A DNA stretch of 64,000 bases from Gracilinema caldarium DSM 7334 (GTDB taxonomy: Bacteria; Spirochaetota; Spirochaetia; Treponematales; Breznakiellaceae), in contig NC_015732.1 in assembly GCF_000219725.1 (NCBI RefSeq), forward strand, positions 1,054,001-1,118,000. Direction: 5' to 3'. This document shows, piece by piece, positions 1 through 64,000 of the stretch; positions within the stretch are counted from its first letter, which is position 1, and each line of letters starts with the position of its first letter. The notes under the pieces were generated by a model. The model was not told the DNA's origin and did not search any database. It saw only the letters and a list, made by a program, of their open reading frames with translations. The translations under genes were made by a program, and so were the position numbers.

Positions 1-1317
1 ACCAAGGCAACCTTTAATCAGATTTCCAACCAGTTCGGCGAACTCATGACTCAATTACAAGGTACCGAAACACTATATCGGGAAAAAATGAAAGAGCTTT
101 TTGATCGTCTGCCTGAATATCTTGAAGGCATCCAAAATGGGCGGACGGTTAAAGAAATCCGAAAAGAAATTACTGAACGGTATGGGGATCTTTTCACCCT
201 CTTTGATCCCATCGAGACAGGTCTTAAGGTTAATATTGGTAAATATCGATCAACTGCCCAGAATTTAGGTCGTATCACCGGGGAATTGCAGGAAGGGGTC
301 ATGCGGATCCGGATGGTGCCTATTAGCCAGATCTTTAACCGGTTTCCCCGTTTAGTTCGGGATCTTTCCAAGAGTCTTAATAAAAAGGTTAATCTTGTTA
401 TTGAAGGTGAAGAAACTGAACTTGATAAATCGGTTATCGAAGATCTTCTGGATCCAATCATGCACTCGGTCCGCAATTGTATAGACCATGGAATTGAAGC
501 TCCAGAGGTTCGCCTTAGCTCAGGAAAAAGTGAAACCGGCACGGTGCTCCTCAAAGCCAGCAATGAAGGCAATATGATCATCATCGAAATTGCCGATGAT
601 GGCAAGGGTATTGATGTTGAGGCTGTTCGTGCAAAGGCAATTGAACGAGGATTAATCCATCCAAATAAAGAATTAACCGATGTAGAAGCCTTTAATCTGA
701 TATTTGAACCTGGTTTTTCGACCGCCAAGGAAATTACCAATATTTCTGGTCGAGGGGTTGGGCTGGATGTGGTCCGCCGGCAGGTAGAGAAGCTCAATGG
801 TACTGTTACAGTCAGTTCAGAACGTGGAAAGGGAACACGATTTACCATCAAACTACCCTTAACCCTCGCTATTATTCAGGGGCTTTTGGTACGGGTCGGT
901 AGTGAAATTTATTCCATACCGATAACCTCAGTTATCGAAAGTCATCGAATTAGACCTTCAGAAATTAAAATGATCGATAACTATGAGGTGTTTAATATCC
1001 GAAATGATGTCATTTCCTTACTGCGTCTCAATAGGCTCTTTGGAATTAAGACTGACGAACAACGGGAATATTACTTTGTGGTTATTGTCGGTACGGCAGA
1101 GAAAAAAATGGGGCTCATGGTAGACAGTCTCATCGGTGAAGAAGATGTGGTTATTAAACCGTTGCGGGATCAGTTTACCAACTCGCCTGGTATTGCAGGA
1201 GCTTCAATTTTGGGTGATGGTTCCGTTTCGCTTATTATCGATGTCAGCCAACTTCTGGAATTAGGCTTACGGAAAGAACTAGAAGAACGGCGCCGTCGGG
1301 AAGCATCGGTTCGATAG
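1..1317 (+). CDS. cheA: Chemotaxis histidine kinase CheA (5' end outside window)
   Basis: The reading frame is open from base 1, so the gene enters from the left and lacks its N-terminal Hpt (P1) and P2 domains here. What remains is the P3 dimerisation helix pair, the ATPase domain and the CheW-like P5 domain. The kinase N box is HSVRNCIDHGIE, the G1 box DDGKGID and the G2 box SGRGVGLDVV. The last ~130 residues are the CheW-like coupling domain that docks to receptors. P3 looks extended, with a long charged segment between its helices; treponeme CheA proteins are reported to have an unusual dimerisation domain. CheA autophosphorylates in response to chemoreceptors and passes phosphate to CheY. 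It is followed directly by the CheW gene, with the stop codon adjoining the next ATG. The identification is secure. Confidence 0.97.
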   Translation, partial: TKATFNQISNQFGELMTQLQGTETLYREKMKELFDRLPEYLEGIQNGRTVKEIRKEITERYGDLFTLFDPIETGLKVNIGKYRSTAQNLGRITGELQEGVMRIRMVPISQIFNRFPRLVRDLSKSLNKKVNLVIEGEETELDKSVIEDLLDPIMHSVRNCIDHGIEAPEVRLSSGKSETGTVLLKASNEGNMIIIEIADDGKGIDVEAVRAKAIERGLIHPNKELTDVEAFNLIFEPGFSTAKEITNISGRGVGLDVVRRQVEKLNGTVTVSSERGKGTRFTIKLPLTLAIIQGLLVRVGSEIYSIPITSVIESHRIRPSEIKMIDNYEVFNIRNDVISLLRLNRLFGIKTDEQREYYFVVIVGTAEKKMGLMVDSLIGEEDVVIKPLRDQFTNSPGIAGASILGDGSVSLIIDVSQLLELGLRKELEERRRREASVR

Positions 1318-2685
1318 ATGGGGATGAATATGCAAACACAAGAGCAAAACTTGCAACAGGAAGTTCATGATGAAAATGGTCATAGAGAAACAGCAAGGGC
1401 TGAAAAAGTCACCATAGTAGATTTTAAAATGGTAACCTTTTCTCTGGCTGGTAAAGACTATGGTGTTGACATCATGAATGTTAAAGAGATTGCTAAGGCC
1501 AGCAAATTTACCTATGTTCCTAATGCGGCTCCATTTTTACGAGGGGTCTATAATCTGCGGGGAGAAATCATTCCTGTTATAGATTTCCGCATCTTTTTTC
1601 ATCTGCCAGCAGAACGAAAAAGCGAAGATGCATTGGAAAATCTTCTCATTTTGCGGTTAGAAGACCATGTGTATGGCGTTATTGTAGATAGTATCGATAA
1701 GGTTGTTGGTATCCAGTCCAGTACCATTCAACCACCCCATCCGATTTTTGGGGATATCAATATTAAATACATTCATGGTGTAGTGGAAAATCAGGGCAGA
1801 CTTTACATCATCCTTGATGTGAACCGTATCTTTGAGCAAAAAGAAGAAGAAAAGCCTCGCCTTATTTCTGAAACAGCGAGCGGTACCTTTTTTGCTGCCC
1901 AGACAGCAGCTCTGCAAAAGGAGACTGTTTCTAGTTCATCAAAAGCTTCAGCTTCTGAGCTTGAGTTTATTAAGGAAACCCTTTTTGCGCTTAAACATTT
2001 TGCAACAACCGCGCTGAATGCAACATGGGTTGAAGAACGTTTTGAGGAATGGAGACAGATACGAAATAATAAGGAATTACAGCTTAAAAATATTGAAGAT
2101 GCGGAAGAATATCTCGCTACCTTTTACTCTCCTTGTAATGGCAGCCTTTGGGATGAGACCTATGCTGAACAGATACTGTCTACCTTGCCCGATCTTCCCT
2201 CCAAAACTGTAACCGTGTGGAATCCTGGCTGTGGAAAGGGCTATGAGAGCTACTCACTAGCCTGCATTCTGAAAAGGCGTTATAAGGATGCCCGTATAAA
2301 AATCTGGGCCAGTGACAATGATCTGTTGGCGGTGTCTTCTGCACCCAATATGGTCTTTGAGATAGAAGCGGTTCCCAGTATGTATCATGAATATCTCGTG
2401 AAGGGCCGGTATGGCTATTCTTTTAACCAGGAAATTAAAGATGCTATTCTTTTTGAATATCATGATATGAAAAACGTTAATCCATTTACAGATTTAGATA
2501 TGATTATGGCTCGGGATGTGCTGTCGTTCCAAAGTCCGGAAGAACAGGCAAAAATTGTGAATGATTTTAGTGAAAAGCTCAAAACAAAAGGTCTTGTGCT
2601 GGTAGGACAGCATGAGATGCTCGCTGAAGATGAATGGACCCGGCTTGGTACGGATCCAGTATCCCTGTATATGTTGAATAGCTAA
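1318..2685 (+). CDS. cheW: CheW fused to a CheR-like methyltransferase domain
   Basis: Residues ~30-175 form a CheW coupling domain (FLRGVYNLRGEIIPVIDFR). A linker leads to residues ~260-455, which resemble the C-terminal SAM-dependent domain of CheR: FYSPCNGSLWDE, then a glycine motif GCGKGYESYSLA matching the CheR type. The N-terminal helical domain of CheR is absent, so this is not a complete methyltransferase. Treponemes such as T. denticola and T. pallidum are known to carry this CheW-CheR-like fusion, which takes part in the receptor array. The ATG at 1318 touches the cheA stop codon; in-frame ATGs at 1324 and 1330 are also possible, the last having GGGGATGA upstream. Whether the CheR-like part still methylates receptors cannot be judged from sequence. 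Confidence 0.92.
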   Translation: MGMNMQTQEQNLQQEVHDENGHRETARAEKVTIVDFKMVTFSLAGKDYGVDIMNVKEIAKASKFTYVPNAAPFLRGVYNLRGEIIPVIDFRIFFHLPAERKSEDALENLLILRLEDHVYGVIVDSIDKVVGIQSSTIQPPHPIFGDINIKYIHGVVENQGRLYIILDVNRIFEQKEEEKPRLISETASGTFFAAQTAALQKETVSSSSKASASELEFIKETLFALKHFATTALNATWVEERFEEWRQIRNNKELQLKNIEDAEEYLATFYSPCNGSLWDETYAEQILSTLPDLPSKTVTVWNPGCGKGYESYSLACILKRRYKDARIKIWASDNDLLAVSSAPNMVFEIEAVPSMYHEYLVKGRYGYSFNQEIKDAILFEYHDMKNVNPFTDLDMIMARDVLSFQSPEEQAKIVNDFSEKLKTKGLVLVGQHEMLAEDEWTRLGTDPVSLYMLNS

Positions 2686-2700
2686 AGGAAGGAGAAACCC

Positions 2701-3165
2701 ATGAGAGTCGAGTACATCAATCCCTTTGTTGAATCTGCATTTAATGTTCTTAAAGAAGTATTAAACACAGATATCAAACGGGGAGAATTGTATCTTAAAT
2801 CTACCACCATGCCTGTATTGGGTGTGGCCGCTTTAGTAGGTCTCGCTGGAGATGTAGAAGGTCGGGTGATGTTTGATATGTCGAAACAAACTGCCCTTGC
2901 AGTGGCATCTACTATGAACGGTGAACAACTATCTGCGCTTGATGAACTCGCAAAGGCTACGATTACCGAGCTTGCTAATATGATTACTGCACAGGCAGTT
3001 ACCAAATTGCACGATCTGGGATTTAGATTTGATCTTACCCCGCCAGCCCTTTTTACGGGGGATAATATGGAAGTCTCTGATCATGAAGTGGAAGCCCTCA
3101 TTGTTCCCATGGAAACACCCCAGGGAAAAATTGAGATTAATGTAGCGATTCGTGAACGGGCATAA
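2701..3165 (+). CDS. cheX: Chemotaxis phosphatase CheX
   Basis: A 154-residue CheC/CheX-family protein that dephosphorylates CheY-P and ends the motility signal. The catalytic E-x2-N type motif is seen in ITELANMI at about residues 88-95. The N-terminus MRVEYINPFVESAFNVL is typical of CheX, which acts as a dimer in spirochetes. An AAGGAAGGAG-type ribosome binding site lies 7-16 bases before the ATG. It sits between cheW and cheY with short gaps, so all four genes are probably one transcript. The length matches the family. Confidence 0.95.
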   Translation: MRVEYINPFVESAFNVLKEVLNTDIKRGELYLKSTTMPVLGVAALVGLAGDVEGRVMFDMSKQTALAVASTMNGEQLSALDELAKATITELANMITAQAVTKLHDLGFRFDLTPPALFTGDNMEVSDHEVEALIVPMETPQGKIEINVAIRERA

Positions 3166-3177
3166 CAAGGAATACCT

Positions 3178-3627
3178 ATGAAGACGAAGCAGGATTTTCC
3201 GGCAATTAACGAACGGGAACCGGATGGACTCAAACCTGATGGTACACCCTACCGAGTGCTCGTAGTCGATGATTCCATGTTTGTAGCCAAGCAAATCGGG
3301 CAAATTCTAACTTCTGAAAGCTATGAAGTGGCCGCTACAGCTGCAGATGGTGAAGAGGGGGTAGAAAAATACAAGGAGCTATTCCCCAATATAGATCTTG
3401 TTACCATGGATATTACAATGCCAAAAATGGATGGGATCACCGCTCTGGAACATATTATGAATTTTGATAAAAACGCCAAAGTGGTAATGATCAGTGCCCT
3501 GGGTAAACAGGATCTGGTAAAGAAATCCTTACTGCTCGGTGCTAAAAATTATATAGTGAAACCATTAGATCGTAAAAAGGTCTTGGAACGTATTGCACAG
3601 GTGTTAGGTAAGACGTCAACTGCATAG
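3178..3627 (+). CDS. cheY: Chemotaxis response regulator CheY
   Basis: A single receiver domain of 149 residues. The acidic pair is in VLVVDDSMF, the phosphoacceptor Asp is in LVTMDITMPKMDG, the conserved Ser in VVMISALG and the Lys in YIVKPLD. An N-terminal extension of ~25 residues (MKTKQDFPAINEREPDGLKP) precedes the domain, as in other treponeme CheY proteins. CheY-P binds the flagellar motor switch. It is the last gene of the chemotaxis cluster; the next features are a separate promoter and a tRNA gene. Confidence 0.96.
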   Translation: MKTKQDFPAINEREPDGLKPDGTPYRVLVVDDSMFVAKQIGQILTSESYEVAATAADGEEGVEKYKELFPNIDLVTMDITMPKMDGITALEHIMNFDKNAKVVMISALGKQDLVKKSLLLGAKNYIVKPLDRKKVLERIAQVLGKTSTA

Positions 3628-3643
3628 CTGTGAGCGTTTTGTA

Positions 3644-3673
3644 TTGACAAAGTCCGCTCTTGTCTGGTATAAA
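3644..3673 (+). promoter_or_regulatory. Sigma-70-type promoter of the tRNA-Val gene
   Basis: A perfect -35 box TTGACA (3644-3649), an 18-bp spacer and a -10 box TATAAA (3668-3673) lie 10 bases before the mature tRNA 5' end. This is the strongest consensus-like promoter in this part of the window. Confidence 0.8.
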
Positions 3674-3683
3674 GAGCGGGTAC

Positions 3684-3757
3684 GGGCGGTTAGCTCAGTT
3701 GGTTAGAGCACCAGTATGACACGCTGGGGGTCACAAGTTCGACTCTTGTATCGCCCA
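3684..3757 (+). tRNA. tRNA-Val (GAC anticodon)
   Basis: A 74-nt cloverleaf. The acceptor stem GGGCGGT pairs with ATCGCCC and is followed by discriminator A. The anticodon arm is CCAGT / GCTGG around loop ATGACAC, giving anticodon GAC. The T arm is ACAAG / CTTGT around TTCGACT. No CCA is encoded. It reads GUC and GUU valine codons. It has its own promoter upstream and a strong terminator just downstream, so it is a single-gene unit. Confidence 0.96.
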
Positions 3758-3761
3758 TGGT

Positions 3762-3800
3762 AATCCCTTTTCAGAATTTCTGAAAAGGGATTTTTATTTT
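3762..3800 (+). terminator. Rho-independent terminator after tRNA-Val
   Basis: A near-perfect inverted repeat pairs AATCCCTTTTCAGAA (3762-3776) with its complement at 3778-3792 and is followed by a T-rich run. Confidence 0.9.
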
Positions 3801-3826
3801 TCCCCTTAATAATTTTCCTGCCCCCA

Positions 3827-3855
3827 TTGTTCCTGTATAAAATATTTACTATATT
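3827..3855 (+). promoter_or_regulatory. Predicted zwf promoter giving a leaderless mRNA
   Basis: The -35 box is TTGTTC (3827-3832) and the -10 box TATATT (3850-3855), with a 17-bp spacer. The predicted start is about 3861-3863, on the ATG at 3863. No Shine-Dalgarno sequence is visible in front of that ATG. The TTG that could extend the ORF upstream is part of the -35 box. Confidence 0.55.
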
Positions 3856-3862
3856 ACATAGC

Positions 3863-5341
3863 ATGGAACACAATATATTTGCAGAAGGTTTACCGGTACG
3901 CAGACGGCCTCGGCCTTTTTGTCTGCTTGTTTTTGGCGCCTCCGGAGATTTGGCTAACCGTAAATTGTATCCTGCCTTTTTTTCGCTGTACCGTGAGGGT
4001 GCCATCGATGATTGGTTCCTTGTAGGATTTGGAAGGCGTCCCTGGACAGACAGTGACTATAGAAAGGAAGTTGAAAAAGCTCTCGGTGGTTATCATCTAA
4101 CCGATGATGATCATCGGGATTTTCTGGAACGCTGTTTTTATATACAGGGTGATATTGATGATCTAGCAGCATATCAGAGACTGGCCGAATCCATCCATAC
4201 AGATCGGGATTTGGTAAGCTATCTTGCAGTGCCTCCTGAACAATATCAGCCTATTATCGATAATCTGTATCGATCCGGACTTTCTCGACGGCATTCATGT
4301 GCAAGCAGGGTGGTTGTGGAAAAACCCTTTGGGCGCAGTGGCCATGAAGCAGCAGAGCTAAATGATTTTATAACAGAAAGGTATGATGAATCTTCCGTTT
4401 TTAGAATAGATCACTATCTTGGAAAGGAAACCGTACAAAATATTGCGGTCTTTCGTTTTGGAAATGGCATATTCGAACCGATCTGGAATAATCACTATAT
4501 TCATCATGTAGAAATAACCGTTGCTGAAACCGTAGGGGTTGAAAAACGGGCCGCTTATTATGAACAATCGGGTGCACTTCGGGATATGGTACAAAATCAT
4601 CTGTTACAGCTTTTAGCTCTTGTGGCTATGGAACCTCCCACTTCTTTTACATCCGATATGGTCCGGGATGAAAAGGTAAAGGTCCTTCGAGCTTTGCGGC
4701 CCCTCTTGGATTTGGATATTTTCGCTAATACCCTTCGAGGTCAGTACAAGGCGGGACTTATCGATGGACAGCAGGTTCCGGCTTATCGAGAGGAACCGGG
4801 GGTAGATCCCAATTCTCAGACAGAAACCTATGCAGCCCTGGTCGCCCATATTGATTCATGGCGCTGGTACGGAGTTCCTTTTATACTGAGGACCGGCAAG
4901 CGGCTCAGCAGGAGAGTTTCCGAAATAGCTGTCCATTTTAAAAAGCCTGCTATGAATTTATTTCCGCAAGCCTTTGGCGGAGCCAATCAACTGGTATTCC
5001 GTATCCAACCCGATGAAGGGCTGACGCTCTATCTTAATACTAAAATACCCGGTCTTACGGATCATTCCCGTACAGTTTCCATGGATTTTCTGTATGGAAC
5101 CGGGTTCGGGCATCCATCGCCAGAGGCGTATGAACGTCTCTTGCTGGATGCTCTCATTGGTGATAGTACGCTTTACACGAGGCGAGATGAGGTAGAGGCT
5201 TCCTGGGCATTTATTGATCCTATCAGAGCTGCCTGGGATTCTGGATCCGTACCCTTGCATCTGTATGAAGCAGGCAGTTCTGGTCCAGTAGCAGCACAGG
5301 GCCTAGCAGAACGAATTGGCGATCATTGGAGGCGATTATAA
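3863..5341 (+). CDS. zwf: Glucose-6-phosphate 1-dehydrogenase
   Basis: Oxidises glucose 6-phosphate to 6-phosphogluconolactone with NAD(P)+, the entry step of the oxidative pentose phosphate pathway. The N-terminal Rossmann motif is GASGDLANRKLYPA and the active-site signature is FRIDHYLGKETVQN, containing the catalytic His region. About 492 residues from ATG 3863, the usual length. A TTG-initiated extension of 12 residues is rejected because it would start inside the promoter. The stop codon overlaps the ATG of opcA by one base (TAATG), so the two are translationally coupled. The call is secure; cofactor preference is not readable. Confidence 0.97.
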   Translation: MEHNIFAEGLPVRRRPRPFCLLVFGASGDLANRKLYPAFFSLYREGAIDDWFLVGFGRRPWTDSDYRKEVEKALGGYHLTDDDHRDFLERCFYIQGDIDDLAAYQRLAESIHTDRDLVSYLAVPPEQYQPIIDNLYRSGLSRRHSCASRVVVEKPFGRSGHEAAELNDFITERYDESSVFRIDHYLGKETVQNIAVFRFGNGIFEPIWNNHYIHHVEITVAETVGVEKRAAYYEQSGALRDMVQNHLLQLLALVAMEPPTSFTSDMVRDEKVKVLRALRPLLDLDIFANTLRGQYKAGLIDGQQVPAYREEPGVDPNSQTETYAALVAHIDSWRWYGVPFILRTGKRLSRRVSEIAVHFKKPAMNLFPQAFGGANQLVFRIQPDEGLTLYLNTKIPGLTDHSRTVSMDFLYGTGFGHPSPEAYERLLLDALIGDSTLYTRRDEVEASWAFIDPIRAAWDSGSVPLHLYEAGSSGPVAAQGLAERIGDHWRRL

Positions 5342-6270
5342 TGTATCCGAAAACATCCGAATTGGAACAGGAATTACATGAGCGGCTCACTGAACATGGC
5401 GGGGCAAATGCACGGGCTATGTCGGCTACCATGATTGCCCTTGCTTCAAAAGTTCATGCAGATGAGATTGACCGTTGGGTGGAAAGCCTCATGGGTCGTC
5501 GTCCAGTACGACTCTTACATTTGCGAGGTTATTCCAAGGATGGTTTACACAGTTGGTCTTCAGCTCGCTGTGCCTTGGATCGGCAGGAGCGAGGTATCTG
5601 TTTTGAGGATGTGTATATTGAGACCCCCGATGATGGAGCCTTTCAGGGACGGATTTGGGGGCCCCTGGTATTACGGGAACTGCCAGCCATTCTGCTGTGG
5701 ACTCTGGGACCAGAAACACTTACCAGTTGTGAATATGATTGTGCAGAACGGGTGAACCTGACGATTATCAACGGGAGTTGGGATTTAAAACACTATAAAC
5801 GGGGGATAACCTCGTACCAGGAAGCTGTTCGTAGTGTTCTGCAGGCGTCGATCCCCTTGGTGGATCTTACCTGGGAACAGCTGCTTCCCTTACGGTATGC
5901 CATGTCCCGCCTTTTTGATTCTTCCTATGCCCAGGATCTGGAACAGCTTCGTAAAGTTTCTATCCATACTTCAGATCCCTGGGCCCTCCAACTGCTTAAA
6001 GGTTGGATTCAGGACCGTACTAAAGGAAGGGTAATTCAGGTTGATAGTCAGCTGGATCCTAATTATCCTGCTTTTACTGGTGCTATTGAGTGTACTTTTT
6101 CGGATGGTACAATTTCCAATCTTGAAATCCACAATCCAAAGAATGCTGAACTTCATTACCGGGACGGAAAACAGCTGCAGGTAAGTCTACCCGATTCCAG
6201 TATGGGAACTATCCTAGAACGTATTGTCGATGCTCCTGTGGTAGATCCTCTTTATAAACGGGCTATTTAG
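5341..6270 (+). CDS. opcA: Glucose-6-phosphate dehydrogenase assembly protein OpcA-like
   Basis: A 309-residue protein matching the OpcA family by its central motif RRPVRLLHLRGY, by LVLRELPAILLWTLGP and by IPLVDLTWEQLLPLRY. In cyanobacteria OpcA is a redox-responsive activator and assembly factor of G6PDH. The gene overlaps the end of zwf by one base and has GGAGG 8-12 bases upstream, so the start at 5341 is preferred over a TTG at 5326. The neighbour strongly supports a G6PDH-related role. In treponemes the position after zwf may instead hold a lactonase gene, so its presence here is informative. Confidence 0.85.
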   Translation: MYPKTSELEQELHERLTEHGGANARAMSATMIALASKVHADEIDRWVESLMGRRPVRLLHLRGYSKDGLHSWSSARCALDRQERGICFEDVYIETPDDGAFQGRIWGPLVLRELPAILLWTLGPETLTSCEYDCAERVNLTIINGSWDLKHYKRGITSYQEAVRSVLQASIPLVDLTWEQLLPLRYAMSRLFDSSYAQDLEQLRKVSIHTSDPWALQLLKGWIQDRTKGRVIQVDSQLDPNYPAFTGAIECTFSDGTISNLEIHNPKNAELHYRDGKQLQVSLPDSSMGTILERIVDAPVVDPLYKRAI

Positions 6271-6338
6271 GACTTTATCACAATGTCGGTAAGCTTATGA
6301 ATTGTGCAGATATATTGTTGAGCAAAAAGAAAAGGTTC

Positions 6339-6374
6339 TTGACATTTATTCGATAATTAATTATCGTATAAATG
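6339..6374 (+). promoter_or_regulatory. Promoter region with a 32-bp palindromic operator candidate
   Basis: Bases 6343-6374 form a palindrome with one mismatched pair, centred on CGATAATTAATTATCG. A TTGACA -35 box (6339-6344) abuts it. A -10 box is either TATCGT (6362-6367, 17-bp spacer) or TATAAA (6367-6372, 22-bp spacer), in both cases inside the palindrome. A second inverted repeat (AATGATGACT with its complement, 6371-6395) follows. The layout suits repression of the dehydrogenase gene. The palindrome does not match the Rex consensus I know, and the regulator is unknown. Confidence 0.6.
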
Positions 6375-6415
6375 ATGACTAATATAGTCATCATTATAAT
6401 CCTCAAGGAGGTTCT

Positions 6416-7486
6416 ATGAAAACCTTGACGAAACGAGAAGGGCCAATTAGGCTTGCCTTTTTTGATACCAAACCCTATGACCGGGAATATTTTGATGTTC
6501 ATAAAAATAATTATAACGTTGAAATAAAATATTACCCGGTAAAACTCTCTGCAGATACCGCAAGCCTCGCCAGGGGCTACGATGCGGTTTGCGCCTTTGT
6601 AAATGATGAACTAGATGCAGCAACGGCGGATATATTAGTTGAAGGTGGGGTCCAATTAGTGGCTATGCGTTGTGCGGGCTATAATAATGTGGACCTGAAA
6701 GCGATCTGGGGCCGGCTCCACGTGGTTCGGGTCCCTGCCTACTCGCCCCATGCGGTGGCTGAGCATGCGGTAGCTCTGCTTTTAACACTGAACCGGAGAA
6801 TCCATAAGGCCTATGTGAGAACAAAGGAGGGTAATTTTACACTTTCTGGTCTTGTTGGGTTTGACCTATACGGAAAAACCGCTGGCATTATCGGCACAGG
6901 TCAGATTGGGCGTATTGCAGCGGAAATATTTCGGGGTTTTGGCATGGACGTTCTTGCATCGGATCCCTATCCCAATGAGATCTGGGCTGCCGAAACGGGG
7001 GTCCGATATGTCAGTATGGAGGATCTGTTCCGCCAGAGCGATGTGGTAAGTCTTCATTGTCCCCTGACACCGGAAAATCATCATCTTATCAATGACAAGA
7101 GCCTTAGCTGGATGAAAAAGAATGCCATCATTATTAATACGGGCCGGGGAGCATTAATAGACACTAAAGCGCTAATTCATGCCCTTAAAACTAACAGTCT
7201 GGGAGGTGCTGCCCTGGATGTGTATGAAGAGGAGGATGAGTACTTTTTCGAAGATCATTCCACATCGGTTATTAAGGATGATGTACTGGCCAGGCTCTTA
7301 ACGTTCCCCAATGTACTCATCACAAGTCACCAGGCCTTTCTGACCCACGAGGCCTTAACCGCTATAGCAACAACTACCCTGGGTAATATACAAAACTATT
7401 TTGAAACGGGGGATCTTACCAACGAAATCTGTTATCGCTGTACCCAAAAGACCTGCAGTCGCAAGGAAACGGGCCGCTGTTTCTAG
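6416..7486 (+). CDS. ldhA: D-lactate dehydrogenase-type 2-hydroxyacid dehydrogenase
   Basis: Reduces a 2-oxoacid, most likely pyruvate to D-lactate, with NADH. Features are the Rossmann motif GIIGTGQIGRIAAEIFRGFG, the catalytic Arg region INTGRGALIDT, the Glu in VYEEED and the catalytic His in ITSHQAFLT. The segment DEYFFEDHS and the overall length of ~335 residues before the tail match the fermentative D-LDH branch. The protein ends with an extra cysteine-rich tail, CYRCTQKTCSRKETGRCF, with four cysteines (C-x2-C-x4-C-x7-C). A strong ribosome binding site, AAGGAGG, lies before the ATG. A palindromic promoter region suggests redox or anaerobic control. Substrate could differ within this family. 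Confidence 0.87.
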   Translation: MKTLTKREGPIRLAFFDTKPYDREYFDVHKNNYNVEIKYYPVKLSADTASLARGYDAVCAFVNDELDAATADILVEGGVQLVAMRCAGYNNVDLKAIWGRLHVVRVPAYSPHAVAEHAVALLLTLNRRIHKAYVRTKEGNFTLSGLVGFDLYGKTAGIIGTGQIGRIAAEIFRGFGMDVLASDPYPNEIWAAETGVRYVSMEDLFRQSDVVSLHCPLTPENHHLINDKSLSWMKKNAIIINTGRGALIDTKALIHALKTNSLGGAALDVYEEEDEYFFEDHSTSVIKDDVLARLLTFPNVLITSHQAFLTHEALTAIATTTLGNIQNYFETGDLTNEICYRCTQKTCSRKETGRCF

Positions 7487-7490
7487 GGGG

Positions 7491-7522
7491 GCCTGGCAGT
7501 TTTTCGGAATTGTCCGACAGGC
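7491..7522. terminator. Hairpin between convergent genes
   Basis: GCCTG at 7491 pairs with CAGGC at 7518 and an inner TCGGA pairs with TCCGA. It lies between the stops of two convergent genes. There is no clear T tract on either side, so a terminator role is only likely. Confidence 0.3.
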
Positions 7523-7524
7523 TT

Positions 7525-8838
7525 CTAAAGCTTTTGGTACGCCAGGACTCGATAGCCCTGGCGTTTGATGTCTCCGAGCCGCTGGAAGCCGGTACGTTTT
7601 ATACGGTCAAAACGGTCTGCTTCAGTGGCGGTAGTTCCGATGCAAAAGATAGAACCGGTCTCCATGAGTCCCTCAAGGCCTGTCCAATAGGCTTGCCATC
7701 GGTCAGTTTGAGGGACTATTTCGGGAAATAAAAAAATGAGTGGAAAGGTGCCGTTCACCGCAATACGGAGATCTTCCATCGATAGATCCGGATCTATAGC
7801 TGGTACGAGCATAGCTTTTGTTTCCGGAAGCAGGTTTTGTTTGGCCGCTTCCAGGGCAAGTATGTTACGGCCAGCGAGGACAGGTTGTATAGTTCTGCCG
7901 GGGTAGTTCTGATAAAAAAAGTTTCTGAACCAGAGTGGAAAGTGGCCCTGATCGGGTTCAAAGAACAGTACGGGACTATGGGTGTTCTGTTGTAGTACAT
8001 CGAAAAGGCGGTTCTTCATCTTTGCCGAAAGGGTGGCCATCAACTGGTTGAGGAAATGGGGGGTATCGAAATCGGCTACCCCGTGAAGGCTCTGAAGGGG
8101 GTAGGATATATCCAGAAGTTTATAGGTGTCCCGATGACGGATATAGGGAGTCCAGGAAAAACTCCTTTCCCCCTGTGTGTATGGTGCTCCATGGAGCCCC
8201 TGCGCAGACCTGCGGTACACAAAGACCCGGTGTTCAGGTCCCTGGGTTTCTTCGATGAGTTCTGCTCCCGCCTGAATTATCCAGCTTTTAAAGGTTTCTG
8301 CCAGTTTTTCTACGATTACCATAAATACGGTACCCTCTGTGTCAAGGATGGCAAGGGACCGGCGGACAAAGTATTCGAGCACAGGAAGGCCCGCTTTTGC
8401 TGGAATGTTCGAAATGATCCAGTCATAGGGCCCTTCGTCGTAGAGGAGGGCTTCGGTGTGGGCTGAAAGGTGGGGGGATCCGAGGCTATTTTCCATACCG
8501 TTGCAGGCGGTAAACTGATGGGCCAGTTCATCCCGATCTTGAGCGCGGATGACAAAGTCTCTCCAGCCCTGTTTAAGAAAATAAGTTCCCAGGGCAATAC
8601 CTATGACTCCTGTACCCGAACCGGCATCGAGAAACCGGCGGGGCAAAGTCCTTGATTGGGATGTGATTTCATCAATATAATGAGAAAGGACCCGCAGGAG
8701 GAGGCGGGTCCCTGTATCAACATCGTAGGAACTGAAGAGTCCATGGGACAGGTGCAGGCTTATATCCACACCTTTGAATCGCAGCGGTACGGTTTTTGAC
8801 CCATAGGCTTGTATGACCCGGCAGACTGGATCAGTCAT
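7525..8838 (-). CDS. Class I SAM-dependent methyltransferase (MTS-like)
   Basis: A 437-residue protein. Residues ~20-210 contain a SAM-binding motif (FLDAGSGTGVIGIALG), preceded by LFSSYDVDTGTRLLL, as in the small-methyltransferase (MTS) family that includes RsmC and HemK relatives. Where those enzymes have NPPY/NPPF, this protein reads SNIPAKAG, so the target may not be an exocyclic amine of the usual kind. Residues ~210-437 form a second domain of unknown function without a repeat of the SAM motif. The ATG overlaps the end of efp by 8 bases, so it is co-translated with elongation factor P. I do not recognise a specific gene name. Confidence 0.75.
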   Translation of the reverse strand: MTDPVCRVIQAYGSKTVPLRFKGVDISLHLSHGLFSSYDVDTGTRLLLRVLSHYIDEITSQSRTLPRRFLDAGSGTGVIGIALGTYFLKQGWRDFVIRAQDRDELAHQFTACNGMENSLGSPHLSAHTEALLYDEGPYDWIISNIPAKAGLPVLEYFVRRSLAILDTEGTVFMVIVEKLAETFKSWIIQAGAELIEETQGPEHRVFVYRRSAQGLHGAPYTQGERSFSWTPYIRHRDTYKLLDISYPLQSLHGVADFDTPHFLNQLMATLSAKMKNRLFDVLQQNTHSPVLFFEPDQGHFPLWFRNFFYQNYPGRTIQPVLAGRNILALEAAKQNLLPETKAMLVPAIDPDLSMEDLRIAVNGTFPLIFLFPEIVPQTDRWQAYWTGLEGLMETGSIFCIGTTATEADRFDRIKRTGFQRLGDIKRQGYRVLAYQKL

Positions 8839-9394
8839 TCACCCGTTCAACGTATTCATTGGTTTCGGTGTTCACCAGGATTTTTTCACCCTGTTTAATA
8901 AAAAGGGGGACCCGTACCGTAAGCCCAGTTTCGGTAACAATCGGTTTCGTAGCCCCGGAAACAGTATCACCCTTAACGTAGTTTTCACTCTCGGCAACGG
9001 TAAATACGACCTTATAGGGAATCTTTATATCGATAACCTGGCCTTCCCACAGGAGGAGGTCATAGGTTTCCCCTTCTTTAAGGTAATATTTTTTATCCTC
9101 CATGCCAGCGATGGGTACTTCGAACTGGTCATAGGTGTTGTTGTCCATGAAGTGATAGTAGTCTGCATCGGCATACTGATACTGACAGGAATGGGTATCT
9201 ACCTGGGCGTCTTCTACTTCGAGCTGAGTAGGAATGGTCTGGGTCAGCACCGAGCCGTCCTTGAGGCTCTTCATCTTTACCCGGGCAAAGGCGCCGCCCT
9301 TTCCGGGATTTACAAATTCTCGTTCCACAACGATAAAGGGCTGGCCCTTCTGTAATAAACAGGTTCCTTTGGCGATATCTCCGCCTCGAATCAT
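8831..9394 (-). CDS. efp: Translation elongation factor P
   Basis: A 187-residue EF-P with KOW, OB and C-terminal domains. It stimulates peptide bond formation at polyproline stretches. The loop that reaches the peptidyl-transferase centre reads NPGKGGAF, with the modifiable Lys at residue 32. The window also encodes an EpmA-type lysyl ligase (20952-21965), so beta-lysylation of Lys32 is plausible. GAGAGGAAC is the ribosome binding site. The gene is divergent from the sensor kinase at 9563 and overlaps the downstream methyltransferase. Confidence 0.96.
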   Translation of the reverse strand: MIRGGDIAKGTCLLQKGQPFIVVEREFVNPGKGGAFARVKMKSLKDGSVLTQTIPTQLEVEDAQVDTHSCQYQYADADYYHFMDNNTYDQFEVPIAGMEDKKYYLKEGETYDLLLWEGQVIDIKIPYKVVFTVAESENYVKGDTVSGATKPIVTETGLTVRVPLFIKQGEKILVNTETNEYVERVND

Positions 9395-9562
9395 AATGTT
9401 CCTCTCTTCTTTGAATGCAATATGGGCACTACTAAAGGATTTATACTGTTTAGAAGTGCCGGTAATGGTATGGTAGCGTCACCATCTATAGTTCTGTTAT
9501 TATAGCAATTTCATGGTTCTTAGTCTAGAAAGCAGCGCCTACATAGGGCATACTATATAGTT

Positions 9563-11818
9563 ATGAAACCACGGCTTATACCCCTGTCATTTAAAGTGAT
9601 CGCCATCATTGTTGGCTCCCAACTCTTACTTTATATATTATTTGCCTTGCTCATTTTTAAAGGGAGTACCGATGCAATTACCGCGAGTGAGCAGGATTCA
9701 TTCCGCCTCCTTGGGGATACCATCCATTGGTCAATCGAAGATGAAATTGCCAGTGCTGAACTGACCCTGGACTATCTGGTCAAGGACCAGAGGCTACTTT
9801 CGTTATTTGCAAAAAGGGATCGGCTGGGGTTATACAATTACTTAAAAGATAAATATGAACCTCTCAAGCAGCGGGTAGTGAGATTCCATTTTCATCTTCC
9901 GAACGGGACTTCCTTTTTAAGGATGCATAATCCTGAATATTATGGTGATAATCTTTTAGATCTCCGTCCTATGGTACGGGCTGTGTTAGCTAAGAAAGAG
10001 AAAGTACAGGGCATGGAACGTGGTCGTGATGGTTTAGGGTTACGGGTTCTTATGCCTCTTTGGATGGATGGGGAATTCATTGGAGCTGTTGAATTTGGCA
10101 TGGATTTCGGAACTCTTTTTGTGCAAGGCCTTAAAAAGAAGTACGGAGGCGAATATTATATTTTTGTATTTGAAGATTCAATGCAATATCGTCTCGTAGC
10201 TGGAACTTTAGATAAACCCCGTTGTCCTACGGCAGATCGTTTAATTGAAAATCTGAGGGAAGGTAAGCCCCAACTTTCTCTTGATTGCAGTCATGCCCGG
10301 GCGGTTGGGTTATACCCTTACCGGGATTATTCAGGAACAGTTATTGGCTTTATCAAAGCAGAACTTCAAAAAATACCCCTTTCTGATGCGCTGGCCTCTA
10401 TTCAAAAACAACTCTTTCTTTTAGGGCTGGTTCTGGTTATTTCGCTTGTTGCTTCGAGCTTTTTTGCTATGAATAGTTTTTTAAGCCCCCTGGATGAGGT
10501 GGTGGCCAAGACTCATCAAATATCCGAAAAAATCATTGCCGGCGATGTAAGTTTTCGAGGCTCGATTCGGCATGGAGCGGCGGAGTATCAGGAAATTATC
10601 CATGCAGTGAATACCATTATCGATGCCCTCAGGGAGCGGGAGAGTCTTTTACAGGCTATCGTTGAGGGTATTCCTGGTATCGTGTATTATGTGGATAAAA
10701 ATCATAAGGTACTCTGGGCGAATAAGCTTACCCTTCAGCGGTTCCCCCAGCTTAAGGATAACTATCTCGATTCCTATACCTCAGGTTTTTTCGACATGGA
10801 ACGGGAGTTATTGCTTCGGGTCTTTAATTCGGGGAATATCGAATCCTATGATGCTTGTTATAGTATCAGGCCTGATGTTCAGGAATGCTGGGAACATGTA
10901 GCTGTTCCGGTATGTGATAGTGATGGAACCATTAGTCATGTAATCAGAATCTCCCAAGACATTTCTGATAAACGTAAGGCTGAAATGGAACTGAGAGAAC
11001 TGAACGAAACTCTGGAACGGAGAGTTGAGGAAGAAATTGCGCGGCGCCAAGAGGGAGAACGGATTGCAGAACAACAATCCCGGTTGGCAGCTCTTGGTGA
11101 ACTTGCTACGGGTATGGCCCATGAAATAACCCAACCATTGAATGCCATTGCTTTTTCTGTAGAAAATATAAAGAATCGTTTTGATCAAAATAATCTCACC
11201 GAAGAATATCTCTATAAAAAAAATGCTGCCATTGTTTCAGATATTGAACGGGTTCGGCGGGTTATTGAGCATGTCCGGCTTTTTGCGAGAGGCGGACTAA
11301 CCGATTATCAGACAGTATTTTCTGTCAATAATTGTGTCGAAAATGCCCTTTCGCTTATGGGGACCCAACTGGCTACTCATGGTATTGATGTGCAGCTGGA
11401 ACTCGACAACAGCCTGCCGGAAGTAAAAGGGAACCCCTTTCAGTATGAGCAGGTGGTCATCAATCTATTATCAAATGCCAGGGATGCGGTGGAGGAGCGC
11501 TTACTTGGTGACGCTGTTACCGATTTAAAAGATATAGCCCCTGGAAAAATTAGGATACAAACCGTATTGGTACAGAGCCTGATCAGGCTCGTGATTGAAG
11601 ATAATGGTATTGGCTTCTCACATGGGATAGAACAACGTATTTTTGATCCCTTTTTTACCACCAAACCTCCTGGGAAGGGAACAGGTCTTGGTCTATCCAT
11701 ATCCTATGGTATTATTCACCAGATGGGTGGTACGATCCGATTTGAGAGTCTAACTCAGGGAGTCCGGGCCTTTGTAGAAGTTCCGGTTGCTGACAATACA
11801 TCAGGCGGTCTGGTATGA
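9563..11818 (+). CDS. Membrane sensor histidine kinase with dCache-type sensor
   Basis: TM1 spans residues ~10-33. A periplasmic double-Cache domain follows (HFHLPNGTSFLRMHNPEYYGDNL is the family-typical stretch, here at ~111-133), then TM2 at ~283-303, a HAMP region, a PAS domain (~365-470), a coiled coil, HisKA with phospho-His in MAHEITQPLNAI, and HATPase (NLLSNARDAV; GKGTGLGLSISYG). It would autophosphorylate on a small-molecule cue and phosphorylate the regulator encoded next. The stop overlaps the regulator's ATG by 4 bases. A TACTAT -10-like box ends 6 bases before the ATG and no ribosome binding site is seen, but the -35 is poor. The ligand is unknown; the downstream sulfur operon makes a sulfur compound worth considering. 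Confidence 0.9.
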   Translation: MKPRLIPLSFKVIAIIVGSQLLLYILFALLIFKGSTDAITASEQDSFRLLGDTIHWSIEDEIASAELTLDYLVKDQRLLSLFAKRDRLGLYNYLKDKYEPLKQRVVRFHFHLPNGTSFLRMHNPEYYGDNLLDLRPMVRAVLAKKEKVQGMERGRDGLGLRVLMPLWMDGEFIGAVEFGMDFGTLFVQGLKKKYGGEYYIFVFEDSMQYRLVAGTLDKPRCPTADRLIENLREGKPQLSLDCSHARAVGLYPYRDYSGTVIGFIKAELQKIPLSDALASIQKQLFLLGLVLVISLVASSFFAMNSFLSPLDEVVAKTHQISEKIIAGDVSFRGSIRHGAAEYQEIIHAVNTIIDALRERESLLQAIVEGIPGIVYYVDKNHKVLWANKLTLQRFPQLKDNYLDSYTSGFFDMERELLLRVFNSGNIESYDACYSIRPDVQECWEHVAVPVCDSDGTISHVIRISQDISDKRKAEMELRELNETLERRVEEEIARRQEGERIAEQQSRLAALGELATGMAHEITQPLNAIAFSVENIKNRFDQNNLTEEYLYKKNAAIVSDIERVRRVIEHVRLFARGGLTDYQTVFSVNNCVENALSLMGTQLATHGIDVQLELDNSLPEVKGNPFQYEQVVINLLSNARDAVEERLLGDAVTDLKDIAPGKIRIQTVLVQSLIRLVIEDNGIGFSHGIEQRIFDPFFTTKPPGKGTGLGLSISYGIIHQMGGTIRFESLTQGVRAFVEVPVADNTSGGLV

Positions 11819-13254
11819 GTGATACACCTATAGCAGTTCTTGTACTAGATGATGAAACTCGATTGGCTGAAGAAATTGGAGAATATCTTGAGTCAAAAGG
11901 ATTTTCTGTATATGTAGCTGATAAGCCTTCTAAAGCATTCCAGATCATTCATGCAAATCCGATACAAATTGCCATGGTCGATATCAAGCTTCCGGAATAC
12001 GATGGGCTTACCTTTTTAAAAAAACTTCAGGCAGAACAGTCCATCATTGAAACCATCATCATGAGCGGTCATGGTGATATGGAAAGCGTGATTGAAGCGC
12101 TGCGGCTTGGGGCTTTTGATTATCTCAGAAAGCCCTTTACCAGCCTGGAGCTGGAAGCGGCCATCAACAGAATTAGCCGTTTTCTGGATGTTCAGCAGAA
12201 TTACCGGCGTTTTGCAAAAAAATGTATGGAATTGGAAGATCAGATCTATTCCGGTGATGATCTGATTGGGAAATCTCCTATCATTATAAAAATACGGGAA
12301 GAAATTGAACGGGCTGCCCAATTTCCTGATGTTTCTGTACTGATCCGGGGTGAGAGTGGAACCGGAAAGGAATTGGTAGCCCGGAGCATTCATCGGAAAA
12401 GTAATCGATCTTCAGGTTCCTTTGTGCCTGTGAATTGTGCTGCTATACCACGGGAAATGTTCGAAAGTGAATTTTTTGGTCATGCTAAAGGAGCCTTTAC
12501 CGATGCCCAAACCAGGCGGGATGGTCTTTTTAAAGCCGCCGATGGTGGGACCCTTTTCCTTGATGAGGTCGGAGAAATCCCTATAGAGTTGCAGGCAAAA
12601 TTGCTGCGAGTTCTGGAAGATAAGCGGGTTCGGCCTGTCGGGATGGATCGGGAAATCCCGACCGATGTCCGAGTCATCGGTGCGACCAATCGGGATTTAC
12701 TGGAAGAAGTTCGACAAGGTCGGTTCCGTAAAGATCTTTATTACCGATTGAATGTGATGGACATGTATATTCCACCTCTTCGTGAACGTTCCGAAGATAT
12801 TCCAGAATTAGCGTCCTTTTTTTACAAACAGGCCTCTCTTCGTTCCGGTAGACTTGTCGAACCTCTCGATGAGACCTTATTTGCTATCCTTTCCCAATAT
12901 TATTTCCCTGGCAATATCCGGGAGCTTAAAAATTTGATGGAACGGATTGTTATCCTGGGAAGAAAACCCAGCGAAAGGGATCTGATGGCTTGGCTTGATC
13001 CAGAACATTGTGGCTGTTTTAAAACCTTTTCTGAACCAGGCTTCAACGATCCAGCTCTACACCTGGATCTTCCTGTGAAAAAGGTGTCTTTAAGGGCAAT
13101 GCAGATGCAAGAATTAAATTTGGAACAGCTCGAAAGGAATGCTATTCAAGTGGCTTTGCAAACCTCCCGGGGAAATTTGTCCGCCGCTGCCCGGCTCCTT
13201 GGCATCACCCGGCAAGCCCTGGATCGGAGAATGAAAAAGTACGGACTTCAATAA
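11815..13254 (+). CDS. NtrC-family sigma-54-dependent response regulator
   Basis: The receiver domain has phosphoacceptor Asp in IAMVDIKLPEYDG. The AAA+ domain has Walker A GESGTGKE, the sigma-54-contacting GAFTDA loop intact, Walker B GGTLFLDEVGE, and arginine-finger region LYYRLNVM. A Fis-type helix-turn-helix closes the protein (LSAAARLLGITRQALDRRMK). It activates sigma-54 promoters from upstream sites. A sigma-54 promoter with three palindromic upstream sites lies directly downstream of this gene, which makes the sulfur operon its probable target. Partner of the kinase encoded upstream (4-base overlap). Confidence 0.95.
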   Translation: MSDTPIAVLVLDDETRLAEEIGEYLESKGFSVYVADKPSKAFQIIHANPIQIAMVDIKLPEYDGLTFLKKLQAEQSIIETIIMSGHGDMESVIEALRLGAFDYLRKPFTSLELEAAINRISRFLDVQQNYRRFAKKCMELEDQIYSGDDLIGKSPIIIKIREEIERAAQFPDVSVLIRGESGTGKELVARSIHRKSNRSSGSFVPVNCAAIPREMFESEFFGHAKGAFTDAQTRRDGLFKAADGGTLFLDEVGEIPIELQAKLLRVLEDKRVRPVGMDREIPTDVRVIGATNRDLLEEVRQGRFRKDLYYRLNVMDMYIPPLRERSEDIPELASFFYKQASLRSGRLVEPLDETLFAILSQYYFPGNIRELKNLMERIVILGRKPSERDLMAWLDPEHCGCFKTFSEPGFNDPALHLDLPVKKVSLRAMQMQELNLEQLERNAIQVALQTSRGNLSAAARLLGITRQALDRRMKKYGLQ

Positions 13255-13296
13255 GCATAATCCCCAGCGGCGTACACTGTACATCTATCTCTGAAA

Positions 13297-13355
13297 TGTC
13301 CGTTTTTGGGCGTCCGTTTTCGGACACCCCATGCTTATGTGTCCATTTTCGTACA
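13297..13355 (+). promoter_or_regulatory. Three palindromic activator sites (TGTCCG-N4-CGGACA)
   Basis: Site 1 at 13297-13312 reads TGTCCG TTTT TGGGCG, site 2 at 13311-13326 CGTCCG TTTT CGGACA, site 3 at 13340-13355 TGTCCA TTTT CGTACA. All share the TTTT centre and two-fold symmetric arms. They lie ~110-165 bp upstream of the sigma-54 promoter, the usual distance for enhancer sites. A weaker pair, CGTACA and TGTACA (13271-13284), may be a fourth site. Confidence 0.75.
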
Positions 13356-13462
13356 TCAATCTACTGAAGCTCTTTAGATATATGCGCTCTGCATATATCT
13401 TTATCTATTTATCTATAAAGAATTATTTTTATTATTATTGTTTTCACCTGATTTAGAGTAAT

Positions 13463-13479
13463 TTGGCATACATTTTGCA
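13463..13479 (+). promoter_or_regulatory. Sigma-54 (-24/-12) promoter
   Basis: TTGGCATACATTTTGCA fits the consensus YTGGCACGN4TTGCW, with GG at 13465-13466 and GC at 13477-13478, exactly 12 bp apart. The predicted start is near 13490, giving a leader of ~44 nt that carries AAGGAG before the ATG at 13534. Confidence 0.85.
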
Positions 13480-13533
13480 TAAATATCTTTGCCGAAACAT
13501 CTCGGTACATATTTTATTGCAAGGAGCTTTATT

Positions 13534-13761
13534 ATGGCAGAACAGACCTTAGATTGTCTTGGCGAAGCATGCCCAGTACCTCTTATCAAAACTCAGAAGG
13601 CTATGGAAAAGATGGCCGTTGGTGATGTGTTAATTGTGAATATTGATCACAGCTGTGCAATGAAGAATGTACCTGACTGGGCCCGTTCTGTTGGCCACAA
13701 TGTTGAGATTGAAGAAGTCGCCGAAGGCGAATGGAACATTATTATCGAAAAGGTGAAATAA
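13534..13761 (+). CDS. TusA/SirA-like sulfur carrier protein
   Basis: A 75-residue TusA-family protein with the signature LDCLGEACPVPLIKT; the Cys of the CPxP motif carries persulfide or related sulfur. The C-terminal HSCAMKNVPDWARSVGH is also typical. The start at 13534 is chosen because of AAGGAG upstream; a longer frame reaching 13489 would begin at the predicted transcription start. It is the first gene of the sigma-54-driven operon and precedes two YeeE/YedE transporter halves. In TsuA/TsuB thiosulfate-uptake systems a TusA-like protein works with the transporter, which is the likely role here. Confidence 0.9.
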   Translation: MAEQTLDCLGEACPVPLIKTQKAMEKMAVGDVLIVNIDHSCAMKNVPDWARSVGHNVEIEEVAEGEWNIIIEKVK

Positions 13762-13771
13762 GGGGAAATCT

Positions 13772-14296
13772 ATGGACGAAAAAAAGAAATATCCCTTTCA
13801 TGAAAAATACTTTAAGAAAGAATGGAGCTATACGACGGGTTCTGTTCTGTTAGTGATGCTCGCGCTGGCCCTGGTTATTGTGACCGGTGGTTCCTGGGGT
13901 GTAACCGGTCCTCTTGGCATGTGGGGTGGAAAAATACTGCAGTTTATCGGTATTAATGCGGATGCATGGAAGGGTTATAACGGCAGTCTCGCAAAATATA
14001 ATTTCTGGAAAGATGCTACAGCAATTACCGACCTGGGTATTGTATTAGGTGCCTTCCTTTCTGTTCTTTTAGCAACACAATTTAAGATTAAAAAAATTAA
14101 GAGCATGAAGAATGTCTGGGCTGCAGTCCTGGGCGGTCTGCTCATGGGTATCGGTGCCCGCCTCTCTCTGGGTTGTAATATTGGAGCATTCTTTACCGCC
14201 CTTCCTGCGTTCTCTCTTCATGGCTGGGTCTTCTGGGTTTCCATCTTTGCTGGAGCTGCAGTGGGTAGTCAATTACTGAAAAAATACTTTATGTAG
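13772..14296 (+). CDS. YeeE/YedE-family sulfur transporter, N-terminal half
   Basis: A 174-residue membrane protein with about four hydrophobic helices. The family motif GIGARLSLGCNIGAFF contains the conserved Cys on the transport path. Full-length YeeE/TsuA (the structure was solved from a spirochete) has two pseudo-symmetric halves in one chain of ~330-350 residues. Here each half is its own gene. This is not a frameshift, because the second gene has its own start and ribosome binding site. Likely substrate is thiosulfate or another small sulfur anion (inference). Ten bases follow the TusA-like gene. Confidence 0.88.
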   Translation: MDEKKKYPFHEKYFKKEWSYTTGSVLLVMLALALVIVTGGSWGVTGPLGMWGGKILQFIGINADAWKGYNGSLAKYNFWKDATAITDLGIVLGAFLSVLLATQFKIKKIKSMKNVWAAVLGGLLMGIGARLSLGCNIGAFFTALPAFSLHGWVFWVSIFAGAAVGSQLLKKYFM

Positions 14297-14306
14297 GAGG
14301 CGAGAC

Positions 14307-15047
14307 ATGAGTGATACAACAACTTCTACCATTCGTAGAACCTCAACGCGAGCAAAGGAAACTCCGGAACAGCGGGCCCGAAAACAGAAAATCCAGCTTA
14401 CTGCTGGTGTGATTGTGGCTGTACTCCTGGTGCTTTTAGGCCTGTATATTCAGACCCAGAACCCCAAGGGTGCTTTTATTTGGATGATTGGTTTAGGCTT
14501 TGGTTATACCCTGCAGCGGTCCCGGTTCTGCTTTACCGCATCCATGCGGGATCCGGTGCTGACCGGTTCAACAGAGCTTACCAAGGCGGTCATTATCGCC
14601 CTTGCCCTCGCTTCTATCGGGTATATGGCGCTGCAGATGAAGCTCACCGGTGTCGGTCTTGAAAATCTGGGAACCGATGCCCTGAAGGATGCAACCAAGC
14701 TTCCCGGACATGTGCGGGCTGTTGGTGTGCATACGGTAATCGGCGGTTTCCTCTTCGGTATAGGGGCAGTTATTGCCGGCGGCTGTGCTTCAGGAACCCT
14801 GATGCGGATGGGTGAAGGCTTTGTTCAGCAGTGGATTGCGATCATCTTCTTTATCGCCGGCTCTGTTATTGGTATGGTGATTCTGCCCTATGTTCAGGCT
14901 AATCCGATTCTGTATCAGAAGGCCCCTGTATATTTACCCCAGCTTCTCGGCGGATGGGTACCGGCAATCATTGTTCAGTTTGGCCTGCTCTTTATGCTGT
15001 ATGTATTAGCTGACTGGTACGGAAAGAAAAAGGCTGGAGAACTTTAA
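14307..15047 (+). CDS. YeeE/YedE-family sulfur transporter, C-terminal half
   Basis: A 246-residue membrane protein. A charged cytoplasmic N-terminus (~30 residues) precedes helices with the two family motifs, RSRFCFTASMRDP and GGCASGTLMRMGEG, each with a conserved Cys. It pairs with the preceding gene to make a two-subunit version of YeeE/TsuA. Ribosome binding site GTAGGAGGCGAGAC precedes the ATG. The gene is followed two bases later by the reductase gene, so the operon is compact. Confidence 0.88.
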   Translation: MSDTTTSTIRRTSTRAKETPEQRARKQKIQLTAGVIVAVLLVLLGLYIQTQNPKGAFIWMIGLGFGYTLQRSRFCFTASMRDPVLTGSTELTKAVIIALALASIGYMALQMKLTGVGLENLGTDALKDATKLPGHVRAVGVHTVIGGFLFGIGAVIAGGCASGTLMRMGEGFVQQWIAIIFFIAGSVIGMVILPYVQANPILYQKAPVYLPQLLGGWVPAIIVQFGLLFMLYVLADWYGKKKAGEL

Positions 15048-15049
15048 TT

Positions 15050-16285
15050 ATGGAGAAAAAAATAGAACACTATGATGTGGTCGTTATCGGTGGAGGTCCC
15101 GCCGGAATGACCGCAGCATTGTATGCTGGGCGGGCTCGCCTTAAAACCCTGCTTATCGAGAAGTCTCTCATTGGTGGGATGGCAACCTACACCAGCGAGA
15201 TTGAAAACTATCCCGGTTTCCCGGAACCTATTGATGGCATTGAGCTCATGAAGCTCTTCGATAAGCAGTTCCGCCGTTTTGGGGTAGATGTAAAACTGAC
15301 CGATGTACGGTCTGTATCGGTGGAATGCAATCAGAAAATCGTTTCCACCTTCAGGACCGATTACTATGCGAAGGCGGTCATCATTTCCACAGGGAATAAG
15401 CCCCGCTTAACCGGTGCAAAAAATGAGGAAAAATTCCTGAATGATAAGGGGATTTCCTTCTGTGCTACCTGTGATGCTGCCCGCAATACGGGAAAACGTA
15501 TCATGGTCATCGGTTCCGGTGATGCCGCCATCGAAGAGGGGATGTTCCTTACCAAGTTTGCCCGGGAAGTGATCGTATCGGTTATTCATGATGAAGGCAT
15601 TATGGATGCCAACAAGGTTGCCCAGGAAAAAGCCCTGGCTAATCCCAAGATGAAATTCATGTGGAACACCGTGGTCGATTCCTTCGAGGGGGATGACACC
15701 TTAAAACAGGTAGTGCTGAAAAACATTAAAACCGGCGAGCTCATTCCCGTTGATGTAGATACCTGTTTCCTCTTCATCGGCTATGTACCCAATACTAAAA
15801 TGTTCGAAGGTTTCATCGATATGACCCAGCGGGGGTATATCAAAACCAATGAGAACATGGAAACCAGCCGGGAAGGCTTCTTTGCGGTCGGTGACTGCCG
15901 GGATAAAATCCTCCGTCAGGTTGCAACCGCTGTTGGTGATGGTGCCATTGCGGGCTTTATGGCTGAAAAGTATGTGGAAGAGCTTGAATATGTACAGCGG
16001 GAAATTTTCGAAGCCAAAGGGCTCATCATGGCCTTTGTGTATAACGCAGTAGAAGCTCTCGATCGGGAATTCCTGGCCAGGGTAGAACAGGTTCAGCGGG
16101 AACACAAGGATAAGATCCAGCTCAGACGGATTGATGTATATAAGTCTGATCGTATCGCCTGCCGCTTGGATTATACCAAGACCCCCTCCCTTATTTTCAT
16201 GAAGGATGGAAAGGTCCTGGAAAATGTAACCGATCTGAGTAATCTGGAACAAATGATTTCCCAGATGATTGCAAAATATGCATAA
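15050..16285 (+). CDS. Thioredoxin reductase-like flavoprotein fused to a degenerate thioredoxin-like domain
   Basis: Residues 1-~315 are a thioredoxin-reductase-type FAD/NAD(P)H enzyme: FAD motif IGGGPAGMTAALYAG, redox-active CATC at 138-141, nucleotide motif GSGDAAIEEG and C-terminal FAD motif FAVGDCRD. Residues ~320-411 look like a thioredoxin fold (LIMAFVYNAVEAL, then IDVYKSDRIACRLDY, TPSLIFMKDGKV), but the WCGPC site is replaced by YNAVEAL, so no CxxC is present. The operon position suggests it reduces sulfur bound to the TusA-like carrier or transporter cysteines. The fusion is unusual, since most such enzymes are ~310 residues. Confidence 0.88.
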   Translation: MEKKIEHYDVVVIGGGPAGMTAALYAGRARLKTLLIEKSLIGGMATYTSEIENYPGFPEPIDGIELMKLFDKQFRRFGVDVKLTDVRSVSVECNQKIVSTFRTDYYAKAVIISTGNKPRLTGAKNEEKFLNDKGISFCATCDAARNTGKRIMVIGSGDAAIEEGMFLTKFAREVIVSVIHDEGIMDANKVAQEKALANPKMKFMWNTVVDSFEGDDTLKQVVLKNIKTGELIPVDVDTCFLFIGYVPNTKMFEGFIDMTQRGYIKTNENMETSREGFFAVGDCRDKILRQVATAVGDGAIAGFMAEKYVEELEYVQREIFEAKGLIMAFVYNAVEALDREFLARVEQVQREHKDKIQLRRIDVYKSDRIACRLDYTKTPSLIFMKDGKVLENVTDLSNLEQMISQMIAKYA

Positions 16286-16329
16286 GCAGCTGGTTCGCAG
16301 GAAACCCTGAAGAAACCACGCTTGAAACG

Positions 16330-16364
16330 AAACCCCCGGGTCAGTTCTGATTCGGGGGTTTTTC
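16330..16364 (+). terminator. Rho-independent terminator of the sulfur operon
   Basis: AAACCCCCG pairs with CGGGGGTTT across a 14-nt loop and is followed by TTTTTC. It separates the sigma-54 operon from the mrp promoter. Confidence 0.85.
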
Positions 16365-16370
16365 TTTGCC

Positions 16371-16398
16371 TTGACAAAAATGGTCATATGCTCATAAT
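16371..16398 (+). promoter_or_regulatory. Predicted mrp promoter, near-leaderless
   Basis: TTGACA (16371-16376), a 16-bp spacer and CATAAT (16393-16398) place the transcription start near 16405, about 3 nt before the ATG at 16408. No ribosome binding site fits in that space. Confidence 0.7.
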
Positions 16399-16407
16399 GA
16401 ACCTATT

Positions 16408-17181
16408 ATGAGTGCACAAATCGAGAAATTCTCAAAGATGAATATCAAGCACCTCATTGGTGTAGTCAGCGGTAAGGGCGGTGTCGGTAAATCGACCATC
16501 AGCGTGTTAGTAGCCCAGGCTCTTGCAGCCCGGGGGTATAAAACGGGCCTCCTGGATGCGGATATGACCGGTCCCAGCATCCCGCGGCTTCTGGGTATCG
16601 AAGGACTTAAGGGCGAGAGCGATGGTGAAAAAATATTCCCCCTCGAGGCAGATCAGGGAATTAAGGTCATTTCGGTAAATATGTTTTTACCCGATGAGGA
16701 CGAACCGGTTATCTGGCGGGGACCTTTGCTTGCTGGTGCCCTCAAACAATTTTATGAAGACGTTGAGTGGGGCGAACTGGATTACCTCGTGGTAGATTTT
16801 CCTCCGGGAACCAGCGATGTAGTGTTAAGCGGATTTCAGCAATTACCCCTGGATGGCATTGTGGTCGTGGTAACACCCCAGGATTTTGTTTCCATGATCG
16901 TTGCAAAATCGATTAAAATGGCACTGAAAACCGATGTAAAAGTGCTTGGTATGGTCGAAAACATGGGATCTATGATTTGTCCCCACTGTGGTACTGAATT
17001 TTCTCTCTTTGCCCAAGGGCAGGCTCGGGAAGGGGATACGCTCCAGCTGCCGGTATTGGCCCGTTTCCCCTGGCGGCAGGAACTGGCTCAGCGGGGCGCC
17101 CTCCTCTGGAATGATTTGCCTCAAGATTTACGTGTTACTGCTGATAGTCTTGTACAAAATATTATGATATCCTTACAATAA
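16408..17181 (+). CDS. mrp: Mrp/NBP35-family P-loop ATPase (Fe-S cluster carrier)
   Basis: A 257-residue ParA/MinD-like ATPase. It has the deviant Walker A GVVSGKGGVGKST, the Mrp signature LLDADMTGPSIPRLLG, Walker B VVDFPPGTSD and a CxxC pair in MICPHCG that binds the bridging Fe-S cluster in the dimer. Such proteins deliver Fe-S clusters to target enzymes. It lacks the N-terminal DUF59 domain of longer Mrp proteins. The ATG at 16408 follows a strong promoter by only nine bases; M11 at 16438 is a weaker alternative. It is transcribed apart from the sulfur operon. Confidence 0.93.
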   Translation: MSAQIEKFSKMNIKHLIGVVSGKGGVGKSTISVLVAQALAARGYKTGLLDADMTGPSIPRLLGIEGLKGESDGEKIFPLEADQGIKVISVNMFLPDEDEPVIWRGPLLAGALKQFYEDVEWGELDYLVVDFPPGTSDVVLSGFQQLPLDGIVVVVTPQDFVSMIVAKSIKMALKTDVKVLGMVENMGSMICPHCGTEFSLFAQGQAREGDTLQLPVLARFPWRQELAQRGALLWNDLPQDLRVTADSLVQNIMISLQ

Positions 17182-17187
17182 CGCATG

Positions 17188-17222
17188 GGGACCTCTCACA
17201 ACTCATGGTTGTGGGAGGTTCC
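17188..17222 (+). terminator. Hairpin after mrp
   Basis: A 15-bp stem pairs bases 17188-17202 with 17208-17222 around a 5-nt loop. The following sequence has only a modest T tract (TGATTTTC), so it may be a terminator or a structured leader of the next gene. Confidence 0.55.
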
Positions 17223-17260
17223 TGATTTTCAGGCGAGCTTCTGGTCACTGTGGGGTATCC

Positions 17261-18193
17261 ATGAAAAGACAACATCATTGCTTTTTGTTATATGCGGTTC
17301 TTGTAAGTATAAGCTGTACAACGGTTAAAAAAAATGACACCCCACCATCCCTGACGACTCCAGAGCCGCTTCCTGCATTTTCCTTTGGAAACCCGGTGCT
17401 TGGCTCCGCTGCAGCGAATTCAAATGTACCGGCAGCTGTCTTATTGCAAATTCCGCTTCTACTGGATAATCCGGGACATGATCGGTATGAAATACAAAAT
17501 CTTGATCTGCAGGCAACGCTATACCGGAAGGATGAGGATCGAATTCTGAAACCGGAAACGATACAATGGTCTCCACCGACAGAAGGCCGCCCTTTCTTAG
17601 ATGCTTCTTCCAGCCTTTCCGGGACTATAAGCTTTAAGGTGCCCCTGGAAAATATTCTTTTTGAGCATCCCGCAGATTCACCGGAAGCTGAGGGTACAGA
17701 GACTGCAACCATAGCATGTACTGTGGTATCGCTTCTCCAAAATGCACGGGGAGAGCCAAAAAAAATTGACCAGACTATAACCATACCGCTCCCCCGTATT
17801 TATAAGCCCCAGGTGCAAATCATCAGTATAGCGGTAAAACGGGCAGAACTGATTAATACCCGGCTCAAGGTTCGCATCCTTATAAAAAACCCCAACCCCT
17901 TTCCCTTGAGTCTGTCCCGTTTTTCCTATGAACTTTATGGAAATGGCCGCTTTTGGGCCGATGGCAATATGGCGGACCTTGGAACCATAGCAAGCAACGA
18001 AGCGCAGGAAAAGGATATATACCTCCTGATGAACTTCATCAATATGAAACGGGATTTGCTGGACCAGGTTATTGCCCTTAAATCGGTACAATACCGATTC
18101 CATGGGGATGTCACGATTGGAACCCCCTTTTCCTACCTTCCTGTTTTTCCCTTTACCTTTGACCGAGCGGGAAATTCTCCGGTTATTGAGTAA
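17261..18193 (+). CDS. LEA type 2 (WHy domain) lipoprotein
   Basis: A 310-residue predicted lipoprotein. The signal peptide LLYAVLVSISC ends in a lipobox with Cys ~20. Two copies of a beta-sandwich pattern follow, the second with the LEA14/WHy-type features LKVRILIKNPNPFPLSLSR and YELYGNG. WHy proteins bind or protect other macromolecules under stress, and in treponemes related lipoproteins are common but uncharacterised. The start at 17261 gives a proper signal peptide. It stands alone between a hairpin and the beta-glucosidase promoter. Confidence 0.75.
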   Translation: MKRQHHCFLLYAVLVSISCTTVKKNDTPPSLTTPEPLPAFSFGNPVLGSAAANSNVPAAVLLQIPLLLDNPGHDRYEIQNLDLQATLYRKDEDRILKPETIQWSPPTEGRPFLDASSSLSGTISFKVPLENILFEHPADSPEAEGTETATIACTVVSLLQNARGEPKKIDQTITIPLPRIYKPQVQIISIAVKRAELINTRLKVRILIKNPNPFPLSLSRFSYELYGNGRFWADGNMADLGTIASNEAQEKDIYLLMNFINMKRDLLDQVIALKSVQYRFHGDVTIGTPFSYLPVFPFTFDRAGNSPVIE

Positions 18194-18303
18194 GCCCTTC
18201 AGTGGGCGAGGTCAATCCTATAAAATAGTATACCCATAGGCCGCTGAAGTGGTGCGGATCCCTGCGTGGCCCGGCGAAGCCCATTGTGGATCAGTCGGGC
18301 CCC

Positions 18304-18334
18304 TTGACAGATAATAATTGAAAAATTACAATTA
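18304..18334 (+). promoter_or_regulatory. Beta-glucosidase promoter with operator candidate
   Basis: Strong sigma-70 promoter: TTGACA (18304-18309), 17-bp spacer, TACAAT (18327-18332). The inverted repeat TAATTG-N8-CAATTA (18315-18334) covers the spacer and -10 box. The ROK repressor encoded at the end of this operon is the obvious candidate to bind there. Confidence 0.7.
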
Positions 18335-18367
18335 AATAGAAATAAAGCTTAACGGGAGGTTCAGGTT

Positions 18368-19708
18368 ATGTCACAGTTAGATTTTCCCCGGGATTTTGTT
18401 TGGGGTACAGCTACAGCCAGTTTTCAGGTAGAAGGGGCTGCATTCGAGGATGGCCGGGGTGAAAGCATCTGGGACCGGTTCTGCCGGATCCCGGGCAAGG
18501 TTTTTGCCGGACATAACGGTGATGTAGCCTGCGACCAATATCATCGCTATCCAGAAGATATTAGATTGATGAAAGAAGCGGGTATTCAAGCCTATCGGTT
18601 TTCCATTGCATGGCCCAGGATTATCCCTCTTGGTACGGGTGCGGTGAATCCCAAAGGGATTGCCTATTACCGCGCGTTAGCTACTGCATTACGGGAAGCA
18701 GGAATAGAACCGGTAGCTACATTGTATCACTGGGACCTGCCCCAGGCTCTCCAGGATAAAGGGGGCTGGGAAAACCGGGAAACAGCCTATGCCTTTGAAG
18801 CCTATGCCCGTACCTGTTTTACCGAATTGGGGGATCTGATTCACCAGTGGATTACCCTGAATGAGCCTTGGTGTTCAGCCTATTTAGGCTATGGAATGGG
18901 AGCCCATGCTCCGGGTATTCAGGATAAACACGCAGCTGTCCGGGCGGTGCATCACCTGAACTTGGCCCACGGCCTTGCGGTCAGGGCTTTCCGGGAATCG
19001 GGTAAACCAGGGACTATTGGTATCACCTGGAATATCATGGTGCACCGGCCTGCAACTCGGAATGAAAAGGATAGGCTGGCCGCTGAAATTGCTATTGAGA
19101 GGGATAGCCGCATGTTCACCGGTCCTGTATGTGGTCATGGGTATCCCCGCCGTTTCCTCGAACAAGCAGGTATAACGATTCCGGAACAACCGGGGGATCT
19201 GGACATTATTGCATCTCCCATCGACTTTGCAGGGCTTAACTATTACAGTGAAAACGTCGTAGCTTGGGATGAACTGACAGAAGACCATATTCGTTTTATG
19301 CCAACCTGGCAAGAAAAGACCGATATGGGCTGGTCTATCGTTCCCCAGGGCTTTGTCCGACATTTACGCTGGCTCAGCGCGGAAACGGGCGGTATACCGC
19401 TCTATGTTACCGAGAATGGCTGTGCCCAAAAGGATGTGGTCGTTATTGATGAACATGGTCAAAAACGGGTGCATGATGCTGGCCGCATTGCATATCTCAG
19501 GGACCATTTCCTTGCCATGAAACAGGCACTGGACGAGGGTATCCCCCTTAAGGGCTACTTCCTCTGGTCCCTCCTCGATAATTTTGAATGGGCCCATGGC
19601 TATTCAAAACGGTTTGGTATTGTTTATATTGATTACAGTACCTTGCAACGGATTCCCAAAGACAGTTACTATTACTACCGGGATCTTATTGCAGGGTATG
19701 GTGAATGA
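18368..19708 (+). CDS. Beta-glucosidase, glycoside hydrolase family 1
   Basis: Hydrolyses beta-glucosides such as cellobiose by a retaining mechanism. The catalytic acid/base is Glu166 in TLNEPW and the nucleophile Glu349 in VTENG; the GH1 N-terminal signature is FVWGTATASFQVEGA. Length is 446 residues, normal for the family. No signal peptide is present, so it is cytoplasmic and acts on unphosphorylated imported sugars (no 6-phospho-specific signature was recognised). GGGAGG lies upstream of the ATG. The stop overlaps the start of the ROK gene by 4 bases. Confidence 0.95.
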   Translation: MSQLDFPRDFVWGTATASFQVEGAAFEDGRGESIWDRFCRIPGKVFAGHNGDVACDQYHRYPEDIRLMKEAGIQAYRFSIAWPRIIPLGTGAVNPKGIAYYRALATALREAGIEPVATLYHWDLPQALQDKGGWENRETAYAFEAYARTCFTELGDLIHQWITLNEPWCSAYLGYGMGAHAPGIQDKHAAVRAVHHLNLAHGLAVRAFRESGKPGTIGITWNIMVHRPATRNEKDRLAAEIAIERDSRMFTGPVCGHGYPRRFLEQAGITIPEQPGDLDIIASPIDFAGLNYYSENVVAWDELTEDHIRFMPTWQEKTDMGWSIVPQGFVRHLRWLSAETGGIPLYVTENGCAQKDVVVIDEHGQKRVHDAGRIAYLRDHFLAMKQALDEGIPLKGYFLWSLLDNFEWAHGYSKRFGIVYIDYSTLQRIPKDSYYYYRDLIAGYGE

Positions 19709-20880
19709 TAGAAGGCAAAAATGAATATTATGGGTCTCGGATACTGTCGATCCTTTATAAACAACCGGGACTTAGTCGATCCGATCTAGCGGAACTTCTG
19801 AATCTTGACCGGGGAACCGTAAGTCGGATTGTTCAATACCTCCTTTCAAACGGTCTGGTAGAAGAGGGAGAGGAAATTCAAGAAAGCTCAGACCAGGCAG
19901 GTCGGAAGAAGATTCCTCTCTTTATTTCTGATACTTCTGGATATACTATTGGTCTTGAAGTCCAGTGTGAGTTTATAAAGTATGGAGCGCTCAGCCCTCT
20001 TGGTAGAGAACTTGGTTCGGGTATCATGTACCGGCATGGAAAGGGTAATCTTCTGAAGGATATTCTCACAGCGGTTGAGCTTGCACGGAAAAATCTGCAG
20101 ATTCAGACAGAAGCACCGCTTATGGGGGTTGGTATTGCCTTAAGCGGACTGGTAGATCCTATTCATGGTATTTTGCTCTTCAGTCTTACCCTGGGAGCCA
20201 AGGAAGCTCCACTGGCCCTCGGTAAAGCTCTGGAAGATCAGCTCGGTGTTCCCGTATTTCTTGATAATGATGCTAAATGTTGCTGTTATGAGGTCCTCTC
20301 CTGGCCTTATCAGGGACCTGGAGCAAAGTTGGATAACTTTATCTATACCTTCTGCGAGTTTATCGAAAATCCACAGGATAAAGATCGCTATGACCGGATC
20401 GGTATAGGAACTGCGGTGGTTTTACATGAAAAAATCTATTATGGAAGTCGATTTGCAGCTGGTGAGTTCAAGAACCTTTATGCAAACCCTGACATTCCGG
20501 GGCAGTTCGGCCGAAACACCTGTGATTATTTTACTCTTATGCGGTCTGACCCGGAACGGCGATCTCTTTTTATACATGATCTCGCGGGTAGTATGGCCTA
20601 TCTCGCTAATTTTTTGGATATTCAGCTCGTGTATATGGGTGGAGGTATTGAACGGTATGGGGCAGAACTGCAACAGGCCTTTGACCGGGCAATAGAAACA
20701 ACCTGGCTTTACCAGGAGTACCTGCCCCGGCAGATTCAGATCCAATTTGCTTCTTCAGATGAAAAGCCTGCTGTTCGTGGTGCAGCGGCCATGGTGCATC
20801 GGCATATTTTTGCAGGTCCTATTCATGAGGGAAAGGAACGTACCGGCCTGGCCTACCTGCAGGCTCTGCCGGGCTGGTAA
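19705..20880 (+). CDS. ROK-family transcriptional regulator (XylR/NagC type)
   Basis: A 391-residue protein. An N-terminal winged helix (LSRSDLAELLNLDRGTVSRIV) is followed by a ROK sugar-kinase-like domain with GVGIALSGLVDP and the DNDAKCC segment in the position of the catalytic Asp. The usual ROK zinc motif (CGxxGCxE) is not present. It is coupled to the beta-glucosidase by an ATGA overlap, so it probably controls that gene in response to glucose or a beta-glucoside, perhaps through the TAATTG-N8-CAATTA repeat in the promoter. Confidence 0.9.
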   Translation: MIEGKNEYYGSRILSILYKQPGLSRSDLAELLNLDRGTVSRIVQYLLSNGLVEEGEEIQESSDQAGRKKIPLFISDTSGYTIGLEVQCEFIKYGALSPLGRELGSGIMYRHGKGNLLKDILTAVELARKNLQIQTEAPLMGVGIALSGLVDPIHGILLFSLTLGAKEAPLALGKALEDQLGVPVFLDNDAKCCCYEVLSWPYQGPGAKLDNFIYTFCEFIENPQDKDRYDRIGIGTAVVLHEKIYYGSRFAAGEFKNLYANPDIPGQFGRNTCDYFTLMRSDPERRSLFIHDLAGSMAYLANFLDIQLVYMGGGIERYGAELQQAFDRAIETTWLYQEYLPRQIQIQFASSDEKPAVRGAAAMVHRHIFAGPIHEGKERTGLAYLQALPGW

Positions 20881-20951
20881 GGGCTGGCAAAGGAAGAATC
20901 TACCGGGGCTGTCAAAGGTTGTTAAAGGTTGGCTCCGGCGGAACTGAGTAC

Positions 20952-21965
20952 CTACTGGTTCCCTGTCATGGGGAAGGGTAAGACACTGTCTATGGTTGAT
21001 CGGCCCACTATAGCCATGATGAGCCTATCCAGACCCATGGCCACCCCGGAGCATGCAGGGAAGGATTGGGCTTCGCCCAGTGCATTCCTGCGGTTCTGAA
21101 ATATGTGCCAGTAATTTGTATCGATGGCATGGGGAATGAGGGCTTTCTGCTGTTTTTTAGCCCCTTCCGCTGCAAAATAACGGCGGACCTCATCGGGATC
21201 AGTCTCTTCCGTGTAACAGTTGGCAAGCTCAATGCCCCGTACATAGAGTTCCCACCGTTCCTTGGCCAGTTTCCCCTTACAGTTTTTTGCAAGGCAGGGA
21301 ACAAAGGCAGGATAATCCATGAGGACCACAGGATGGTCCCGGGGCAATTGGGGTTCTACCGCATGTACAAAGATGAGATTGTAGAGGTCCCCCAGGTCCA
21401 AGAAATCAGGAACGGGTAAGCCAAGTTGTTGTGCTTTTTCTGCCATCGCATCCCTGCCTTGTGCTGCAGTATCATAGAGAGAAAAGCCTGCCCATTGTAA
21501 AAAAGCTTCCTCCATGGGTATTTGCAAAAAGGGAGGCCTTAGCTCTATCGACACATCCTGAGGAAGTACTGCTTTAAAAAGCTCTTCGGTAATTGCAATC
21601 GAATCCCGGTAATCCGCATCCATGGTGTAGTATTCCAGCATAGTAAATTCAGGACTATGCAGTTCCCCTGTGGATTCACCATTACGAAAACATTTGCAAA
21701 TTTGATACATGCTTCGCCGGTGTTGGGCAATGAGCTGTTTCATCCAGAGTTCTGGGGATGGGACCAGATAGTACTCTTTTCTGCGATGTCTGCCCTGACT
21801 ATCCGGCGGCAAAACATATTCGGTTTTAAAAACTTCGAGGCAGGTTTCCGGAATGAGGTGAGATGCAAGAGTCGGAGTGTCTACCTCAAGATATGCTTTG
21901 CTGTCAAAAAAGGAACGAATATTTCGAAAAGTCCGACTTCGTGTTTCTAAGAGTTCTATGTCCAT
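20952..21965 (-). CDS. epmA: EF-P--(R)-beta-lysine ligase EpmA
   Basis: A 337-residue class II lysyl-tRNA-synthetase catalytic domain without the anticodon-binding domain, as in EpmA (PoxA/GenX). Motif 2 reads YQICKCFRNGE followed by HSPEFTMLEYY, and motif 3 GVAMGLDRLIM. It would attach beta-lysine to a Lys of EF-P, which is encoded at 8831-9394. ATG 21965 is chosen because an AAGG sits 8-11 bases upstream and the longer frame would overlap murD by 53 bases. It is probably co-transcribed with murD. The beta-lysine-forming EpmB is not in the window. Confidence 0.92.
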   Translation of the reverse strand: MDIELLETRSRTFRNIRSFFDSKAYLEVDTPTLASHLIPETCLEVFKTEYVLPPDSQGRHRRKEYYLVPSPELWMKQLIAQHRRSMYQICKCFRNGESTGELHSPEFTMLEYYTMDADYRDSIAITEELFKAVLPQDVSIELRPPFLQIPMEEAFLQWAGFSLYDTAAQGRDAMAEKAQQLGLPVPDFLDLGDLYNLIFVHAVEPQLPRDHPVVLMDYPAFVPCLAKNCKGKLAKERWELYVRGIELANCYTEETDPDEVRRYFAAEGAKKQQKALIPHAIDTNYWHIFQNRRNALGEAQSFPACSGVAMGLDRLIMAIVGRSTIDSVLPFPMTGNQ

Positions 21966-21978
21966 CAGAAATACCTTT

Positions 21979-23532
21979 TTACGCCAATCGTTGTACCGCT
22001 TCCTTCCACTTTCTTCCCCGGTCAAATTCATTCAGAAACATACCGAAGGAAGCACAGCCGGGACTTAGTACCACATTGTCCCCCGTGATCGCCGCTTCGA
22101 GGGCTGATAGCACTGCCTTGTCCAGATTGTCATAGGGACCACGATAGGAAATTCCATACGTGTTAAGAAGCTGGAGGAGTTTTTCTGTGCCAGTTCCTGC
22201 CAGGAGTATAACCTGTTTTGCCCTTTTACAGGCCTGAGCCAGAGGGCTAAAATCGAGGTTTTTATCAGTGCCGCCGGTAACTAGAATCGGTCCTGTCTCA
22301 AAAGCTTCTATTGCCGCAGCGGCAGCTTCCGGAATGGTGGCGGCGGTGTCGTTATAGAAACGAATCCCCTTAGTTTCAAAGAAAAACTCAAGCCGATGCT
22401 CTAGTCCAGGGAAGGTGGCAAGGGTTTCCCGAATCATCTCTGGAGGAAGTCCGAGGTCAAGCAGCCCCAAAGCACAGGCAAGAAGATTCTGTTTCTGGTG
22501 TATGCCCGGTACCAGCGTTCGTTCAGGTACTACTTCTACAATGGAGCCATCGGATAAGCGGGCTAAGCCAGGACCCTGGGGACCTGCGAGCCAGCCATCG
22601 AGGGCTTCTTGAGAAACAGCCTGGTCTGTGCCCCAGGTCTGGTAGGTCCGGGGCCGTCCGGGGCTTTCCCGGCTAAAAAGCCCCCCCCAGGAGTCACTGC
22701 CAACAATGGTAACATCAGTTTTGTCCTGACCCTGGTAGATGACTTTTTTATCTGCCACGTAGGCTTCCATGGTTCCATAGCGGTCCAGGTGGTCTGGCAG
22801 TATGGTGGTCAGGATAGCGACCCGGGGTTTTAAGAGAGCCCGGGTGGCCCCGGTATCCAGGGCTTCAGCGGTTCCTTCATGGTCTTGTAATGACACCCTA
22901 CGGGCTCGCAGGTCCCCGAGCTGCCAACTCGAAAGCTCTAAAACCACATCGTCCTCAGGAGTGAGCTGGTCAAGAAAAATAAGGGGTGACACGGTGATAT
23001 TTCCACCCAGATAGGCCTTGCCTGGCAGGAAGCTATGGTGAGATACAGATCCGCTGTTTTCGTGAGGGTTTGCTGAATGGCTTACCTGTGGGGCTTTGGG
23101 AAGGTCCATGCCCATAGCAGAAACCTTATTCCGAACTGAAGAAAGGACCCAGTGAAGGGCACTGGAAGTACTGGATTTTCCCTTAGATCCGGTTACTGCA
23201 CAGAGACGGGCAGGATTTTCTTGCAGGAAGAGGGAAATATCTGTTTCAATTCTCTGGGCTGCCGCTAAATAGGGCGAATCTGGCCGTACCGCAGGGTTTT
23301 TTACCACCATATCAGCGGACCTAAAATCATCAATCTCATGTTTCCCAAGAACAAACCGTATTGGTAAATCTGCCAGTGCTTCGATACTGGGTCGTAACAC
23401 CTTTTCATCCCGCAGGTCCGTAACGGTGACCTGGGCTCCATGGGTTGCAAGATACCGGGCTGCTTCGAGCCCGCCACCGTTGAGGCCCAGTCCCATGACG
23501 ACGACACGGCTTCCAGAAAATTTAGAATTCAA
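21979..23532 (-). CDS. murD: UDP-N-acetylmuramoyl-L-alanine--D-glutamate ligase
   Basis: Adds D-Glu to UDP-MurNAc-L-Ala. The ATP-binding loop is VTGSKGKSSTSSAL; ILPDHLDRYGTMEAY and FYNDTAATIPEA are family motifs. At 517 residues it is ~70 longer than most MurD proteins; extra segments include residues ~135-170 (rich in Ser, His and Asn) and ~208-235. The start is a TTG at 23532 with AAGGAG seven bases before it, inside the end of the upstream gene (11-base overlap). epmA follows 13 bases downstream. Confidence 0.94.
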   Translation of the reverse strand: MNSKFSGSRVVVMGLGLNGGGLEAARYLATHGAQVTVTDLRDEKVLRPSIEALADLPIRFVLGKHEIDDFRSADMVVKNPAVRPDSPYLAAAQRIETDISLFLQENPARLCAVTGSKGKSSTSSALHWVLSSVRNKVSAMGMDLPKAPQVSHSANPHENSGSVSHHSFLPGKAYLGGNITVSPLIFLDQLTPEDDVVLELSSWQLGDLRARRVSLQDHEGTAEALDTGATRALLKPRVAILTTILPDHLDRYGTMEAYVADKKVIYQGQDKTDVTIVGSDSWGGLFSRESPGRPRTYQTWGTDQAVSQEALDGWLAGPQGPGLARLSDGSIVEVVPERTLVPGIHQKQNLLACALGLLDLGLPPEMIRETLATFPGLEHRLEFFFETKGIRFYNDTAATIPEAAAAAIEAFETGPILVTGGTDKNLDFSPLAQACKRAKQVILLAGTGTEKLLQLLNTYGISYRGPYDNLDKAVLSALEAAITGDNVVLSPGCASFGMFLNEFDRGRKWKEAVQRLA

Positions 23533-24469
23533 TCCGAAACTCCTTCTGTTCCTGTCGGTTAAGATATGCTGTAACTGTCAGGTTCGTCCAGAGCTTTTTA
23601 TAGTTGCTGTTCACTTTTTGATGCAGTTCCTTAAAGAGGGACAGTTCCTCCGAAAAGGGAACTGTTTTGAGAGCGTGTTGTATTTTTTCTAGATAGGGTT
23701 CCAGAAAGTGCAGAGCCCCCTGCAGATATGGTAGGAGTTGTCGGCGTCGTTCCGGTGTAGGGCCCAGTATGGTCATACAAATGGTTTTATACTTACAGGT
23801 AAAGGGATAATAGGGATACATCCTCTGTCCTTCAGCGATAAACAGCTTGGTAAAGAATTTAGTGAGTTCCGTGTCAATCCAGATGCCCCGGACGAGATAA
23901 CCCTTACCGGTTTCGCCGATCCAGGTATTTGATATGGTTTGGTGTATCTTAAAAGAAACAATTTTACCCATTTCGGTCAAGACCGTATCCAGAGGTATAC
24001 AGTCACTTTCAAGATAAAGCCGATTGGTTCGGTACACAGCGGTATAATCGTTGGAACCCCGTTCAATGAGTTCGTGTTCAAGGGGACGATATTGAAGATT
24101 TATCCGGAGTAGAAAAAGAAAATACTTTTCACCGATCTTGTAAACCCGATAAAAACAAGGCTTTTGTATTTCTGCAGGATCAAAGAAGTAATTCAGATCC
24201 GAAAAAAAGTCGGGCACCAGGGGTAACATTACATCAATAAAATCATGGAGTGCATTGGAATAGTCTGTTCGAGGGACGGACTGTCGTACATCGTGATGAA
24301 TGGGAAAGCGGGGAACGATAAAGGGCTCTGGTACCTGAATAAAATATTCTTCGCTTTGGTTATAATGGTGGCTATAGGGCTTTTCTAAAAAACTGTGGGG
24401 GCTTTGTAACTTTTGGTTGATGATACGATCCGAATAACCGGGGCGTATTTCATTTAATAATTGTTCCAT
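23522..24469 (-). CDS. Protein of unknown function
   Basis: I do not recognise this ~315-residue protein. It has no signal peptide or clear membrane segment and is rich in Tyr, Phe, Leu and His, with motifs such as HHYNQSEEYFIQVPEPFIVPR and YPYYPFTCKYKTICMTILGP. Its end overlaps the TTG start of murD by 11 bases, so the two are translationally coupled and a cell-wall or cell-division link is possible. ATG 24469 is preferred; the frame can be extended to a TTG at 24508, but that TTG is the -35 box of the predicted promoter. Confidence 0.7.
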   Translation of the reverse strand: MEQLLNEIRPGYSDRIINQKLQSPHSFLEKPYSHHYNQSEEYFIQVPEPFIVPRFPIHHDVRQSVPRTDYSNALHDFIDVMLPLVPDFFSDLNYFFDPAEIQKPCFYRVYKIGEKYFLFLLRINLQYRPLEHELIERGSNDYTAVYRTNRLYLESDCIPLDTVLTEMGKIVSFKIHQTISNTWIGETGKGYLVRGIWIDTELTKFFTKLFIAEGQRMYPYYPFTCKYKTICMTILGPTPERRRQLLPYLQGALHFLEPYLEKIQHALKTVPFSEELSLFKELHQKVNSNYKKLWTNLTVTAYLNRQEQKEFRIEF

Positions 24470-24479
24470 TGTTTTGTTA

Positions 24480-24508
24480 ATGATACTACGGGATACATGT
24501 AATTTCAA
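24480..24508 (-). promoter_or_regulatory. Predicted promoter of the unknown gene-murD-epmA operon
   Basis: On the minus strand, TTGAAA (24508-24503), a 17-bp spacer and TATCAT (24485-24480) are followed ten bases later by ATG 24469. The leader would be about 3 nt, with no ribosome binding site. Confidence 0.55.
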
Positions 24509-24621
24509 TTCGAATAAAATTTCATTGCCTCTAGCCAGACTTCATAGTATGATGGGCAAGAGCTGTCTTCTAAATACATTATGAGAGATGCCTCTTACAA
24601 AATTTATTGGGAGGAATTACT

Positions 24622-25113
24622 ATGAAAAAGCTTTTTGTTTTCGTTGCGGCCTTATTGACCCTTACTGGTATGGCGCTTTTTGCTGCCGATCCTGTGGAGG
24701 GTCTCTGGAAAAGTGTGGATGAGGACGGTGTAGCGACTGCCTTCTGGAAAATATATGAGAAAAATGGTGTGCTCTATGGTGAGATACTGAAAATTGTTGG
24801 AAAACCCGATGATACCATCGCTACTGCCGCCAAACCAAGCTATAAAAACTTTCCAGTACCGGGGTCTGTAAACCAGATGAAGGTGGTAGGCACCCCCTGG
24901 ATTTACGGTCTTAAGAAAAAAGCCCCTGGCCAATGGGAAGGCGGCTTTATTATAGATGTTAGGAAAGGGGATATCTACAACTGCAAAATAACCTTCCGGC
25001 CAGCGGATGGGAAAAAGTATAAAACCGATGTCCTTGAGATGCGAGGTGAAATAGGTCTTGGTATCGGCCGCAGTCAGTACTGGCTGAGGGCTACAGAAAT
25101 GGAACTAAAGTAA
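24622..25113 (+). CDS. Exported DUF2147-family protein
   Basis: A 163-residue exported protein. The signal peptide is MKKLFVFVAALLTLTGMALF with cleavage near AADPVEG. The DUF2147 pattern follows: VEGLWKSVDEDGVATAFWKIYE, YGEILKIVG and GFIIDVRKGDIYNCKI. Function of the family is unknown; it is periplasmic and small. GGGAGG precedes ATG 24622, so the upstream TTG at 24607 is rejected. Confidence 0.85.
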   Translation: MKKLFVFVAALLTLTGMALFAADPVEGLWKSVDEDGVATAFWKIYEKNGVLYGEILKIVGKPDDTIATAAKPSYKNFPVPGSVNQMKVVGTPWIYGLKKKAPGQWEGGFIIDVRKGDIYNCKITFRPADGKKYKTDVLEMRGEIGLGIGRSQYWLRATEMELK

Positions 25114-25160
25114 AAAAAGTCTTAAAAATCTTAAGAGAAAAACCTGCTGCGATACACTGT

Positions 25161-26207
25161 ATGCAAGGAAGAAGGCCGTCTATTGCTGAAGAAGTGAAAA
25201 CTCCTCAATCTTTATTGAATGAAAAGGGTAAGCTCGTGCACACCGGGTGGGCCCGAGGGCCCCTCTGGTTATATAGCCGATCAGCTATTCGGGGTGCTTT
25301 TACCCGAATCGTGGAATATGACCGGTATTTTTTGTTTTCAGATATGGCCATTTTAGTTTTTGAAATTACCAATATGGGCCGAATGATATACGCTTCGGTA
25401 CAGATTTCCAATATGGTACAGGGTGCAACCTTTTATGATGCCTATCGCATTACCACGCCCCTTGGTATGGTCGATTTGCCTTCGTCCTGTGATAGTGGTA
25501 CGGTAAAGATTAAACAGAAAAATTGTATTATAGATTTCTCTGTGATGGAAAAAGGCAGCAGGCTTATTAAGGTAGATTTACCCACCTTTTATGGGGGGAC
25601 GGGATTGCGTGGTGTAGTGGTTCTTACACCCTTTGAAACAAAGGAAGGCCTTGCAACGGTACAACCTTGGCGTAGGGATAAGAAAGCCTTCCGTTATAAC
25701 CTTAGAAATCCTACTTATAAAGTCGAAGGTGTCATGCAATTGGGAAACGAAGAATTGATTTTTACTACTGATAATGGCTGGGGGGCTCTGGATTGGAATC
25801 GGGGCTGTTATCCCCATGGGGAAGTTCATTATCTTGCCATTGCTAGTGGTGTCTGTGGTGGGCGGCTAATTGGATCTTGTATTGGTTATGGTATGGAAGA
25901 CAATAGTAGTGGTACAGAGAATGCCTTTTTTTTAGATGGTAAGCTTCATAAGTTGGGGCACGTCACTTTCAGGATAAGCCCCCGGGATTGGTTAGCCCCC
26001 TGGTATTTTTCAAGCGATGATAAACGGCTTTCTATGGAATTTCAACCAGTGTTAGAATACCGAATTAAACACAGTCTGTTTTTTCAGACTATTAAAGAAC
26101 GACGTGTATTTGGTTACATATCAGGTGCATTTATTGAAGAAACAGGATCGATTTACACATTTCACAATATTCCAAGTTATACTGAACAGCAAAAATTAAA
26201 ACTCTAA
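25161..26207 (+). CDS. DUF2804-family protein
   Basis: A 348-residue cytoplasmic protein. The opening pattern LLNEKGKLVHTGWARGPLWLY matches the DUF2804 family. It is rich in beta-strands, with a WGALDWNRGCYPHGE segment and LIGSCIGYGMEDNSSGTENAFF. The family is widespread but uncharacterised and related to lipocalin-like folds. No ribosome binding site is visible before the ATG at 25161, and a TACACT -10-like box lies too close to it, so the start is less certain. Confidence 0.75.
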   Translation: MQGRRPSIAEEVKTPQSLLNEKGKLVHTGWARGPLWLYSRSAIRGAFTRIVEYDRYFLFSDMAILVFEITNMGRMIYASVQISNMVQGATFYDAYRITTPLGMVDLPSSCDSGTVKIKQKNCIIDFSVMEKGSRLIKVDLPTFYGGTGLRGVVVLTPFETKEGLATVQPWRRDKKAFRYNLRNPTYKVEGVMQLGNEELIFTTDNGWGALDWNRGCYPHGEVHYLAIASGVCGGRLIGSCIGYGMEDNSSGTENAFFLDGKLHKLGHVTFRISPRDWLAPWYFSSDDKRLSMEFQPVLEYRIKHSLFFQTIKERRVFGYISGAFIEETGSIYTFHNIPSYTEQQKLKL

Positions 26208-26211
26208 TATC

Positions 26212-27153
26212 TTATATATCAAAGCTACCATCAAACACATATTCAGCCTTACCGACAACTTGAATACCGTGATTTCGATTAGGGTTTACCCAAAAACGGC
26301 CTCGATCTATCAGCGTGGCGGGGCCGGAAATCTGATCAGGAGCTGCTATCTGAGAGAAACTGGCATAACTTACAGCGCCTCCCCGGCCCCGCCACTCAGC
26401 GACGATAGCCCCTTCGATCCCCGGAACGACTGGTTCGGTGATATATCCTTGAAATCCTGCGGCAAGCACCGCCGCAATAGCTCCTTCTATACGGTCAGAC
26501 CGTTCTGGTCCAACATATCGGATTATATCCTTAGCATGTAATCTTAATACCAGGGGAATATCATTTGTTTTTTCCATTGCCTGTAGGGCTTGTCGGACCC
26601 GTTTTGATCCTGGTCCATTGGGAATCGCACAGGCAACGAGGTAGGATGATCCCAACTGGACACGGTATGCATGGGCTGTTTTTCCATCCACGATAAGGGT
26701 AAGAGGTTGAACCCTGGGATAGGGGATAGTGAACATGAAACTGCGGGAATCGATAGCCTTGAGTTCAAAGACTGTTTCAGAAAAGGGATCCTGAATACGT
26801 AACACTGAGGCACTGCTGCGGCCTGTATCCAGGGCATAGCGGGCAATACAAAGGAGAGCATCAGCACTGAGGGGGACTTCTCGGCCATCGCTGGTAAAAA
26901 GACGACCTTTTAGGGAACCTTTTCCTAAAAGGGACCTTTCATCCGTAAAGATCCCTCTCGTGGGGGGTAACCCACAGTCCGTAGCCATAAAAATACAGCC
27001 ATCACCACCTACACCACAACGGCGATCAAGTATGAGTTCTGCGATAAGGCTTGGAGATGGCTGTGACTTCGACAGCTCCATAGCCAGTTTATCCTGATCG
27101 ATGAGTATGAAATCATGGCCTGCCACATGCAGTTTCAAGAACGAAAGGGTCAT
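26212..27153 (-). CDS. DapF-like epimerase homologue lacking both catalytic cysteines
   Basis: A 313-residue protein with the DapF fold: FLKLHVAGHDFILID, RRCGVGGDGC, FTSDGREV and GPATLIDRG correspond to DapF landmarks. The first catalytic motif (CGNGxRC) reads SADALLC, so the nucleophilic Cys is Ser96. The second (GETxxCGTG) is replaced by a segment IEGAIAAVLAAG without Cys. Diaminopimelate epimerase activity is therefore not expected. The gene is packed with ddl and murE (2-base gap to ddl). It could be a relic or a protein with a new role in the envelope. Confidence 0.75.
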   Translation of the reverse strand: MTLSFLKLHVAGHDFILIDQDKLAMELSKSQPSPSLIAELILDRRCGVGGDGCIFMATDCGLPPTRGIFTDERSLLGKGSLKGRLFTSDGREVPLSADALLCIARYALDTGRSSASVLRIQDPFSETVFELKAIDSRSFMFTIPYPRVQPLTLIVDGKTAHAYRVQLGSSYLVACAIPNGPGSKRVRQALQAMEKTNDIPLVLRLHAKDIIRYVGPERSDRIEGAIAAVLAAGFQGYITEPVVPGIEGAIVAEWRGRGGAVSYASFSQIAAPDQISGPATLIDRGRFWVNPNRNHGIQVVGKAEYVFDGSFDI

Positions 27154-27155
27154 GA

Positions 27156-28286
27156 TTACTTTCCGTTCTTATAGGAATAGCTGCGGGAATTCTTTTGGTC
27201 GTACCGTTCAATAGCTAATTTGATGAGCCTGTCCAGCAGGTCTGCATAGGCGAGCCCGGAGGCTTCGCACATTTTGGGAAACATGCTAATGGTCGTAAAA
27301 CCTGGCATTGTATTCACTTCATTAAGGAGTATCTCCCGGGTATCTTTGCGAACAAAAAAATCAATTCGGGAAAGTCCCGAAAGTTCCGCTGCCCGGTAGG
27401 CTTTTACCGCAATCTCCCGGATGGTTTTAAATTCGTTTTCTGAGAGGTCCGCTGGTATGAGAAGGGCTGCCCCATCGGGATCGATATATTTTGCTTCGTA
27501 ATCGTAAAATTCATGGGTGGGTACGATTTCCCCCGGAGTATATGCTTCGGGCCGTTCATTCCCGGTGACAGAGCATTCCACTTCCCGGGCGGGAATGAAG
27601 GGCTCGATGAGGACCTTGTCATCCCAGAGCAGCGCTTCTGCTACGGCTTTTTCAAGACTCTGTCTGTCTTGAGCCTTGGACGCTCCAACCGAAGAGCCTG
27701 CACAGGAGGGTTTTACAAAGAGGGGATACATGAAGTCCCGTTCGGCCCGTTCAATGATTTGTTTCCGCCTTTCAGATACAGCCCAGTCCAGTTTGCGGAC
27801 TGAAATGAAAGGCACCACCGGCAGTCCTGCATGGATCCAGAGAATTTTTGCAATTTCCTTGTCCATGCCAATGGCACTTCCCAAGACCCCTGCACCTACA
27901 TAGGGGACATTTACCATCTCCAGAAGCCCCTGAATAGTGCCATCCTCGCCAAAGGTTCCATGCAGGACCGGAAAAACCACATCTACCGATAGAGCGCCTG
28001 TAGCAGGGGTGCTGAAGGTTTCTTTTGTTTCACCACCACAGACCGCAGATACCCGGCGCTGTACATCAGTATGAATTTCTAAGGCCGCCGCTCCTGCTAG
28101 GCAACGTTCAAGTTCATCATCCTTTTGGAGGTACCAGCCCCCCTGTTTATCTATACCAATTAAAAGAACCTTATATTTAGTTGTATCCAGATTACGTACT
28201 ACTGAAGCAGCTGAAATGAGGGATACCTCGTGCTCTCCCGAACGGCCGCCATAGATTACTGCTACGGTTTGTTTTGTTTCACCCAT
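27156..28286 (-). CDS. ddl: D-alanine--D-alanine ligase
   Basis: Makes D-Ala-D-Ala for peptidoglycan. ATP-grasp features are YGGRSGEHEVSLISA, HGTFGEDGTIQGLLE, FVKPSCAGSSVGASKA and the metal site EVNTMPGFT. At 376 residues it belongs to the VanA/Ddl group with omega loop. Start ATG 28286 has GAGGTG upstream. It lies between murE and the dapF-like gene in one operon. Confidence 0.96.
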   Translation of the reverse strand: MGETKQTVAVIYGGRSGEHEVSLISAASVVRNLDTTKYKVLLIGIDKQGGWYLQKDDELERCLAGAAALEIHTDVQRRVSAVCGGETKETFSTPATGALSVDVVFPVLHGTFGEDGTIQGLLEMVNVPYVGAGVLGSAIGMDKEIAKILWIHAGLPVVPFISVRKLDWAVSERRKQIIERAERDFMYPLFVKPSCAGSSVGASKAQDRQSLEKAVAEALLWDDKVLIEPFIPAREVECSVTGNERPEAYTPGEIVPTHEFYDYEAKYIDPDGAALLIPADLSENEFKTIREIAVKAYRAAELSGLSRIDFFVRKDTREILLNEVNTMPGFTTISMFPKMCEASGLAYADLLDRLIKLAIERYDQKNSRSYSYKNGK

Positions 28287-28294
28287 GTTACACC

Positions 28295-29965
28295 TCAGTT
28301 TGTGAAGCCCATTTCTGCCAGAGCCTTTTCTGCTTCCCCAATTTCATCATAGGGGATTGTATGATCCTTATAAATGATAGAATTTTCGTGACCCTTTCCC
28401 AGAAGCAGGACCACATCGCCCGGTTGGGCGAGACTGAAGGCTTTGCGAATCGCCTGGGGCCGGTCCGGTATGAGGTAGAGCTGTTCTCCCCGTACAAGTT
28501 CAGAACAGCCTGCGGCAATTTCTTCCAGAAGCTCCATGGGATCTTCCCCACGGGGGTCCTCGTCGGCCAAAATGACAATGTCGGACCAGTCTGCGGCAAT
28601 TTTACCCTGCCGGGGCCGTTTTTCCCGGTCCCGTTCACCGCCGGAACCAAAGAGGCTGATGAGACGGCCGCCCCGACCCTCGATCCGTTTTTTTATAGGT
28701 GGAAGTACCGTTTCAAAGGAAGAGGGCGTATGGGCATAATCCACGATGACCTCGAAGGGCTGACCCCGGTTGATGACCGTCATTCTACCCCGTACCGGTC
28801 TCAGGCGGGGTACTAAAGGCACCAGGTCTGTTACAGGAAGTCCTACCAGGCCTGAAACCACCAGTAATGAGGCCATAACATTAGCCGCATTAAAGGTTCC
28901 CGGCAGATTATCCTGTACATGGAGGATTTCACCGGTTGCCCTGACCCAGATATCATAGCTGTTCCCCCGATCGGTACCTTCCAAGTTTCGGATGGACAAG
29001 TCCGCATCTTCTCCGTGAATGCTGTAGGTATAAGTTCGCCGTTCGGTCGCATTGGCAAAATAGGTGCAACTTGGGTCGTCTGCGTTGGCTACCGAGAAGG
29101 ATGGAATACGGACCGGAAGCCGAAGTCCCATCTCGTTTAAGGGCCCATTTCTCAGGGCTTTTTCATGATTTACCTTGTCCAGAACCCGGAAGAGGTTGGC
29201 CTTGTCACTGCGGTACTGATCCCAGGTACCATGAAATTCCAGGTGTTCATGGGTTACATTGGTCATGACCCCCACATCAAAGGCCACATCCCCCAAACGG
29301 TTTGTCCGGGGTGAAAGGCCGTGGGAGCTGGACTCAATGACCGCATATTCCATACCGTAGTCCCGCATGGCCGCCAGAGCCCGGTGAATGGTGGGCGCTT
29401 CCGGAGTGGTCTGATGTTCAGGATTCCACTCTTCCTTATCGCCAATACGGTATTGTACAGTCGAAATAAAGCCCGCTTTTTTACCCGTCAGGGTTAAGAG
29501 CTGATAGATTAAAAAAACTGTGGTACTCTTGCCCTCCGTACCGGTTACTCCGATGATACCAAGTTCTTTTGAAGGTTCGTTAAAAAAAATAGCCGATATG
29601 GGTGACATTGCAAAGCGGGAGTCGGAACATTGCAGGTAGATGACCTCAGGTTCGTAGTGGTCCAATTCATATTGATGAACGATAACCGCAGCGCCTCGCT
29701 CAATGGCCTGGGGTATATACTGGTGACCATCGGTATGGAGCCCCGGGAGGGCAAAATATATGTTCCCTGGTTGTACCTGTCGGGAGTCATAGGTGACATC
29801 GGTGAGTATGCATGCATCCATGGCGGATTGGATGGCTTCTGTAAAGGGGGGCAGTGTATCAGCCTCTGGAGAAAGCTTAAAAACCTGGCCCTTGTACCGC
29901 AAAACCTGACAGTTAACCCGTTTTACCAACCCTGGGTTGAAAAACTCTGAAAATCGTCGATCCAT
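28295..29965 (-). CDS. murE: UDP-N-acetylmuramoyl-tripeptide synthetase (MurE)
   Basis: Adds the third amino acid to UDP-MurNAc-L-Ala-D-Glu. ATP loop GVTGTEGKSTTVFL; HEHLEFHGTWDQY; DYAHTPSSFETVL; FGSGGERDREKRP. The residue-3 specificity motif reads DEDPRGEDP, aligning EDPR with the DNPR of diaminopimelate-adding enzymes and with DDPR of lysine-type ones. Treponemes are known to use L-ornithine, so L-Orn or L-Lys is the likely substrate. ATG 29965 is preferred over the TTG at 29992. A TTTACC-18-TATCAT promoter ends seven bases before this ATG, another possible leaderless start. Confidence 0.94.
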   Translation of the reverse strand: MDRRFSEFFNPGLVKRVNCQVLRYKGQVFKLSPEADTLPPFTEAIQSAMDACILTDVTYDSRQVQPGNIYFALPGLHTDGHQYIPQAIERGAAVIVHQYELDHYEPEVIYLQCSDSRFAMSPISAIFFNEPSKELGIIGVTGTEGKSTTVFLIYQLLTLTGKKAGFISTVQYRIGDKEEWNPEHQTTPEAPTIHRALAAMRDYGMEYAVIESSSHGLSPRTNRLGDVAFDVGVMTNVTHEHLEFHGTWDQYRSDKANLFRVLDKVNHEKALRNGPLNEMGLRLPVRIPSFSVANADDPSCTYFANATERRTYTYSIHGEDADLSIRNLEGTDRGNSYDIWVRATGEILHVQDNLPGTFNAANVMASLLVVSGLVGLPVTDLVPLVPRLRPVRGRMTVINRGQPFEVIVDYAHTPSSFETVLPPIKKRIEGRGGRLISLFGSGGERDREKRPRQGKIAADWSDIVILADEDPRGEDPMELLEEIAAGCSELVRGEQLYLIPDRPQAIRKAFSLAQPGDVVLLLGKGHENSIIYKDHTIPYDEIGEAEKALAEMGFTN

Positions 29966-30019
29966 GCTAGGGATGATACCATTGTATACCAAGAACGGTA
30001 AAGGGGGCGAATGCTCTAG

Positions 30020-30053
30020 GGAGACCTATAAAAAACAGTTTTTTGAGGTGTCC
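30020..30053. repeat. Palindromic intergenic element, copy A
   Basis: GGAGACCTATAAAAAAC pairs with GTTTTTTGAGGTGTCC to form a hairpin between the divergent murE and queD genes. It is related to copies at 36569, 55713 and 57957. Confidence 0.5.
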
Positions 30054-30095
30054 AGAAACAGGTATGTACAAGGTGCGTCTGGAAACCGGTGAGCC

Positions 30096-30125
30096 TCGAC
30101 AGGGAGGGGTTTTTCAGGCTATGCT
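30096..30125 (+). promoter_or_regulatory. Predicted queD promoter, leaderless
   Basis: TCGACA (30096-30101), an 18-bp spacer and TATGCT (30120-30125) place the start at the ATG at 30132. No ribosome binding site adjoins the ATG. Confidence 0.5.
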
Positions 30126-30131
30126 CTTGCC

Positions 30132-30509
30132 ATGTACGAAGTACGGGTAGAAACTGATTTTGCAGCGGCCCACTTTCTGAGCCACTATCATGGAAAATGC
30201 GAGCGTCTTCACGGTCATAATTACCGGGTACGGCTCTGGGCCCGGGGGTCGGAGCTCGATACGGGGGGGATGCTCATCGATTTTGGTGTCCTTAAGGGAC
30301 TGCTCCGCGAAGTCTGCGGTAGGCTGGATCATCAAAATCTGAATGAGTTCTCTGTATTTTCCGGGGATCCCAGCGCCGAGCGGATTGCAAAGTATATTTT
30401 TGATGAAATGCTGACCCTGCTTTCCCATGGTGGTTATAATGCAAAGCTCCTGTATGCGGTAGATGTTTATGAAACCCCTACCAATATGGCCCGGTATGTA
30501 CGGGATTAG
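30132..30509 (+). CDS. queD: 6-carboxy-5,6,7,8-tetrahydropterin synthase (QueD/PTPS family)
   Basis: A 125-residue T-fold enzyme. Zinc ligands His14, His27 and His29 and catalytic Cys23 are seen in HF and CERLHGHNY; GMLIDFG and LDHQNLNE are also family motifs. The CxxxHGH pattern is that of QueD, which makes the deazapurine precursor of queuosine from dihydroneopterin triphosphate. No other queuosine genes are nearby. It converges on the AMMECR1 gene, with stops overlapping by 4 bases. Confidence 0.92.
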   Translation: MYEVRVETDFAAAHFLSHYHGKCERLHGHNYRVRLWARGSELDTGGMLIDFGVLKGLLREVCGRLDHQNLNEFSVFSGDPSAERIAKYIFDEMLTLLSHGGYNAKLLYAVDVYETPTNMARYVRD

Positions 30510-31090
30510 GTCTTTGTTTCACTGAAAACAAGGGCAGTAAAGGTATATAGCTCAGCTCCGCTTTCGTTGTAAGCCCCGGGAGGTAGGCCAGCCTTACGGC
30601 AAATATAATCCAGATATTCATCCAGGTTCCAGCCCTGTTCCACTGGTACCTGGGGAAGCAAAACCCCTGAATAGCCGCGATGAACCAGGTAGAGGCCATG
30701 GACCCCGATTTGTACTGACCGGGGATCATAACAGCGTTCCATAGGGGAAAGAACTGAAATTTCAATCTGGCACTGGTCCAGTTCGTCTCTTCGAAGGGGC
30801 GGGAAGCGGGGGTCTTCGAAGGCGGCGGCCTGGGCCATGGACCGGATTGTTTCTTCCAAGGGTCGAAGGGCGATCATTCTGCCGATACAGCCCCGAAGTT
30901 CTTTCCCCTTATGCAGGGTTACGAAAGCTCCGCAGGGAACGGTGAGGGCTGAAACCCCCGATGTAATCTGTGCTTCTACTGAATCGGGTCGCTCATACTG
31001 GGGCGGCCGTCCATCAAGCTGGGATGCAATAGACTCCCGGGCTTCCTGTAAAAGACACTGTTTTTCATCTTCGGTTAACTCAAGTTTCAC
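30506..31090 (-). CDS. amrA: AMMECR1-domain protein (AmmeMemoRadiSam system protein A)
   Basis: A 194-residue AMMECR1 protein with the diagnostic LRGCIGRMIALRPLEETIRSM and hydrophobic core FEDPRFPPL. The start is a GTG at 31090 with GGAGG six bases before it. In many prokaryotes this protein, a MEMO-like protein and a radical SAM enzyme form one gene set of unknown role. A MEMO-like gene lies at 43738-44613; the radical SAM partner is not in the window. The family has been linked to RNA or tRNA modification only loosely. Confidence 0.9.
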   Translation of the reverse strand: MKLELTEDEKQCLLQEARESIASQLDGRPPQYERPDSVEAQITSGVSALTVPCGAFVTLHKGKELRGCIGRMIALRPLEETIRSMAQAAAFEDPRFPPLRRDELDQCQIEISVLSPMERCYDPRSVQIGVHGLYLVHRGYSGVLLPQVPVEQGWNLDEYLDYICRKAGLPPGAYNESGAELYTFTALVFSETKT

Positions 31091-31330
31091 TTTCAGCCTC
31101 CGTTGTTTTCTAGTAAAAGTATAGAATGTTCTGCAAAAATATGCCAGTTTTGCAACTTCCCGGATTTTTCAGTAAAGGGCTTTGTATCAGTTCGAAGCAA
31201 GCTGTGTATGGGTTGTACGATCTTACCGAGGAATAAAGAGAAAATAAGGGTTTATAAGTATTAATTTGCATGAAAAAGTATAAAAATGCAATAAAAGCCC
31301 ATAAAACCTTTAATAAATGTATATTTATAC

Positions 31331-31357
31331 TTGACAATGTATGGATTTTTCTGTAAT
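31331..31357 (+). promoter_or_regulatory. gatCAB-aspS promoter, near-leaderless
   Basis: A perfect TTGACA (31331-31336), a 15-bp spacer and TGTAAT (31352-31357) put the transcription start ~2 nt before ATG 31366. The preceding ~130 bases are very A+T-rich and could act as an UP element; they include an inverted repeat TTGCAT...ATGCAA (31267-31291). Confidence 0.65.
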
Positions 31358-31365
31358 TCATAGGT

Positions 31366-31728
31366 ATGAAACTTGATGATTTAAAGGTGACCGCCCGGCT
31401 GTCCCATCTCGGTTTAAACGAAGAGGACCTGGGCGCTGCACTTCCTGCGTTCGAGCAAATGCTCGACTATTTTGCTGTTATGCAGACAGCGGACGGAAGC
31501 ATAGCCGATACCACCGGCACAGCTGATATTACAGCGGTTCATTCTGATGTAGTAGTATCTATTCATCAATTTAATAATAATAATTCCCCTGCCAATGCAG
31601 CCAATCTTACTATTAATGCTCTCAATAATGTGGGAAACCATAGTGAAAACCAGCCAAACAATAATGACCTGTTGAATCAGGCCGGCGAACGAAATGGTAA
31701 TTTCATTGTGGTGCCCAACGTCCTGTAA
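31366..31728 (+). CDS. gatC: Glu/Asp-tRNA amidotransferase subunit C with asparagine-rich insertion
   Basis: A 120-residue GatC, first gene of gatCAB-aspS. The N-terminal helix region (LKVTARLSHLGLNEEDL) and the C-terminal tail (LLNQAGERNGNFIVVPNVL) are family-typical. Between and into the tail, residues 70-112 contain 17 asparagines out of 43, beginning with four in a row, encoded mostly by AAT. GatC normally is ~95 residues with a short Arg/Asp-containing linker here. Because the enzyme makes Asn-tRNA, the run of Asn codons could make synthesis sensitive to Asn-tRNA supply (inference). It lacks a ribosome binding site and is probably leaderless. Confidence 0.9.
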   Translation: MKLDDLKVTARLSHLGLNEEDLGAALPAFEQMLDYFAVMQTADGSIADTTGTADITAVHSDVVVSIHQFNNNNSPANAANLTINALNNVGNHSENQPNNNDLLNQAGERNGNFIVVPNVL

Positions 31729-31769
31729 GCATCTAATAAAATTTCTTACTGTTTCTTTCGGAGGTCTGT

Positions 31770-33296
31770 ATGTCTCGTTCCGTCGATAAGGACGGTTTTC
31801 CGGCCTATGTTACGGCCTGGGAAAATCGTATCGGTGCATTTTTAGAACTTCGTGAGCCTGAGCTCTGGCCCGCTGCAGGACTCCCCTTTGCGGTTAAAGA
31901 TAATATTGCAGTAAAAGGTTTTGGTCTTACCTGTGCTTCCAAACTGCTGGAATCCTTTAGGGCTACCTATACGGCCACAGCGGTGAAACGCCTGCAGTCT
32001 GCCGGGGCTGTCGTCATCGGTAAAACCAATATGGATGAATTTGGTATGGGGTCCAGCACGGATAACTCAGCCCTGAAACGGACCAATAATCCCTGGGATG
32101 ACAGCCGTGTGGCCGGAGGGTCCTCAGGGGGCTCGGCGGCGGCGGTGGCGGCGGGCCTTGTGCCCTTTGCCCTGGGGTCCGATACGGGGGGCTCGGTCCG
32201 CCAGCCTGCAGCCTTTTGCGGGGTTGTGGGGTTAAAGCCGACCTACGGAGCCGTGTCCCGCTATGGCCTTGTGGCCTATGCCTCGAGCCTCGAAACCATT
32301 GGGGTACTGGCGGATTCCGTAGGTCGGGCCCGGGATGTGTTCCGCATCATCCAGGGACCGGACCCGATGGACCAAACCACCGCCGCCGCCCGGCTTGTGC
32401 ATGGGGCGTGGCACCCTGTAGCGGGTAACAAAAAAGTCCTGGCAGTGCTTGACCCCGTTTCGTTAGTACAGGCAATACGTGCGGTAGTTCGTGGTGCCGC
32501 TTTGGTGAGTAAAACCCGTCGCGATGACAACGATTTATACGAAGTTGGCGAAGGAGGCGTCCAGGAGGATGCGCAACTCATCAACCTGCTGGAAGAAGAA
32601 GTCCTTGCAGGATTTTCCAAGGCTGTAGATGCCTACCGGGACCTGGGCTATGAAATCCGAGAGGTTACTATTCCTTCCCTTGCCTATTCGGTGCCGGTGT
32701 ACTACACCATCGCCACTGCCGAGGCCAGTGCGAACCTGGCTCGTTTTGACGGTATCCGTTATGGTAAGCGTCCTGAATGGGCAGAAAACCCGGAAGATTT
32801 AATTGATAAAACCCGGGCCATGGGCTTTGGCTCTGAGGTCAAGCTCAGGATATTGCTCGGGACCTTTGTGCTTCGTTCCGGTTTTCAGGACCGGTATTAT
32901 CTGCGGGCCCAACAGCTCCGTAAGCAGATTACCAGGGAATTTTATGCTCTCTTTTCCGGAAAGGATGGGCCCCAGGCGCTGCTGATGCCCGTGTTCCCCA
33001 CCAGGGCATTTGGCAGGGCCGTGGGTGACAAGGGGGGAGCCGGTAAGAACAGGGGAGCGGGAGGACCAGCCTTGTCTTCCTTTGCCCAGAAAGCGGCGGA
33101 TCTGTTTACCTGCCCGGCGAACCTAGCGGGGCTTCCTGCCCTTACATTTCCTGCTTCAGTTGAGGGGGGCCTTCCTGTGGGAGTCCAGCTTCTTGGGGCT
33201 CCCTTCTCAGAAGAACTGATCTGTTCAATTGCGGCGGAATATGAAGCGGATCATCCGATTCCCCATCCTGAGGGATTTCAGAGCTATTGGAGGTAG
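31770..33296 (+). CDS. gatA: Glu/Asp-tRNA amidotransferase subunit A
   Basis: The amidase subunit that releases ammonia from Gln or Asn. The Ser-cisSer-Lys signature is intact: Lys in FAVKDNIAVKG, then GGSSGGSAAAVAAGLVPFALGSDTGGS. Length 508 residues. Residues ~225-275 (acidic, with RRDDNDLYEVGEGGVQED) and ~420-435 (Gly-rich DKGGAGKNRGAGG) look like lineage-specific insertions. GGAGG before the ATG. Acts with GatB and GatC on misacylated tRNA. Confidence 0.95.
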   Translation: MSRSVDKDGFPAYVTAWENRIGAFLELREPELWPAAGLPFAVKDNIAVKGFGLTCASKLLESFRATYTATAVKRLQSAGAVVIGKTNMDEFGMGSSTDNSALKRTNNPWDDSRVAGGSSGGSAAAVAAGLVPFALGSDTGGSVRQPAAFCGVVGLKPTYGAVSRYGLVAYASSLETIGVLADSVGRARDVFRIIQGPDPMDQTTAAARLVHGAWHPVAGNKKVLAVLDPVSLVQAIRAVVRGAALVSKTRRDDNDLYEVGEGGVQEDAQLINLLEEEVLAGFSKAVDAYRDLGYEIREVTIPSLAYSVPVYYTIATAEASANLARFDGIRYGKRPEWAENPEDLIDKTRAMGFGSEVKLRILLGTFVLRSGFQDRYYLRAQQLRKQITREFYALFSGKDGPQALLMPVFPTRAFGRAVGDKGGAGKNRGAGGPALSSFAQKAADLFTCPANLAGLPALTFPASVEGGLPVGVQLLGAPFSEELICSIAAEYEADHPIPHPEGFQSYWR

Positions 33297-33298
33297 CC

Positions 33299-34786
33299 AT
33301 GTATCAGTCCTTTATCGGTCTAGAAATTCATATCCATCTTTTAACGAAAACCAAGGTTTTTTGTTCCTGTAAGGCCGCTTTTGGTTCAGAACCGAATACC
33401 AATGTATGTCCTGTTTGCCTGGGGCATCCGGGGGTTTTGCCCGCCCTAAACAGGGATGCCTTTGATAAGGGAGCCCTGGTTGCCCAGGCATTACATTGCC
33501 GTATTCCCGACCGCACCTGGTTTGAGCGGAAACAATACTTTTATCCTGATATGCCGAAGAACTATCAGATTTCCCAGTTCGCCTCGCCTCTAGGGCAGGG
33601 TGGGTATATAGATATACTCTTTAAGGGTCAGAAAAAGCGGGTCCGTATTAAGGAATGCCACCTGGAAGAGGATGCGGGCAAGATGATTCATGCAGGGAAT
33701 GTGACCTTGCTGGATTATAACCGGGCAGGAACGGCTTTGCTGGAAATTGTTACCGAGCCGGATATGGAAACCGGGGCGGAGGCTGAGGCTTTTATTCAGC
33801 AACTGAGGCGCTTGGTGCGGTACCTCGGCGTCTGTGACGGCAATATGGAGGAGGGCTCCCTCAGGTCCGACGCCAATGTGTCGGTCAATCTGAAAGGTGC
33901 TGGCCTCGGACGCAAGGTAGAAATTAAGAACCTGAACTCATCCCGCTTTGTCCGGCTAGCCCTGGATTATGAAATTGATCGGCAACGGGGAATCCTTGAA
34001 GCTGGCGGCACAGTGAAACAGGAAACTCGGCTCTGGAACGAGAACCGGGATCAGACTGAACCTATGCGAAGTAAGGAAGATTCCCATGATTACCGGTTTT
34101 TCCCCGAACCGGACCTGCCGGTCCTGGAAATAACCGATACTTACCGCCAGGAGATTAAGGCCAGGCTGATGGAACTGCCCCTGGATCGGCTTGAACGATT
34201 GGTTCATCAATATGGACTTCCCCTGGAGCAGGCGGAATATATCTGTGAAGAACGGGCTCTGGCGGATTATTTCGAGGCGGCTGTTCAGGCTATCGAAGGG
34301 CTCGAACGGGAAGAGGCGGCCCGTCGCATCGCCCTATGGCTTGCGGCGGATGTGAAACGGATTATGAATCGGGATGGAATAGCCCCCGAGTCGATGCACC
34401 GCTGGTCCTTTAGGCCCGAGCGGCTTGCCCAGATTGTGGAGCTTCTCGGTCGGGGATCCATTTCGGGGAAAATCGCCAAACAGGTGTTGGAGCTTTCCAT
34501 TGCGGAGGATCGGGATCCGCTGGCCATCGTACAGGAACGGGGCTGGCAGATAATCCAGGACCCGGAGGTGATCCACCGGTATGTGAAGGCGGTCTGCGAA
34601 AAAGAAGCGGGGAGTTTCCAGGAAGCCCTATCCGCCCTGGAACATGGAAACCAGAAACGGTATGAAACCCTCACGGTCTATCTTGTGGGGAAGGTCCTGG
34701 CAGAAAGTCAGGGCCGCTGTGATCCGATCCTTGTGAAGGAGCACTTAGAAAAAGCTATTGGAGAGGCGACATCATGCGTGTGTTAG
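33299..34786 (+). CDS. gatB: Glu/Asp-tRNA amidotransferase subunit B
   Basis: The kinase and tRNA-binding subunit that activates the side-chain carboxylate with ATP before amidation. Motifs seen: FIGLEIHIHLLTKTKVFC, the zinc-type cysteine pairs CSC...CPVCLGHPG, and YFYPDMPKNYQISQF. The C-terminal YqeY-like tail is present. ATG 33299 has GGAGG upstream; the TTG at 33287 inside gatA is rejected. Its stop lies inside the start of aspS (13-base overlap). Confidence 0.96.
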   Translation: MYQSFIGLEIHIHLLTKTKVFCSCKAAFGSEPNTNVCPVCLGHPGVLPALNRDAFDKGALVAQALHCRIPDRTWFERKQYFYPDMPKNYQISQFASPLGQGGYIDILFKGQKKRVRIKECHLEEDAGKMIHAGNVTLLDYNRAGTALLEIVTEPDMETGAEAEAFIQQLRRLVRYLGVCDGNMEEGSLRSDANVSVNLKGAGLGRKVEIKNLNSSRFVRLALDYEIDRQRGILEAGGTVKQETRLWNENRDQTEPMRSKEDSHDYRFFPEPDLPVLEITDTYRQEIKARLMELPLDRLERLVHQYGLPLEQAEYICEERALADYFEAAVQAIEGLEREEAARRIALWLAADVKRIMNRDGIAPESMHRWSFRPERLAQIVELLGRGSISGKIAKQVLELSIAEDRDPLAIVQERGWQIIQDPEVIHRYVKAVCEKEAGSFQEALSALEHGNQKRYETLTVYLVGKVLAESQGRCDPILVKEHLEKAIGEATSCVC

Positions 34787-36150
34787 CAAAAGCTGTTACT
34801 GACATTGCCCGAAAGGATGTTGCCCGGACCGACTCTGTCCAGAAGGCGGCTTCGAGGCTTGAACCGGGACAGGCGGTAGAACTTTCCGGATGGGTACACC
34901 GGATCCGCGAATTGGGGGGCGTAAGCTTTATTATGCTCCGGGACCGGTCGGGACTCGTACAGCTCGTGCTGGAAGAAAAAACTGACCTGACTCTGGAATC
35001 GGTGATCACCGTCCAGGGCCTTGCGGCGCTGAATGATAAGGCCCCCGGCGGGGCAGAGGTCCGCGTTCAAAACCTGAGGGTCCTCTCCCGGGCAGAGCCT
35101 GATCTGCCCTTCCCGGTAAACGGGGATGTGACGAAAATCGGCCTCGATGTAATCCTGGATAACCGGCCCCTGTCCCTCAGAAACCCCCGGATCCGCAGTA
35201 TTTTTCGGGTCCAGTCCACGATTATCGAAGCCTTTGCGGAATACCTGCGAAAAGAGAATTTTACGGAAATTAAAACCAGCAAGCTCATCGGAAGCGGTAC
35301 CGAGGGGGGCACGGGACTTTTTGAGGTAGACTATTTTGATAAAAAGGTCTATCTCGCCCAGTCACCCCAGTTTTATAAACAGACCATGATTGCTTCCGGT
35401 CTTGAACGGGTCTTTGAAATCGCGCCGGCATACCGGGCCGAAAAACACGATACCCCCCGGCACCTGAACGAGTATGTTTCTCTGGATGTGGAAATGGCCT
35501 TTATTTCAAGCGAAGCGGACCTTATCGAACTGGAAAAGCATCTATTAGCCCATATTTTCGAAGCCCTGGCTCGAACAAATGCAGAGGATCTGGCGCTGTG
35601 GAATGCAACGGTCCCCGATCCGGACTCGGTATTCAAAGCCCCGACCATAGCTCACGATGAAGGGCTGGAACTGGCCCGGTCAGAAGCAAGCCGCGGGGGG
35701 AGCACTGCCGGTGTATCATCAAAGAGCGGGGGAGGTCAGAGCTTTTTTGAGATAAGCCCTGAAGTGGAGCGGCTGCTTTGCGCCTGGGCTGGCCGGGAAA
35801 AGGGGATAGAGCTTGTGTTTGTGAACCAGTTTCCCCGGCGGCATCGGCCTTTTTATACCTATCCTTCCTCCGCAACCCATACCATGAGCTTCGATGCCCT
35901 CTTCCGGGGTCTGGAAATTACCACCGGCGGCAGGCGTCAGGAACAGTACCAGGCCTTACTCGACGTTCTGCCCCGTTTTGGACTGAAGGCAGAAGATCTG
36001 AAGGATTATCTCATGGTCTTTAAATATGGATGCCCGCCCCATGGGGGCTTTGCTATCGGCTGTGAACGGCTTACCCAGAAGGTGCTGGGCCTTACCAACG
36101 TAAAAGAAGCGAGCCTATTCCCTCGGGACCGCCGCCGTGTGTCACCCTGA
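34774..36150 (+). CDS. aspS: Aspartyl-tRNA synthetase, archaeal/eukaryotic type, probably non-discriminating
   Basis: A 458-residue class IIb synthetase without the GAD insertion of bacterial AspRS (~590 residues), so it is the archaeal type. The anticodon-binding OB fold includes GWVHRIRELGG; motif 2 is FEIAPAYRAEKHDTPRHLNEY and motif 3 GFAIGCERLTQKVLG. His42 in GWVHR and Pro in DKAPGGAE sit where discriminating enzymes have Trp and Lys, so it should charge both tRNA-Asp and tRNA-Asn. With GatCAB this gives Asn-tRNA. A Ser/Gly-rich insertion lies at ~305-327. Coupled to gatB by a 13-base overlap. Confidence 0.93.
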   Translation: MRVLAKAVTDIARKDVARTDSVQKAASRLEPGQAVELSGWVHRIRELGGVSFIMLRDRSGLVQLVLEEKTDLTLESVITVQGLAALNDKAPGGAEVRVQNLRVLSRAEPDLPFPVNGDVTKIGLDVILDNRPLSLRNPRIRSIFRVQSTIIEAFAEYLRKENFTEIKTSKLIGSGTEGGTGLFEVDYFDKKVYLAQSPQFYKQTMIASGLERVFEIAPAYRAEKHDTPRHLNEYVSLDVEMAFISSEADLIELEKHLLAHIFEALARTNAEDLALWNATVPDPDSVFKAPTIAHDEGLELARSEASRGGSTAGVSSKSGGGQSFFEISPEVERLLCAWAGREKGIELVFVNQFPRRHRPFYTYPSSATHTMSFDALFRGLEITTGGRRQEQYQALLDVLPRFGLKAEDLKDYLMVFKYGCPPHGGFAIGCERLTQKVLGLTNVKEASLFPRDRRRVSP

Positions 36151-36207
36151 GAAAGACTGCTACCGACTCGCCCTATAGGATGACAGTCCCCCCCCCAGGC
36201 ATCCGCT

Positions 36208-36552
36208 TCAGTAGGAGTCCCCTTCGGGCGGTACGAGACAGATGAACTTGAGGGGGGCAGTCCCGGTATTGGCAAAGTTATGGGATTTGCCCCCCTCTAT
36301 ATAGGCCACTGAACCCGCCCGTACCGGGTAGTCCTTTCCATCAATATGTACGATTCCTTCCCCTGAAAGCACATAGTTTGCATGCCACCAGGGGTGCTGA
36401 TGATAGGGGGTGTGCCCGCCCGGGGCTACGGTAAAGACTCTGAGGTAGCCCTCATAACCATCCCGGGGCCCGATGAGTATTTGTTTCATGACCCCTTCTA
36501 TTTCCTTGCCCTGCATGGGAAGGGGAGTGATTTCACTTTCGTGACGCACCAT
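36208..36552 (-). CDS. Cupin-domain protein
   Basis: A ~114-residue single-domain cupin. Metal-binding motifs are HTPYHQHPWWHANYVLSGEG and HNFANTG with the usual spacing. AGGAGG lies 7-12 bases before ATG 36552; the longer frame to 36588 is rejected. Small cupins of this kind bind sugars or act as isomerases, but the substrate is not readable. It is convergent with aspS and divergent from hexokinase. Confidence 0.85.
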   Translation of the reverse strand: MVRHESEITPLPMQGKEIEGVMKQILIGPRDGYEGYLRVFTVAPGGHTPYHQHPWWHANYVLSGEGIVHIDGKDYPVRAGSVAYIEGGKSHNFANTGTAPLKFICLVPPEGDSY

Positions 36553-36568
36553 GAGAAACCTCCTAATG

Positions 36569-36601
36569 GGCACCTCTAAAAACTGCATGTTTAAAGGCGC
36601 C
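36569..36601. repeat. Palindromic intergenic element, copy B
   Basis: GGCACCTCTAAAAACTGCA followed by TGTTTAAAGGCGCC forms an imperfect hairpin centred on CTGCA. It matches copies A, C and D. Confidence 0.5.
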
Positions 36602-36687
36602 TATTATGTTTTAAAAGCCTTCATATTGTATCAGTTCCAGGGTGCTTTTGGGAGTCCCCGACTAATTCACATTCCGCTATCGCCCTA

Positions 36688-36714
36688 TTGCTACAGAACC
36701 GGTTCTGGTATAAA
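36688..36714 (+). promoter_or_regulatory. Hexokinase promoter with perfect palindrome in spacer
   Basis: TTGCTA (36688-36693) and TGGTATAAA (extended -10, TATAAA 36709-36714) flank the perfect 14-bp palindrome CAGAACCGGTTCTG (36694-36707). A repressor bound there would exclude RNA polymerase. The binding protein is unknown. Confidence 0.55.
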
Positions 36715-36724
36715 AAGAGATACC

Positions 36725-36764
36725 GAGCTGTAGGATTTGGGGTACCCAGACGCCCCAAAAGCTC
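36725..36764 (+). promoter_or_regulatory. Structured 5' leader of hexokinase mRNA
   Basis: TTTGGGG (36736-36742) pairs with CCCCAAA (36753-36759), and GAGCT with AGCTC outside it. It is followed by TGATTTTTACC. This could be a transcript-stabilising hairpin or a weak attenuator. Confidence 0.35.
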
Positions 36765-36804
36765 CTGATTTTTACCAATTACGTACGAGTTTTTGGAGGT
36801 CCCT

Positions 36805-38163
36805 ATGCATTCATCCTTTGATCCCAGACTGCTGGCTGATTTTGCCCGTTATTATGGTTTCCATTATGGGGTTTGTGACCCGGTTGCCCTCGTAAAGGAC
36901 CTGGTTATAGAAATGGAGCGGGGTCTTCGGGGAGATCCATCTACCCTGCCGATGCTGCCCTCCTATTTGTACCCTGTCTCTGCGGTTCCCCCGGGCAAAG
37001 CTGTGATTGCCCTGGATGCGGGCGGTACCAACCTGAGGGCTGCCCTGGTCCGCTTTGATGAAAAGGGTAAGGCCATAGCTGAGCATACCCAGAAAACTCA
37101 CATGCCCGGAACCAAGGGCCAGCTGAAAGCCCAGCAATTCTTTGATGAGATCGCCGAGGTAACTACGCCGCTTCTGAAGGAAAACCCCCATGTGGAGGGT
37201 ATCGGGTTCTGTTTCTCCTATCCTATGGAAATGACCAAGGATGCGGATGGCATTCTTTTAGGTTTCAGCAAGGAAGTAGATGCCCCTGAAGTCATCGGTA
37301 AGGCTATCGGTGCGGGACTCCGGGAAGCCCTTGCTCGCAAGGGTGTTAAAGCCCCAGACCGGATTGTCCTTTTGAACGATACAGTGGCGACCCTCCTTTC
37401 GGGTCTTGCGGAGATTCCCGCCGATGGGGGCCATCGTAAGGGCCCGGATATCTATGGAGTCGAGGGCGGACCGGTGATCGGTTTTATCCTCGGTACGGGA
37501 ATGAATGTGGCCTATCCTGAAACACGGATCCCCAAAATCGGCTTTGATGCGCCCAAATCTCCCCAGATTGTGGTCTGCGAAACCGGCAGCTTCCATCCCC
37601 GTTATCTGGGGCGGCTTGATGAAGAGTTCGATGCAACCTTGAAAAATCCGGGAAAATACACCTTTGAAAAAACCATGGCCGGAGCGTACCTGGGACCCCT
37701 GACCCTCTATATGCTTAAGAAAGCGGTACAGGACGGCGTGCTGGTGTTCCGCAAATCCGGTGAGCTTCTTGCTATGCAGAACCTGCAGACCAAGGACCTG
37801 AACGCCTTTATGCACAACCCCCTCGCAGGGGAAGGCCCCATCGGCTCCCTCTTTGATCGGGATGAGCGGGATGCCCTGGCAACCCTGGTCTTCCTGACCT
37901 CAATCATCACTGAGCGGGCCGCCCTTTTTGCTGCAGCAGCGGTGGCAGCGGCGGTAGAAAAAACCGGTGCTGGCTATGATCCCTTTGTGCCCGTCCGGGT
38001 AGCAGTCGAAGGCACCACCTATATGGTCTACAAGGGCATGCGGCCCGCCCTGGAATCCTACCTGCATACCATACTCTCCGCCAAAGCTCCCCGTTCCATC
38101 GTGGTATCCCCTGTGGAACAGGCCTCCCTCTTTGGTGCGGCGGTAGCTGCTCTCTCGAAATAA
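36805..38163 (+). CDS. Hexokinase (eukaryotic-type family)
   Basis: Phosphorylates glucose and related hexoses with ATP. The phosphate-1 loop is ALDAGGTNLRAALVRF; GFCFSYPME, VLLNDTVATLLSG (with catalytic Asp), FILGTGMNVAY and the C-terminal AVEGTTYMVY / SLFGAAVAAL match the hexokinase (not ROK glucokinase) family, known in treponemes. ~452 residues. GGAGG before ATG 36805; the TTG at 36793 is rejected. Transcribed alone from a palindrome-containing promoter to a strong terminator. Confidence 0.95.
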   Translation: MHSSFDPRLLADFARYYGFHYGVCDPVALVKDLVIEMERGLRGDPSTLPMLPSYLYPVSAVPPGKAVIALDAGGTNLRAALVRFDEKGKAIAEHTQKTHMPGTKGQLKAQQFFDEIAEVTTPLLKENPHVEGIGFCFSYPMEMTKDADGILLGFSKEVDAPEVIGKAIGAGLREALARKGVKAPDRIVLLNDTVATLLSGLAEIPADGGHRKGPDIYGVEGGPVIGFILGTGMNVAYPETRIPKIGFDAPKSPQIVVCETGSFHPRYLGRLDEEFDATLKNPGKYTFEKTMAGAYLGPLTLYMLKKAVQDGVLVFRKSGELLAMQNLQTKDLNAFMHNPLAGEGPIGSLFDRDERDALATLVFLTSIITERAALFAAAAVAAAVEKTGAGYDPFVPVRVAVEGTTYMVYKGMRPALESYLHTILSAKAPRSIVVSPVEQASLFGAAVAALSK

Positions 38164-38190
38164 GGGCAACTTACAATTTCATATTGATGC

Positions 38191-38227
38191 AAGGAGCCCC
38201 GCTTCTGGGGCTCCTTCTTTATTTTTT
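38191..38227 (+). terminator. Rho-independent terminator of the hexokinase gene
   Basis: AAGGAGCCCC (38191-38200) pairs with GGGGCTCCTT (38207-38216), then CTTTATTTTTT. Confidence 0.93.
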
Positions 38228-38257
38228 ATATAAATTAAGGTATATATTTTTATTACT

Positions 38258-38680
38258 ATGAACGAGCGAACCCTCATTGAATGGAATGAACGGTATTCAG
38301 TAGGTATTCCCCTCATTGATGATCAGCATCAGCGCCTTGTCCAGATGGCGAATGAGCTCTATGAAGGATGCACCCAGGGCGAAGAAGCTGCCCGAGCTTA
38401 TTTTGGCAGTGTGATAAAAAAAGCTGTAGCTTATGTGAAGGATCATTTTGCTACCGAGGAACGGATGCTGCAAGAAGCGGGGTATCCCGATTACCAGAAT
38501 CATAAAAAGCAGCACGAAGCGTTTATTCGAACCATTCTAGAAGAAGTGAAGGCCTTTCAAGAGGGGAGGAAGTTTGTTCCTAACCATTTTGCCCGCTACC
38601 TGCGAGATTGGACTTTGGAACATATAGCCGTATCCGACCAGTCCTATAAGGAATTTATGTCTGGTAATAAGAGATGGTAA
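38258..38680 (+). CDS. Bacteriohemerythrin
   Basis: A 140-residue single hemerythrin domain that binds O2 (or NO) at a di-iron site. Ligands visible: His in DDQHQRLV, His and Glu in HFATEERM, His pair in HKKQHEAF, His and Asp near the C-terminus (HIAVSDQSY). The opening WNERYSVGIPLIDDQH is typical. In anaerobic spirochetes this may serve oxygen scavenging or delivery. A TATATT -10-like box ends nine bases before the ATG and no ribosome binding site is seen. Confidence 0.95.
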   Translation: MNERTLIEWNERYSVGIPLIDDQHQRLVQMANELYEGCTQGEEAARAYFGSVIKKAVAYVKDHFATEERMLQEAGYPDYQNHKKQHEAFIRTILEEVKAFQEGRKFVPNHFARYLRDWTLEHIAVSDQSYKEFMSGNKRW

Positions 38681-38772
38681 TCATCCAGGCCTTTTAGTTA
38701 CGTTATGAAACCGATCGTGGCTGCAAGACCACCAAGGGTATAATGAGCCCTAGAGACTTGCCCCAAAAAAGG

Positions 38773-38804
38773 AAAAAATCGCGGTTGTCCGCGATTTTTT
38801 TTAA
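38773..38804 (+). terminator. Rho-independent terminator
   Basis: AAAAAATCGCGG pairs with CCGCGATTTTTT across TTGT, with T's following; the A-run on the other side makes it work in both directions. It serves the hemerythrin gene and possibly the M15 peptidase gene. A further short repeat, TCGGACAAGTCCGA, follows at 38809. Confidence 0.9.
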
Positions 38805-38871
38805 TTATTCGGACAAGTCCGACAAACTGCTAGGCTATATTAAGGGCTATGAAAAAGCGAATAGCCTCATA

Positions 38872-39819
38872 TTACTCTCCCCCAATGCCATATTTTTGCA
38901 GGGTGCTGAAAATCATATAGAGTTTGCTGATCTCGTGCAATTCAGGGCGGTATTCAAAGTGCATCTGGTCATAGAGGTCCCATTTGCCGCCCCAGACAAA
39001 GCCTTCTGCCTCAAAGGCTTTAATAACCGCTTCCGGCGGAGCCCAGCGGTTGCTCTGGCTGACCAGCATCCATTGGGGGTTCCGTTCCGCTTCCCACTGC
39101 CAGTAAATTGCCTTTGAGCCGAGCCGCTTTGGCTGTATGTCGATAGCAAGGCCGAAGCTGTGCATGCTGATGCGGCTGGTCCCCCGGATTTCCCGCCAGT
39201 TGTAGCCCCCTATTGATCCCAGATTGGTAAGAAACTGAGCCACATCACTGTCGGTTTTTGCAAAACCGCGGATCCGTTCATCAATCCGCAGGACCTGCTC
39301 TTGAATCATGGCATGGACGGAAATTGTTTTGCCTAAAAAACGGACCTTCACCAGATTGCGTTCCACGTCGCCCCGTTTTGCTCCCCCATACAGGGCTGAA
39401 CGGAAACCGTTGTGGTGATCCGGGCCGTTCATCTGGTGTTCTGCAGAGCCGATACGTTCCAATTCGGCAATCCGCTCCGCAGTGTAATTTTGGGGGGCCG
39501 GAGCATCATCCGGATACAGGTAAAACACATAGGGCTTATATTCCTGCCACCGTTCCCTGTGGCTTTCCGGAAGGAGCCGCCCTTGGGCCCAATAAAACAG
39601 TTCTCCCTGTATTTGGATGACCCAGTCATTGTTCTGCCAGGCGACTGACTCTATACGGTCCGGATAGGCCCGCCGGTAGGCTTCCAGAACCTGCCGGGCA
39701 TGGATTGATGGGCGAATCTGAGGGGCCGGGGACAGCGGATAAAGGGATATACTTATGAGGAGAATGCTGCAACCTGCAAGGAATCGTTTTGTTCCGGTAG
39801 TATATGACCGCTGTTCCAT
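38872..39819 (-). CDS. M15-family D,D-carboxypeptidase-like exported protein
   Basis: About 315 residues. A hydrophobic N-terminal segment (FLAGCSILLISISLYPL) is a signal or membrane anchor. The C-terminal half has the zinc motifs of the M15 VanY/DacY group: SMHSFGLAIDI (H and D ligands) and LYDQMHFEYR (third ligand). It would trim peptidoglycan stem peptides. The start is uncertain: ATG 39819 is chosen, but ATG 39834 and TTG 39858 are in frame. A TTGCAA-17-TATGGT promoter lies within the longer version. It follows the PAS/hemerythrin gene closely. Confidence 0.82.
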   Translation of the reverse strand: MEQRSYTTGTKRFLAGCSILLISISLYPLSPAPQIRPSIHARQVLEAYRRAYPDRIESVAWQNNDWVIQIQGELFYWAQGRLLPESHRERWQEYKPYVFYLYPDDAPAPQNYTAERIAELERIGSAEHQMNGPDHHNGFRSALYGGAKRGDVERNLVKVRFLGKTISVHAMIQEQVLRIDERIRGFAKTDSDVAQFLTNLGSIGGYNWREIRGTSRISMHSFGLAIDIQPKRLGSKAIYWQWEAERNPQWMLVSQSNRWAPPEAVIKAFEAEGFVWGGKWDLYDQMHFEYRPELHEISKLYMIFSTLQKYGIGGE

Positions 39820-39867
39820 GGGTACAGCAACCATACACAACCGGCCAATTCTTTGCAAGGTTGTTCT

Positions 39868-41190
39868 TTAATCCCAATCGAGGAGGCGTCGCTGGCCCTG
39901 CAGGGCACGAATGGCGGTAACATCCTGGCTTACTTCCAGGGTGCCCCGGTAATTACCCTGATCATCATAGACGGGAAAATAGCGGATATGAACAAATTTT
40001 CCTCCCAATTCCAGCCAGAATTCGGCAACCTTCTTTTCTTTGTTCCGGAATGCCTGGACGATACGCTGTACAATATGGACGCTTTTTGGGGGGTGGCAGT
40101 TTGCCACATTTCTGCCGATGACACCGGGACTTCGGGGAAAGATCCGCTCTGGGTTGTCCGAATAGTACAGGACCCGGTCATGTTCATCCACAAAGGATAT
40201 ATCGATAGGCAGATTTTTTAACATAAGGTCGATTTGTTCGTTGGTCATCCAGCCTTCGCCGAGTTTTACCACCCCCGGTACCTGATCGGGGGCTGGGACT
40301 GCTGTTTCAGCAGTCCTTCCGGTGGGCGAAGCGACCATTGCTTCAACAGCGCGTGCCGGGGCGGCGTTTTCTGTTCCGCCAGCGGGAGCCGCTGCTGCCG
40401 ACTGCTGGTTCATCAATCTGGCTTCTATAATATCCGGATCCCAGAGACTGCCCGGACGTACCCATGCGTAGCCAATGGCATCCTCGCCGCGGCGGATCGT
40501 AACCCAGGTTTTTTCATCCAGTTTGCGCAGGGCTGTGGGGAAGAGAATATGTTCTTCCATAAAGAACATTTTCTGAGCCTTTCCTGCAAGAAGCCGGGCT
40601 TTCCGGACAGCGGTGCCATAATCCTGGTTTTGTATGGCCCCGTCGATGTCCCGGAACAGGGCGCGGATTTCGTCGTGTTTGCCCCACATAACCTTAGAGG
40701 GTGCATCAAACCCAGCCTGCTCGAGGTAGGGAAAGAGCTGGTTTTCCTTGCGGGTGTAATGGATGACAATCTTTTTAAAATCTTCCACCCCGCGGGTCAA
40801 GGCGTCGATGGCCGCTTTGCTCCGTCCCCAGGGAAAGAAGAGCCTGCGGTATGCGGCTTTGAGCCGTTTCAGTGAAGCCCGACCCGCATCGTTTTCTGCC
40901 ATATAGGTATGGATGGGGTGCCCTGCCAGTTTTTCCGGTTTTCCCTGGCTTTCCAGGGTGTTTTCAAAGACCGTGACATGGACCTCACAGAGCCGCTGAA
41001 TTTCCTCCGCCGGCATGCCAGCCTGCATGAGGGCCTGTTCCATGGCAGCAATCTCTTCGGCGCTGACATTCTTAATGAGGGTATCGAAATCTTTCTTGAC
41101 CCGGCTCACCGGTTCTCCATCATGGAGCCGCTTAATAATTTTCTTCAGTTCTTCCTTTTTATACGCATCATTCTGAATGAGTTCGCTCAT
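39868..41190 (-). CDS. DUF438-hemerythrin-PAS protein
   Basis: About 440 residues. DUF438 at ~10-70 (LKKIIKRLHDGEPVSRVKKDF), a hemerythrin-like domain at ~90-230 (HYTRKENQLFPYLE, GKHDEIRALF, FMEEHILFPTAL), an Ala/Pro/Thr-rich linker, then a PAS domain at ~310-430 (DISFVDEHDRVLYYSDNPERIFPRSPGVIGR). This arrangement is known from anaerobes and is thought to sense or handle O2 or NO, but the role is unproven. Start ATG 41190 has AGGAGG seven bases before it; the ATG at 41196 is too close. It overlaps the ferredoxin gene by 4 bases. Confidence 0.9.
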   Translation of the reverse strand: MSELIQNDAYKKEELKKIIKRLHDGEPVSRVKKDFDTLIKNVSAEEIAAMEQALMQAGMPAEEIQRLCEVHVTVFENTLESQGKPEKLAGHPIHTYMAENDAGRASLKRLKAAYRRLFFPWGRSKAAIDALTRGVEDFKKIVIHYTRKENQLFPYLEQAGFDAPSKVMWGKHDEIRALFRDIDGAIQNQDYGTAVRKARLLAGKAQKMFFMEEHILFPTALRKLDEKTWVTIRRGEDAIGYAWVRPGSLWDPDIIEARLMNQQSAAAAPAGGTENAAPARAVEAMVASPTGRTAETAVPAPDQVPGVVKLGEGWMTNEQIDLMLKNLPIDISFVDEHDRVLYYSDNPERIFPRSPGVIGRNVANCHPPKSVHIVQRIVQAFRNKEKKVAEFWLELGGKFVHIRYFPVYDDQGNYRGTLEVSQDVTAIRALQGQRRLLDWD

Positions 41191-41978
41191 AGCCATTCCT
41201 CCTGTAAGATGGTCCCTTCCGCATCTACGGTAACCGCTTTAATGGGTACGTTCCGCTTCGCCTGACTGCGGGCCTGCTGAGCTATTGCCACAAGGCCCCC
41301 GCAGCAGGGCACATGCATCCTGAGGACCGTAATCGTATCCACCTTAGCTTCATCAATTAAAAGAATAAGCTTTTCTATGTATCGTTCAATCCCGTCGTCT
41401 AATTTGGGGCATCCTATTACCAGGGATTTACCTGCGAGCCACTGACTGTGAAAATTCCCCACCGAAAAGGCGGTGCAGTCTGCCGCAAGGAGGAGGTTTG
41501 ACCGGGTAAAGTGGGGGGAGCGGGGGTTGATCAGATGGAGCTGGATGGGCCAGTGGGTGAGGGCGCTGGGCTGTTCTGTTCGGTTCTCAGGTTGATGAAC
41601 CTCCGCCATGAGGTCGACGAAGCCCTGCGGAATCGGAACGCCCTCATCGGCCAGTACATCCAGGGCGGTTCTGAGGTAGGCTGATTCGCCATGATGGTAC
41701 AGGTGTTCCAGGTGAGCCTGAATGGTATTTGCACCCTTGGGGATGATGTTGTTTCTCATGACGAGCTCTTCGTTGTAGGGTTCGGCTTCCCGCTGTTCTA
41801 TGCTGATGGCACCCCGGGGACAGGTGCCGATGCAAGCCCCGAGGCCGTCGCAGAGGAGGTCCCCCACGAGGCGGGCTTTGCCGTCGATGAGCTGGAGGGC
41901 TCTCTCGGGACAGCCGCTGGTACAGGCTCCGCAGCCGTCGCAGAGAGATTCATCTATTGTAATGATGTTCCGTTTCAT
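41187..41978 (-). CDS. Ferredoxin-domain protein, partner of the DUF438 protein
   Basis: A 263-residue cytoplasmic iron-sulfur protein. The first cluster motif is complete, CDGCGACTSGCPERAL. The second, CDGLGACIGTCPRGAI, has Leu in place of one Cys, as is common in this family. The C-terminal ~150 residues contain LLAADCTAFSVGNFH and a CCGGL motif that could bind another cluster. GAGGAG precedes the ATG. It is coupled to the hemerythrin gene by an ATGA overlap. Upstream lies a CRP/FNR-like site at about -40, so anaerobic or nitrosative control is possible (inference). Confidence 0.88.
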   Translation of the reverse strand: MKRNIITIDESLCDGCGACTSGCPERALQLIDGKARLVGDLLCDGLGACIGTCPRGAISIEQREAEPYNEELVMRNNIIPKGANTIQAHLEHLYHHGESAYLRTALDVLADEGVPIPQGFVDLMAEVHQPENRTEQPSALTHWPIQLHLINPRSPHFTRSNLLLAADCTAFSVGNFHSQWLAGKSLVIGCPKLDDGIERYIEKLILLIDEAKVDTITVLRMHVPCCGGLVAIAQQARSQAKRNVPIKAVTVDAEGTILQEEWL

Positions 41979-42031
41979 ACAAACTCCTCACCATAAAGAT
42001 AGTAGTATATGGGCACTTCCATTGGTATGTC

Positions 42032-42108
42032 TTACCAAGTGCTTATATGACTATTATAGAAAAGTATTATTTTTTTTCTGTAACCGCTGTTACAAATTGA
42101 GTATTTTA
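42032..42108 (-). promoter_or_regulatory. 77-bp repeat copy 1: promoter with CRP/FNR-like site upstream of ferredoxin gene
   Basis: Nearly identical (one T difference in a T run) to 42980-43055. Read on the minus strand it holds a palindrome, TGTAAC-AGCG-GTTACA (42094-42079), and a perfect TATAAT -10 box (42058-42053) but no good -35 box. The palindrome centre lies about 40.5 bp upstream of the predicted start, the class II activator position. The ferredoxin ATG is ~68 nt beyond that start. Confidence 0.7.
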
Positions 42109-42170
42109 GAGGCTACGAAAGCAAAGCTGGGCTCTGATCATCACAAACCATAAGTGCAGTGCGGTCCCTG

Positions 42171-42923
42171 TTACGGTTTTGCTCCTAGTTTTTCCAATTG
42201 GGCAAGGATTTGGTTTATATTCCAGCGATAAACGATGGTCCGGGGTACGGCGTAGTGATCCAACTGGGGATCGGTGAAATCAACGGGCACAATGTGGGAT
42301 TTAGCTAAAAAAGCGTAGGAATAGCCGGCCTTAATTAACAGCTGACGAGCTTCGTCGGAACTAGCCCCAAAGGGTAATGCAAAATAGGGAACTGCCTTTC
42401 CTGTCCATTGGCTTATAAGGGGGCCCGGTTTTTCTATTTCGTCTCGACTTCGCTGGGGATCGCTTTCAAAGGCTTTTTTTGTCACATATTGATGGGTAAA
42501 GCCATGGGCCCCGATGATACACCCTAGGTCGGACAATTGCTTCACCACCTCCGGTCGGAAGGCGAACTTGCTTCGTTCCGCTAACTTAGCGCTGATAAAG
42601 AGGGTGGGTACGATGTGCCGGGGCAGTAAAACGTCTGTTACCACCGAGGGTACCGAGTGGTTCCCGTCGTCAATGGTCATAACAATATTTTTGGACCCCT
42701 GCACGTTTCCTGCCACCGCATCGTCCAAGGATACCCAATGGAATCCATACTGGGCGATTTTGTCCAACTGTTGTATAAATTCTTCTTTAGAAAAATCAAG
42801 GGAGGAGGTATGGGCCCCTAAAAACGTATGATACACTAAAATGATGACCTGATTGTTCGCTGAGAATGTCCAGGGGGCTATAATGAAAAGTAATAATAGG
42901 AGTAATACCGAGTTACGATACAT
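42171..42923 (-). CDS. Exported polysaccharide deacetylase (NodB family, CE4)
   Basis: About 250 residues. Signal peptide MYRNSVLLLLLLFIIAPWTF. The NodB motifs are MTIDDG (metal-binding Asp), GAHGFTHQYV (His pair) and FALPFGASSDEA. It would deacetylate a cell-surface or peptidoglycan polymer. ATG 42923 gives a standard signal peptide; a TTG at 42986 is less likely. The 77-bp repeat copy 2 lies ~57 bp upstream of this start, in the same relative position as copy 1 to the ferredoxin gene. Confidence 0.9.
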   Translation of the reverse strand: MYRNSVLLLLLLFIIAPWTFSANNQVIILVYHTFLGAHTSSLDFSKEEFIQQLDKIAQYGFHWVSLDDAVAGNVQGSKNIVMTIDDGNHSVPSVVTDVLLPRHIVPTLFISAKLAERSKFAFRPEVVKQLSDLGCIIGAHGFTHQYVTKKAFESDPQRSRDEIEKPGPLISQWTGKAVPYFALPFGASSDEARQLLIKAGYSYAFLAKSHIVPVDFTDPQLDHYAVPRTIVYRWNINQILAQLEKLGAKP

Positions 42924-42979
42924 GCGAAAGGATACCAAAGTGGTCTTAGGCCTGTCAATGACTGCTCGTCTCTTTCCTA

Positions 42980-43055
42980 TTACCAAGTGCTTATATGACT
43001 ATTATAGAAAAGTATTATTTTTTTCTGTAACCGCTGTTACAAATTGAGTATTTTA
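42980..43055 (-). promoter_or_regulatory. Repeat copy 2: promoter with CRP/FNR-like site upstream of deacetylase gene
   Basis: 76-bp second copy of the repeat at 42032. Palindrome TGTAAC-N4-GTTACA at 43026-43041; minus-strand TATAAT at 43006-43001. It also lies 19-13 bp before the plus-strand TPR gene. Confidence 0.7.
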
Positions 43056-43073
43056 TTGGTAAGGTTGATGAAT

Positions 43074-43658
43074 ATGATTGATGATGGTGTCTCGGCCCAG
43101 GATCTGCTGGCCGCCAATGATATGATAGCTCATGGGGATTATGAAGGAGCAGTCTGCCTTCTGGAACGAGCTGTGGCGGAGGACCCCACAGACTGTTCAG
43201 CTCTGACCGCCCTGGGTATTGCCTTTACTGAAGGGGGAGAGCACCAGAAGGCTGTTAAAGCCCTGGAACGGGCTCTGGCGCTTCAGGAAACAATTCCGGA
43301 AGCCCATGAAGCATTAGGCTGTGCCTACTACCGGCTCGGCTTTCTCGAAAAGGCTGAAAAAGCCCTGAAACGGGCCCTGGAACTGGCTCCCCAGGATGGG
43401 GGGGTACTCCGAAATCTGGGGGTGGTGCTGGACCGGCTCGGGGACTTTGAAGAGGGCTCCCGGATGATCGAGGAAGCCTACCGGCTTAACCAGTTTGATT
43501 ACCAGGCCATGTATGCCCTTTCATCGGTACGTCTACGCCAGGGTGAACTGGAGTCTGCCATGGAACTTCTTGATCGGATTGCCACCGAGGACTCCCCCAT
43601 CAATCTGAAAATGCTAGCCATCGATCATATCCAGAATTTAAAGCGATATCTCCGGTAA
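43074..43658 (+). CDS. TPR-repeat protein
   Basis: About 194 residues, almost entirely tetratricopeptide repeats (LLERAVAEDPTDCSALTALG; LERALALQETIPEAHEALG; LKRALELAPQDGGVLRNLG and so on). No signal peptide, so a cytoplasmic scaffold. AAGG lies nine bases before ATG 43074; ATG 43068 is an alternative. The specific partner is not known. Confidence 0.85.
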   Translation: MIDDGVSAQDLLAANDMIAHGDYEGAVCLLERAVAEDPTDCSALTALGIAFTEGGEHQKAVKALERALALQETIPEAHEALGCAYYRLGFLEKAEKALKRALELAPQDGGVLRNLGVVLDRLGDFEEGSRMIEEAYRLNQFDYQAMYALSSVRLRQGELESAMELLDRIATEDSPINLKMLAIDHIQNLKRYLR

Positions 43659-43737
43659 GATGCGGTGGGTACCCTGGATCTATGGCGGGACTCATGTGAT
43701 CAGCCAGATACAAGCTTTATAGAAGCATCCCTTGGTG

Positions 43738-44613
43738 TTAGCGGGGAATACAGAGGGCAGCGTAATGGACTGATTTGTCCTCCTCTTCCCAGATACCCCG
43801 GGACGAAGCCTGTCCCAGGAGATGCGGTTTTGGAAGGGGCGCTACTTCCCAGAACCGGCACTGCAGCAGGGCGGCAACCCCAGCGGCTCCGCAGGCCGTA
43901 ATGTGACCCTGCTGGGCAAGCTGTAATAACTGTGCCCCGTCACCTGTCTGTACAAGTTCCAGGAATCGGCGGCCCTGCTCAAAGGCTTCGTCATTATCAT
44001 AATGGGCCGAAACATTAGTGGTGGCGATAAAAAGGGTTTTGTCCAATTCATCAGAAAAACACAATTCCAGAGCTCGGCTCAGGGCATGGATATGATTTGT
44101 TCGTGAGGTGCCGATAAGTATGGGAATGATTGAAACCTGGGGAAATGCATCGGCTATCCAGGGAAGAACTACCTCAAGGGAATGTTCAGAGAGGTGAGGT
44201 ATATCATTCAGTTCAAAAATGGTACTACAGGAGAGAAGCTCATCAACCTTATTCTTATGAACCCAGAGATCTCCTATAGGGGTCTCAAAACTGTCTGATT
44301 CGCTTACATAGATCCCTTCCTGGGTACTGGCATGGAGAGGGCCTAATAAAACAACCTGTTCTATAGGACGCTTTCTAACCAAGGAAAAGGCACGACCCAA
44401 GAGAAGACCAGAAAGCTCCCATGCTGCATGGGGTACGATAATACCAAGGGGATTACAGTCGGTTCTCGTTTCGGGTCCCTGCATGCCACTGATTTCATAA
44501 TACCGGTTCAAAGCAATTCGAAGAGCGGCATCTGTATCAGGGTAAAACATCCCTGCCATAACGGGACTTCGGCTTCGATGGTATTCGGCAGGACTGGTAT
44601 TTTGATATTGCAT
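43738..44613 (-). CDS. amrB: MEMO-like protein (AmmeMemoRadiSam system protein B)
   Basis: A 291-residue MEMO-family protein. Landmarks: SPVMAGMFYPD, PHAAWELSG (usually PHAGYxYSG), LLGPLHAS, EHSLEVVLPW, and TTNVSAHYDN, which give the metal-site His residues, and ITACGAAGV with the Cys. The family resembles extradiol dioxygenases but its bacterial reaction is unknown. An AMMECR1 gene from the same three-gene set lies at 30506-31090. It converges with the TPR gene. Confidence 0.9.
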   Translation of the reverse strand: MQYQNTSPAEYHRSRSPVMAGMFYPDTDAALRIALNRYYEISGMQGPETRTDCNPLGIIVPHAAWELSGLLLGRAFSLVRKRPIEQVVLLGPLHASTQEGIYVSESDSFETPIGDLWVHKNKVDELLSCSTIFELNDIPHLSEHSLEVVLPWIADAFPQVSIIPILIGTSRTNHIHALSRALELCFSDELDKTLFIATTNVSAHYDNDEAFEQGRRFLELVQTGDGAQLLQLAQQGHITACGAAGVAALLQCRFWEVAPLPKPHLLGQASSRGIWEEEDKSVHYAALCIPR

Positions 44614-44686
44614 GTTCTTATTTTAGGTCGTACTCTACATATTTGCAAGTAGACCAGTCAACCAGATGCTTTTTTTCAAAACCTCT

Positions 44687-44715
44687 TTGAAATCTTAATT
44701 ATTTCAGGATATACT
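44687..44715 (+). promoter_or_regulatory. Predicted adenylate cyclase promoter, leaderless
   Basis: TTGAAA (44687-44692), a 17-bp spacer and TATACT (44710-44715) put the transcription start at ~44722, which is the A of the ATG. No Shine-Dalgarno sequence precedes it. Confidence 0.65.
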
Positions 44716-44721
44716 GTTTTT

Positions 44722-46491
44722 ATGAGTATCCGCCTTAAAATTATAATTGTTGTTATACCGCTTTTAATTGCCTCTGTGGTGCTTGTTGGTGTTTCTTCCT
44801 ATTTTTCTGCCGCTTCTGCGGTAACCCAGCTCGCGGTGGATTTTTTAACTTTTAAGGCAGAGGAACTGGAGACCTATGCTAACAGTCAGTGGAATCTCCT
44901 GGTGGATAACGGCTTTGTTGGCCGATCGGATATGGAACAGGCAGCTCAGGCGGCGGTAGAATCCTTTGGCCGCAATATTATGCGCAGTTCTACCGAGGCA
45001 ATCTTTGCTATCGATAGGGATGGCAAACTTGCTCTCCAGGTGGGATCTCTCCCGTTGGGCAGCTCTCGAGGGACCTTGGAAGGGGGGGTACCGCAAGCCG
45101 CCGGTAATCTGCAAGGGGGCGGCAATCAGCAGTCAGGCTCAGCAGCAGGGGCCGCAAACCCAGTGGATCTCGCCGCCGAGGTAGCATTACTTCAGCAGAC
45201 TGTGCCTGCAGGCCAGCGGGGATTCATCACTATGAAATTGGGGGGCATCGAACGGGTTGCTGTTACCTTTCCCTTTGCCCCCTTTGGCTGGCAGGTCTTT
45301 GTATCCGAACAGCGGCAGGCCTTTTTCGGTGATGTTGAAACCATCGCTCAGACGACCCTTTACATTTTAGTCGGGGCTACCCTTATCAGTATACTGTTCC
45401 TCCTTCTTATGACCAATTACCTGACCCGGCCCATCGAAAAGGTTGTCCAGGTCATGCGGCATATTATTGAATCTAACAACCTCTCTGAGCGGGTTTCTGT
45501 ATTGTATAAGGATGAAATTGGCCAGCTTTCCCATACCTTTAACCTCATGTTGGAGGAACTAGACCAGGCTTATAACCAGATTAAGAAATATGCCTTCGAG
45601 GCAGTAGTAGCCCAGAAACGGGAAAATCGGATCCGCAACATTTTTCAGCTCTATGTTCCTAAAGATGTGATTGATGAGGTCTTTACCAATCCCGATAAAA
45701 TGCTTGTGGGAAATAACCGGGATGTGGCAATCCTCTTTTCTGATATCCGCAGTTTTACCACCATCTCTGAAAAGATGGCTCCCGATGCGCTGGTCAACGC
45801 CCTAAACCGCTATTTTTCCATTATGGTCGATGTGATCGTTGCCCAGAATGGTATGGTGGATAAATACATAGGCGATGCTATTATGGCGGTCTTTGGGGCT
45901 CCTGTCAGCCATGGTCATGATGCCCTCGATTCGGTGCTGGCAGGCCTTGAAATGACCGAATCGCTTACCATTTTCAATGATGAGCAGAAACGTACCGGCG
46001 GGCCGGAATTTAAAATTGGTGTGGGCATCAATTATGGTATTGTTACCGTAGGTAACATTGGTTGTGACAAAAAAATGAACTACACCGTTATCGGCGACAC
46101 GGTGAACCTGGCATCCCGGCTCGAAGGGCTCACCAAGCATTATCATCAGCCCATACTTTTTTCTGAATATGTCTATGAACACATACAAGGCAAGATTCCC
46201 TGCCGCATGGTAGATAAGGTGGCGGTTAAGGGTAAGACCCAGGGAGTGCCCATCCTGACCGCCCGCCGGGAGCTGACCAAAGCCGAAGCAGAGGCCTGGA
46301 AGATTCATGAGGAGGCGGTAGATCTTTATTACCGCCGGTCCTTTACCCGGTCGGCAGAACTCTTTGAAAAAATACTTACTATATTGCCCGAAGACGACAT
46401 CGCCCTGCAATACCTGGAACGGTGTCAGCGATATGCCAAAAATCCTCCCCCCACCGAATGGGATGGGGTAGAGGTAATGACGGAGAAATGA
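44722..46491 (+). CDS. Membrane-bound class III adenylate/guanylate cyclase
   Basis: A 589-residue protein: TM1 (~7-29), a periplasmic sensor (~30-215) with a Gly/Gln/Ala-rich stretch at ~122-150, TM2 (~218-240), HAMP (~240-295), and a class III cyclase domain at ~325-510. The metal-binding Asp pair is in ILFSDIRSF and MVDKYIGDAIMAVFG. MNYTVIGDTVNLASRLE is the substrate and transition-state region; Lys and Asp positions suggest cAMP. A C-terminal helical/TPR-like tail follows. It starts an operon with four exported proteins. The cAMP product could act on the CRP-like sites nearby, an inference only. Confidence 0.92.
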   Translation: MSIRLKIIIVVIPLLIASVVLVGVSSYFSAASAVTQLAVDFLTFKAEELETYANSQWNLLVDNGFVGRSDMEQAAQAAVESFGRNIMRSSTEAIFAIDRDGKLALQVGSLPLGSSRGTLEGGVPQAAGNLQGGGNQQSGSAAGAANPVDLAAEVALLQQTVPAGQRGFITMKLGGIERVAVTFPFAPFGWQVFVSEQRQAFFGDVETIAQTTLYILVGATLISILFLLLMTNYLTRPIEKVVQVMRHIIESNNLSERVSVLYKDEIGQLSHTFNLMLEELDQAYNQIKKYAFEAVVAQKRENRIRNIFQLYVPKDVIDEVFTNPDKMLVGNNRDVAILFSDIRSFTTISEKMAPDALVNALNRYFSIMVDVIVAQNGMVDKYIGDAIMAVFGAPVSHGHDALDSVLAGLEMTESLTIFNDEQKRTGGPEFKIGVGINYGIVTVGNIGCDKKMNYTVIGDTVNLASRLEGLTKHYHQPILFSEYVYEHIQGKIPCRMVDKVAVKGKTQGVPILTARRELTKAEAEAWKIHEEAVDLYYRRSFTRSAELFEKILTILPEDDIALQYLERCQRYAKNPPPTEWDGVEVMTEK

Positions 46492-46493
46492 TA

Positions 46494-47747
46494 ATGAAGG
46501 GTATTCCTCCGCGCCGGTTTTTTGGTCTCCTATTTCTCCTGGCGGCAGGCTCCTTTCGTCTTTTTGCTCAGGAACAATCTGCTCAGGAGCTCAAGGGGCA
46601 GGCTGTGCTTCAGGTTGATGAACGGACAGTGTTGCTGCTCTGGTCTCAAAACAGTTCGGGAATGCCTCGTTCTGATGCAGCCCAATACATGACCTACCTG
46701 ATTCAGAGCCTCCGTTCTGCCCTGAATGAGGCAGGATACCCCACGGTGGATAACCTGCAGATTGATTCCTTAACCGATAAACCCTCAGAGCTGGCCCTTA
46801 CCTACGGGAAGGAGCGGGCCCTTCGATGGGTATTTATACTTAATCTTACCCTGTCTGATCGGAGCCTTTCCTGGACCATCGGTGCCTATGATACAAAACG
46901 GGAAGCCCTCCGGGCAAGCGACAGTTTTTCTACCTTTCCGGGCCTTTCTGCCCTGCCATCTCTGGATGATTCAGCCCGAGGGCTCGTACAGGCATGGCTT
47001 GCTTCTATTGCGGCAGATCCAGAGGTGGTTAATTTGGCTGAATATTCCCAATTGTTTACGGGACCCCAGGATGGTATAGAGGTTTGGTATGGTCCTGCAA
47101 AGACGGGCGTTCTTGCGGGTACTCTAGAAGGAGGAACGCTGGAAGGACGTTACCTTCCATTCCCTCAAGATCAACCGCTTTTTATTACACTATACAAAGA
47201 GGGGTTCTGGCCCCGTTCTATGATACTCCCCAAGGGTGTTACCTCAAAAACAATAAAGCTTCCGGCTCTGCAAAAACAATCGGTTCATGTGTGGGGGGTA
47301 GGAACAGGTCGGGGCCGTTTGTTAGGGGCTACCTATTTCTATCGCTATTATCCCCTTCCTGATCGGCTCTTTTTCCGTTTTGATAATGCCTTCTGGGCGG
47401 GATATAACTTTACTCCAGGATCAGTTCCTTTCTGGCATGATGAACTTCGCTTCGGTATGGGGCTTTACCTGCAAGACCCGGTGGATTCAGCACTGCGCCT
47501 TGCCATCGGGACCGGTGGTTCAGGAATTATAAGCTACCTGCCAGGGCTAGAAGAAGGCTCTGTATCGACCAACCTGGATATGCTTTTGGACCCGATCTGG
47601 TTCAGCCTCGAGTACCACTTCCCCCGCTGGGCTCTTTTTACGGAATTTCGGCTTCCCTATGCAACCGGTTCAGGCTTTCTATCCCAGGGCTGGCTCGAAG
47701 CCTCCAATGGGGGGCCCTTTTTCCTTATAGGAGTGCTCTTTAAATGA
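46494..47747 (+). CDS. Exported, probably outer-membrane protein (pair 1)
   Basis: About 417 residues with signal peptide FFGLLFLLAAGSFRLFA. The first half (~30-180) is an alpha/beta domain resembling proteins that define a temporary periplasmic activity (LTYGKERALRWVFILNLTLSD). A PEGA-like segment follows (EVWYGPAKTGVLAG, PLFITLYKEGFWP). The last third has alternating hydrophobic strands ending in FFLIGVLFK, like an outer-membrane barrel. It has GGAG eight bases before ATG 46494 and overlaps the next gene. The protein at 48790 has the same layout, so they are probably paralogues. Function unknown. Confidence 0.7.
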   Translation: MKGIPPRRFFGLLFLLAAGSFRLFAQEQSAQELKGQAVLQVDERTVLLLWSQNSSGMPRSDAAQYMTYLIQSLRSALNEAGYPTVDNLQIDSLTDKPSELALTYGKERALRWVFILNLTLSDRSLSWTIGAYDTKREALRASDSFSTFPGLSALPSLDDSARGLVQAWLASIAADPEVVNLAEYSQLFTGPQDGIEVWYGPAKTGVLAGTLEGGTLEGRYLPFPQDQPLFITLYKEGFWPRSMILPKGVTSKTIKLPALQKQSVHVWGVGTGRGRLLGATYFYRYYPLPDRLFFRFDNAFWAGYNFTPGSVPFWHDELRFGMGLYLQDPVDSALRLAIGTGGSGIISYLPGLEEGSVSTNLDMLLDPIWFSLEYHFPRWALFTEFRLPYATGSGFLSQGWLEASNGGPFFLIGVLFK

Positions 47748-48787
47748 TGAATCAATTACTTTTTACAGGGAGGCATTGCAAAAACTACGTTCTTGCAGGT
47801 TTTTTGATACTAAGTCTGATTATCTTCGGTATTGTTTCCTGTGAGTTATTCAAAGAAGATTATTTTCCTGCCTATTTGAGTCAAGCCCAAGCAGTAAAGG
47901 ATCTTACTAGTATTACAAAAGCCGCAGGCATTTCTGCATTGGCAACCGTGGGGTTCCTGCAGTTTATTCCTGTACCGGCGATTCAGAAAACCTATATTGT
48001 TCTGGGACTTCACCAAATTTCAGGGCCACCCGCCATAGTACTCCTCGACAGTTCAGATCTCTCGGTTATTAAGGCTTTTACCAATTTACCAGCTATAGGC
48101 AAATTTGCAATGCTCGATATGAATGGCTATATTGCTACGGCCTATGAGAATACACGTGTTATCAGAATTGATCCTGTTGCGTTGACATTGAATTTATTTG
48201 ATCCAGTTAATAATACACCCTATTTTAGCCAAACCGGTTTTAGTCTTTATTCACTTTCTATAACAACTGCGTATCTCTGTGAGATGCGTGAAAATGATAT
48301 TGCATTATCGATTTATAATAATGATTGGGCTTTCTCAATACTCTACGCGAAAGATACCTTTTTTGACAATCAGCCTGCTTCTCAATTCAGTCTCCTCGAT
48401 CTGTACTACGATGGGACCAGGATCTATATGGCCCTTAATAACAGGTATACCAATAAGGGCTATATTCTTCGCTGGGACGTTATTGCTCAATTTACAAATG
48501 ATTTTACTAGTGCTACATATATTGGAGAAAACGCTCAACAGATTCTTGAGGTCCCGGTTTCCAAAGAAGAGGGGGCATTCCTTACTTCTGCTGGCTACAT
48601 TGTACAGTTCAATGACGATAGAAAAGGTCTCGGCCGCTATGCCATGGATCGGGACAATACCGAACTGGACCGCTTCCTTTTGCCTAATGAGTTTCGGGGG
48701 AAAATCAGCTTTGCTCCCGATGGGAGCCGTTGGCTCCTTTACGATGAGCAAAAGGGCTCCCTAGCGCTCCTTCGACCCTGGTGGTAG
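47744..48787 (+). CDS. Lipoprotein of unknown function (pair 1)
   Basis: 347 residues. Hydrophobic signal FLILSLIIFGIVSC gives a lipobox with Cys ~33. The remainder looks like beta-propeller-type repeats (LLDSSDLSVIKAF; YENTRVIRIDPVALTLN; GRYAMDRDNTELDRF; APDGSRWLLYDEQ). ATGA overlap with the preceding gene. Partnered with the exported protein before it. Confidence 0.7.
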   Translation: MMNQLLFTGRHCKNYVLAGFLILSLIIFGIVSCELFKEDYFPAYLSQAQAVKDLTSITKAAGISALATVGFLQFIPVPAIQKTYIVLGLHQISGPPAIVLLDSSDLSVIKAFTNLPAIGKFAMLDMNGYIATAYENTRVIRIDPVALTLNLFDPVNNTPYFSQTGFSLYSLSITTAYLCEMRENDIALSIYNNDWAFSILYAKDTFFDNQPASQFSLLDLYYDGTRIYMALNNRYTNKGYILRWDVIAQFTNDFTSATYIGENAQQILEVPVSKEEGAFLTSAGYIVQFNDDRKGLGRYAMDRDNTELDRFLLPNEFRGKISFAPDGSRWLLYDEQKGSLALLRPWW

Positions 48788-48789
48788 GT

Positions 48790-50115
48790 ATGACACGACA
48801 AACCTGTTTAGCTCGTATACTGCATCGTTTGGCAAAAAATATATTCCCGGGTTGGTTTAAGGGCTTTTTATTGGGGCTCCTGGTGGTTTTACCGATATTA
48901 CCTCTTTTTGCCCAGGATCCCTCGGTTCCCTTGGCCCTTGGACCGATAGAGTCAGTATCCCTCCGATCCTTTGTAGTTCTATGCTCTGATACAATAGAAT
49001 CGTCCTGGGCGGCATCCTTGATATATTCCCTGGGAAAACTGGAGCGGGTTCGGGAAGTTTATCTCTGGCCTGAACCGGTTCCTCAGAGTACAGCCCCTAA
49101 GGTCCTTGCCGAGGCCCTCCGCTGGGCCAGCCTTAAGGACATGGGCTTTGTGCTTTATGTAACCAGGACCGCACCCGGAAAACCTGAATCCGAGGTTGCT
49201 TCCCGCGAAGGTTCTTTTGACATACACTACCGGGTGTTCCGGGTGCTGTCGGCCCAGGAGATCATGGCCGCCAGTTTTACAGCGGACCTTCCAACGGAAG
49301 AAGAACTGCGAAGCACCTTCTGGCTTCCCCTGGTGGCGGCCATGGACACCCTCGAAGCCCAGCGGAGGGCCGGCCGCCTTACCATTCGAGGTGTTCCAGG
49401 AAGCAAGCTGTTTGGTTTTACCAAGGCTCCAATACAACTTGATAACACCGGTGAAGCTACTATAACTGTAGAGATTCCCGGTACGTATCGATACAGGGCC
49501 TTTGCTTCGGGTTACGAAGCCCGTTCAGGGGTCCTTACCCTGCTTGACAGCCCATCGGTCCTGCAATTGGAACAACCTGCTCAAAGTCCCTGGTATTTTG
49601 AAAGTGGAGCCCTTATGGGGCAGTTTGGCGATGTCTGGATACACCGGCATATTGGAAATTCTATATGGTTAGGATTAGGTTTTCAGCAATACTGGATTGG
49701 GTTATATTTCCCAAACCAAGAGGATTTAAAATATACTAGTAACTATACTAATTATTTTGTTTCTTTACCGCTCTTGGAACCAGGAATTCAGGCGGGATAT
49801 TACCTGAGCGATGGTCTTTCTATTATAAAGCCCTATGTCTCTGGGACCTTATTCTTGAGGGTTAATACATCCCTCTTACAGCTTGATCCTGTTGCATTTA
49901 TGGCAATTTCAGCCCAAACGGGTCTAGAATATACATTACTAACAAAATTACGCCCCTTTATTGAACTTGGGTTCCGTTTTTATCCTTTCTGTGATGGTCT
50001 CTATCTGGCCGCAAGTCGGGGTGGGGAAGTCCGGGCTCCCTCTACGTTTCTATTTTCTGACTCATGGTATGTTGATATACCTATCCTGAGATTAGGAGTG
50101 AGGTTTAATCTATGA
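48790..50115 (+). CDS. Exported, probably outer-membrane protein (pair 2)
   Basis: About 441 residues, with signal segment FLLGLLVVLPILPLFA. Same layout as the protein at 46494: an alpha/beta N-terminal domain (IESVSLRSFVVLC; SLKDMGFVLYVTRT), a PEGA-like middle (GVPGSKLFGFTKAPIQL; GTYRYRAFASGYEARSG), then amphipathic strands with aromatic girdles and a final LRLGVRFNL. Start ATG 48790 follows the previous stop by two bases and has a weak GGTAGG. Overlaps the next gene by 4 bases. Confidence 0.7.
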   Translation: MTRQTCLARILHRLAKNIFPGWFKGFLLGLLVVLPILPLFAQDPSVPLALGPIESVSLRSFVVLCSDTIESSWAASLIYSLGKLERVREVYLWPEPVPQSTAPKVLAEALRWASLKDMGFVLYVTRTAPGKPESEVASREGSFDIHYRVFRVLSAQEIMAASFTADLPTEEELRSTFWLPLVAAMDTLEAQRRAGRLTIRGVPGSKLFGFTKAPIQLDNTGEATITVEIPGTYRYRAFASGYEARSGVLTLLDSPSVLQLEQPAQSPWYFESGALMGQFGDVWIHRHIGNSIWLGLGFQQYWIGLYFPNQEDLKYTSNYTNYFVSLPLLEPGIQAGYYLSDGLSIIKPYVSGTLFLRVNTSLLQLDPVAFMAISAQTGLEYTLLTKLRPFIELGFRFYPFCDGLYLAASRGGEVRAPSTFLFSDSWYVDIPILRLGVRFNL

Positions 50116-51098
50116 AAAAAAATGTTGTGGGACTTTTTTCTAGTATCATACTTTTAACTTCCTGTTGGCACCCACCCTTTGACCCAGATGTTTCCGCAAG
50201 TGTGCTGAGTGCCCGTAAGTTAGGTGACCCTGTGTTGGAATTCAAAGTTTCGTTACCCTATGAGGCACGGTATGGATACTTTATACCATGTAAATCTAGC
50301 TATACTCAGGGGGGGTGGATTACCAAGGAAGCTTATTCGCTGAGAATATCATATGTTACTTTTGATCCAATCTTTAAGACCGGTGTAATCCTTAATAAGG
50401 AACAGTTGAATGGATTTTCCTTTGCGGGCCTTCAGGTTTTCCCTCATCCTAATGATTTACAAGCACTCTATATAAGTCATCCTGATATTAAAGGATGGGT
50501 AAGGATAGACTCCACTGGGTTTGAATCCTATCAAACGACCGACGATCTCTTTCTTGGGGCGGGGGCTACCTTAACGTGGAGTGGAACTGAAGAGGTTGGG
50601 ATCCTCTATATAGCTTCCTATGGAGATGGTGAACAAATCACGTTAACACGCCACGATATGACATCTTCTAATGAAGTTTATTATCCTCTTCCTCCCCAGT
50701 TACCGGCTGCCCCTATCTTTGCAGCCAAAAACGATTATGGTGCTTATCTTTCAGGGACCCTTACGGACGGTACACCGGTAACCTATTATTGGTTTGAAGA
50801 AGAAGGGCCGGTTCAGCTTCCTTTGGGACGGGCTATGACAGGTCTCCTTTCGGATGGCAGACTTTTGGCAGACACGGGGGATAGGCTCTATATATATGAT
50901 AAGGATGGAAATGAATGCTTTGCCATTGCTACAGGTTCCCTTAAATTTTCTTTTGAACGATACGATGCAGTAAATAGCCGGTGGGTGTCTGTGTTTACGA
51001 GAACCCTCCAAATTGCAGCATCCAATAATGATGAATGGGATTATCTTATATCTATCTATGAGATACCTACTGCGGATTTGGAAAAGCTCAAGCTGTAG
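50112..51098 (+). CDS. Lipoprotein of unknown function (pair 2)
   Basis: 328 residues. Signal MKKNVVGLFSSIILLTSC with lipobox Cys18. The rest is beta-rich, with blade-like segments (WSGTEEVGILYIASYGDGEQ; LLSDGRLLADTGDRLYIYD) resembling the propeller-type lipoprotein of pair 1. Coupled by an ATGA overlap to the exported protein before it. Last gene of the cyclase operon. Confidence 0.7.
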   Translation: MKKNVVGLFSSIILLTSCWHPPFDPDVSASVLSARKLGDPVLEFKVSLPYEARYGYFIPCKSSYTQGGWITKEAYSLRISYVTFDPIFKTGVILNKEQLNGFSFAGLQVFPHPNDLQALYISHPDIKGWVRIDSTGFESYQTTDDLFLGAGATLTWSGTEEVGILYIASYGDGEQITLTRHDMTSSNEVYYPLPPQLPAAPIFAAKNDYGAYLSGTLTDGTPVTYYWFEEEGPVQLPLGRAMTGLLSDGRLLADTGDRLYIYDKDGNECFAIATGSLKFSFERYDAVNSRWVSVFTRTLQIAASNNDEWDYLISIYEIPTADLEKLKL

Positions 51099-51110
51099 CG
51101 AGTACGGATG

Positions 51111-51140
51111 AAAAAAGACAACCGCCGTCATTCGGCGATT
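51111..51140 (-). terminator. Rho-independent terminator of the downstream minus-strand gene
   Basis: On the minus strand AATCGCCG pairs with CGGCGGTT across AATGA, then GTCTTTTTTC. It ends transcription of the membrane-protein gene at 51154. Confidence 0.6.
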
Positions 51141-51153
51141 GAGCCAGGCAATC

Positions 51154-51810
51154 TTAATCTCTGAAAAGGGTTTCACCCTTTACGAGCCAGGAAAAACCGA
51201 AGGCCCAGAGGGCCAGGGTCTCCAGGATGAGCACCGGTGCCCAGTGTCGCAGGAAGGTATACTGCAGGAATAGCATATACAGCACTATTCCCGCAAGGCT
51301 GGCTATGATAATAATGCCGCAAACCCGGTAAATAGTATTTCGGGCAAGCTTTTGTGGTCCCGGTATTTTAGTTCCGGTTTTTGTAAACAGAAAATATGAA
51401 TTATAGGCTAACAAGAGAAAAAACAGAAATGCCCATGCCAGGTGCAGGGTTCCTGATATAGCTGGCGGCAGTTGAAATACCCCCAGCGGCCGGGTATCAT
51501 CGATGTGAGCTATGGTGGGGAACAGGGCAACACCGATAGCAAAAAGACCTGAAAGATTGGTAACCCAGTTATCTATCGAATCGTATCCTTTATAACTTAT
51601 TAAAAAGAGACCCACTGCCCAAAGGATACCCACGAAGACATCCTGCATGTTGCTATGGTAATAGGAACTGATAGAGCCTAGTATTCCATTGCCTGGTTGT
51701 AAGTATCCCCCTAAGATCAGCACCACAGGCAGGGCCATACCTAATACACCGATAAGCCTTCGCAGAGCTTTGTAGGAAATAACAATACTTTTATTCCGTT
51801 TTACAGCCAT
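51154..51810 (-). CDS. Multi-spanning membrane protein of unknown function
   Basis: 218 residues with six or seven hydrophobic helices (LIGVLGMALPVVLILGG; VFVGILWAVGLFLI; GLFAIGVALFPT; LAWAFLFFLLLAYN; IIIIASLAGIVLYMLF; PVLILETLALWAFGFSW). The conserved-looking loop SISSYYHSNMQDVFVG and GYDSIDNWVTNLSGLFA recall a family of uncharacterised bacterial membrane proteins. No catalytic motif is obvious. Confidence 0.7.
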   Translation of the reverse strand: MAVKRNKSIVISYKALRRLIGVLGMALPVVLILGGYLQPGNGILGSISSYYHSNMQDVFVGILWAVGLFLISYKGYDSIDNWVTNLSGLFAIGVALFPTIAHIDDTRPLGVFQLPPAISGTLHLAWAFLFFLLLAYNSYFLFTKTGTKIPGPQKLARNTIYRVCGIIIIASLAGIVLYMLFLQYTFLRHWAPVLILETLALWAFGFSWLVKGETLFRD

Positions 51811-51876
51811 TGGAGACTCCTTTTCTAGCCTTCATGGTAGACCATACCCATCGGGGGGTATGCGGCGTACTTTCCT

Positions 51877-54261
51877 CTAGCGCAAGCCTCGCTGGAGTGC
51901 ATCAATATAGGACAACATTGGAGCATTATCTTTAAAACGGGTTTTTAAGTCCTGGAAATATCGGGTACGGCTGGTTTCATCCTTTAATTTAAAAGCCGTA
52001 TCAGCTATGGTCATGGCATTATACAGGCTTTCTTTTTGACCTGCTTCGATATAGGCCCGTTCGTATCGTACAATACGATCCCGTAAGTCTGGGAAAACAC
52101 GTTGAACCGAAGTATTAGTTAAGAACGTGTCAAGCTGAGATCGGGCTGCAACTAAACTACTGTTACCACCCTGAGAAAGGATCCGGTCTTCCTCTCCCTG
52201 ATACGATCGGTATGCTTGTCCTAGGGCATCATATTGAGATGCGATTTGGCTTAGGCGTTGATTTTCCTGTCTGAGTTGGGCAAGGTCCTGCTCCAAGGTT
52301 GTTTGGGCAGTTCCTCCGGCGGTCTGAGTCCCGCTTCCCGTGGCACTCGTACCTGCAGTCCCTGCAGGTAGTGTTCCAGCTTGCCCCGCTAGTATCTTAG
52401 ACTTTTGCCGTTCTTCTTCTAGGAGCCGTTCCAATTCTGCTATTTTACGGTCCTTTTCCTGTACATTCTGAGTTGAACCGGCTTTATAAGTATTGAGCTC
52501 TGCAATAGTTTTTTCAAGATCCGCGGTAAGAGATGCTATTTTGCTGTCCATTTCACGCATCTTTTGGGTTGTTTCTGTATTTGTCTGTTCAGCTTCCCTG
52601 ATCATATTGAGTATTGCCGTATCAATCCCTTCCATGGCAGAGTTGATCTGCTCCGCATGAGGATAACGGCGCAGCAAATTGGCAAACTGTTTTATTGCCT
52701 CCGTCCAATTTCGCTGATCAAGGGCATTGTTGCCACGGCGCAAAAGAGTTCGAGCATCGTTGGTTTCCGTGGTAATTGCATTGGCTCTGTTTTGCTCTAG
52801 CGCCAGCGAGGTTAAACCTTGGGTGAGCTGAAGGCTGTCTTCTACGGAAAGTCCTAAGGCTTGTAATGCTTCACTATAGGCCATGCCAGCAGTCGTATAA
52901 TCCTTGTTTTTTTGGGCCGTTGTAGCTCTGCTAAGGGCTTGTAACGCTATCTGTATTCCCTGTTCTTTTGTACCTAAATTTCGGTTCATAAAGTACTGAT
53001 GGGCCTCAGTTATTTCAGGAATTCGGTTTAATGCCTCCTGGTATGCCGCAGCAGCCTTTGCAGTATCGTTTTTTTGTAAAGCGGCTCTGCCTTGCTGTAT
53101 TGCAGATCGGATCGCCGCCAAGGCTTCTGCTTGGGCAAATAGTAGATTGGTATCAATACTACTCCGTTCAACTTCAAAGCGTGCCATTTGGCCAATTATG
53201 TCTAGGGCAAAAAGATCGCTGCTTCGTCGTTTCTGTAAGGAGGAATGTGTTGCTATGGCTGGATCGTTCAGTATGGTTTTCATACTGGTAATGTTTTTTA
53301 AGGCTTCGTCATATTTGCGTTTTTGAAAATTGCTCTGTATAGCCTGATAAAGTCCTGTAATCTGATCTTCTGCGGCCTCTGCAGCCCGACGCTGTTCATC
53401 AATCCTGGCTAATTCTTTTTTTGCCTCTTCTAAACTAGCACTTACCCTCGCCGCGGTACTAGCTAATTCCTGGTTTTTTTGTTCCAGGTTGCTGCGGAGC
53501 TGTTGTTCCCGTTGACGAGCCTCTTCGAGTATTTTTTGCCGTTCAACGTTTAGTGTGGCAATATTGTTGGAATATTCCTTCCGTAATTTAGCATAGGATG
53601 CTTCTGCGGCAAACCGCTCCTGCTCTAACTGTTTTTTAAATTCATCAATCTGTTTCTGATAAAAAGCCATTCGTTCAGCTTCAAATTTTTTTAATCGTTC
53701 TTGTATAACCGCTTCTGAGAGCCCCTGTTTTAAAAGGCGTTCCCGTTCCTGTTCTACTTCCTTTTTTATGAGTTCTTTAAATTCTGCTTCTTTTTGAGCG
53801 AGCCGTTCTTCGAAGGAGCTTTGCAATGATGCCTGAGTTTTTTCGAGCTGTGCAAGACGAGCCTGTAATTCATAAATTTCCTGTTCTTTACGGGCAAGCT
53901 GTCCTTCGGCTTCTTTTTTAATTTCCTGAATGAGTTTCCCCTCAGCGCTGTTGATGGTTGTTCCGGTTTGTTGTATTTCTGTGGTCCGTAGGGAAAAAAG
54001 CTTATTAAGACCATAAAGTCCAAGGGCTGTGGTGCTGATGATGAGTATATTAACAACAAGGGGAAAGAAGAATCCCCGTTTCTGGGCTTTGACCGAAAAA
54101 GACGATGTATCAAACCGTTGCCGGTTTTGTTGCGTAATTTTCTCTATTTGTGAAATAATTTCTGCTCGATCTTCTGGGCTAATTCCTGTGGTCGTATCGG
54201 TTTCTGCGAATTCATTGTGAATCGTATCTTCTGCTTTTTTTAGAAGACCACTGTGCTTCAT
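51877..54261 (-). CDS. Coiled-coil and TPR membrane protein of unknown function
   Basis: 794 residues. A short cytoplasmic N-terminus, one TM helix (~65-87, FPLVVNILIISTTALGLYGL), then coiled coil at ~100-300 rich in Glu, Gln, Lys and Arg, TPR-like repeats at ~305-550, a second coiled coil at ~555-620, a Gly/Thr/Ala-rich linker (~625-655) and a helical C-terminus. It looks like a structural or scaffolding element tethered to the inner membrane. I do not recognise a named homologue. It lies 19 bases after the RqcH gene. Confidence 0.75.
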   Translation of the reverse strand: MKHSGLLKKAEDTIHNEFAETDTTTGISPEDRAEIISQIEKITQQNRQRFDTSSFSVKAQKRGFFFPLVVNILIISTTALGLYGLNKLFSLRTTEIQQTGTTINSAEGKLIQEIKKEAEGQLARKEQEIYELQARLAQLEKTQASLQSSFEERLAQKEAEFKELIKKEVEQERERLLKQGLSEAVIQERLKKFEAERMAFYQKQIDEFKKQLEQERFAAEASYAKLRKEYSNNIATLNVERQKILEEARQREQQLRSNLEQKNQELASTAARVSASLEEAKKELARIDEQRRAAEAAEDQITGLYQAIQSNFQKRKYDEALKNITSMKTILNDPAIATHSSLQKRRSSDLFALDIIGQMARFEVERSSIDTNLLFAQAEALAAIRSAIQQGRAALQKNDTAKAAAAYQEALNRIPEITEAHQYFMNRNLGTKEQGIQIALQALSRATTAQKNKDYTTAGMAYSEALQALGLSVEDSLQLTQGLTSLALEQNRANAITTETNDARTLLRRGNNALDQRNWTEAIKQFANLLRRYPHAEQINSAMEGIDTAILNMIREAEQTNTETTQKMREMDSKIASLTADLEKTIAELNTYKAGSTQNVQEKDRKIAELERLLEEERQKSKILAGQAGTLPAGTAGTSATGSGTQTAGGTAQTTLEQDLAQLRQENQRLSQIASQYDALGQAYRSYQGEEDRILSQGGNSSLVAARSQLDTFLTNTSVQRVFPDLRDRIVRYERAYIEAGQKESLYNAMTIADTAFKLKDETSRTRYFQDLKTRFKDNAPMLSYIDALQRGLR

Positions 54262-54280
54262 AGGCTCTTCCCACCTTTCG

Positions 54281-55684
54281 TTAAATATCGCTTCGACACT
54301 GCTCTAATTCTTTTAATCGGCTTTCTTCTATTATAACGTGAAGATTTCTTTCTTGTGTAGGTAGTACAAGCCCTTTTGGGCCATTTTTGGCTCGCCTGAG
54401 ATACTTCACCGCTGTGTAAAACAGGTCGCCCTCTCCATTATTTCGGCCCTTGGAATAAAAGAGGGCAAGGTTTCCTGCATCTAATAATATATCCAGGGGG
54501 ACTGTTTTGCCAGGGCGAGCTTTAATAAATACATAGGATCCGGGGTAATCCCGGGCATGGAGCCAAAGGTCAGAACCTTTTACGTAGTGGCGCAGAAGGT
54601 CGTCGTTTTCTGTTGCATCTCGGCCAACGATCAGCGTCCAGCCCTTTCGCAAAAAAGTGAGGCCTGGACGCTTTTTATCTTCCGGTTTTATCACCTGCCG
54701 TTGTTTCTGGAGGGCCTTATGAAGCCGGAGAGGATTTTCTTCTGCCAAAAGTTTGACCAGTTCCGCCTCGAGCCGTTTCTGTTCAGCCTCTCCCCGTTCT
54801 ATTTCTTCTACTACGTCCTTAAGGCCGTGCTTTGCTTTGTGATATTGTTCGTAATAGGCTTCGGCGTTTGCCTGGGGACTTTTATGAGGATCTAGTTTAA
54901 TGCGTACAGTCTCATCGGTATAAAAGTTAATGCCTTCGAACCATGCATCACCCTGGTGTATTTGGTACAGGTTTGCCATGAGGATATCCCCGTATTCTTT
55001 CAGCGTGTTTCCCTTTTTATAGGCTGCTTCTTTTTCCTGGAGCCGCTCCAGGGATGCCGCGAGACGGCCCAGGCGGCCTTCGTAGAGTTTGCGGACCTGC
55101 TCCCGCAGGGCTTCTAGGGACAGGGCTCCGCCATGTTCGGCATAGTAAGCGTCGATTTGTTCGTTAAAGGTGCCCGGCCCTTCAAAAGTGCGGATTTCAA
55201 ATTCCCGTTGGGGCCGAGAAGCGGCAGTCTCCTCGGGAACATAGCGGCCGCCGGTTATTTCTCCCCGTCGGGGGCTGCGGCGCATCACGTCCAAAATCGT
55301 TCCTGTATCATCGGTTACAATGACGTTGGCCGCATTGGACCAGAGCCGGAGGTACATGCGATAGCGCAGGTCTCCCCGCTGTATGCTGATCCGCACAACC
55401 CGATCCGTTCCCAGCTGAACCGCTTCGGTGATCCAGCCGTTCACGATGCGGGATTTAAGGAATTCTGCAAACCGTAAGGGTTTGTCCGGTTTCGGTACCG
55501 CCCGGTAGGTGGCATGGAGCCTGCAGGCTCCCGGGGTGAGGGCGATGAGGAGGGTAGTGGCCTTCCCCTCTTTGTAAAGGTGGAGGGCAAGTACATCATA
55601 AGCGCTTTGTACGACCCGTTGGATCTGGGAACCGCTCAGGTTCAATTCCGTGAGGACTAGGTTTATTTCTTTCCAGTTTAAAGA
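54281..55684 (-). CDS. rqcH: Ribosome quality control protein RqcH (NFACT family)
   Basis: About 467 residues. NFACT-N at ~1-170 (LSGSQIQRVVQSAYDVLALHLY; CRLHATYRAVPKP), a coiled-coil middle (~215-330) and NFACT-R near the C-terminus (IVGRDATENDDLLRHYVKGSDLWLHARDYPGSYVFIK). RqcH binds stalled 50S subunits and adds alanine tails. ATG 55684 has GGAG upstream; the frame can extend to 55717. Older annotations call such proteins fibronectin-binding. Confidence 0.92.
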   Translation of the reverse strand, partial: SLNWKEINLVLTELNLSGSQIQRVVQSAYDVLALHLYKEGKATTLLIALTPGACRLHATYRAVPKPDKPLRFAEFLKSRIVNGWITEAVQLGTDRVVRISIQRGDLRYRMYLRLWSNAANVIVTDDTGTILDVMRRSPRRGEITGGRYVPEETAASRPQREFEIRTFEGPGTFNEQIDAYYAEHGGALSLEALREQVRKLYEGRLGRLAASLERLQEKEAAYKKGNTLKEYGDILMANLYQIHQGDAWFEGINFYTDETVRIKLDPHKSPQANAEAYYEQYHKAKHGLKDVVEEIERGEAEQKRLEAELVKLLAEENPLRLHKALQKQRQVIKPEDKKRPGLTFLRKGWTLIVGRDATENDDLLRHYVKGSDLWLHARDYPGSYVFIKARPGKTVPLDILLDAGNLALFYSKGRNNGEGDLFYTAVKYLRRAKNGPKGLVLPTQERNLHVIIEESRLKELEQCRSDI

Positions 55685-55712
55685 CATGGGGACTCCAGTG
55701 CTTTTATTATAG

Positions 55713-55751
55713 TGCACCTCTAAAGACTCCGCTAGGTTTTTGGAGGTACCT
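55713..55751. repeat. Palindromic intergenic element, copy C
   Basis: GTGCACCTCTAAAGACTCC is followed by GCTAGGTTTTTGGAGGTACC; the ends pair (ACCTC with GAGGT). Related to copies A, B and D. Confidence 0.45.
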
Positions 55752-55948
55752 AATATATTGAAAGCCCTCTAAACATGTTAATTTGTAAAGGTTTTTTAAT
55801 AGATAAAACGTATTTTATTATCTTGATATAATTCTAAAACTCAAGTAATTTTCTAGCAGGATTGATTTTTCATGCAATTCTTTAGAGCTGCATAGAAAAC
55901 CTAATGATGTCCAAATGATTACTAATTGTTTTTATGTAAGGAGAAATT

Positions 55949-57772
55949 ATGGTTAAAATGGTTAATAAAATGAGTTTTTTGCTCATGATAGTGATTAGTA
56001 GTATTGTTATTTCATGCGGGAAGACAAACAATCCGCTTTCAGAAATGGTGGGTACCGATAGTGCACTTTTTGTACAAATTGATAATCCTGCCAAGTTTCT
56101 TTCGAATCTCGATGCTTTTATTAAGCCACTGGGCATAGATTCTATTACCCAGGGGAAGGAACTTTCTGAATTAGCAACATCATTAAAAGATATAACCGAT
56201 GGTATGCTCGATGTTGCTTGGATTGATTTATCTAAACCTTTAGGATGTCTTTTAAGATTCGGTGAGCAATCAGCATCAGGGCTTTATTACCAACTTATGA
56301 TTCCTGTTACTAAGGCCTTTAATATACAAACCGCAAAACAAGGATTTACAAAAAAGAACATCACCCCAATTTTATATAAAAATTATGTGGTGCTTATTCC
56401 TGCTGGATATACTACACCAAGTTTTCCAGTAGAAAAACCTTTAGATTTGAATGCACTTTCCCGTTTTGCAAATAATGGACTTGCAATTTTGGTTCATATG
56501 GATGCTCTAAAAAGTCAGCTCAACATCGATGTTGAGCAAATAAAAAGATCATTATATGAGACCTTAGAAAAGGATATAACTTCTTCTCAAGAAATGGTGT
56601 TTAGCGAAAAAATAGCCAATGTTATGGTTGATATTATTGATCAATTACAGATGGTTGGTATTTCGATCCATGGGGATGATAAGGGATTTCTTATGCAAAG
56701 TTATTGCACCTTCTCTGAAAAGGGGTGGATCGATGCTCTGTTACATGCAATTAAGCCAGGAAAGGATTTACGAACAGCTCTGAAATATACCGCTCAGGAT
56801 GGGCTCTTTAATCTTGTGTATGATTTTGACCCTCAACAAAACAGAGCCTTTACCCTAGCCATGTTCAACTGGTATGCAAAACTATTTCCAGATAAACTAG
56901 ATCACATAGAGTCCTATAAACAATTTGTAGATCGCTCAATGAATTGGGTTGGGTCGCGGGGCGCATTTTCTTTCCGGTTTGACTATGATGCGGAACATCT
57001 AAAAAATTTAAATCTGTCTGATCATACTGAACATGCAATGAATGAATTTATAGCTGAGCTTGCCCAAGGAATATCTTTCCAACTCGTTGGTGTTATGGAA
57101 ATGAAAGATGGACTTGCTTATGAAAAGGAACTAGCAAAAGCCTTTGAGGCAGGGATTATTCAAAATTTCTATGAGGCCTATTTTAACCAGGAAAATGATA
57201 GCCCCTACAAGATTTCACTTAATTATACACCCCATTCTCAAGATACAAGTTCACCCTACAATACTGTAACCATCGGTTTGGAAGTACCTGGAGAGAGGTT
57301 CATCACTATGAGATCCGATGAGATTGAACAGACCAGGTTGATGTCAGAGATAATTTCACAATTATGTGTATTTAACTATAGAGCTACAAAGAATAATTTT
57401 TATTTTTCCTTTGGAAATACAAATCGGGATATTTTATCTAATTTGGTGAACCAAAGCACCATGGGAGTTGCCACTCTTTCCGATTCAAAGTCTGTGCAGG
57501 AAATGGTAATACGGTTTCCAAAGGGAAGTCAAATCCTGTGGAATTGTAACATCGGTAGGATTCTTAGGCTAATGAAACAGTCTGGAGAAGCTGGTGTGGA
57601 TTCTATCCCAGATCTTGGAGACGATGCCCCCGGTATTTGTACTTATCTGTATTTTGGTCAGGGACGGGTAGAAACAGGAAGCTTCTTAAGCCTCTCCGAG
57701 ATTGCGCCTCTTGTGCAGTATTTACTCTCTCAAACCTCTGCATCGTTTAATGTAAAAAGTAGCGAAGATTAG
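55949..57772 (+). CDS. Large lipoprotein of unknown function
   Basis: 607 residues. Signal segment FLLMIVISSIVISC with a lipobox Cys ~23. The rest has a pattern of repeated alpha/beta units and phrases such as TDSALFVQIDNPAKFLSNLDAFI and GSRGAFSFRFDYDAEHL, which recall periplasmic proteins that score their own substrate handling, but no known catalytic motif is visible. AAGGAG precedes the ATG. The 5' flank (55752-55948) is A+T-rich, with only a palindromic element. I do not recognise a named family. Confidence 0.75.
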   Translation: MVKMVNKMSFLLMIVISSIVISCGKTNNPLSEMVGTDSALFVQIDNPAKFLSNLDAFIKPLGIDSITQGKELSELATSLKDITDGMLDVAWIDLSKPLGCLLRFGEQSASGLYYQLMIPVTKAFNIQTAKQGFTKKNITPILYKNYVVLIPAGYTTPSFPVEKPLDLNALSRFANNGLAILVHMDALKSQLNIDVEQIKRSLYETLEKDITSSQEMVFSEKIANVMVDIIDQLQMVGISIHGDDKGFLMQSYCTFSEKGWIDALLHAIKPGKDLRTALKYTAQDGLFNLVYDFDPQQNRAFTLAMFNWYAKLFPDKLDHIESYKQFVDRSMNWVGSRGAFSFRFDYDAEHLKNLNLSDHTEHAMNEFIAELAQGISFQLVGVMEMKDGLAYEKELAKAFEAGIIQNFYEAYFNQENDSPYKISLNYTPHSQDTSSPYNTVTIGLEVPGERFITMRSDEIEQTRLMSEIISQLCVFNYRATKNNFYFSFGNTNRDILSNLVNQSTMGVATLSDSKSVQEMVIRFPKGSQILWNCNIGRILRLMKQSGEAGVDSIPDLGDDAPGICTYLYFGQGRVETGSFLSLSEIAPLVQYLLSQTSASFNVKSSED

Positions 57773-57956
57773 TCTTTCCGTTGCTTCTATTTCTTTGTAT
57801 TCGACTATATACTTTTGCCCCAAGGGAGTTACCAAAGAAATGTTTTGGATCCTATGCCAAATTTACGGCTTCCTGTTCCTAACAACGAAGAATGATTGTA
57901 GAATACTCATTCAGACCATAGTGGCGGTTCTGCAAAGTCTTGCAATAACATCATGA

Positions 57957-57993
57957 GGACCTTTAAAAATCTAATCAGGTTTTTAATGGCGCC
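57957..57993. repeat. Palindromic intergenic element, copy D
   Basis: GGACCTTTAAAAATCTAATC is followed by AGGTTTTTAATGGCGCC. It sits inside a wider inverted repeat, AGTGGCG (57920) and CGCCACT (57990). It fills the gap before the esterase gene, which otherwise shows nothing clear. Confidence 0.45.
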
Positions 57994-58031
57994 ACTGTGA
58001 CAATAATTCATCTATATTGGAGGTACCTCCT

Positions 58032-59054
58032 ATGCCCTTGACCTTTGACATGCCCTTGGAAGCTCTGACCAGCTATCAGGGACGGAATCCCCGGCCTCAG
58101 GATTTTGATGCCTTTTGGACCCGGTCCCTTGCCGAGCTTGATCGCCTGGATCCGCAGATCCAGCTCATACCGGCAGATCGGAAAGCACCCAGCGGGAAGG
58201 GATCTGAGCCGGACTTTGCCGCCTATTATGACCTGTATTTTACCGGAGTAGGTGGGAGTCGTATTTATGCAAAATTGATAAAACCCCTAGGTTCTGCGGC
58301 GCAGCGGCGGGCAGGCAGTAACGGCAAGGGACCAGCTATTGTGCAATTCCATGGATACTCAATGAACTCTGGTGATTGGCAGTCCCGGTTGGGGCTCGCC
58401 GCAGCAGGTTTTACCGTAGCGGCCATGGATTGCCGTGGTCAGGGCGGCCGTTCAGAAGACAGAACTCCCGTGTATGGCAACACTTTAAATGGCCATATGA
58501 TTCGGGGCCTGGAAGACGCCCTGAGGGGAGAGCCGGAACATCTTCTGTACCGCTCCATGTTTTTAGATACGGTTCAGCTGGTCCGTATTGTAATGAGCCT
58601 TGACTGGATAGATCCGGACCGGATTGGAGTCACCGGATGGAGCCAGGGCGGAGGACTCACTCTGGCCTGTGCAGCCCTGGAACCCCGTGTAGCTCGGGCA
58701 GCGCCGGTCTATCCCTTCCTTTGTGATTATAAGCGGGTCTGGGAGATGGATCTTGCAAAGGATGCTTATGGGGAACTGCACGATTATTTCCGCCGTTTCG
58801 ATCCCCTCCATGAACGGGAAGACCAGGTATTTACCACCCTGGGATATATTGATGTACAGCATCTGGCGCCACGCATTAAAGCTGAGGTTTTACAGGCTAT
58901 CGCCCTTATGGATACCATCTGCCCTCCTTCAAGCCAGTTTGCCGCCTATAACAAAATAACCGCTACAAAGCGTCACCTGTTGTACCCCGATTTTGGCCAT
59001 GAAGATCTACCAGGTCTACATGACCATATTCTGGATTTCATGTGCGGCCTATAG
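58032..59054 (+). CDS. Carbohydrate esterase family 7 (acetyl xylan esterase / cephalosporin-C deacetylase)
   Basis: 340 residues, alpha/beta hydrolase. CE7 signatures: RGQGG (in MDCRGQGGRS), nucleophile Ser in GWSQGG, the Asp in LMDTICPPSS and His in PDFGHEDLPG. The opening TFDMPLEALTSYQGRNPRPQDFDAFW is typical. It removes acetyl groups from xylo-oligosaccharides and is cytoplasmic. ATG 58032 is chosen with GGAGG upstream; the RBS forms the perfect palindrome GGAGGTACCTCC. Confidence 0.93.
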   Translation: MPLTFDMPLEALTSYQGRNPRPQDFDAFWTRSLAELDRLDPQIQLIPADRKAPSGKGSEPDFAAYYDLYFTGVGGSRIYAKLIKPLGSAAQRRAGSNGKGPAIVQFHGYSMNSGDWQSRLGLAAAGFTVAAMDCRGQGGRSEDRTPVYGNTLNGHMIRGLEDALRGEPEHLLYRSMFLDTVQLVRIVMSLDWIDPDRIGVTGWSQGGGLTLACAALEPRVARAAPVYPFLCDYKRVWEMDLAKDAYGELHDYFRRFDPLHEREDQVFTTLGYIDVQHLAPRIKAEVLQAIALMDTICPPSSQFAAYNKITATKRHLLYPDFGHEDLPGLHDHILDFMCGL

Positions 59055-59171
59055 TCCGGACGATAGTTCTATGAGGCTGGCTATCCGGTGCCCCATGACA
59101 CCGGAAGCAGCCCAGTCTATGGGTGTTGCCTTTATCAATATGAATTAAGTTAATGATTGTTATTTTTAAAG

Positions 59172-59206
59172 TTAACAATATTAACTTGTGAAGTTAATAT
59201 TGTTAA
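59172..59206. promoter_or_regulatory. Perfect 16-bp hairpin just before the DUF4143 gene
   Basis: TTAACAATATTAACTT (59172-59187) is followed, after GTG, by its exact complement at 59191-59206. The stem ends one base before ATG 59208. It could be an operator or an mRNA hairpin that controls translation. Confidence 0.6.
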
Positions 59207-59207
59207 T

Positions 59208-60378
59208 ATGTTGTTAGATAGAGAAATAAAAAATCAATTACTACAGGCTGCGGAAGATTTTCCTGTGATAATCCTTACTGGAGCACGGCAGGCCGGCAAA
59301 ACAACAACCTTAATATCAGTCTTGACCTCCCAAGTCTGGCGGAACAGGCTGAACGGGATCCGAAGACCTTTCTTACGACCAATCCTCCACCACTTATTGT
59401 GGATGAAGTTCAATATGCCCCCGGGCTTTTCAGACACATTAAAGCAGCGGTAGATCAGAATAGACATCACCATGGCCAGTATATACTTACCGGTAGTCAG
59501 CATTTTGTTCTTATGAAAAATGTTAGTGACAGCCTTGCAGGCAGAGCAGCTGTTTTTGAACTAGAAAATTTGTCACTGAGGGAATTAATCACCGCTGGTA
59601 TTTATGCTACTCAAGAACAAAACCTGGTACGACTACTGTGCCGGGGACAATTTCCGGAACTGTGGCGCAACCCAGACATGGATGCGCGCATATTCTATAC
59701 CTCATATCTTGTGACCTATCTGGAACGGGATGTCAGACAAATTTTAAATGTTACGAGTCTTCGGGATTTTGAACGGTTTATCCGCTTACTAGCCCTTCGT
59801 CCAGGCTCAATATTAAATAAAACCGATCTAGCAAAAGATGTGGGTTTTTCAATTAAAGCAATAAACGATTGGATCTCTGTGCTTCAGGCTTCCGGCCAAA
59901 TCATACTTCTTGAACCCTGGTTTGCGAATTTTGGTAAACGTCTGATTCGGAGTCCCAAGGTTTATTTTAGAGATAGCGGCTTACTCTCATTTCTACTCGG
60001 GGTCGATGAAACTACCTTGGAAGGCTCCCCCTTTAAAGGAGCTATTTGGGAAACCTTTCTTTTTGCAGAGTTACGAAAAACCAACGCATACCGAGAGGGA
60101 AGGGCAAGAATTTGGTACTATCGCGATCAGTATGGTAAAGAAGTCGACTTTATTTTGGAATATAAGGGTGTGCTTTCATTTGCTGATGCAAAAGGACTGA
60201 ACATCCGGATGAGAAGGATACAGCCATAATGAACACTGTCTATAAGGATCTGAAAACATCAGGTAGTCCTTGGAAAGCGGGATCCAAATACATCTTGTGT
60301 AGAACAGCTCATCCATTCCCCCTCGGCGACGATACGCTCGCTCTGCCTCCAGAAGGGATGCACGAAATCTGGCAGTAA
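59208..60378 (+). pseudogene. Frameshifted AAA ATPase with DUF4143 domain
   Basis: Begins MLLDREIKNQLLQAAEDFP and has the P-loop GARQAGKTTT (~59278-59307). A short stretch after the P-loop is missing, and the frame changes near 59315: SLDLPSLAEQAERDPKTFL is read in the next frame and continues with VDEVQYAPGLFRH. A second frame change near 60196 moves FADAK to TEHPDEKDTAIMNTVYK, and then CRTAHPFPLGDDTLALP ends at the TAA at 60376-60378. The reconstructed domain order is the known AAA_14 plus DUF4143. Two disruptions make function unlikely. These ATPases often travel between genomes. Confidence 0.85.
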
Positions 60379-60488
60379 GTCTACTCTAGGTCCCCGCCGA
60401 TGATGGTTATCCCCTCAATACATACCCCATCCACCTCTTATTGTGGATGCCCTAAGGAGCTCATCTCTGATTACTTCCGATGGCTGTC

Positions 60489-60992
60489 TTATCCCTGGTT
60501 AATCCTGATCGCTGCTACCAACTCTGCCAAAGCAACCACCTTGTCAACAAGACATACGAGGATGCTTTCAAAATAGACAGGCGGAACCGGCGTTAAGGGG
60601 AACATGTGCCGTCGTATGCAGTCTTCCTCGATGGCTGTGAGGTGGCCAAAGTCGGATCGGGCATTTTCCAATGCCTCATTAGGATGCTCAAAGCCATGGA
60701 GTTTGCCGTTCCGAGGCCGGGCGTAGCGCCAGTCATAAAAAAAGTAATCGTGAAGCAAGGCGCCACGAACCAGTTCTTTTATATGTTTCCGTAGGCCCAT
60801 CGCATGGGCAATTACAAAGGAATGATAGGCTACCGAAACTGTATGATCCGCGATACTCGCATCATGATGTACAATGTCCCGCAGGTGCTGAAAATTACGG
60901 CTTAAGAATATTGGTTCTGCCAGTTTATAAAATACCGGATTCCGTGCTATAAGACGATCAGCCTTGGCTCGCCGATATCTAGTATGCATCAT
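60489..60992 (-). CDS. HD-domain phosphohydrolase
   Basis: 167 residues. HD motif residues are visible as HHDASIADHTVSVAYH, then LLHDYFFYDWRY and the later D in VDKVVALAEL. It would hydrolyse a phosphoester or nucleotide in a metal-dependent manner. The opening MMHTRYRRAKADRLIARN and NFQHLRDIVHHD suggest the group of short HD hydrolases common in Firmicutes and spirochetes. Substrate unknown. It may follow metE in the same transcript, since a hairpin separates them. Confidence 0.82.
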   Translation of the reverse strand: MMHTRYRRAKADRLIARNPVFYKLAEPIFLSRNFQHLRDIVHHDASIADHTVSVAYHSFVIAHAMGLRKHIKELVRGALLHDYFFYDWRYARPRNGKLHGFEHPNEALENARSDFGHLTAIEEDCIRRHMFPLTPVPPVYFESILVCLVDKVVALAELVAAIRINQG

Positions 60993-61035
60993 CCTTAAAA
61001 TATAGTAAAAATTGATGAGATAAGCTATCTCGTGA

Positions 61036-61061
61036 TTCTGCCCCCCTCATGGAGGGCAGAA
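61036..61061 (-). terminator. Hairpin after metE
   Basis: TTCTGCCC pairs with GGGCAGAA, with a G/C-rich top. It lacks a T tract on either strand, so read-through to the HD gene is possible. Confidence 0.35.
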
Positions 61062-61068
61062 GGCATTG

Positions 61069-63336
61069 TCAGCAAAGGGTCTGTCGTACCCGTTGTGTCG
61101 CCTGAACCATGTTATTCAGAGCAGCCACTGTTTCTTCCATCCCCCTTGTTTTTAGTCCACAATCAGGGTTAATCCAGAGCATGTCAGGTGGAATATATTC
61201 AAGCATCCGACGGATTCGCTTTTCCAACTCTGCTACCGATGGAACCAACGGAGAATGGATATCATATACGCCAGGCCCAATGGGATGATCCTTCCCATAC
61301 TCACGGAACGATGAGAGAAGTCCAAAATGAGATCGAGCTGCTTCGATGGTAATCACATCTACATCAAAGGCTTCTATTGCATATACCAGGGATCCAAATT
61401 CACTGTAACACATGTGGGTATGAAGCTGTACATCGGGTCGTACCGACTCGGTCGCCCGACGAAAGGCTGCTACCGCAAGGTTGATATACCCTTCCCATTC
61501 ACCACGCCGAAGGGGCAATTTTTCTCGCAGCGCGGCTTCGTCAACCTGAATAATGGGTATTCCCTTCTCTTGTAGTTCAGAAATCTCTGCCCGAAGTGCT
61601 TCAGCCAGCTGAAAAGCTACTGTTGAAAGGGCCAGATCTTCCCGTACAAAAGACCAGTTGATTATGGTAATTGGACCGGTAAGAATAGCCTTCATAGGTT
61701 TTTGTGTTAATGACTGGGCATAACTAATCCAGGGAACCGTAATCGGATGGGTTCGATGTATATCTCCATAAATAATGGGAGGTTTGGTAACTCGACTTCC
61801 ATAGGATTGTACCCATCCCTCTTCGGTCGTATAAAATCCTTCCAGGTATTCTGCAAAATACTCAACCATATCGTTTCGTTCGTACTCTCCGTGAACCAGA
61901 ACATCGAGTCCCAGCTCTTCTTGAAGCACCACTAGGGCCCGAATCCTCTGCCGAATGCGATCTTCATAGGTGTTTTCGTCGATCTTCCCCTGCCGATACT
62001 GTTTACGTAGTCGTCGAAGGTCTTCATCCTGCGGGAAGGAGCCAATCGTGGTGGTAGGGAGGATCGGCAAAGAAAGCCGCTTTTGCTGGAGCCAGTATCG
62101 TTCGTGGCGAGGAATCGGGCGCGGTGTAAGAGAAAAATCAACAAAAGTTGAAGGTGGTAGTGAACTGGAGGAATGTGCCTTCTCGGAAACTGAGAGATGG
62201 CCCCGTGCTTCTCTGACAGCTGTTTTGAGATGCTCCAGTTCACCCACCTTTTCCCAGGCAAAAGCAAGACGACGTTTAAGTTCCGGGGGTAGCTTTCGTT
62301 CCCCCTCGACCGTATATGGTACGTGAAGGAGAGAGCAGGAACTGGAAAGCCAGATTTCGTTTTTCATCTTGGATTGTAGATCCTGAATAAAGGGAATAAG
62401 TTCTTCCAGATTGGCCCTCCAGATGTTCCGTCCATCAATACAGCCTGCTACAAGGATCGTATTTTTCGGGAATCCCTCCGTTTGTATTAGTTCTTTATTC
62501 TTTGTTCCTGCAACAAAATCGAGGCCTACCGCATCAAAGGGTTGCTGACACACTTCAGACCAAACATCTCTGATATCGCCAAAATAGGTTTGGAGCAACA
62601 CCTTAAGCGTTCCTTTTGTAAAAAGGATTGTTTTGTACAGATACTGAAACCTTTTCACATCTTCATGACACAGATCCGTAACCAGAATGGGTTCTTCAAG
62701 CTGGACCCATTCCACCCCTTTTTGCTGAAGAAACCTAAAAAGCCTCTGGTACTGGATTACCAATGTATCGAGGTATTTATCCGGAGGTCCTTCTAGTATT
62801 TTTGAAAGATAGAGGAAGGTGAGAGGGCCAATGAGATGTACCTTAAAGGGACAATGTAGTCTTCTAGCTCGTTCGATATGGGCTTCTAAGAAAGAAGTTT
62901 CCAGTTCCCAGGAAAGCTCCAGGGATAGCTCCGGAACAAGATAGTGGTAATTAGTGGTAAACCACTTTTTCATCTCAAGGGGATAGATGGCTTTTCCCTG
63001 TACTTCACTTCCCCGAGCCATGGCAAAATAGAGCCCAAGCCGTGTTTCAAGATCCCTATGAGCGAGGGACCCTGCATATTGGGGAATATCCTTAAAACGG
63101 GGTGGAATACAACCGAAAAGGTAGAGCATATCGAGCATTCCATCATATAATGAAAAATCTGCACAGGGAATCACATCGAGCTGTTGCGATAGGGCCTGGA
63201 GTTGGACCTCTTCCAGGGCCGCGGCTTCCTGGATAAGCCGTGTTCCGTCGATCCGATTTTTAAAATAGCTATCAAGCAGGGTCTTTAGTTCCCGGTTTTT
63301 CCCAATCCGGGGGAACCCCACAAGTGTTGTTTTCAT
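61069..63336 (-). CDS. metE: Cobalamin-independent methionine synthase MetE
   Basis: 755 residues, the full two-barrel MetE. It transfers the methyl group of 5-methyltetrahydropteroyl-tri-glutamate to homocysteine. The C-terminal zinc ligands are seen in the segments HTHMCYSEF and NPDCGLKTRG, with IQVDEAALRE between; the folate-binding N-terminal half begins VGFPRIGKNRELK. AAGGAG precedes ATG 63336. Upstream is a cobalamin riboswitch, so the gene should be off when vitamin B12 is present. Confidence 0.96.
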   Translation of the reverse strand: MKTTLVGFPRIGKNRELKTLLDSYFKNRIDGTRLIQEAAALEEVQLQALSQQLDVIPCADFSLYDGMLDMLYLFGCIPPRFKDIPQYAGSLAHRDLETRLGLYFAMARGSEVQGKAIYPLEMKKWFTTNYHYLVPELSLELSWELETSFLEAHIERARRLHCPFKVHLIGPLTFLYLSKILEGPPDKYLDTLVIQYQRLFRFLQQKGVEWVQLEEPILVTDLCHEDVKRFQYLYKTILFTKGTLKVLLQTYFGDIRDVWSEVCQQPFDAVGLDFVAGTKNKELIQTEGFPKNTILVAGCIDGRNIWRANLEELIPFIQDLQSKMKNEIWLSSSCSLLHVPYTVEGERKLPPELKRRLAFAWEKVGELEHLKTAVREARGHLSVSEKAHSSSSLPPSTFVDFSLTPRPIPRHERYWLQQKRLSLPILPTTTIGSFPQDEDLRRLRKQYRQGKIDENTYEDRIRQRIRALVVLQEELGLDVLVHGEYERNDMVEYFAEYLEGFYTTEEGWVQSYGSRVTKPPIIYGDIHRTHPITVPWISYAQSLTQKPMKAILTGPITIINWSFVREDLALSTVAFQLAEALRAEISELQEKGIPIIQVDEAALREKLPLRRGEWEGYINLAVAAFRRATESVRPDVQLHTHMCYSEFGSLVYAIEAFDVDVITIEAARSHFGLLSSFREYGKDHPIGPGVYDIHSPLVPSVAELEKRIRRMLEYIPPDMLWINPDCGLKTRGMEETVAALNNMVQATQRVRQTLC

Positions 63337-63477
63337 GGGAACTCCTTGATTACAAGATATGTTTAGAGAAACACTAAACCCTACCTCCTGCACTCAGAGG
63401 ATGGGTTTTTCTGTAGCGGTTGTACAGTGATGGTTGTACAAGAGATTTTTTAGGTATCTATTACAGGTCACTGGAGA

Positions 63478-63495
63478 TTATGGAACTGGTAACAT
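63478..63495 (-). CDS. Possible five-codon leader ORF (MLPVP)
   Basis: ATG TTA CCA GTT CCA TAA, minus strand, with GGAGG seven bases before the ATG, just downstream of the riboswitch. Too short to prove coding; metE begins 141 bases beyond the stop. It may be chance, or a decoy or coupling ORF in the expression platform. Confidence 0.3.
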   Translation of the reverse strand: MLPVP

Positions 63496-63514
63496 GATTG
63501 AACCCTCCGTTCAG

Positions 63515-63719
63515 AGACTCCTCTGGCAAATATCCTGGCTTGGTTTCTTCCTACTGCCCGCCTTCCCGGTTTCCCAGTGGCTATGGGGTTCGTCCACCTT
63601 ACAGTAGCGGGGGCTGCGCCGGTTTTTCACCGGACTTCCTTGCCGCTGTCGACAAGTTCGGTATGCTGGTACCACCCTTATCGATGGGGGCCTTCAAGGG
63701 ACCCACCAGAGGGAGCCTT
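63515..63719 (-). ncRNA. Cobalamin (AdoCbl) riboswitch upstream of metE
   Basis: Read on the minus strand, the conserved core is present: GTCCGGTGAAAAACCGGCGC then AGCCCCCGCTACTGTAAG, followed by AGCCACTGGG, CGGGAAGGC and the 3' AGCCAGGATA (63531-63540). The order and spacing match the cobalamin riboswitch family. It should repress metE, the B12-independent enzyme, when cobalamin is available. The exact platform is not resolved. Confidence 0.9.
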
Positions 63720-63748
63720 ATCATAACAATTTTTATACCTCCCCTCAA
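63720..63748 (-). promoter_or_regulatory. metE promoter
   Basis: Minus strand: TTGAGG (63748-63743), a 17-bp spacer and TATGAT (63725-63720) just before the riboswitch. Confidence 0.6.
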
Positions 63749-63831
63749 GAGTAGGAAAGGTTTTCAAGGAAACAAAACGGCTCTTCGCTAAAACATGTGG
63801 GTAGGCTATAATAAGGGCTATAAAAGATTAT

Positions 63832-64000
63832 GAATTATTTCAGGCGGCCCTTGGCCTAGGAAACGAATGGTTTGTAGTAAAGAGCGATTTCAATCATGTA
63901 AGGAACATCTCATCAAATATGGAGGCAATCCAGATGCCATTACCGACTTTTCCTGTGACATATCCCCTGTTTTTATAAACGGTATGGAAACATTATCGCC
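63832..64000 (+). pseudogene. Decayed ISL3-family transposase, runs off the window
   Basis: From 63832, one frame reads ELFQAALGLGNEWFVVKSDF, matching the N-terminus of ISL3 transposases. From 63897 another frame reads CKEHLIKYGGNPDAITDF then SCDISPVFINGMETLSP, which matches the DDE core (GG-x-D...DMSPAFI). The stretch between is missing, so the copy is deleted and frameshifted. No terminal inverted repeat was found. The right end lies outside the window. Confidence 0.7.

Follow-up and report, generated by a model that had tools for sequence, protein, structure and literature searches.

The stretch of the Gracilinema caldarium DSM 7334 genome analysed here contains what is probably a dedicated local two-component circuit that places a sulfur-import operon under sigma-54 control. 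We regard this as the best explanation of the comparative sequence data, with a probability of about 0.75, and judge this sigma-54 sulfur-uptake circuit, so far undescribed, to be genuine. The window, i.e. the whole stretch of 64,000 nucleotides, corresponds to positions 1054001-1118000 of the complete 3,239,340-bp genome. A histidine kinase gene and an NtrC-family regulator gene are followed in this order by tusA, the first and the second half of yeeE, and a thioredoxin-reductase-like gene (13534-16285). The 279-bp intergenic region between the regulator gene and tusA holds the palindromes and the promoter (Table 1). The locus forms a compact circuit in which the predicted regulator lies together with its predicted binding sites, promoter, and target operon. 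The import of sulfur compounds by bacteria and the sensing of external sulfur have been described as poorly understood (PMC11582611).

Table 1. Predicted features of the circuit and its target operon (positions in the window).
Feature	Position	Strand	Evidence and remarks
Sensor histidine kinase	9563..11818	+	Periplasmic dCache_3, PAS_4, HisKA (HEITQPL), HATPase_c (Pfam); AlphaFold sensor model pLDDT 80.8
NtrC-family enhancer-binding response regulator	11815..13254	+	Pfam; GAFTDA loop; recognition helix ITRQALDRR; clade 100/97
Upstream activator palindrome 1 (putative), TGTCCGTTTTTGGGCG	13297..13312	.	Pattern match; kept in orthologues
Upstream activator palindrome 2 (putative), CGTCCGTTTTCGGACA	13311..13326	.	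2-bp overlap with palindrome 1; the 14-bp tandem is also found in L039, L040, L042, L043
Upstream activator palindrome 3 (putative), TGTCCATTTTCGTACA	13340..13355	.	Pattern match; orthologue comparison
Inverted repeat AGATATATGC-GCTCT-GCATATATCT	13376..13400	.	Between activator sites and promoter; window only
-24/-12 sigma-54 promoter, TGGCATACATTTTGCA	13464..13479	+	Pattern match; perfect or near-perfect, same place in orthologues
Small hairpin TGCCGAaacatcTCGGTA, predicted transcript start	13490..13507	+	Stronger in L039, L041, L042; absent in L045, L091
TusA-family sulfur carrier, CPxP motif	13534..13761	+	Pfam PF01206; best NCBIfam TsuB/YeeD, below cut-off
YeeE/YedE half 1	13772..14296	+	Cys135 aligns with third transport Cys of TsuA
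YeeE/YedE half 2	14307..15047	+	Cys75, Cys160 align with first, second transport Cys of TsuA
Thioredoxin-reductase-like flavoprotein (CATC)	15050..16285	+	C-terminal thioredoxin-like domain
Strong intrinsic terminator, 15 pairs	16329..16362	+	Closes operon ahead of Mrp-like gene

The preliminary description of this DNA had claimed three palindromes 110-165 bp upstream of a consensus -24/-12 promoter. We found them at the positions claimed and at a distance of 109-167 bp, in agreement with that account. Compared to TGTCCG-N4-CGGACA, the sites at 13297-13312, 13311-13326, and 13340-13355 carry three, one, and two mismatches, respectively. Single matches with up to three mismatches are not above chance in the 64-kb window (14 found, 18 expected). 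The intergenic cluster goes beyond chance, with three matches to TGYCCG-N4-CGGRCA (up to two mismatches) within 279 bp where 0.009 are expected, a result reached in 0 of 2000 shuffles. The consensus of 20 sites across orthologues is TGYCCG-WWTT-CGGRCA. Two 16-bp palindromes with a 2-bp overlap, i.e. a 14-bp step, recur in the window, L039, L040, L042, and L043, and downstream of this pair the window, L040, L042, and L043 carry a third site. A genome-wide search revealed no enrichment that would indicate a wider regulon, with 64 forward sites (up to two mismatches) against 110 for a control pattern. Only two exact copies were found elsewhere in the genome; since one is located in a terminator-like hairpin and the other inside an ORF, the array looks specific to the TusA-YeeE operon.

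The promoter described as facing the TusA-YeeE-YeeE-reductase operon is indeed present, one mismatch away from TGGCACN5TTGCW, and the genome has a single copy of rpoN. Upstream of orthologous tusA genes the element is often a perfect TGGCACN5TTGC[AT], with a weaker version carrying two mismatches in L091. The regulator contains the Pfam domains Response_reg, Sigma54_activat, and HTH_8, and both GESGTGKE and the reportedly intact GAFTDA loop were found. Canonically this loop reads GAFTGA; GAFTDA is among the listed variants thought to retain activity (PMC4641369). The locus hence combines an AAA+ domain with Walker A, a GAFTGA-type loop in its GAFTDA variant, a -24/-12 promoter, and rpoN, as expected for sigma-54 activation. 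Near the predicted transcript start, a 5' hairpin (13490-13507; also in L039, L040, L041, and L042) differs in sequence between orthologues, is strong in L039, L041, and L042, and possibly protects the 5' end of the transcript. We rejected it as a shared RNA element, as it is missing from some orthologues (L045, L091).

For comparison we used fetched relatives of the second YeeE half and searches of whole spirochaete genomes; the nearest relatives among the fetched loci were L039 (a Treponema sp. assembly) and L040 (a Gracilinema caldarium assembly). The palindromes proved to be conserved near orthologous operons, in the same layout, wherever the cognate kinase-regulator pair is present: palindromes and a sigma-54 promoter occur in all eight orthologous operons whose genome has the pair, seven of them spirochaete-type and one from a Syntrophaceae assembly. 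Palindromes plus -24/-12 element lie upstream of tusA in L039, L040, L041, L042, L043, L045, and L091, with the array starting 174-279 bp before tusA; shuffling gave p values of 0 to 0.011 for each of seven orthologous operons. Kinase and regulator genes are found directly upstream of the operon in L040, L042, L043, L045, and L091. The L039 locus is cut by a contig end, with the regulator still visible. In genome G343 (L041/L092) the pair is located about 8 kb downstream of the operon on the opposite strand, and palindromes and promoter are kept. The regulator gene of this genome (L092, 3454-4836, minus strand) is interrupted by an in-frame stop immediately ahead of the GAFTDA loop, which reflects either real decay or an assembly error.

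Close operons that have no cognate regulator (L044, L093, L094) showed no palindrome within 350 bp upstream and no sigma-54 promoter, and the L044 genome encodes generic regulators only. Likewise, among the distant operons L046, L047, L049, L050, and L095-L100, neither an adjacent cognate regulator nor a palindrome-promoter unit was found. Among 393 Spirochaetota genomes, G000, G305, G343, and G096 gave the four top matches to the regulator and are at the same time the four with the best-scoring YeeE half. On the tree of operons, presence of the regulator is a clustered trait, with none of 500 shuffles reaching so low a value, yet it requires three changes, indicating that the regulator was gained or lost more than once. 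Two further candidates were rejected. For L048, where a regulator-like gene is present, the -24/-12 match falls downstream of the operon. In L051 (candidate division KSB3) the regulator belongs to a sister clade and no full palindrome was found; its region 6728-7057 combines a divergent regulator with a perfect -24/-12 element and TGCCCG/CGGGCA half-sites that span 29 bp end to end. L051 may represent an independent or older version of the circuit.

The regulators of the palindrome-bearing operons form one clade (100/97 support) and have the recognition helix [IL][TS]RQ[AS]L[DEL]RR in common. The sister-clade members L122 and L123, whose helix reads RQALDRK, both have palindromes despite other targets, and no palindromes were found for members with other helices (L119, L120, L121). 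Tabulated against each other, helix and palindrome gave counts of 10, 1, 1, and 28 (Fisher 1.4e-7), with rows that are related and not independent. As judged from these sequences, the palindrome tracks the regulator type rather than the operon, and it is mainly for this reason that we take the regulator to bind the palindromes. It might be argued that the palindromes are sites of another regulator, or leftovers, and that the adjacent regulator acts elsewhere, as the palindromes in L042 overlap the end of the regulator gene. We consider this very unlikely, given that palindromes vanish where the regulator is missing and appear with sister regulators of the same recognition helix. The kinase-regulator pair is most likely what controls the operon, because the palindromes are kept upstream of its orthologues and go along with the adjacent regulator. 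In addition, the comparison ties a recognition-helix sequence of an enhancer-binding protein to a predicted binding motif. It is the wiring of the circuit that this comparative evidence backs, not its chemistry. In L122, a palindrome and a perfect -24/-12 element (7163-7300) precede an MCP-like/CheY-like operon of the chemotaxis type.

What the operon imports is a matter of graded likelihood. The two YeeE halves comprise 174 and 246 aa, and for both the top-scoring model is YedE/FdhT, which they match consecutively (positions 1-160 and 169-382), with scores below the family cut-off. Read this way, with TusA as a YedF-like partner, the operon would import selenium and the circuit would respond to selenium status. 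However, selD was not found above cut-off in any of the four phylum genomes with the regulator-controlled operon (G000, G305, G343, G096), and TusA matches TsuB/YeeD best. Selenium is therefore an unlikely substrate, although a YedE-like protein of Methanococcus has been reported to transport it (PMC11582611); we rejected selenium transport by the operon on the absence of selD, and regard a selenium circuit as extremely improbable. For a sulfur source, three YeeE cysteines align with the transport cysteines of Spirochaeta thermophila TsuA, and neither these three nor the CPxP cysteine of TusA vary in any of the 23 operons compared. The NCBIfam cut-offs for TsuA (47 and 67 bits for the halves, cut-off 400) and TsuB (53.7 for TusA, cut-off 147.5) were not reached, though TsuB/YeeD is the best-scoring model for TusA. 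A DsrE-family gene, a criterion for YTD clusters, was not found in the operon, which consists of TusA, two YeeE halves, and the reductase only, followed by a terminator. A genome search turned up neither a sulfite reductase nor a PAPS reductase domain, so that importing sulfur in reduced form would be plausible.

Thiosulfate is taken up by YeeE/YeeD (PMC11073785) and induces Thermotoga yeeE 42.6-fold (PMC9431562), and zero-valent sulfur has been reported as cargo of a YedE1E2 pair (PMC10812762); by sequence, both are possible substrates here. Alternatively, sulfane sulfur or polysulfide could induce the circuit and be imported as an electron sink, with release of sulfide for redox balance, and not as growth sulfur. 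The operon's own thioredoxin-reductase-like enzyme with its C-terminal thioredoxin-like domain is in line with such a use, as are zero-valent sulfur import by the YedE1E2 pair and the joint induction of Thermotoga yeeE and a reductase by thiosulfate or S0 (PMC9431562). The same cysteines, however, serve TsuA-type thiosulfate uptake, and nothing in the sequence tells the two uses apart. We hold the electron sink to be a tentative possibility, somewhat doubtful at present. Of the sulfur-uptake circuit proposed earlier, the wiring of pair and operon has thus stood, as the palindromes are conserved and follow the regulator, and thiosulfate is no more than a possible substrate, given halves that score best as YedE/FdhT-type.

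Architecture, conservation, and the palindrome-regulator link are read from the sequence, and it is phosphorylation, binding, the signal, and the substrate (thiosulfate or another sulfane-sulfur compound) that we infer. In the proposed sigma-54 circuit, the membrane kinase would detect a reduced-sulfur signal and phosphorylate the adjacent NtrC-type activator, dimers of which would bind the three TGYCCG-N4-CGGRCA palindromes and assemble there. The assembled activator would loop the DNA and remodel sigma-54 polymerase at the -24/-12 promoter, which would drive the tusA-yeeE1-yeeE2-reductase operon. The two YeeE halves would together make up a single importer whose three cysteines relay the sulfur. 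The CPxP cysteine of TusA would accept it, and reduction by the flavoprotein may then release the TusA-carried sulfur as sulfide.

The signal had been ascribed to a ligand seen by the dCache domain of the kinase, the sole dCache_3 domain found in the genome. The sensor model (mean pLDDT 80.8) matches Cache sensors, namely citrate-bound CitA (Z 16.2, 1.7 A across 123 residues) as well as LuxQ and DctB. As modelled, the fold fits an anion-type ligand without naming one. This assignment is tentative, since the kinase of L043 has no dCache domain and keeps the rest of the circuit: in this assembly, named Syntrophus, the kinase (3296-4954) retains its core, and regulator, palindromes, promoter, and operon are intact. 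Such natural variants, in which the sensor or the regulator is missing or the regulator has moved, make signal and substrate directly testable. All six orthologues with a dCache domain retain two cysteines near residues 221 and 242, in the membrane-proximal periplasmic sensor, and most orthologues retain a further pair within the PAS domain (motif ACY...QECWEH). That the kinase senses sulfane sulfur directly via these conserved pairs, and that spirochaetes and Acidithiobacillus independently evolved sigma-54 sulfur circuits with near-identical palindromes, appears unlikely as a combined proposal.

A search of freely accessible papers found no description of this circuit. The earlier statement that no such circuit for thiosulfate uptake is described for spirochetes accordingly holds for the literature covered, and needs qualifying in that the circuit reaches beyond spirochaetes and has a precedent in TspS/TspR of Acidithiobacillus caldus. 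This sigma-54 two-component thiosulfate circuit, with the site TGTCCCAAATGGGACA and the sox cluster as target (PMC6335251), is the nearest known one; it works alike and is a close functional precedent. Both are sigma-54-dependent two-component systems with a Cache-type sensor adjoining a sulfur operon, and both sites are 16-bp palindromes, TGTCCC-N4-GGGACA and TGTCCG-N4-CGGACA, that differ in one half-site base (here TGYCCG). In contrast, TspS/TspR drives thiosulfate oxidation by sox, whereas the target here, TusA-YeeE-YeeE-reductase, points to uptake and reduction. TspR was rejected as an orthologue, with 36-37% identity and a position outside the operon-regulator clade; its type has an AAFTGA-type loop and the helix ISRKQLRTK compared to ITRQALDRR. 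Since the Tsp regulator is distant and has a different recognition helix, the likeness of the sites is convergent or very old.

Other known systems resemble parts of the locus. TsuA/TsuB (YeeE/YeeD; PMC11073785) likewise combine a YeeE-family importer and a TusA-family partner with conserved relay and CPxP cysteines, but here the importer is split over two genes and is nearer to YedE/FdhT by profile, and a reductase gene is added. The importer also consists of two halves in the split YeeE pairs YedE1E2 and PmpAB (PMC10812762, PMC11582611), whereas here three cysteines are kept, the halves are larger, and TusA and reductase lie within the operon. DctB/DctD-type pairs have in common the Cache sensor (with fold matches to CitA, DctB, and LuxQ) and the REC-AAA-Fis regulator; the target here is, however, a sulfur operon. 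In the two genomes with the exact Tsp site (L117, L118), regulator, site, -24/-12 element, and sox-like genes, recognised by eye from the sequence, follow in a row. The activator site lies about 140 bp upstream of the -24/-12 element in both, a spacing like that found here, and is a single site as opposed to the array in the window.

Follow-up and report, generated by a model that had tools for sequence, protein, structure and literature searches.

The window, by which we mean the whole 64,000-nucleotide stretch of Gracilinema caldarium DNA that was analysed, belongs to a genome that consists of one contig of 3,239,340 bases and carries at 44722-51098 five plus-strand open reading frames, in the order cyclase, g2, g3, g4 and g5 (Table 1). 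ATGA overlaps with the preceding stop mark the starts of g2, g3 and g5 (46488, 47744 and 50112), and g3 and g4 either overlap by 7 bases or are spaced by 2, depending on the g4 start chosen. An earlier note on this DNA had described five overlapping or adjacent genes in this order, the last four of no known family. The coordinates and the visible overlaps agree with that description, and Pfam and NCBIfam name only the cyclase (HAMP and class III domains), neither giving a family for g2-g5 of the window.

Table 1. Features of the operon and its surroundings in the window
Feature	Position	Strand	Description
Promoter-like TTGAAA-17-TATACT	44687..44715	+	Consensus match only
Cyclase	44722..46491	+	Two TM segments, extracytoplasmic domain, HAMP, class III catalytic domain (Pfam; TM by hydropathy)
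g2, exported protein	46488..47747	+	Modelled TolB-N-like domain, beta segment, 8-stranded barrel
g3, lipoprotein with predicted beta-propeller	47744..48787	+	Structure model
g4, exported protein, g2 paralogue	48781 (GTG) or 48790 (ATG)..50115	+	Profile comparison
g5, lipoprotein	50112..51098	+	Lipobox-like signal peptide
TM, coiled-coil, TPR protein gene	51877..54261	-	Convergent to operon; putative member of the unit

The promoter-like sequence lies 6 bases upstream of the cyclase ATG, and such a site is retained 6-8 bases 5' of the ATG in three distinct upstream sequences. Its nearness to the start codon suggests that the operon may be transcribed as a leaderless or nearly leaderless message. 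Farther upstream, a palindrome, TGTAACCGCTGTTACA, occurs at 42079-42094 and 43026-43041, 947 bases apart and nowhere else in the genome, its two copies flanking an ORF at 42171-42986.

Predicted products of the operon

The Guanylate_cyc domain of the cyclase scores 95.3 bits against a curated cut-off of 21.9. Six residues (D341, K381, D385, T455, N462 and R466), at what we take to be the key class III positions, namely the two metal-binding Asp, the Lys and Thr/Asp for adenine, the Asn and the Arg, are present in 73 of 73 cyclase sequences. The protein is predicted to be a membrane-bound class III adenylate cyclase that should make cAMP. It shares its catalytic domain, HAMP and the six residues with other class III adenylate cyclases with HAMP, but its extracytoplasmic domain, at about residues 35-206, matches no Pfam family, and a Cache domain search of nine of the cyclases returned one weak dCache_1 match (E 0.014). 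We know of no class III adenylate cyclase with operon partners like those found here.

By profile comparison g2 and g4 are paralogues (probabilities of 95.5 and 97.5), a relationship that gave no match in pairwise BLASTP. The structure model of g2 (mean pLDDT 88) consists of a TolB-N-like domain, a beta segment and a barrel of eight strands that extends to the C-terminus. The N-terminal domain aligns with TolB (2hqs_B; Z 11.3, rmsd 2.9, 116 aligned residues), a match of fold only, and equally with FlgT (Z 11.3, rmsd 3.2, 131 aligned), and the barrel aligns with OprF (Z 16.6, rmsd 2.1, 128 aligned), leaving residues 189-257, the beta segment, outside all structure matches. A sequence search of g2 and g4 against solved structures gave nothing significant. 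In the model g2 is an outer-membrane barrel that carries a TolB-N-like periplasmic domain; a fold in common says nothing of function. The layout that the earlier note proposed for both exported proteins, an alpha/beta domain followed by a beta segment and a barrel-like end, is thus borne out by the model for g2 and extends to g4 through homology to g2. The description of the middle segment as PEGA-like was not upheld: Pfam PEGA (PF08308) is absent at E 0.05 from all 30 g4 and 28 g2 members searched, and profile comparison with three PEGA proteins reached probabilities of only 0.1 and 2.3. Compared with OmpA/OprF-type and other 8-stranded barrels, g2 has the same number of strands but places its periplasmic part, which is TolB-N-like, in front of the barrel, and no Pfam family for the OmpA C-terminal peptidoglycan-binding domain is found in g2 or g4.

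The lipoproteins g3 and g5 begin with signal peptides that by eye are lipobox-like, up to Cys33 and Cys18, respectively, and both cysteines are invariant among the aligned relatives. The structure model of g3 is a beta-propeller (pTM 0.82) that matches the NHL domain of Brat (Z 16.0, rmsd 3.8, 253 aligned residues); TolB is not among the 50 structure matches listed for g3, which rules nothing out. Both lipoproteins had been thought propeller-like, and this is modelled for g3 only, no Pfam propeller family being found in 14 g5 members. Homology of g3 and g5 was considered and rejected, as profile comparison finds the signal peptide alone in common, control comparisons of g2 with g3 and of g4 with g5 being likewise negative; by this measure the two are not detectably related. 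The suggested single duplication of a protein-lipoprotein pair thus applies to the exported proteins and not, as far as can be detected, to the lipoproteins.

In TolB itself, a single soluble chain carries both a TolB-N domain and a propeller. The g2 protein has the TolB-N fold but ends in a barrel, and the propeller is encoded by the next gene. As domain and propeller would be held by a barrel and by a lipid anchor, respectively, the modelled g2-g3 pair looks like a TolB divided into two chains and anchored at the outer membrane. Through the homology of g4 to g2, the g4-g5 pair may be a 'split TolB' of the same kind.

Conservation of the gene order

A set of loci chosen without regard to the module was obtained by a scan with the cyclase linker alone, which gave 80 named loci, the best 80 of 174; 69 of these were informative, the other 11 having less than 1500 bases 3' of the cyclase. 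Among the informative loci, g2 lies directly 3' of the cyclase in 47 and is absent there in 22 (best 80 of 174), the cyclase being well conserved at the latter also. The 47 comprise 14 full operons, 4 with g2-g3-g4, 22 with g2-g4 and no lipoproteins, and 7 whose contigs end early. Wherever it could be judged (40 of 40 loci, again from the best 80 of 174), g4 follows g2 in the same order and on the same strand. In relatives the start codon closest to the stop of the preceding gene was chosen, so that counts of gaps are biased towards overlaps. The window's own genome has another cyclase locus (L107) that, like L103, lacks the module.

A single-sequence search of 146 genomes of the order (E <= 0.01) found g4 in 35 and g2 in 34. 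In families f4 and f5 and in some members of f1, iterated profiles on the fetched loci showed the whole series cyclase-g2-g3-g4-g5 on one strand; other genera of f1 have cyclase-g2-g4 and lack the lipoproteins. When 344 genomes of the phylum were searched by profile, 20 gave a g2 match, and the search reached families f6, f8, f12 and f18, in which the operon order was seen again, g5 or g3 not being found in some. The five-gene operon is real and its recurrence goes well beyond what chance would give, and the free variation of neighbours among relatives that would have spoken against a common module is not seen. That the module always stands next to a cyclase is nearly true. A clear g2 is present in 33 genomes of the order, and in 28 of the 32 with visible flanks the cyclase adjoins it (in one the contig ends first); the four exceptions are G023, G066, G062 and G115, and remote g2-like pairs occur in G022 and G030, which have no cyclase orthologue. 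The named loci and the genomes overlap in their assemblies (L154 and L071, for example, are the same contig), which makes the two sets non-independent.

The convergent coiled-coil gene downstream of the operon is present in 43 of the 80 loci (best 80 of 174), including 19 of the 22 without the module. At 8 loci lacking the module the cyclase directly faces this gene, and at 10 others, mostly of deeper lineages, the gene lies upstream and divergent. The coiled-coil TPR gene is thus a long-lived neighbour of the cyclase, either downstream and convergent or upstream and divergent. At L205, L224 and L230, where the module is absent, opposite-strand genes near the cyclase encode true PEGA and TPR domains.

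Dependence of the module on the cyclase

When the module was called by g2 or g4 at E <= 1e-10, it was found in 35 of 146 genomes of the order, all 35 of which have a cyclase orthologue; the cyclase is also present in 24 of the remaining 111 genomes (Fisher 3e-18, with kinship uncorrected). Some assemblies hold two cyclase copies with the module beside one only (e.g., L164 and L227). As the cyclase is often found without the module and clear modules are never found without the cyclase, we regard the cyclase as the core component and the module as an accessory input to it; a dependence in this one direction speaks for a module that serves the cyclase and not the other way round. Together with the recurrent synteny and the fold models, the co-occurrence agrees with the earlier proposal of an envelope module tied to the cyclase, whose expression may accompany cAMP signalling. 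There are exceptions: G023 and G066 keep g2-g4, their sole cyclase match being a more distant copy elsewhere, and remote g2-like genes occur in G022, G030 and G089, which lack a cyclase orthologue.

These distributions also bear on the idea that the module links or stabilises the outer membrane in a Tol-like manner and that its place behind the cyclase is inherited and has no function. The TolB-N-like domain, barrel and propeller folds would suit such a role, as would the lack of any match to TIGR02800 (TolB) in the window's genome and of any over the cut-off in the 146 genomes of the order. However, all 35 of the genomes in which the module is clear possess the cyclase orthologue, and many relatives live without the module; we consider this explanation distinctly unlikely.

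Evolution of the operon

In a quick tree of 72 cyclases, made without a mixture model and with two long branches (L217 and L220) that meet, 21 of the 23 lipoprotein-less rows fall within one clade of 29 (SH-aLRT 100) that is nested among full operons and also holds 8 rows without the whole module. Tree labels were given to the incomplete loci L156, L159, L175 and L221, whose contigs end inside g2, and some other incomplete loci received the label full on the strength of a visible g3; A1-A4 contain complete as well as partial proteins. The placement of the lipoprotein-less rows in one nested clade indicates that g3 and g5 were lost together. In these termite-gut lineages the joint loss of both lipoproteins was followed in places by the loss of one barrel (in one group) or of everything (in L187 and a group of seven). 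The barrel loss is seen in L174, L180, L183 and L208, where g4 keeps its periplasmic part but stops short of the barrel, at a new C-terminus that is similar among the four.

Distances for the cyclase, g2 and g4 increase in step with one another (r 0.87-0.95), and inheritance looks mostly vertical. Such descent, and a coiled-coil neighbour that is equally long-lived, would fit a gene order that persists by descent only, with five products that do not act together. This we regard as very improbable, since the gene order and its close packing survive where the mean protein distance exceeds 0.7 for both g2 and g4, and across families f1, f4, f5, f6, f8, f12 and f18, and since g3 and g5 disappear jointly. 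The dN/dS values of the five genes against a close copy in G019 are 0.08-0.40. At catalytic distances of 0.3-0.4, mean sensor distances are 0.53 for full operons, 0.62 for reduced ones and 0.60 for loci without the module, the pairs being non-independent; from these values the sensor domain of a cyclase with the module does not appear clearly more constrained.

A possible input to cAMP synthesis

We tentatively suggest, as a reading that is possible but short of probable, that outer-membrane 'split TolB' units are an accessory input to the cAMP cyclase, the operon products forming a unit that would span the envelope. The inner membrane would hold the cyclase, with its extracytoplasmic domain and, by sequence, intact class III residues. 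The two pairs would lie at the outer membrane, respond to envelope state or to a ligand, and contact the extracytoplasmic domain of the cyclase, perhaps with the convergent coiled-coil protein; contact would adjust the cAMP made inside, which CRP-type regulators would read. In favor of such a unit we count the synteny and co-occurrence, the g2/g4 paralogy, the folds, the catalytic residues, the correlated distances, the joint loss of g3 and g5, the periplasmic part that g4 retains after losing its barrel, and the 11 matches to cNMP-binding domains in the genome, which are possible cAMP readers. Against it we count the retention of the cyclase without the module, the sensor domain that is not clearly more constrained with the module, and the exceptions G023, G066, G022, G030 and G089. 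In the stronger form, a trans-envelope cAMP receptor in which barrels, TolB-N-like domains and propeller lipoproteins drive the cyclase by contact, possibly via the coiled-coil TPR protein, the proposal seems to us fairly unlikely.

The module could instead be an output, a set of outer-membrane proteins linked to the cyclase through a common transcript and through feedback by cAMP, with no physical contact. The tight overlaps, the one conserved promoter-like site 5' of the cyclase and the same 11 cNMP-binding domain matches would all suit an output. Running counter to it, the window has 15 CRP-like sites where 19.3 are expected, and none 5' of the operon, by a consensus from which the spirochaete site may differ. 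We hold an output to be somewhat unlikely.

If 'split TolB' units do feed into the cyclase, they would give an outer-membrane protein a way to signal to a cyclase in the inner membrane, and the cell interior could by this arrangement be kept informed of the outer envelope. Of four unannotated gene families that are conserved in many spirochaetes, two now have proposed folds and a third is placed as a paralogue, and the cyclase is a likely partner for all four. We found no description of this operon in the papers searched, most of them from open journals.

Relation to other outer-membrane proteins

The main text of PMC12204202, in which 'spirochaet' does not occur, describes outer-membrane proteins with a TolB-like domain and a propeller in one chain and proposes that TolB originated from such a protein by loss of the barrel. 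The proteins described there and the present operon both combine a TolB-N-like domain with a propeller and an outer-membrane barrel, and barrel loss of the kind proposed there is seen in relatives here. They differ in layout: there the three parts form one chain, whereas here a lipoprotein gene of its own encodes the propeller, two copies of the exported gene are present and a cyclase gene opens the operon. The TolB-N-on-barrel form and the loss of the g4 barrel in one clade bear on the origin of TolB as that text presents it. PMC8407342 describes 8-stranded barrels of T. pallidum as single-domain; both cases are of small outer-membrane barrels in a spirochaete. A relation to T. pallidum TP0483-TP0485 was considered and set aside: the 1.14-Mb genome G013 has no g2 or cyclase-sensor match, its cyclase matching over the HAMP and catalytic parts and the surrounding 16 kb giving no g2-g5 profile match.

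Variation among close copies

When L068, the close copy in G019, was compared with 43901-54300 of the window in 200-base steps, 43901-49700 was 86-100% identical and 49701-51100 was 62-83% identical, the drop at about 49700 coinciding with the start of the g4 barrel. Such unevenness points to recombination with a breakpoint close to where the barrel begins, and mixing during assembly of the draft genome might also account for it.

Additional copies of the module were observed as well. At L111 (G233) a g5 fragment lies 5' of a second g2-g3-g4-g5 set, as if the modules were in tandem, and L069, in the G019 draft genome, is a second, diverged module copy with g2 split over two overlapping frames.
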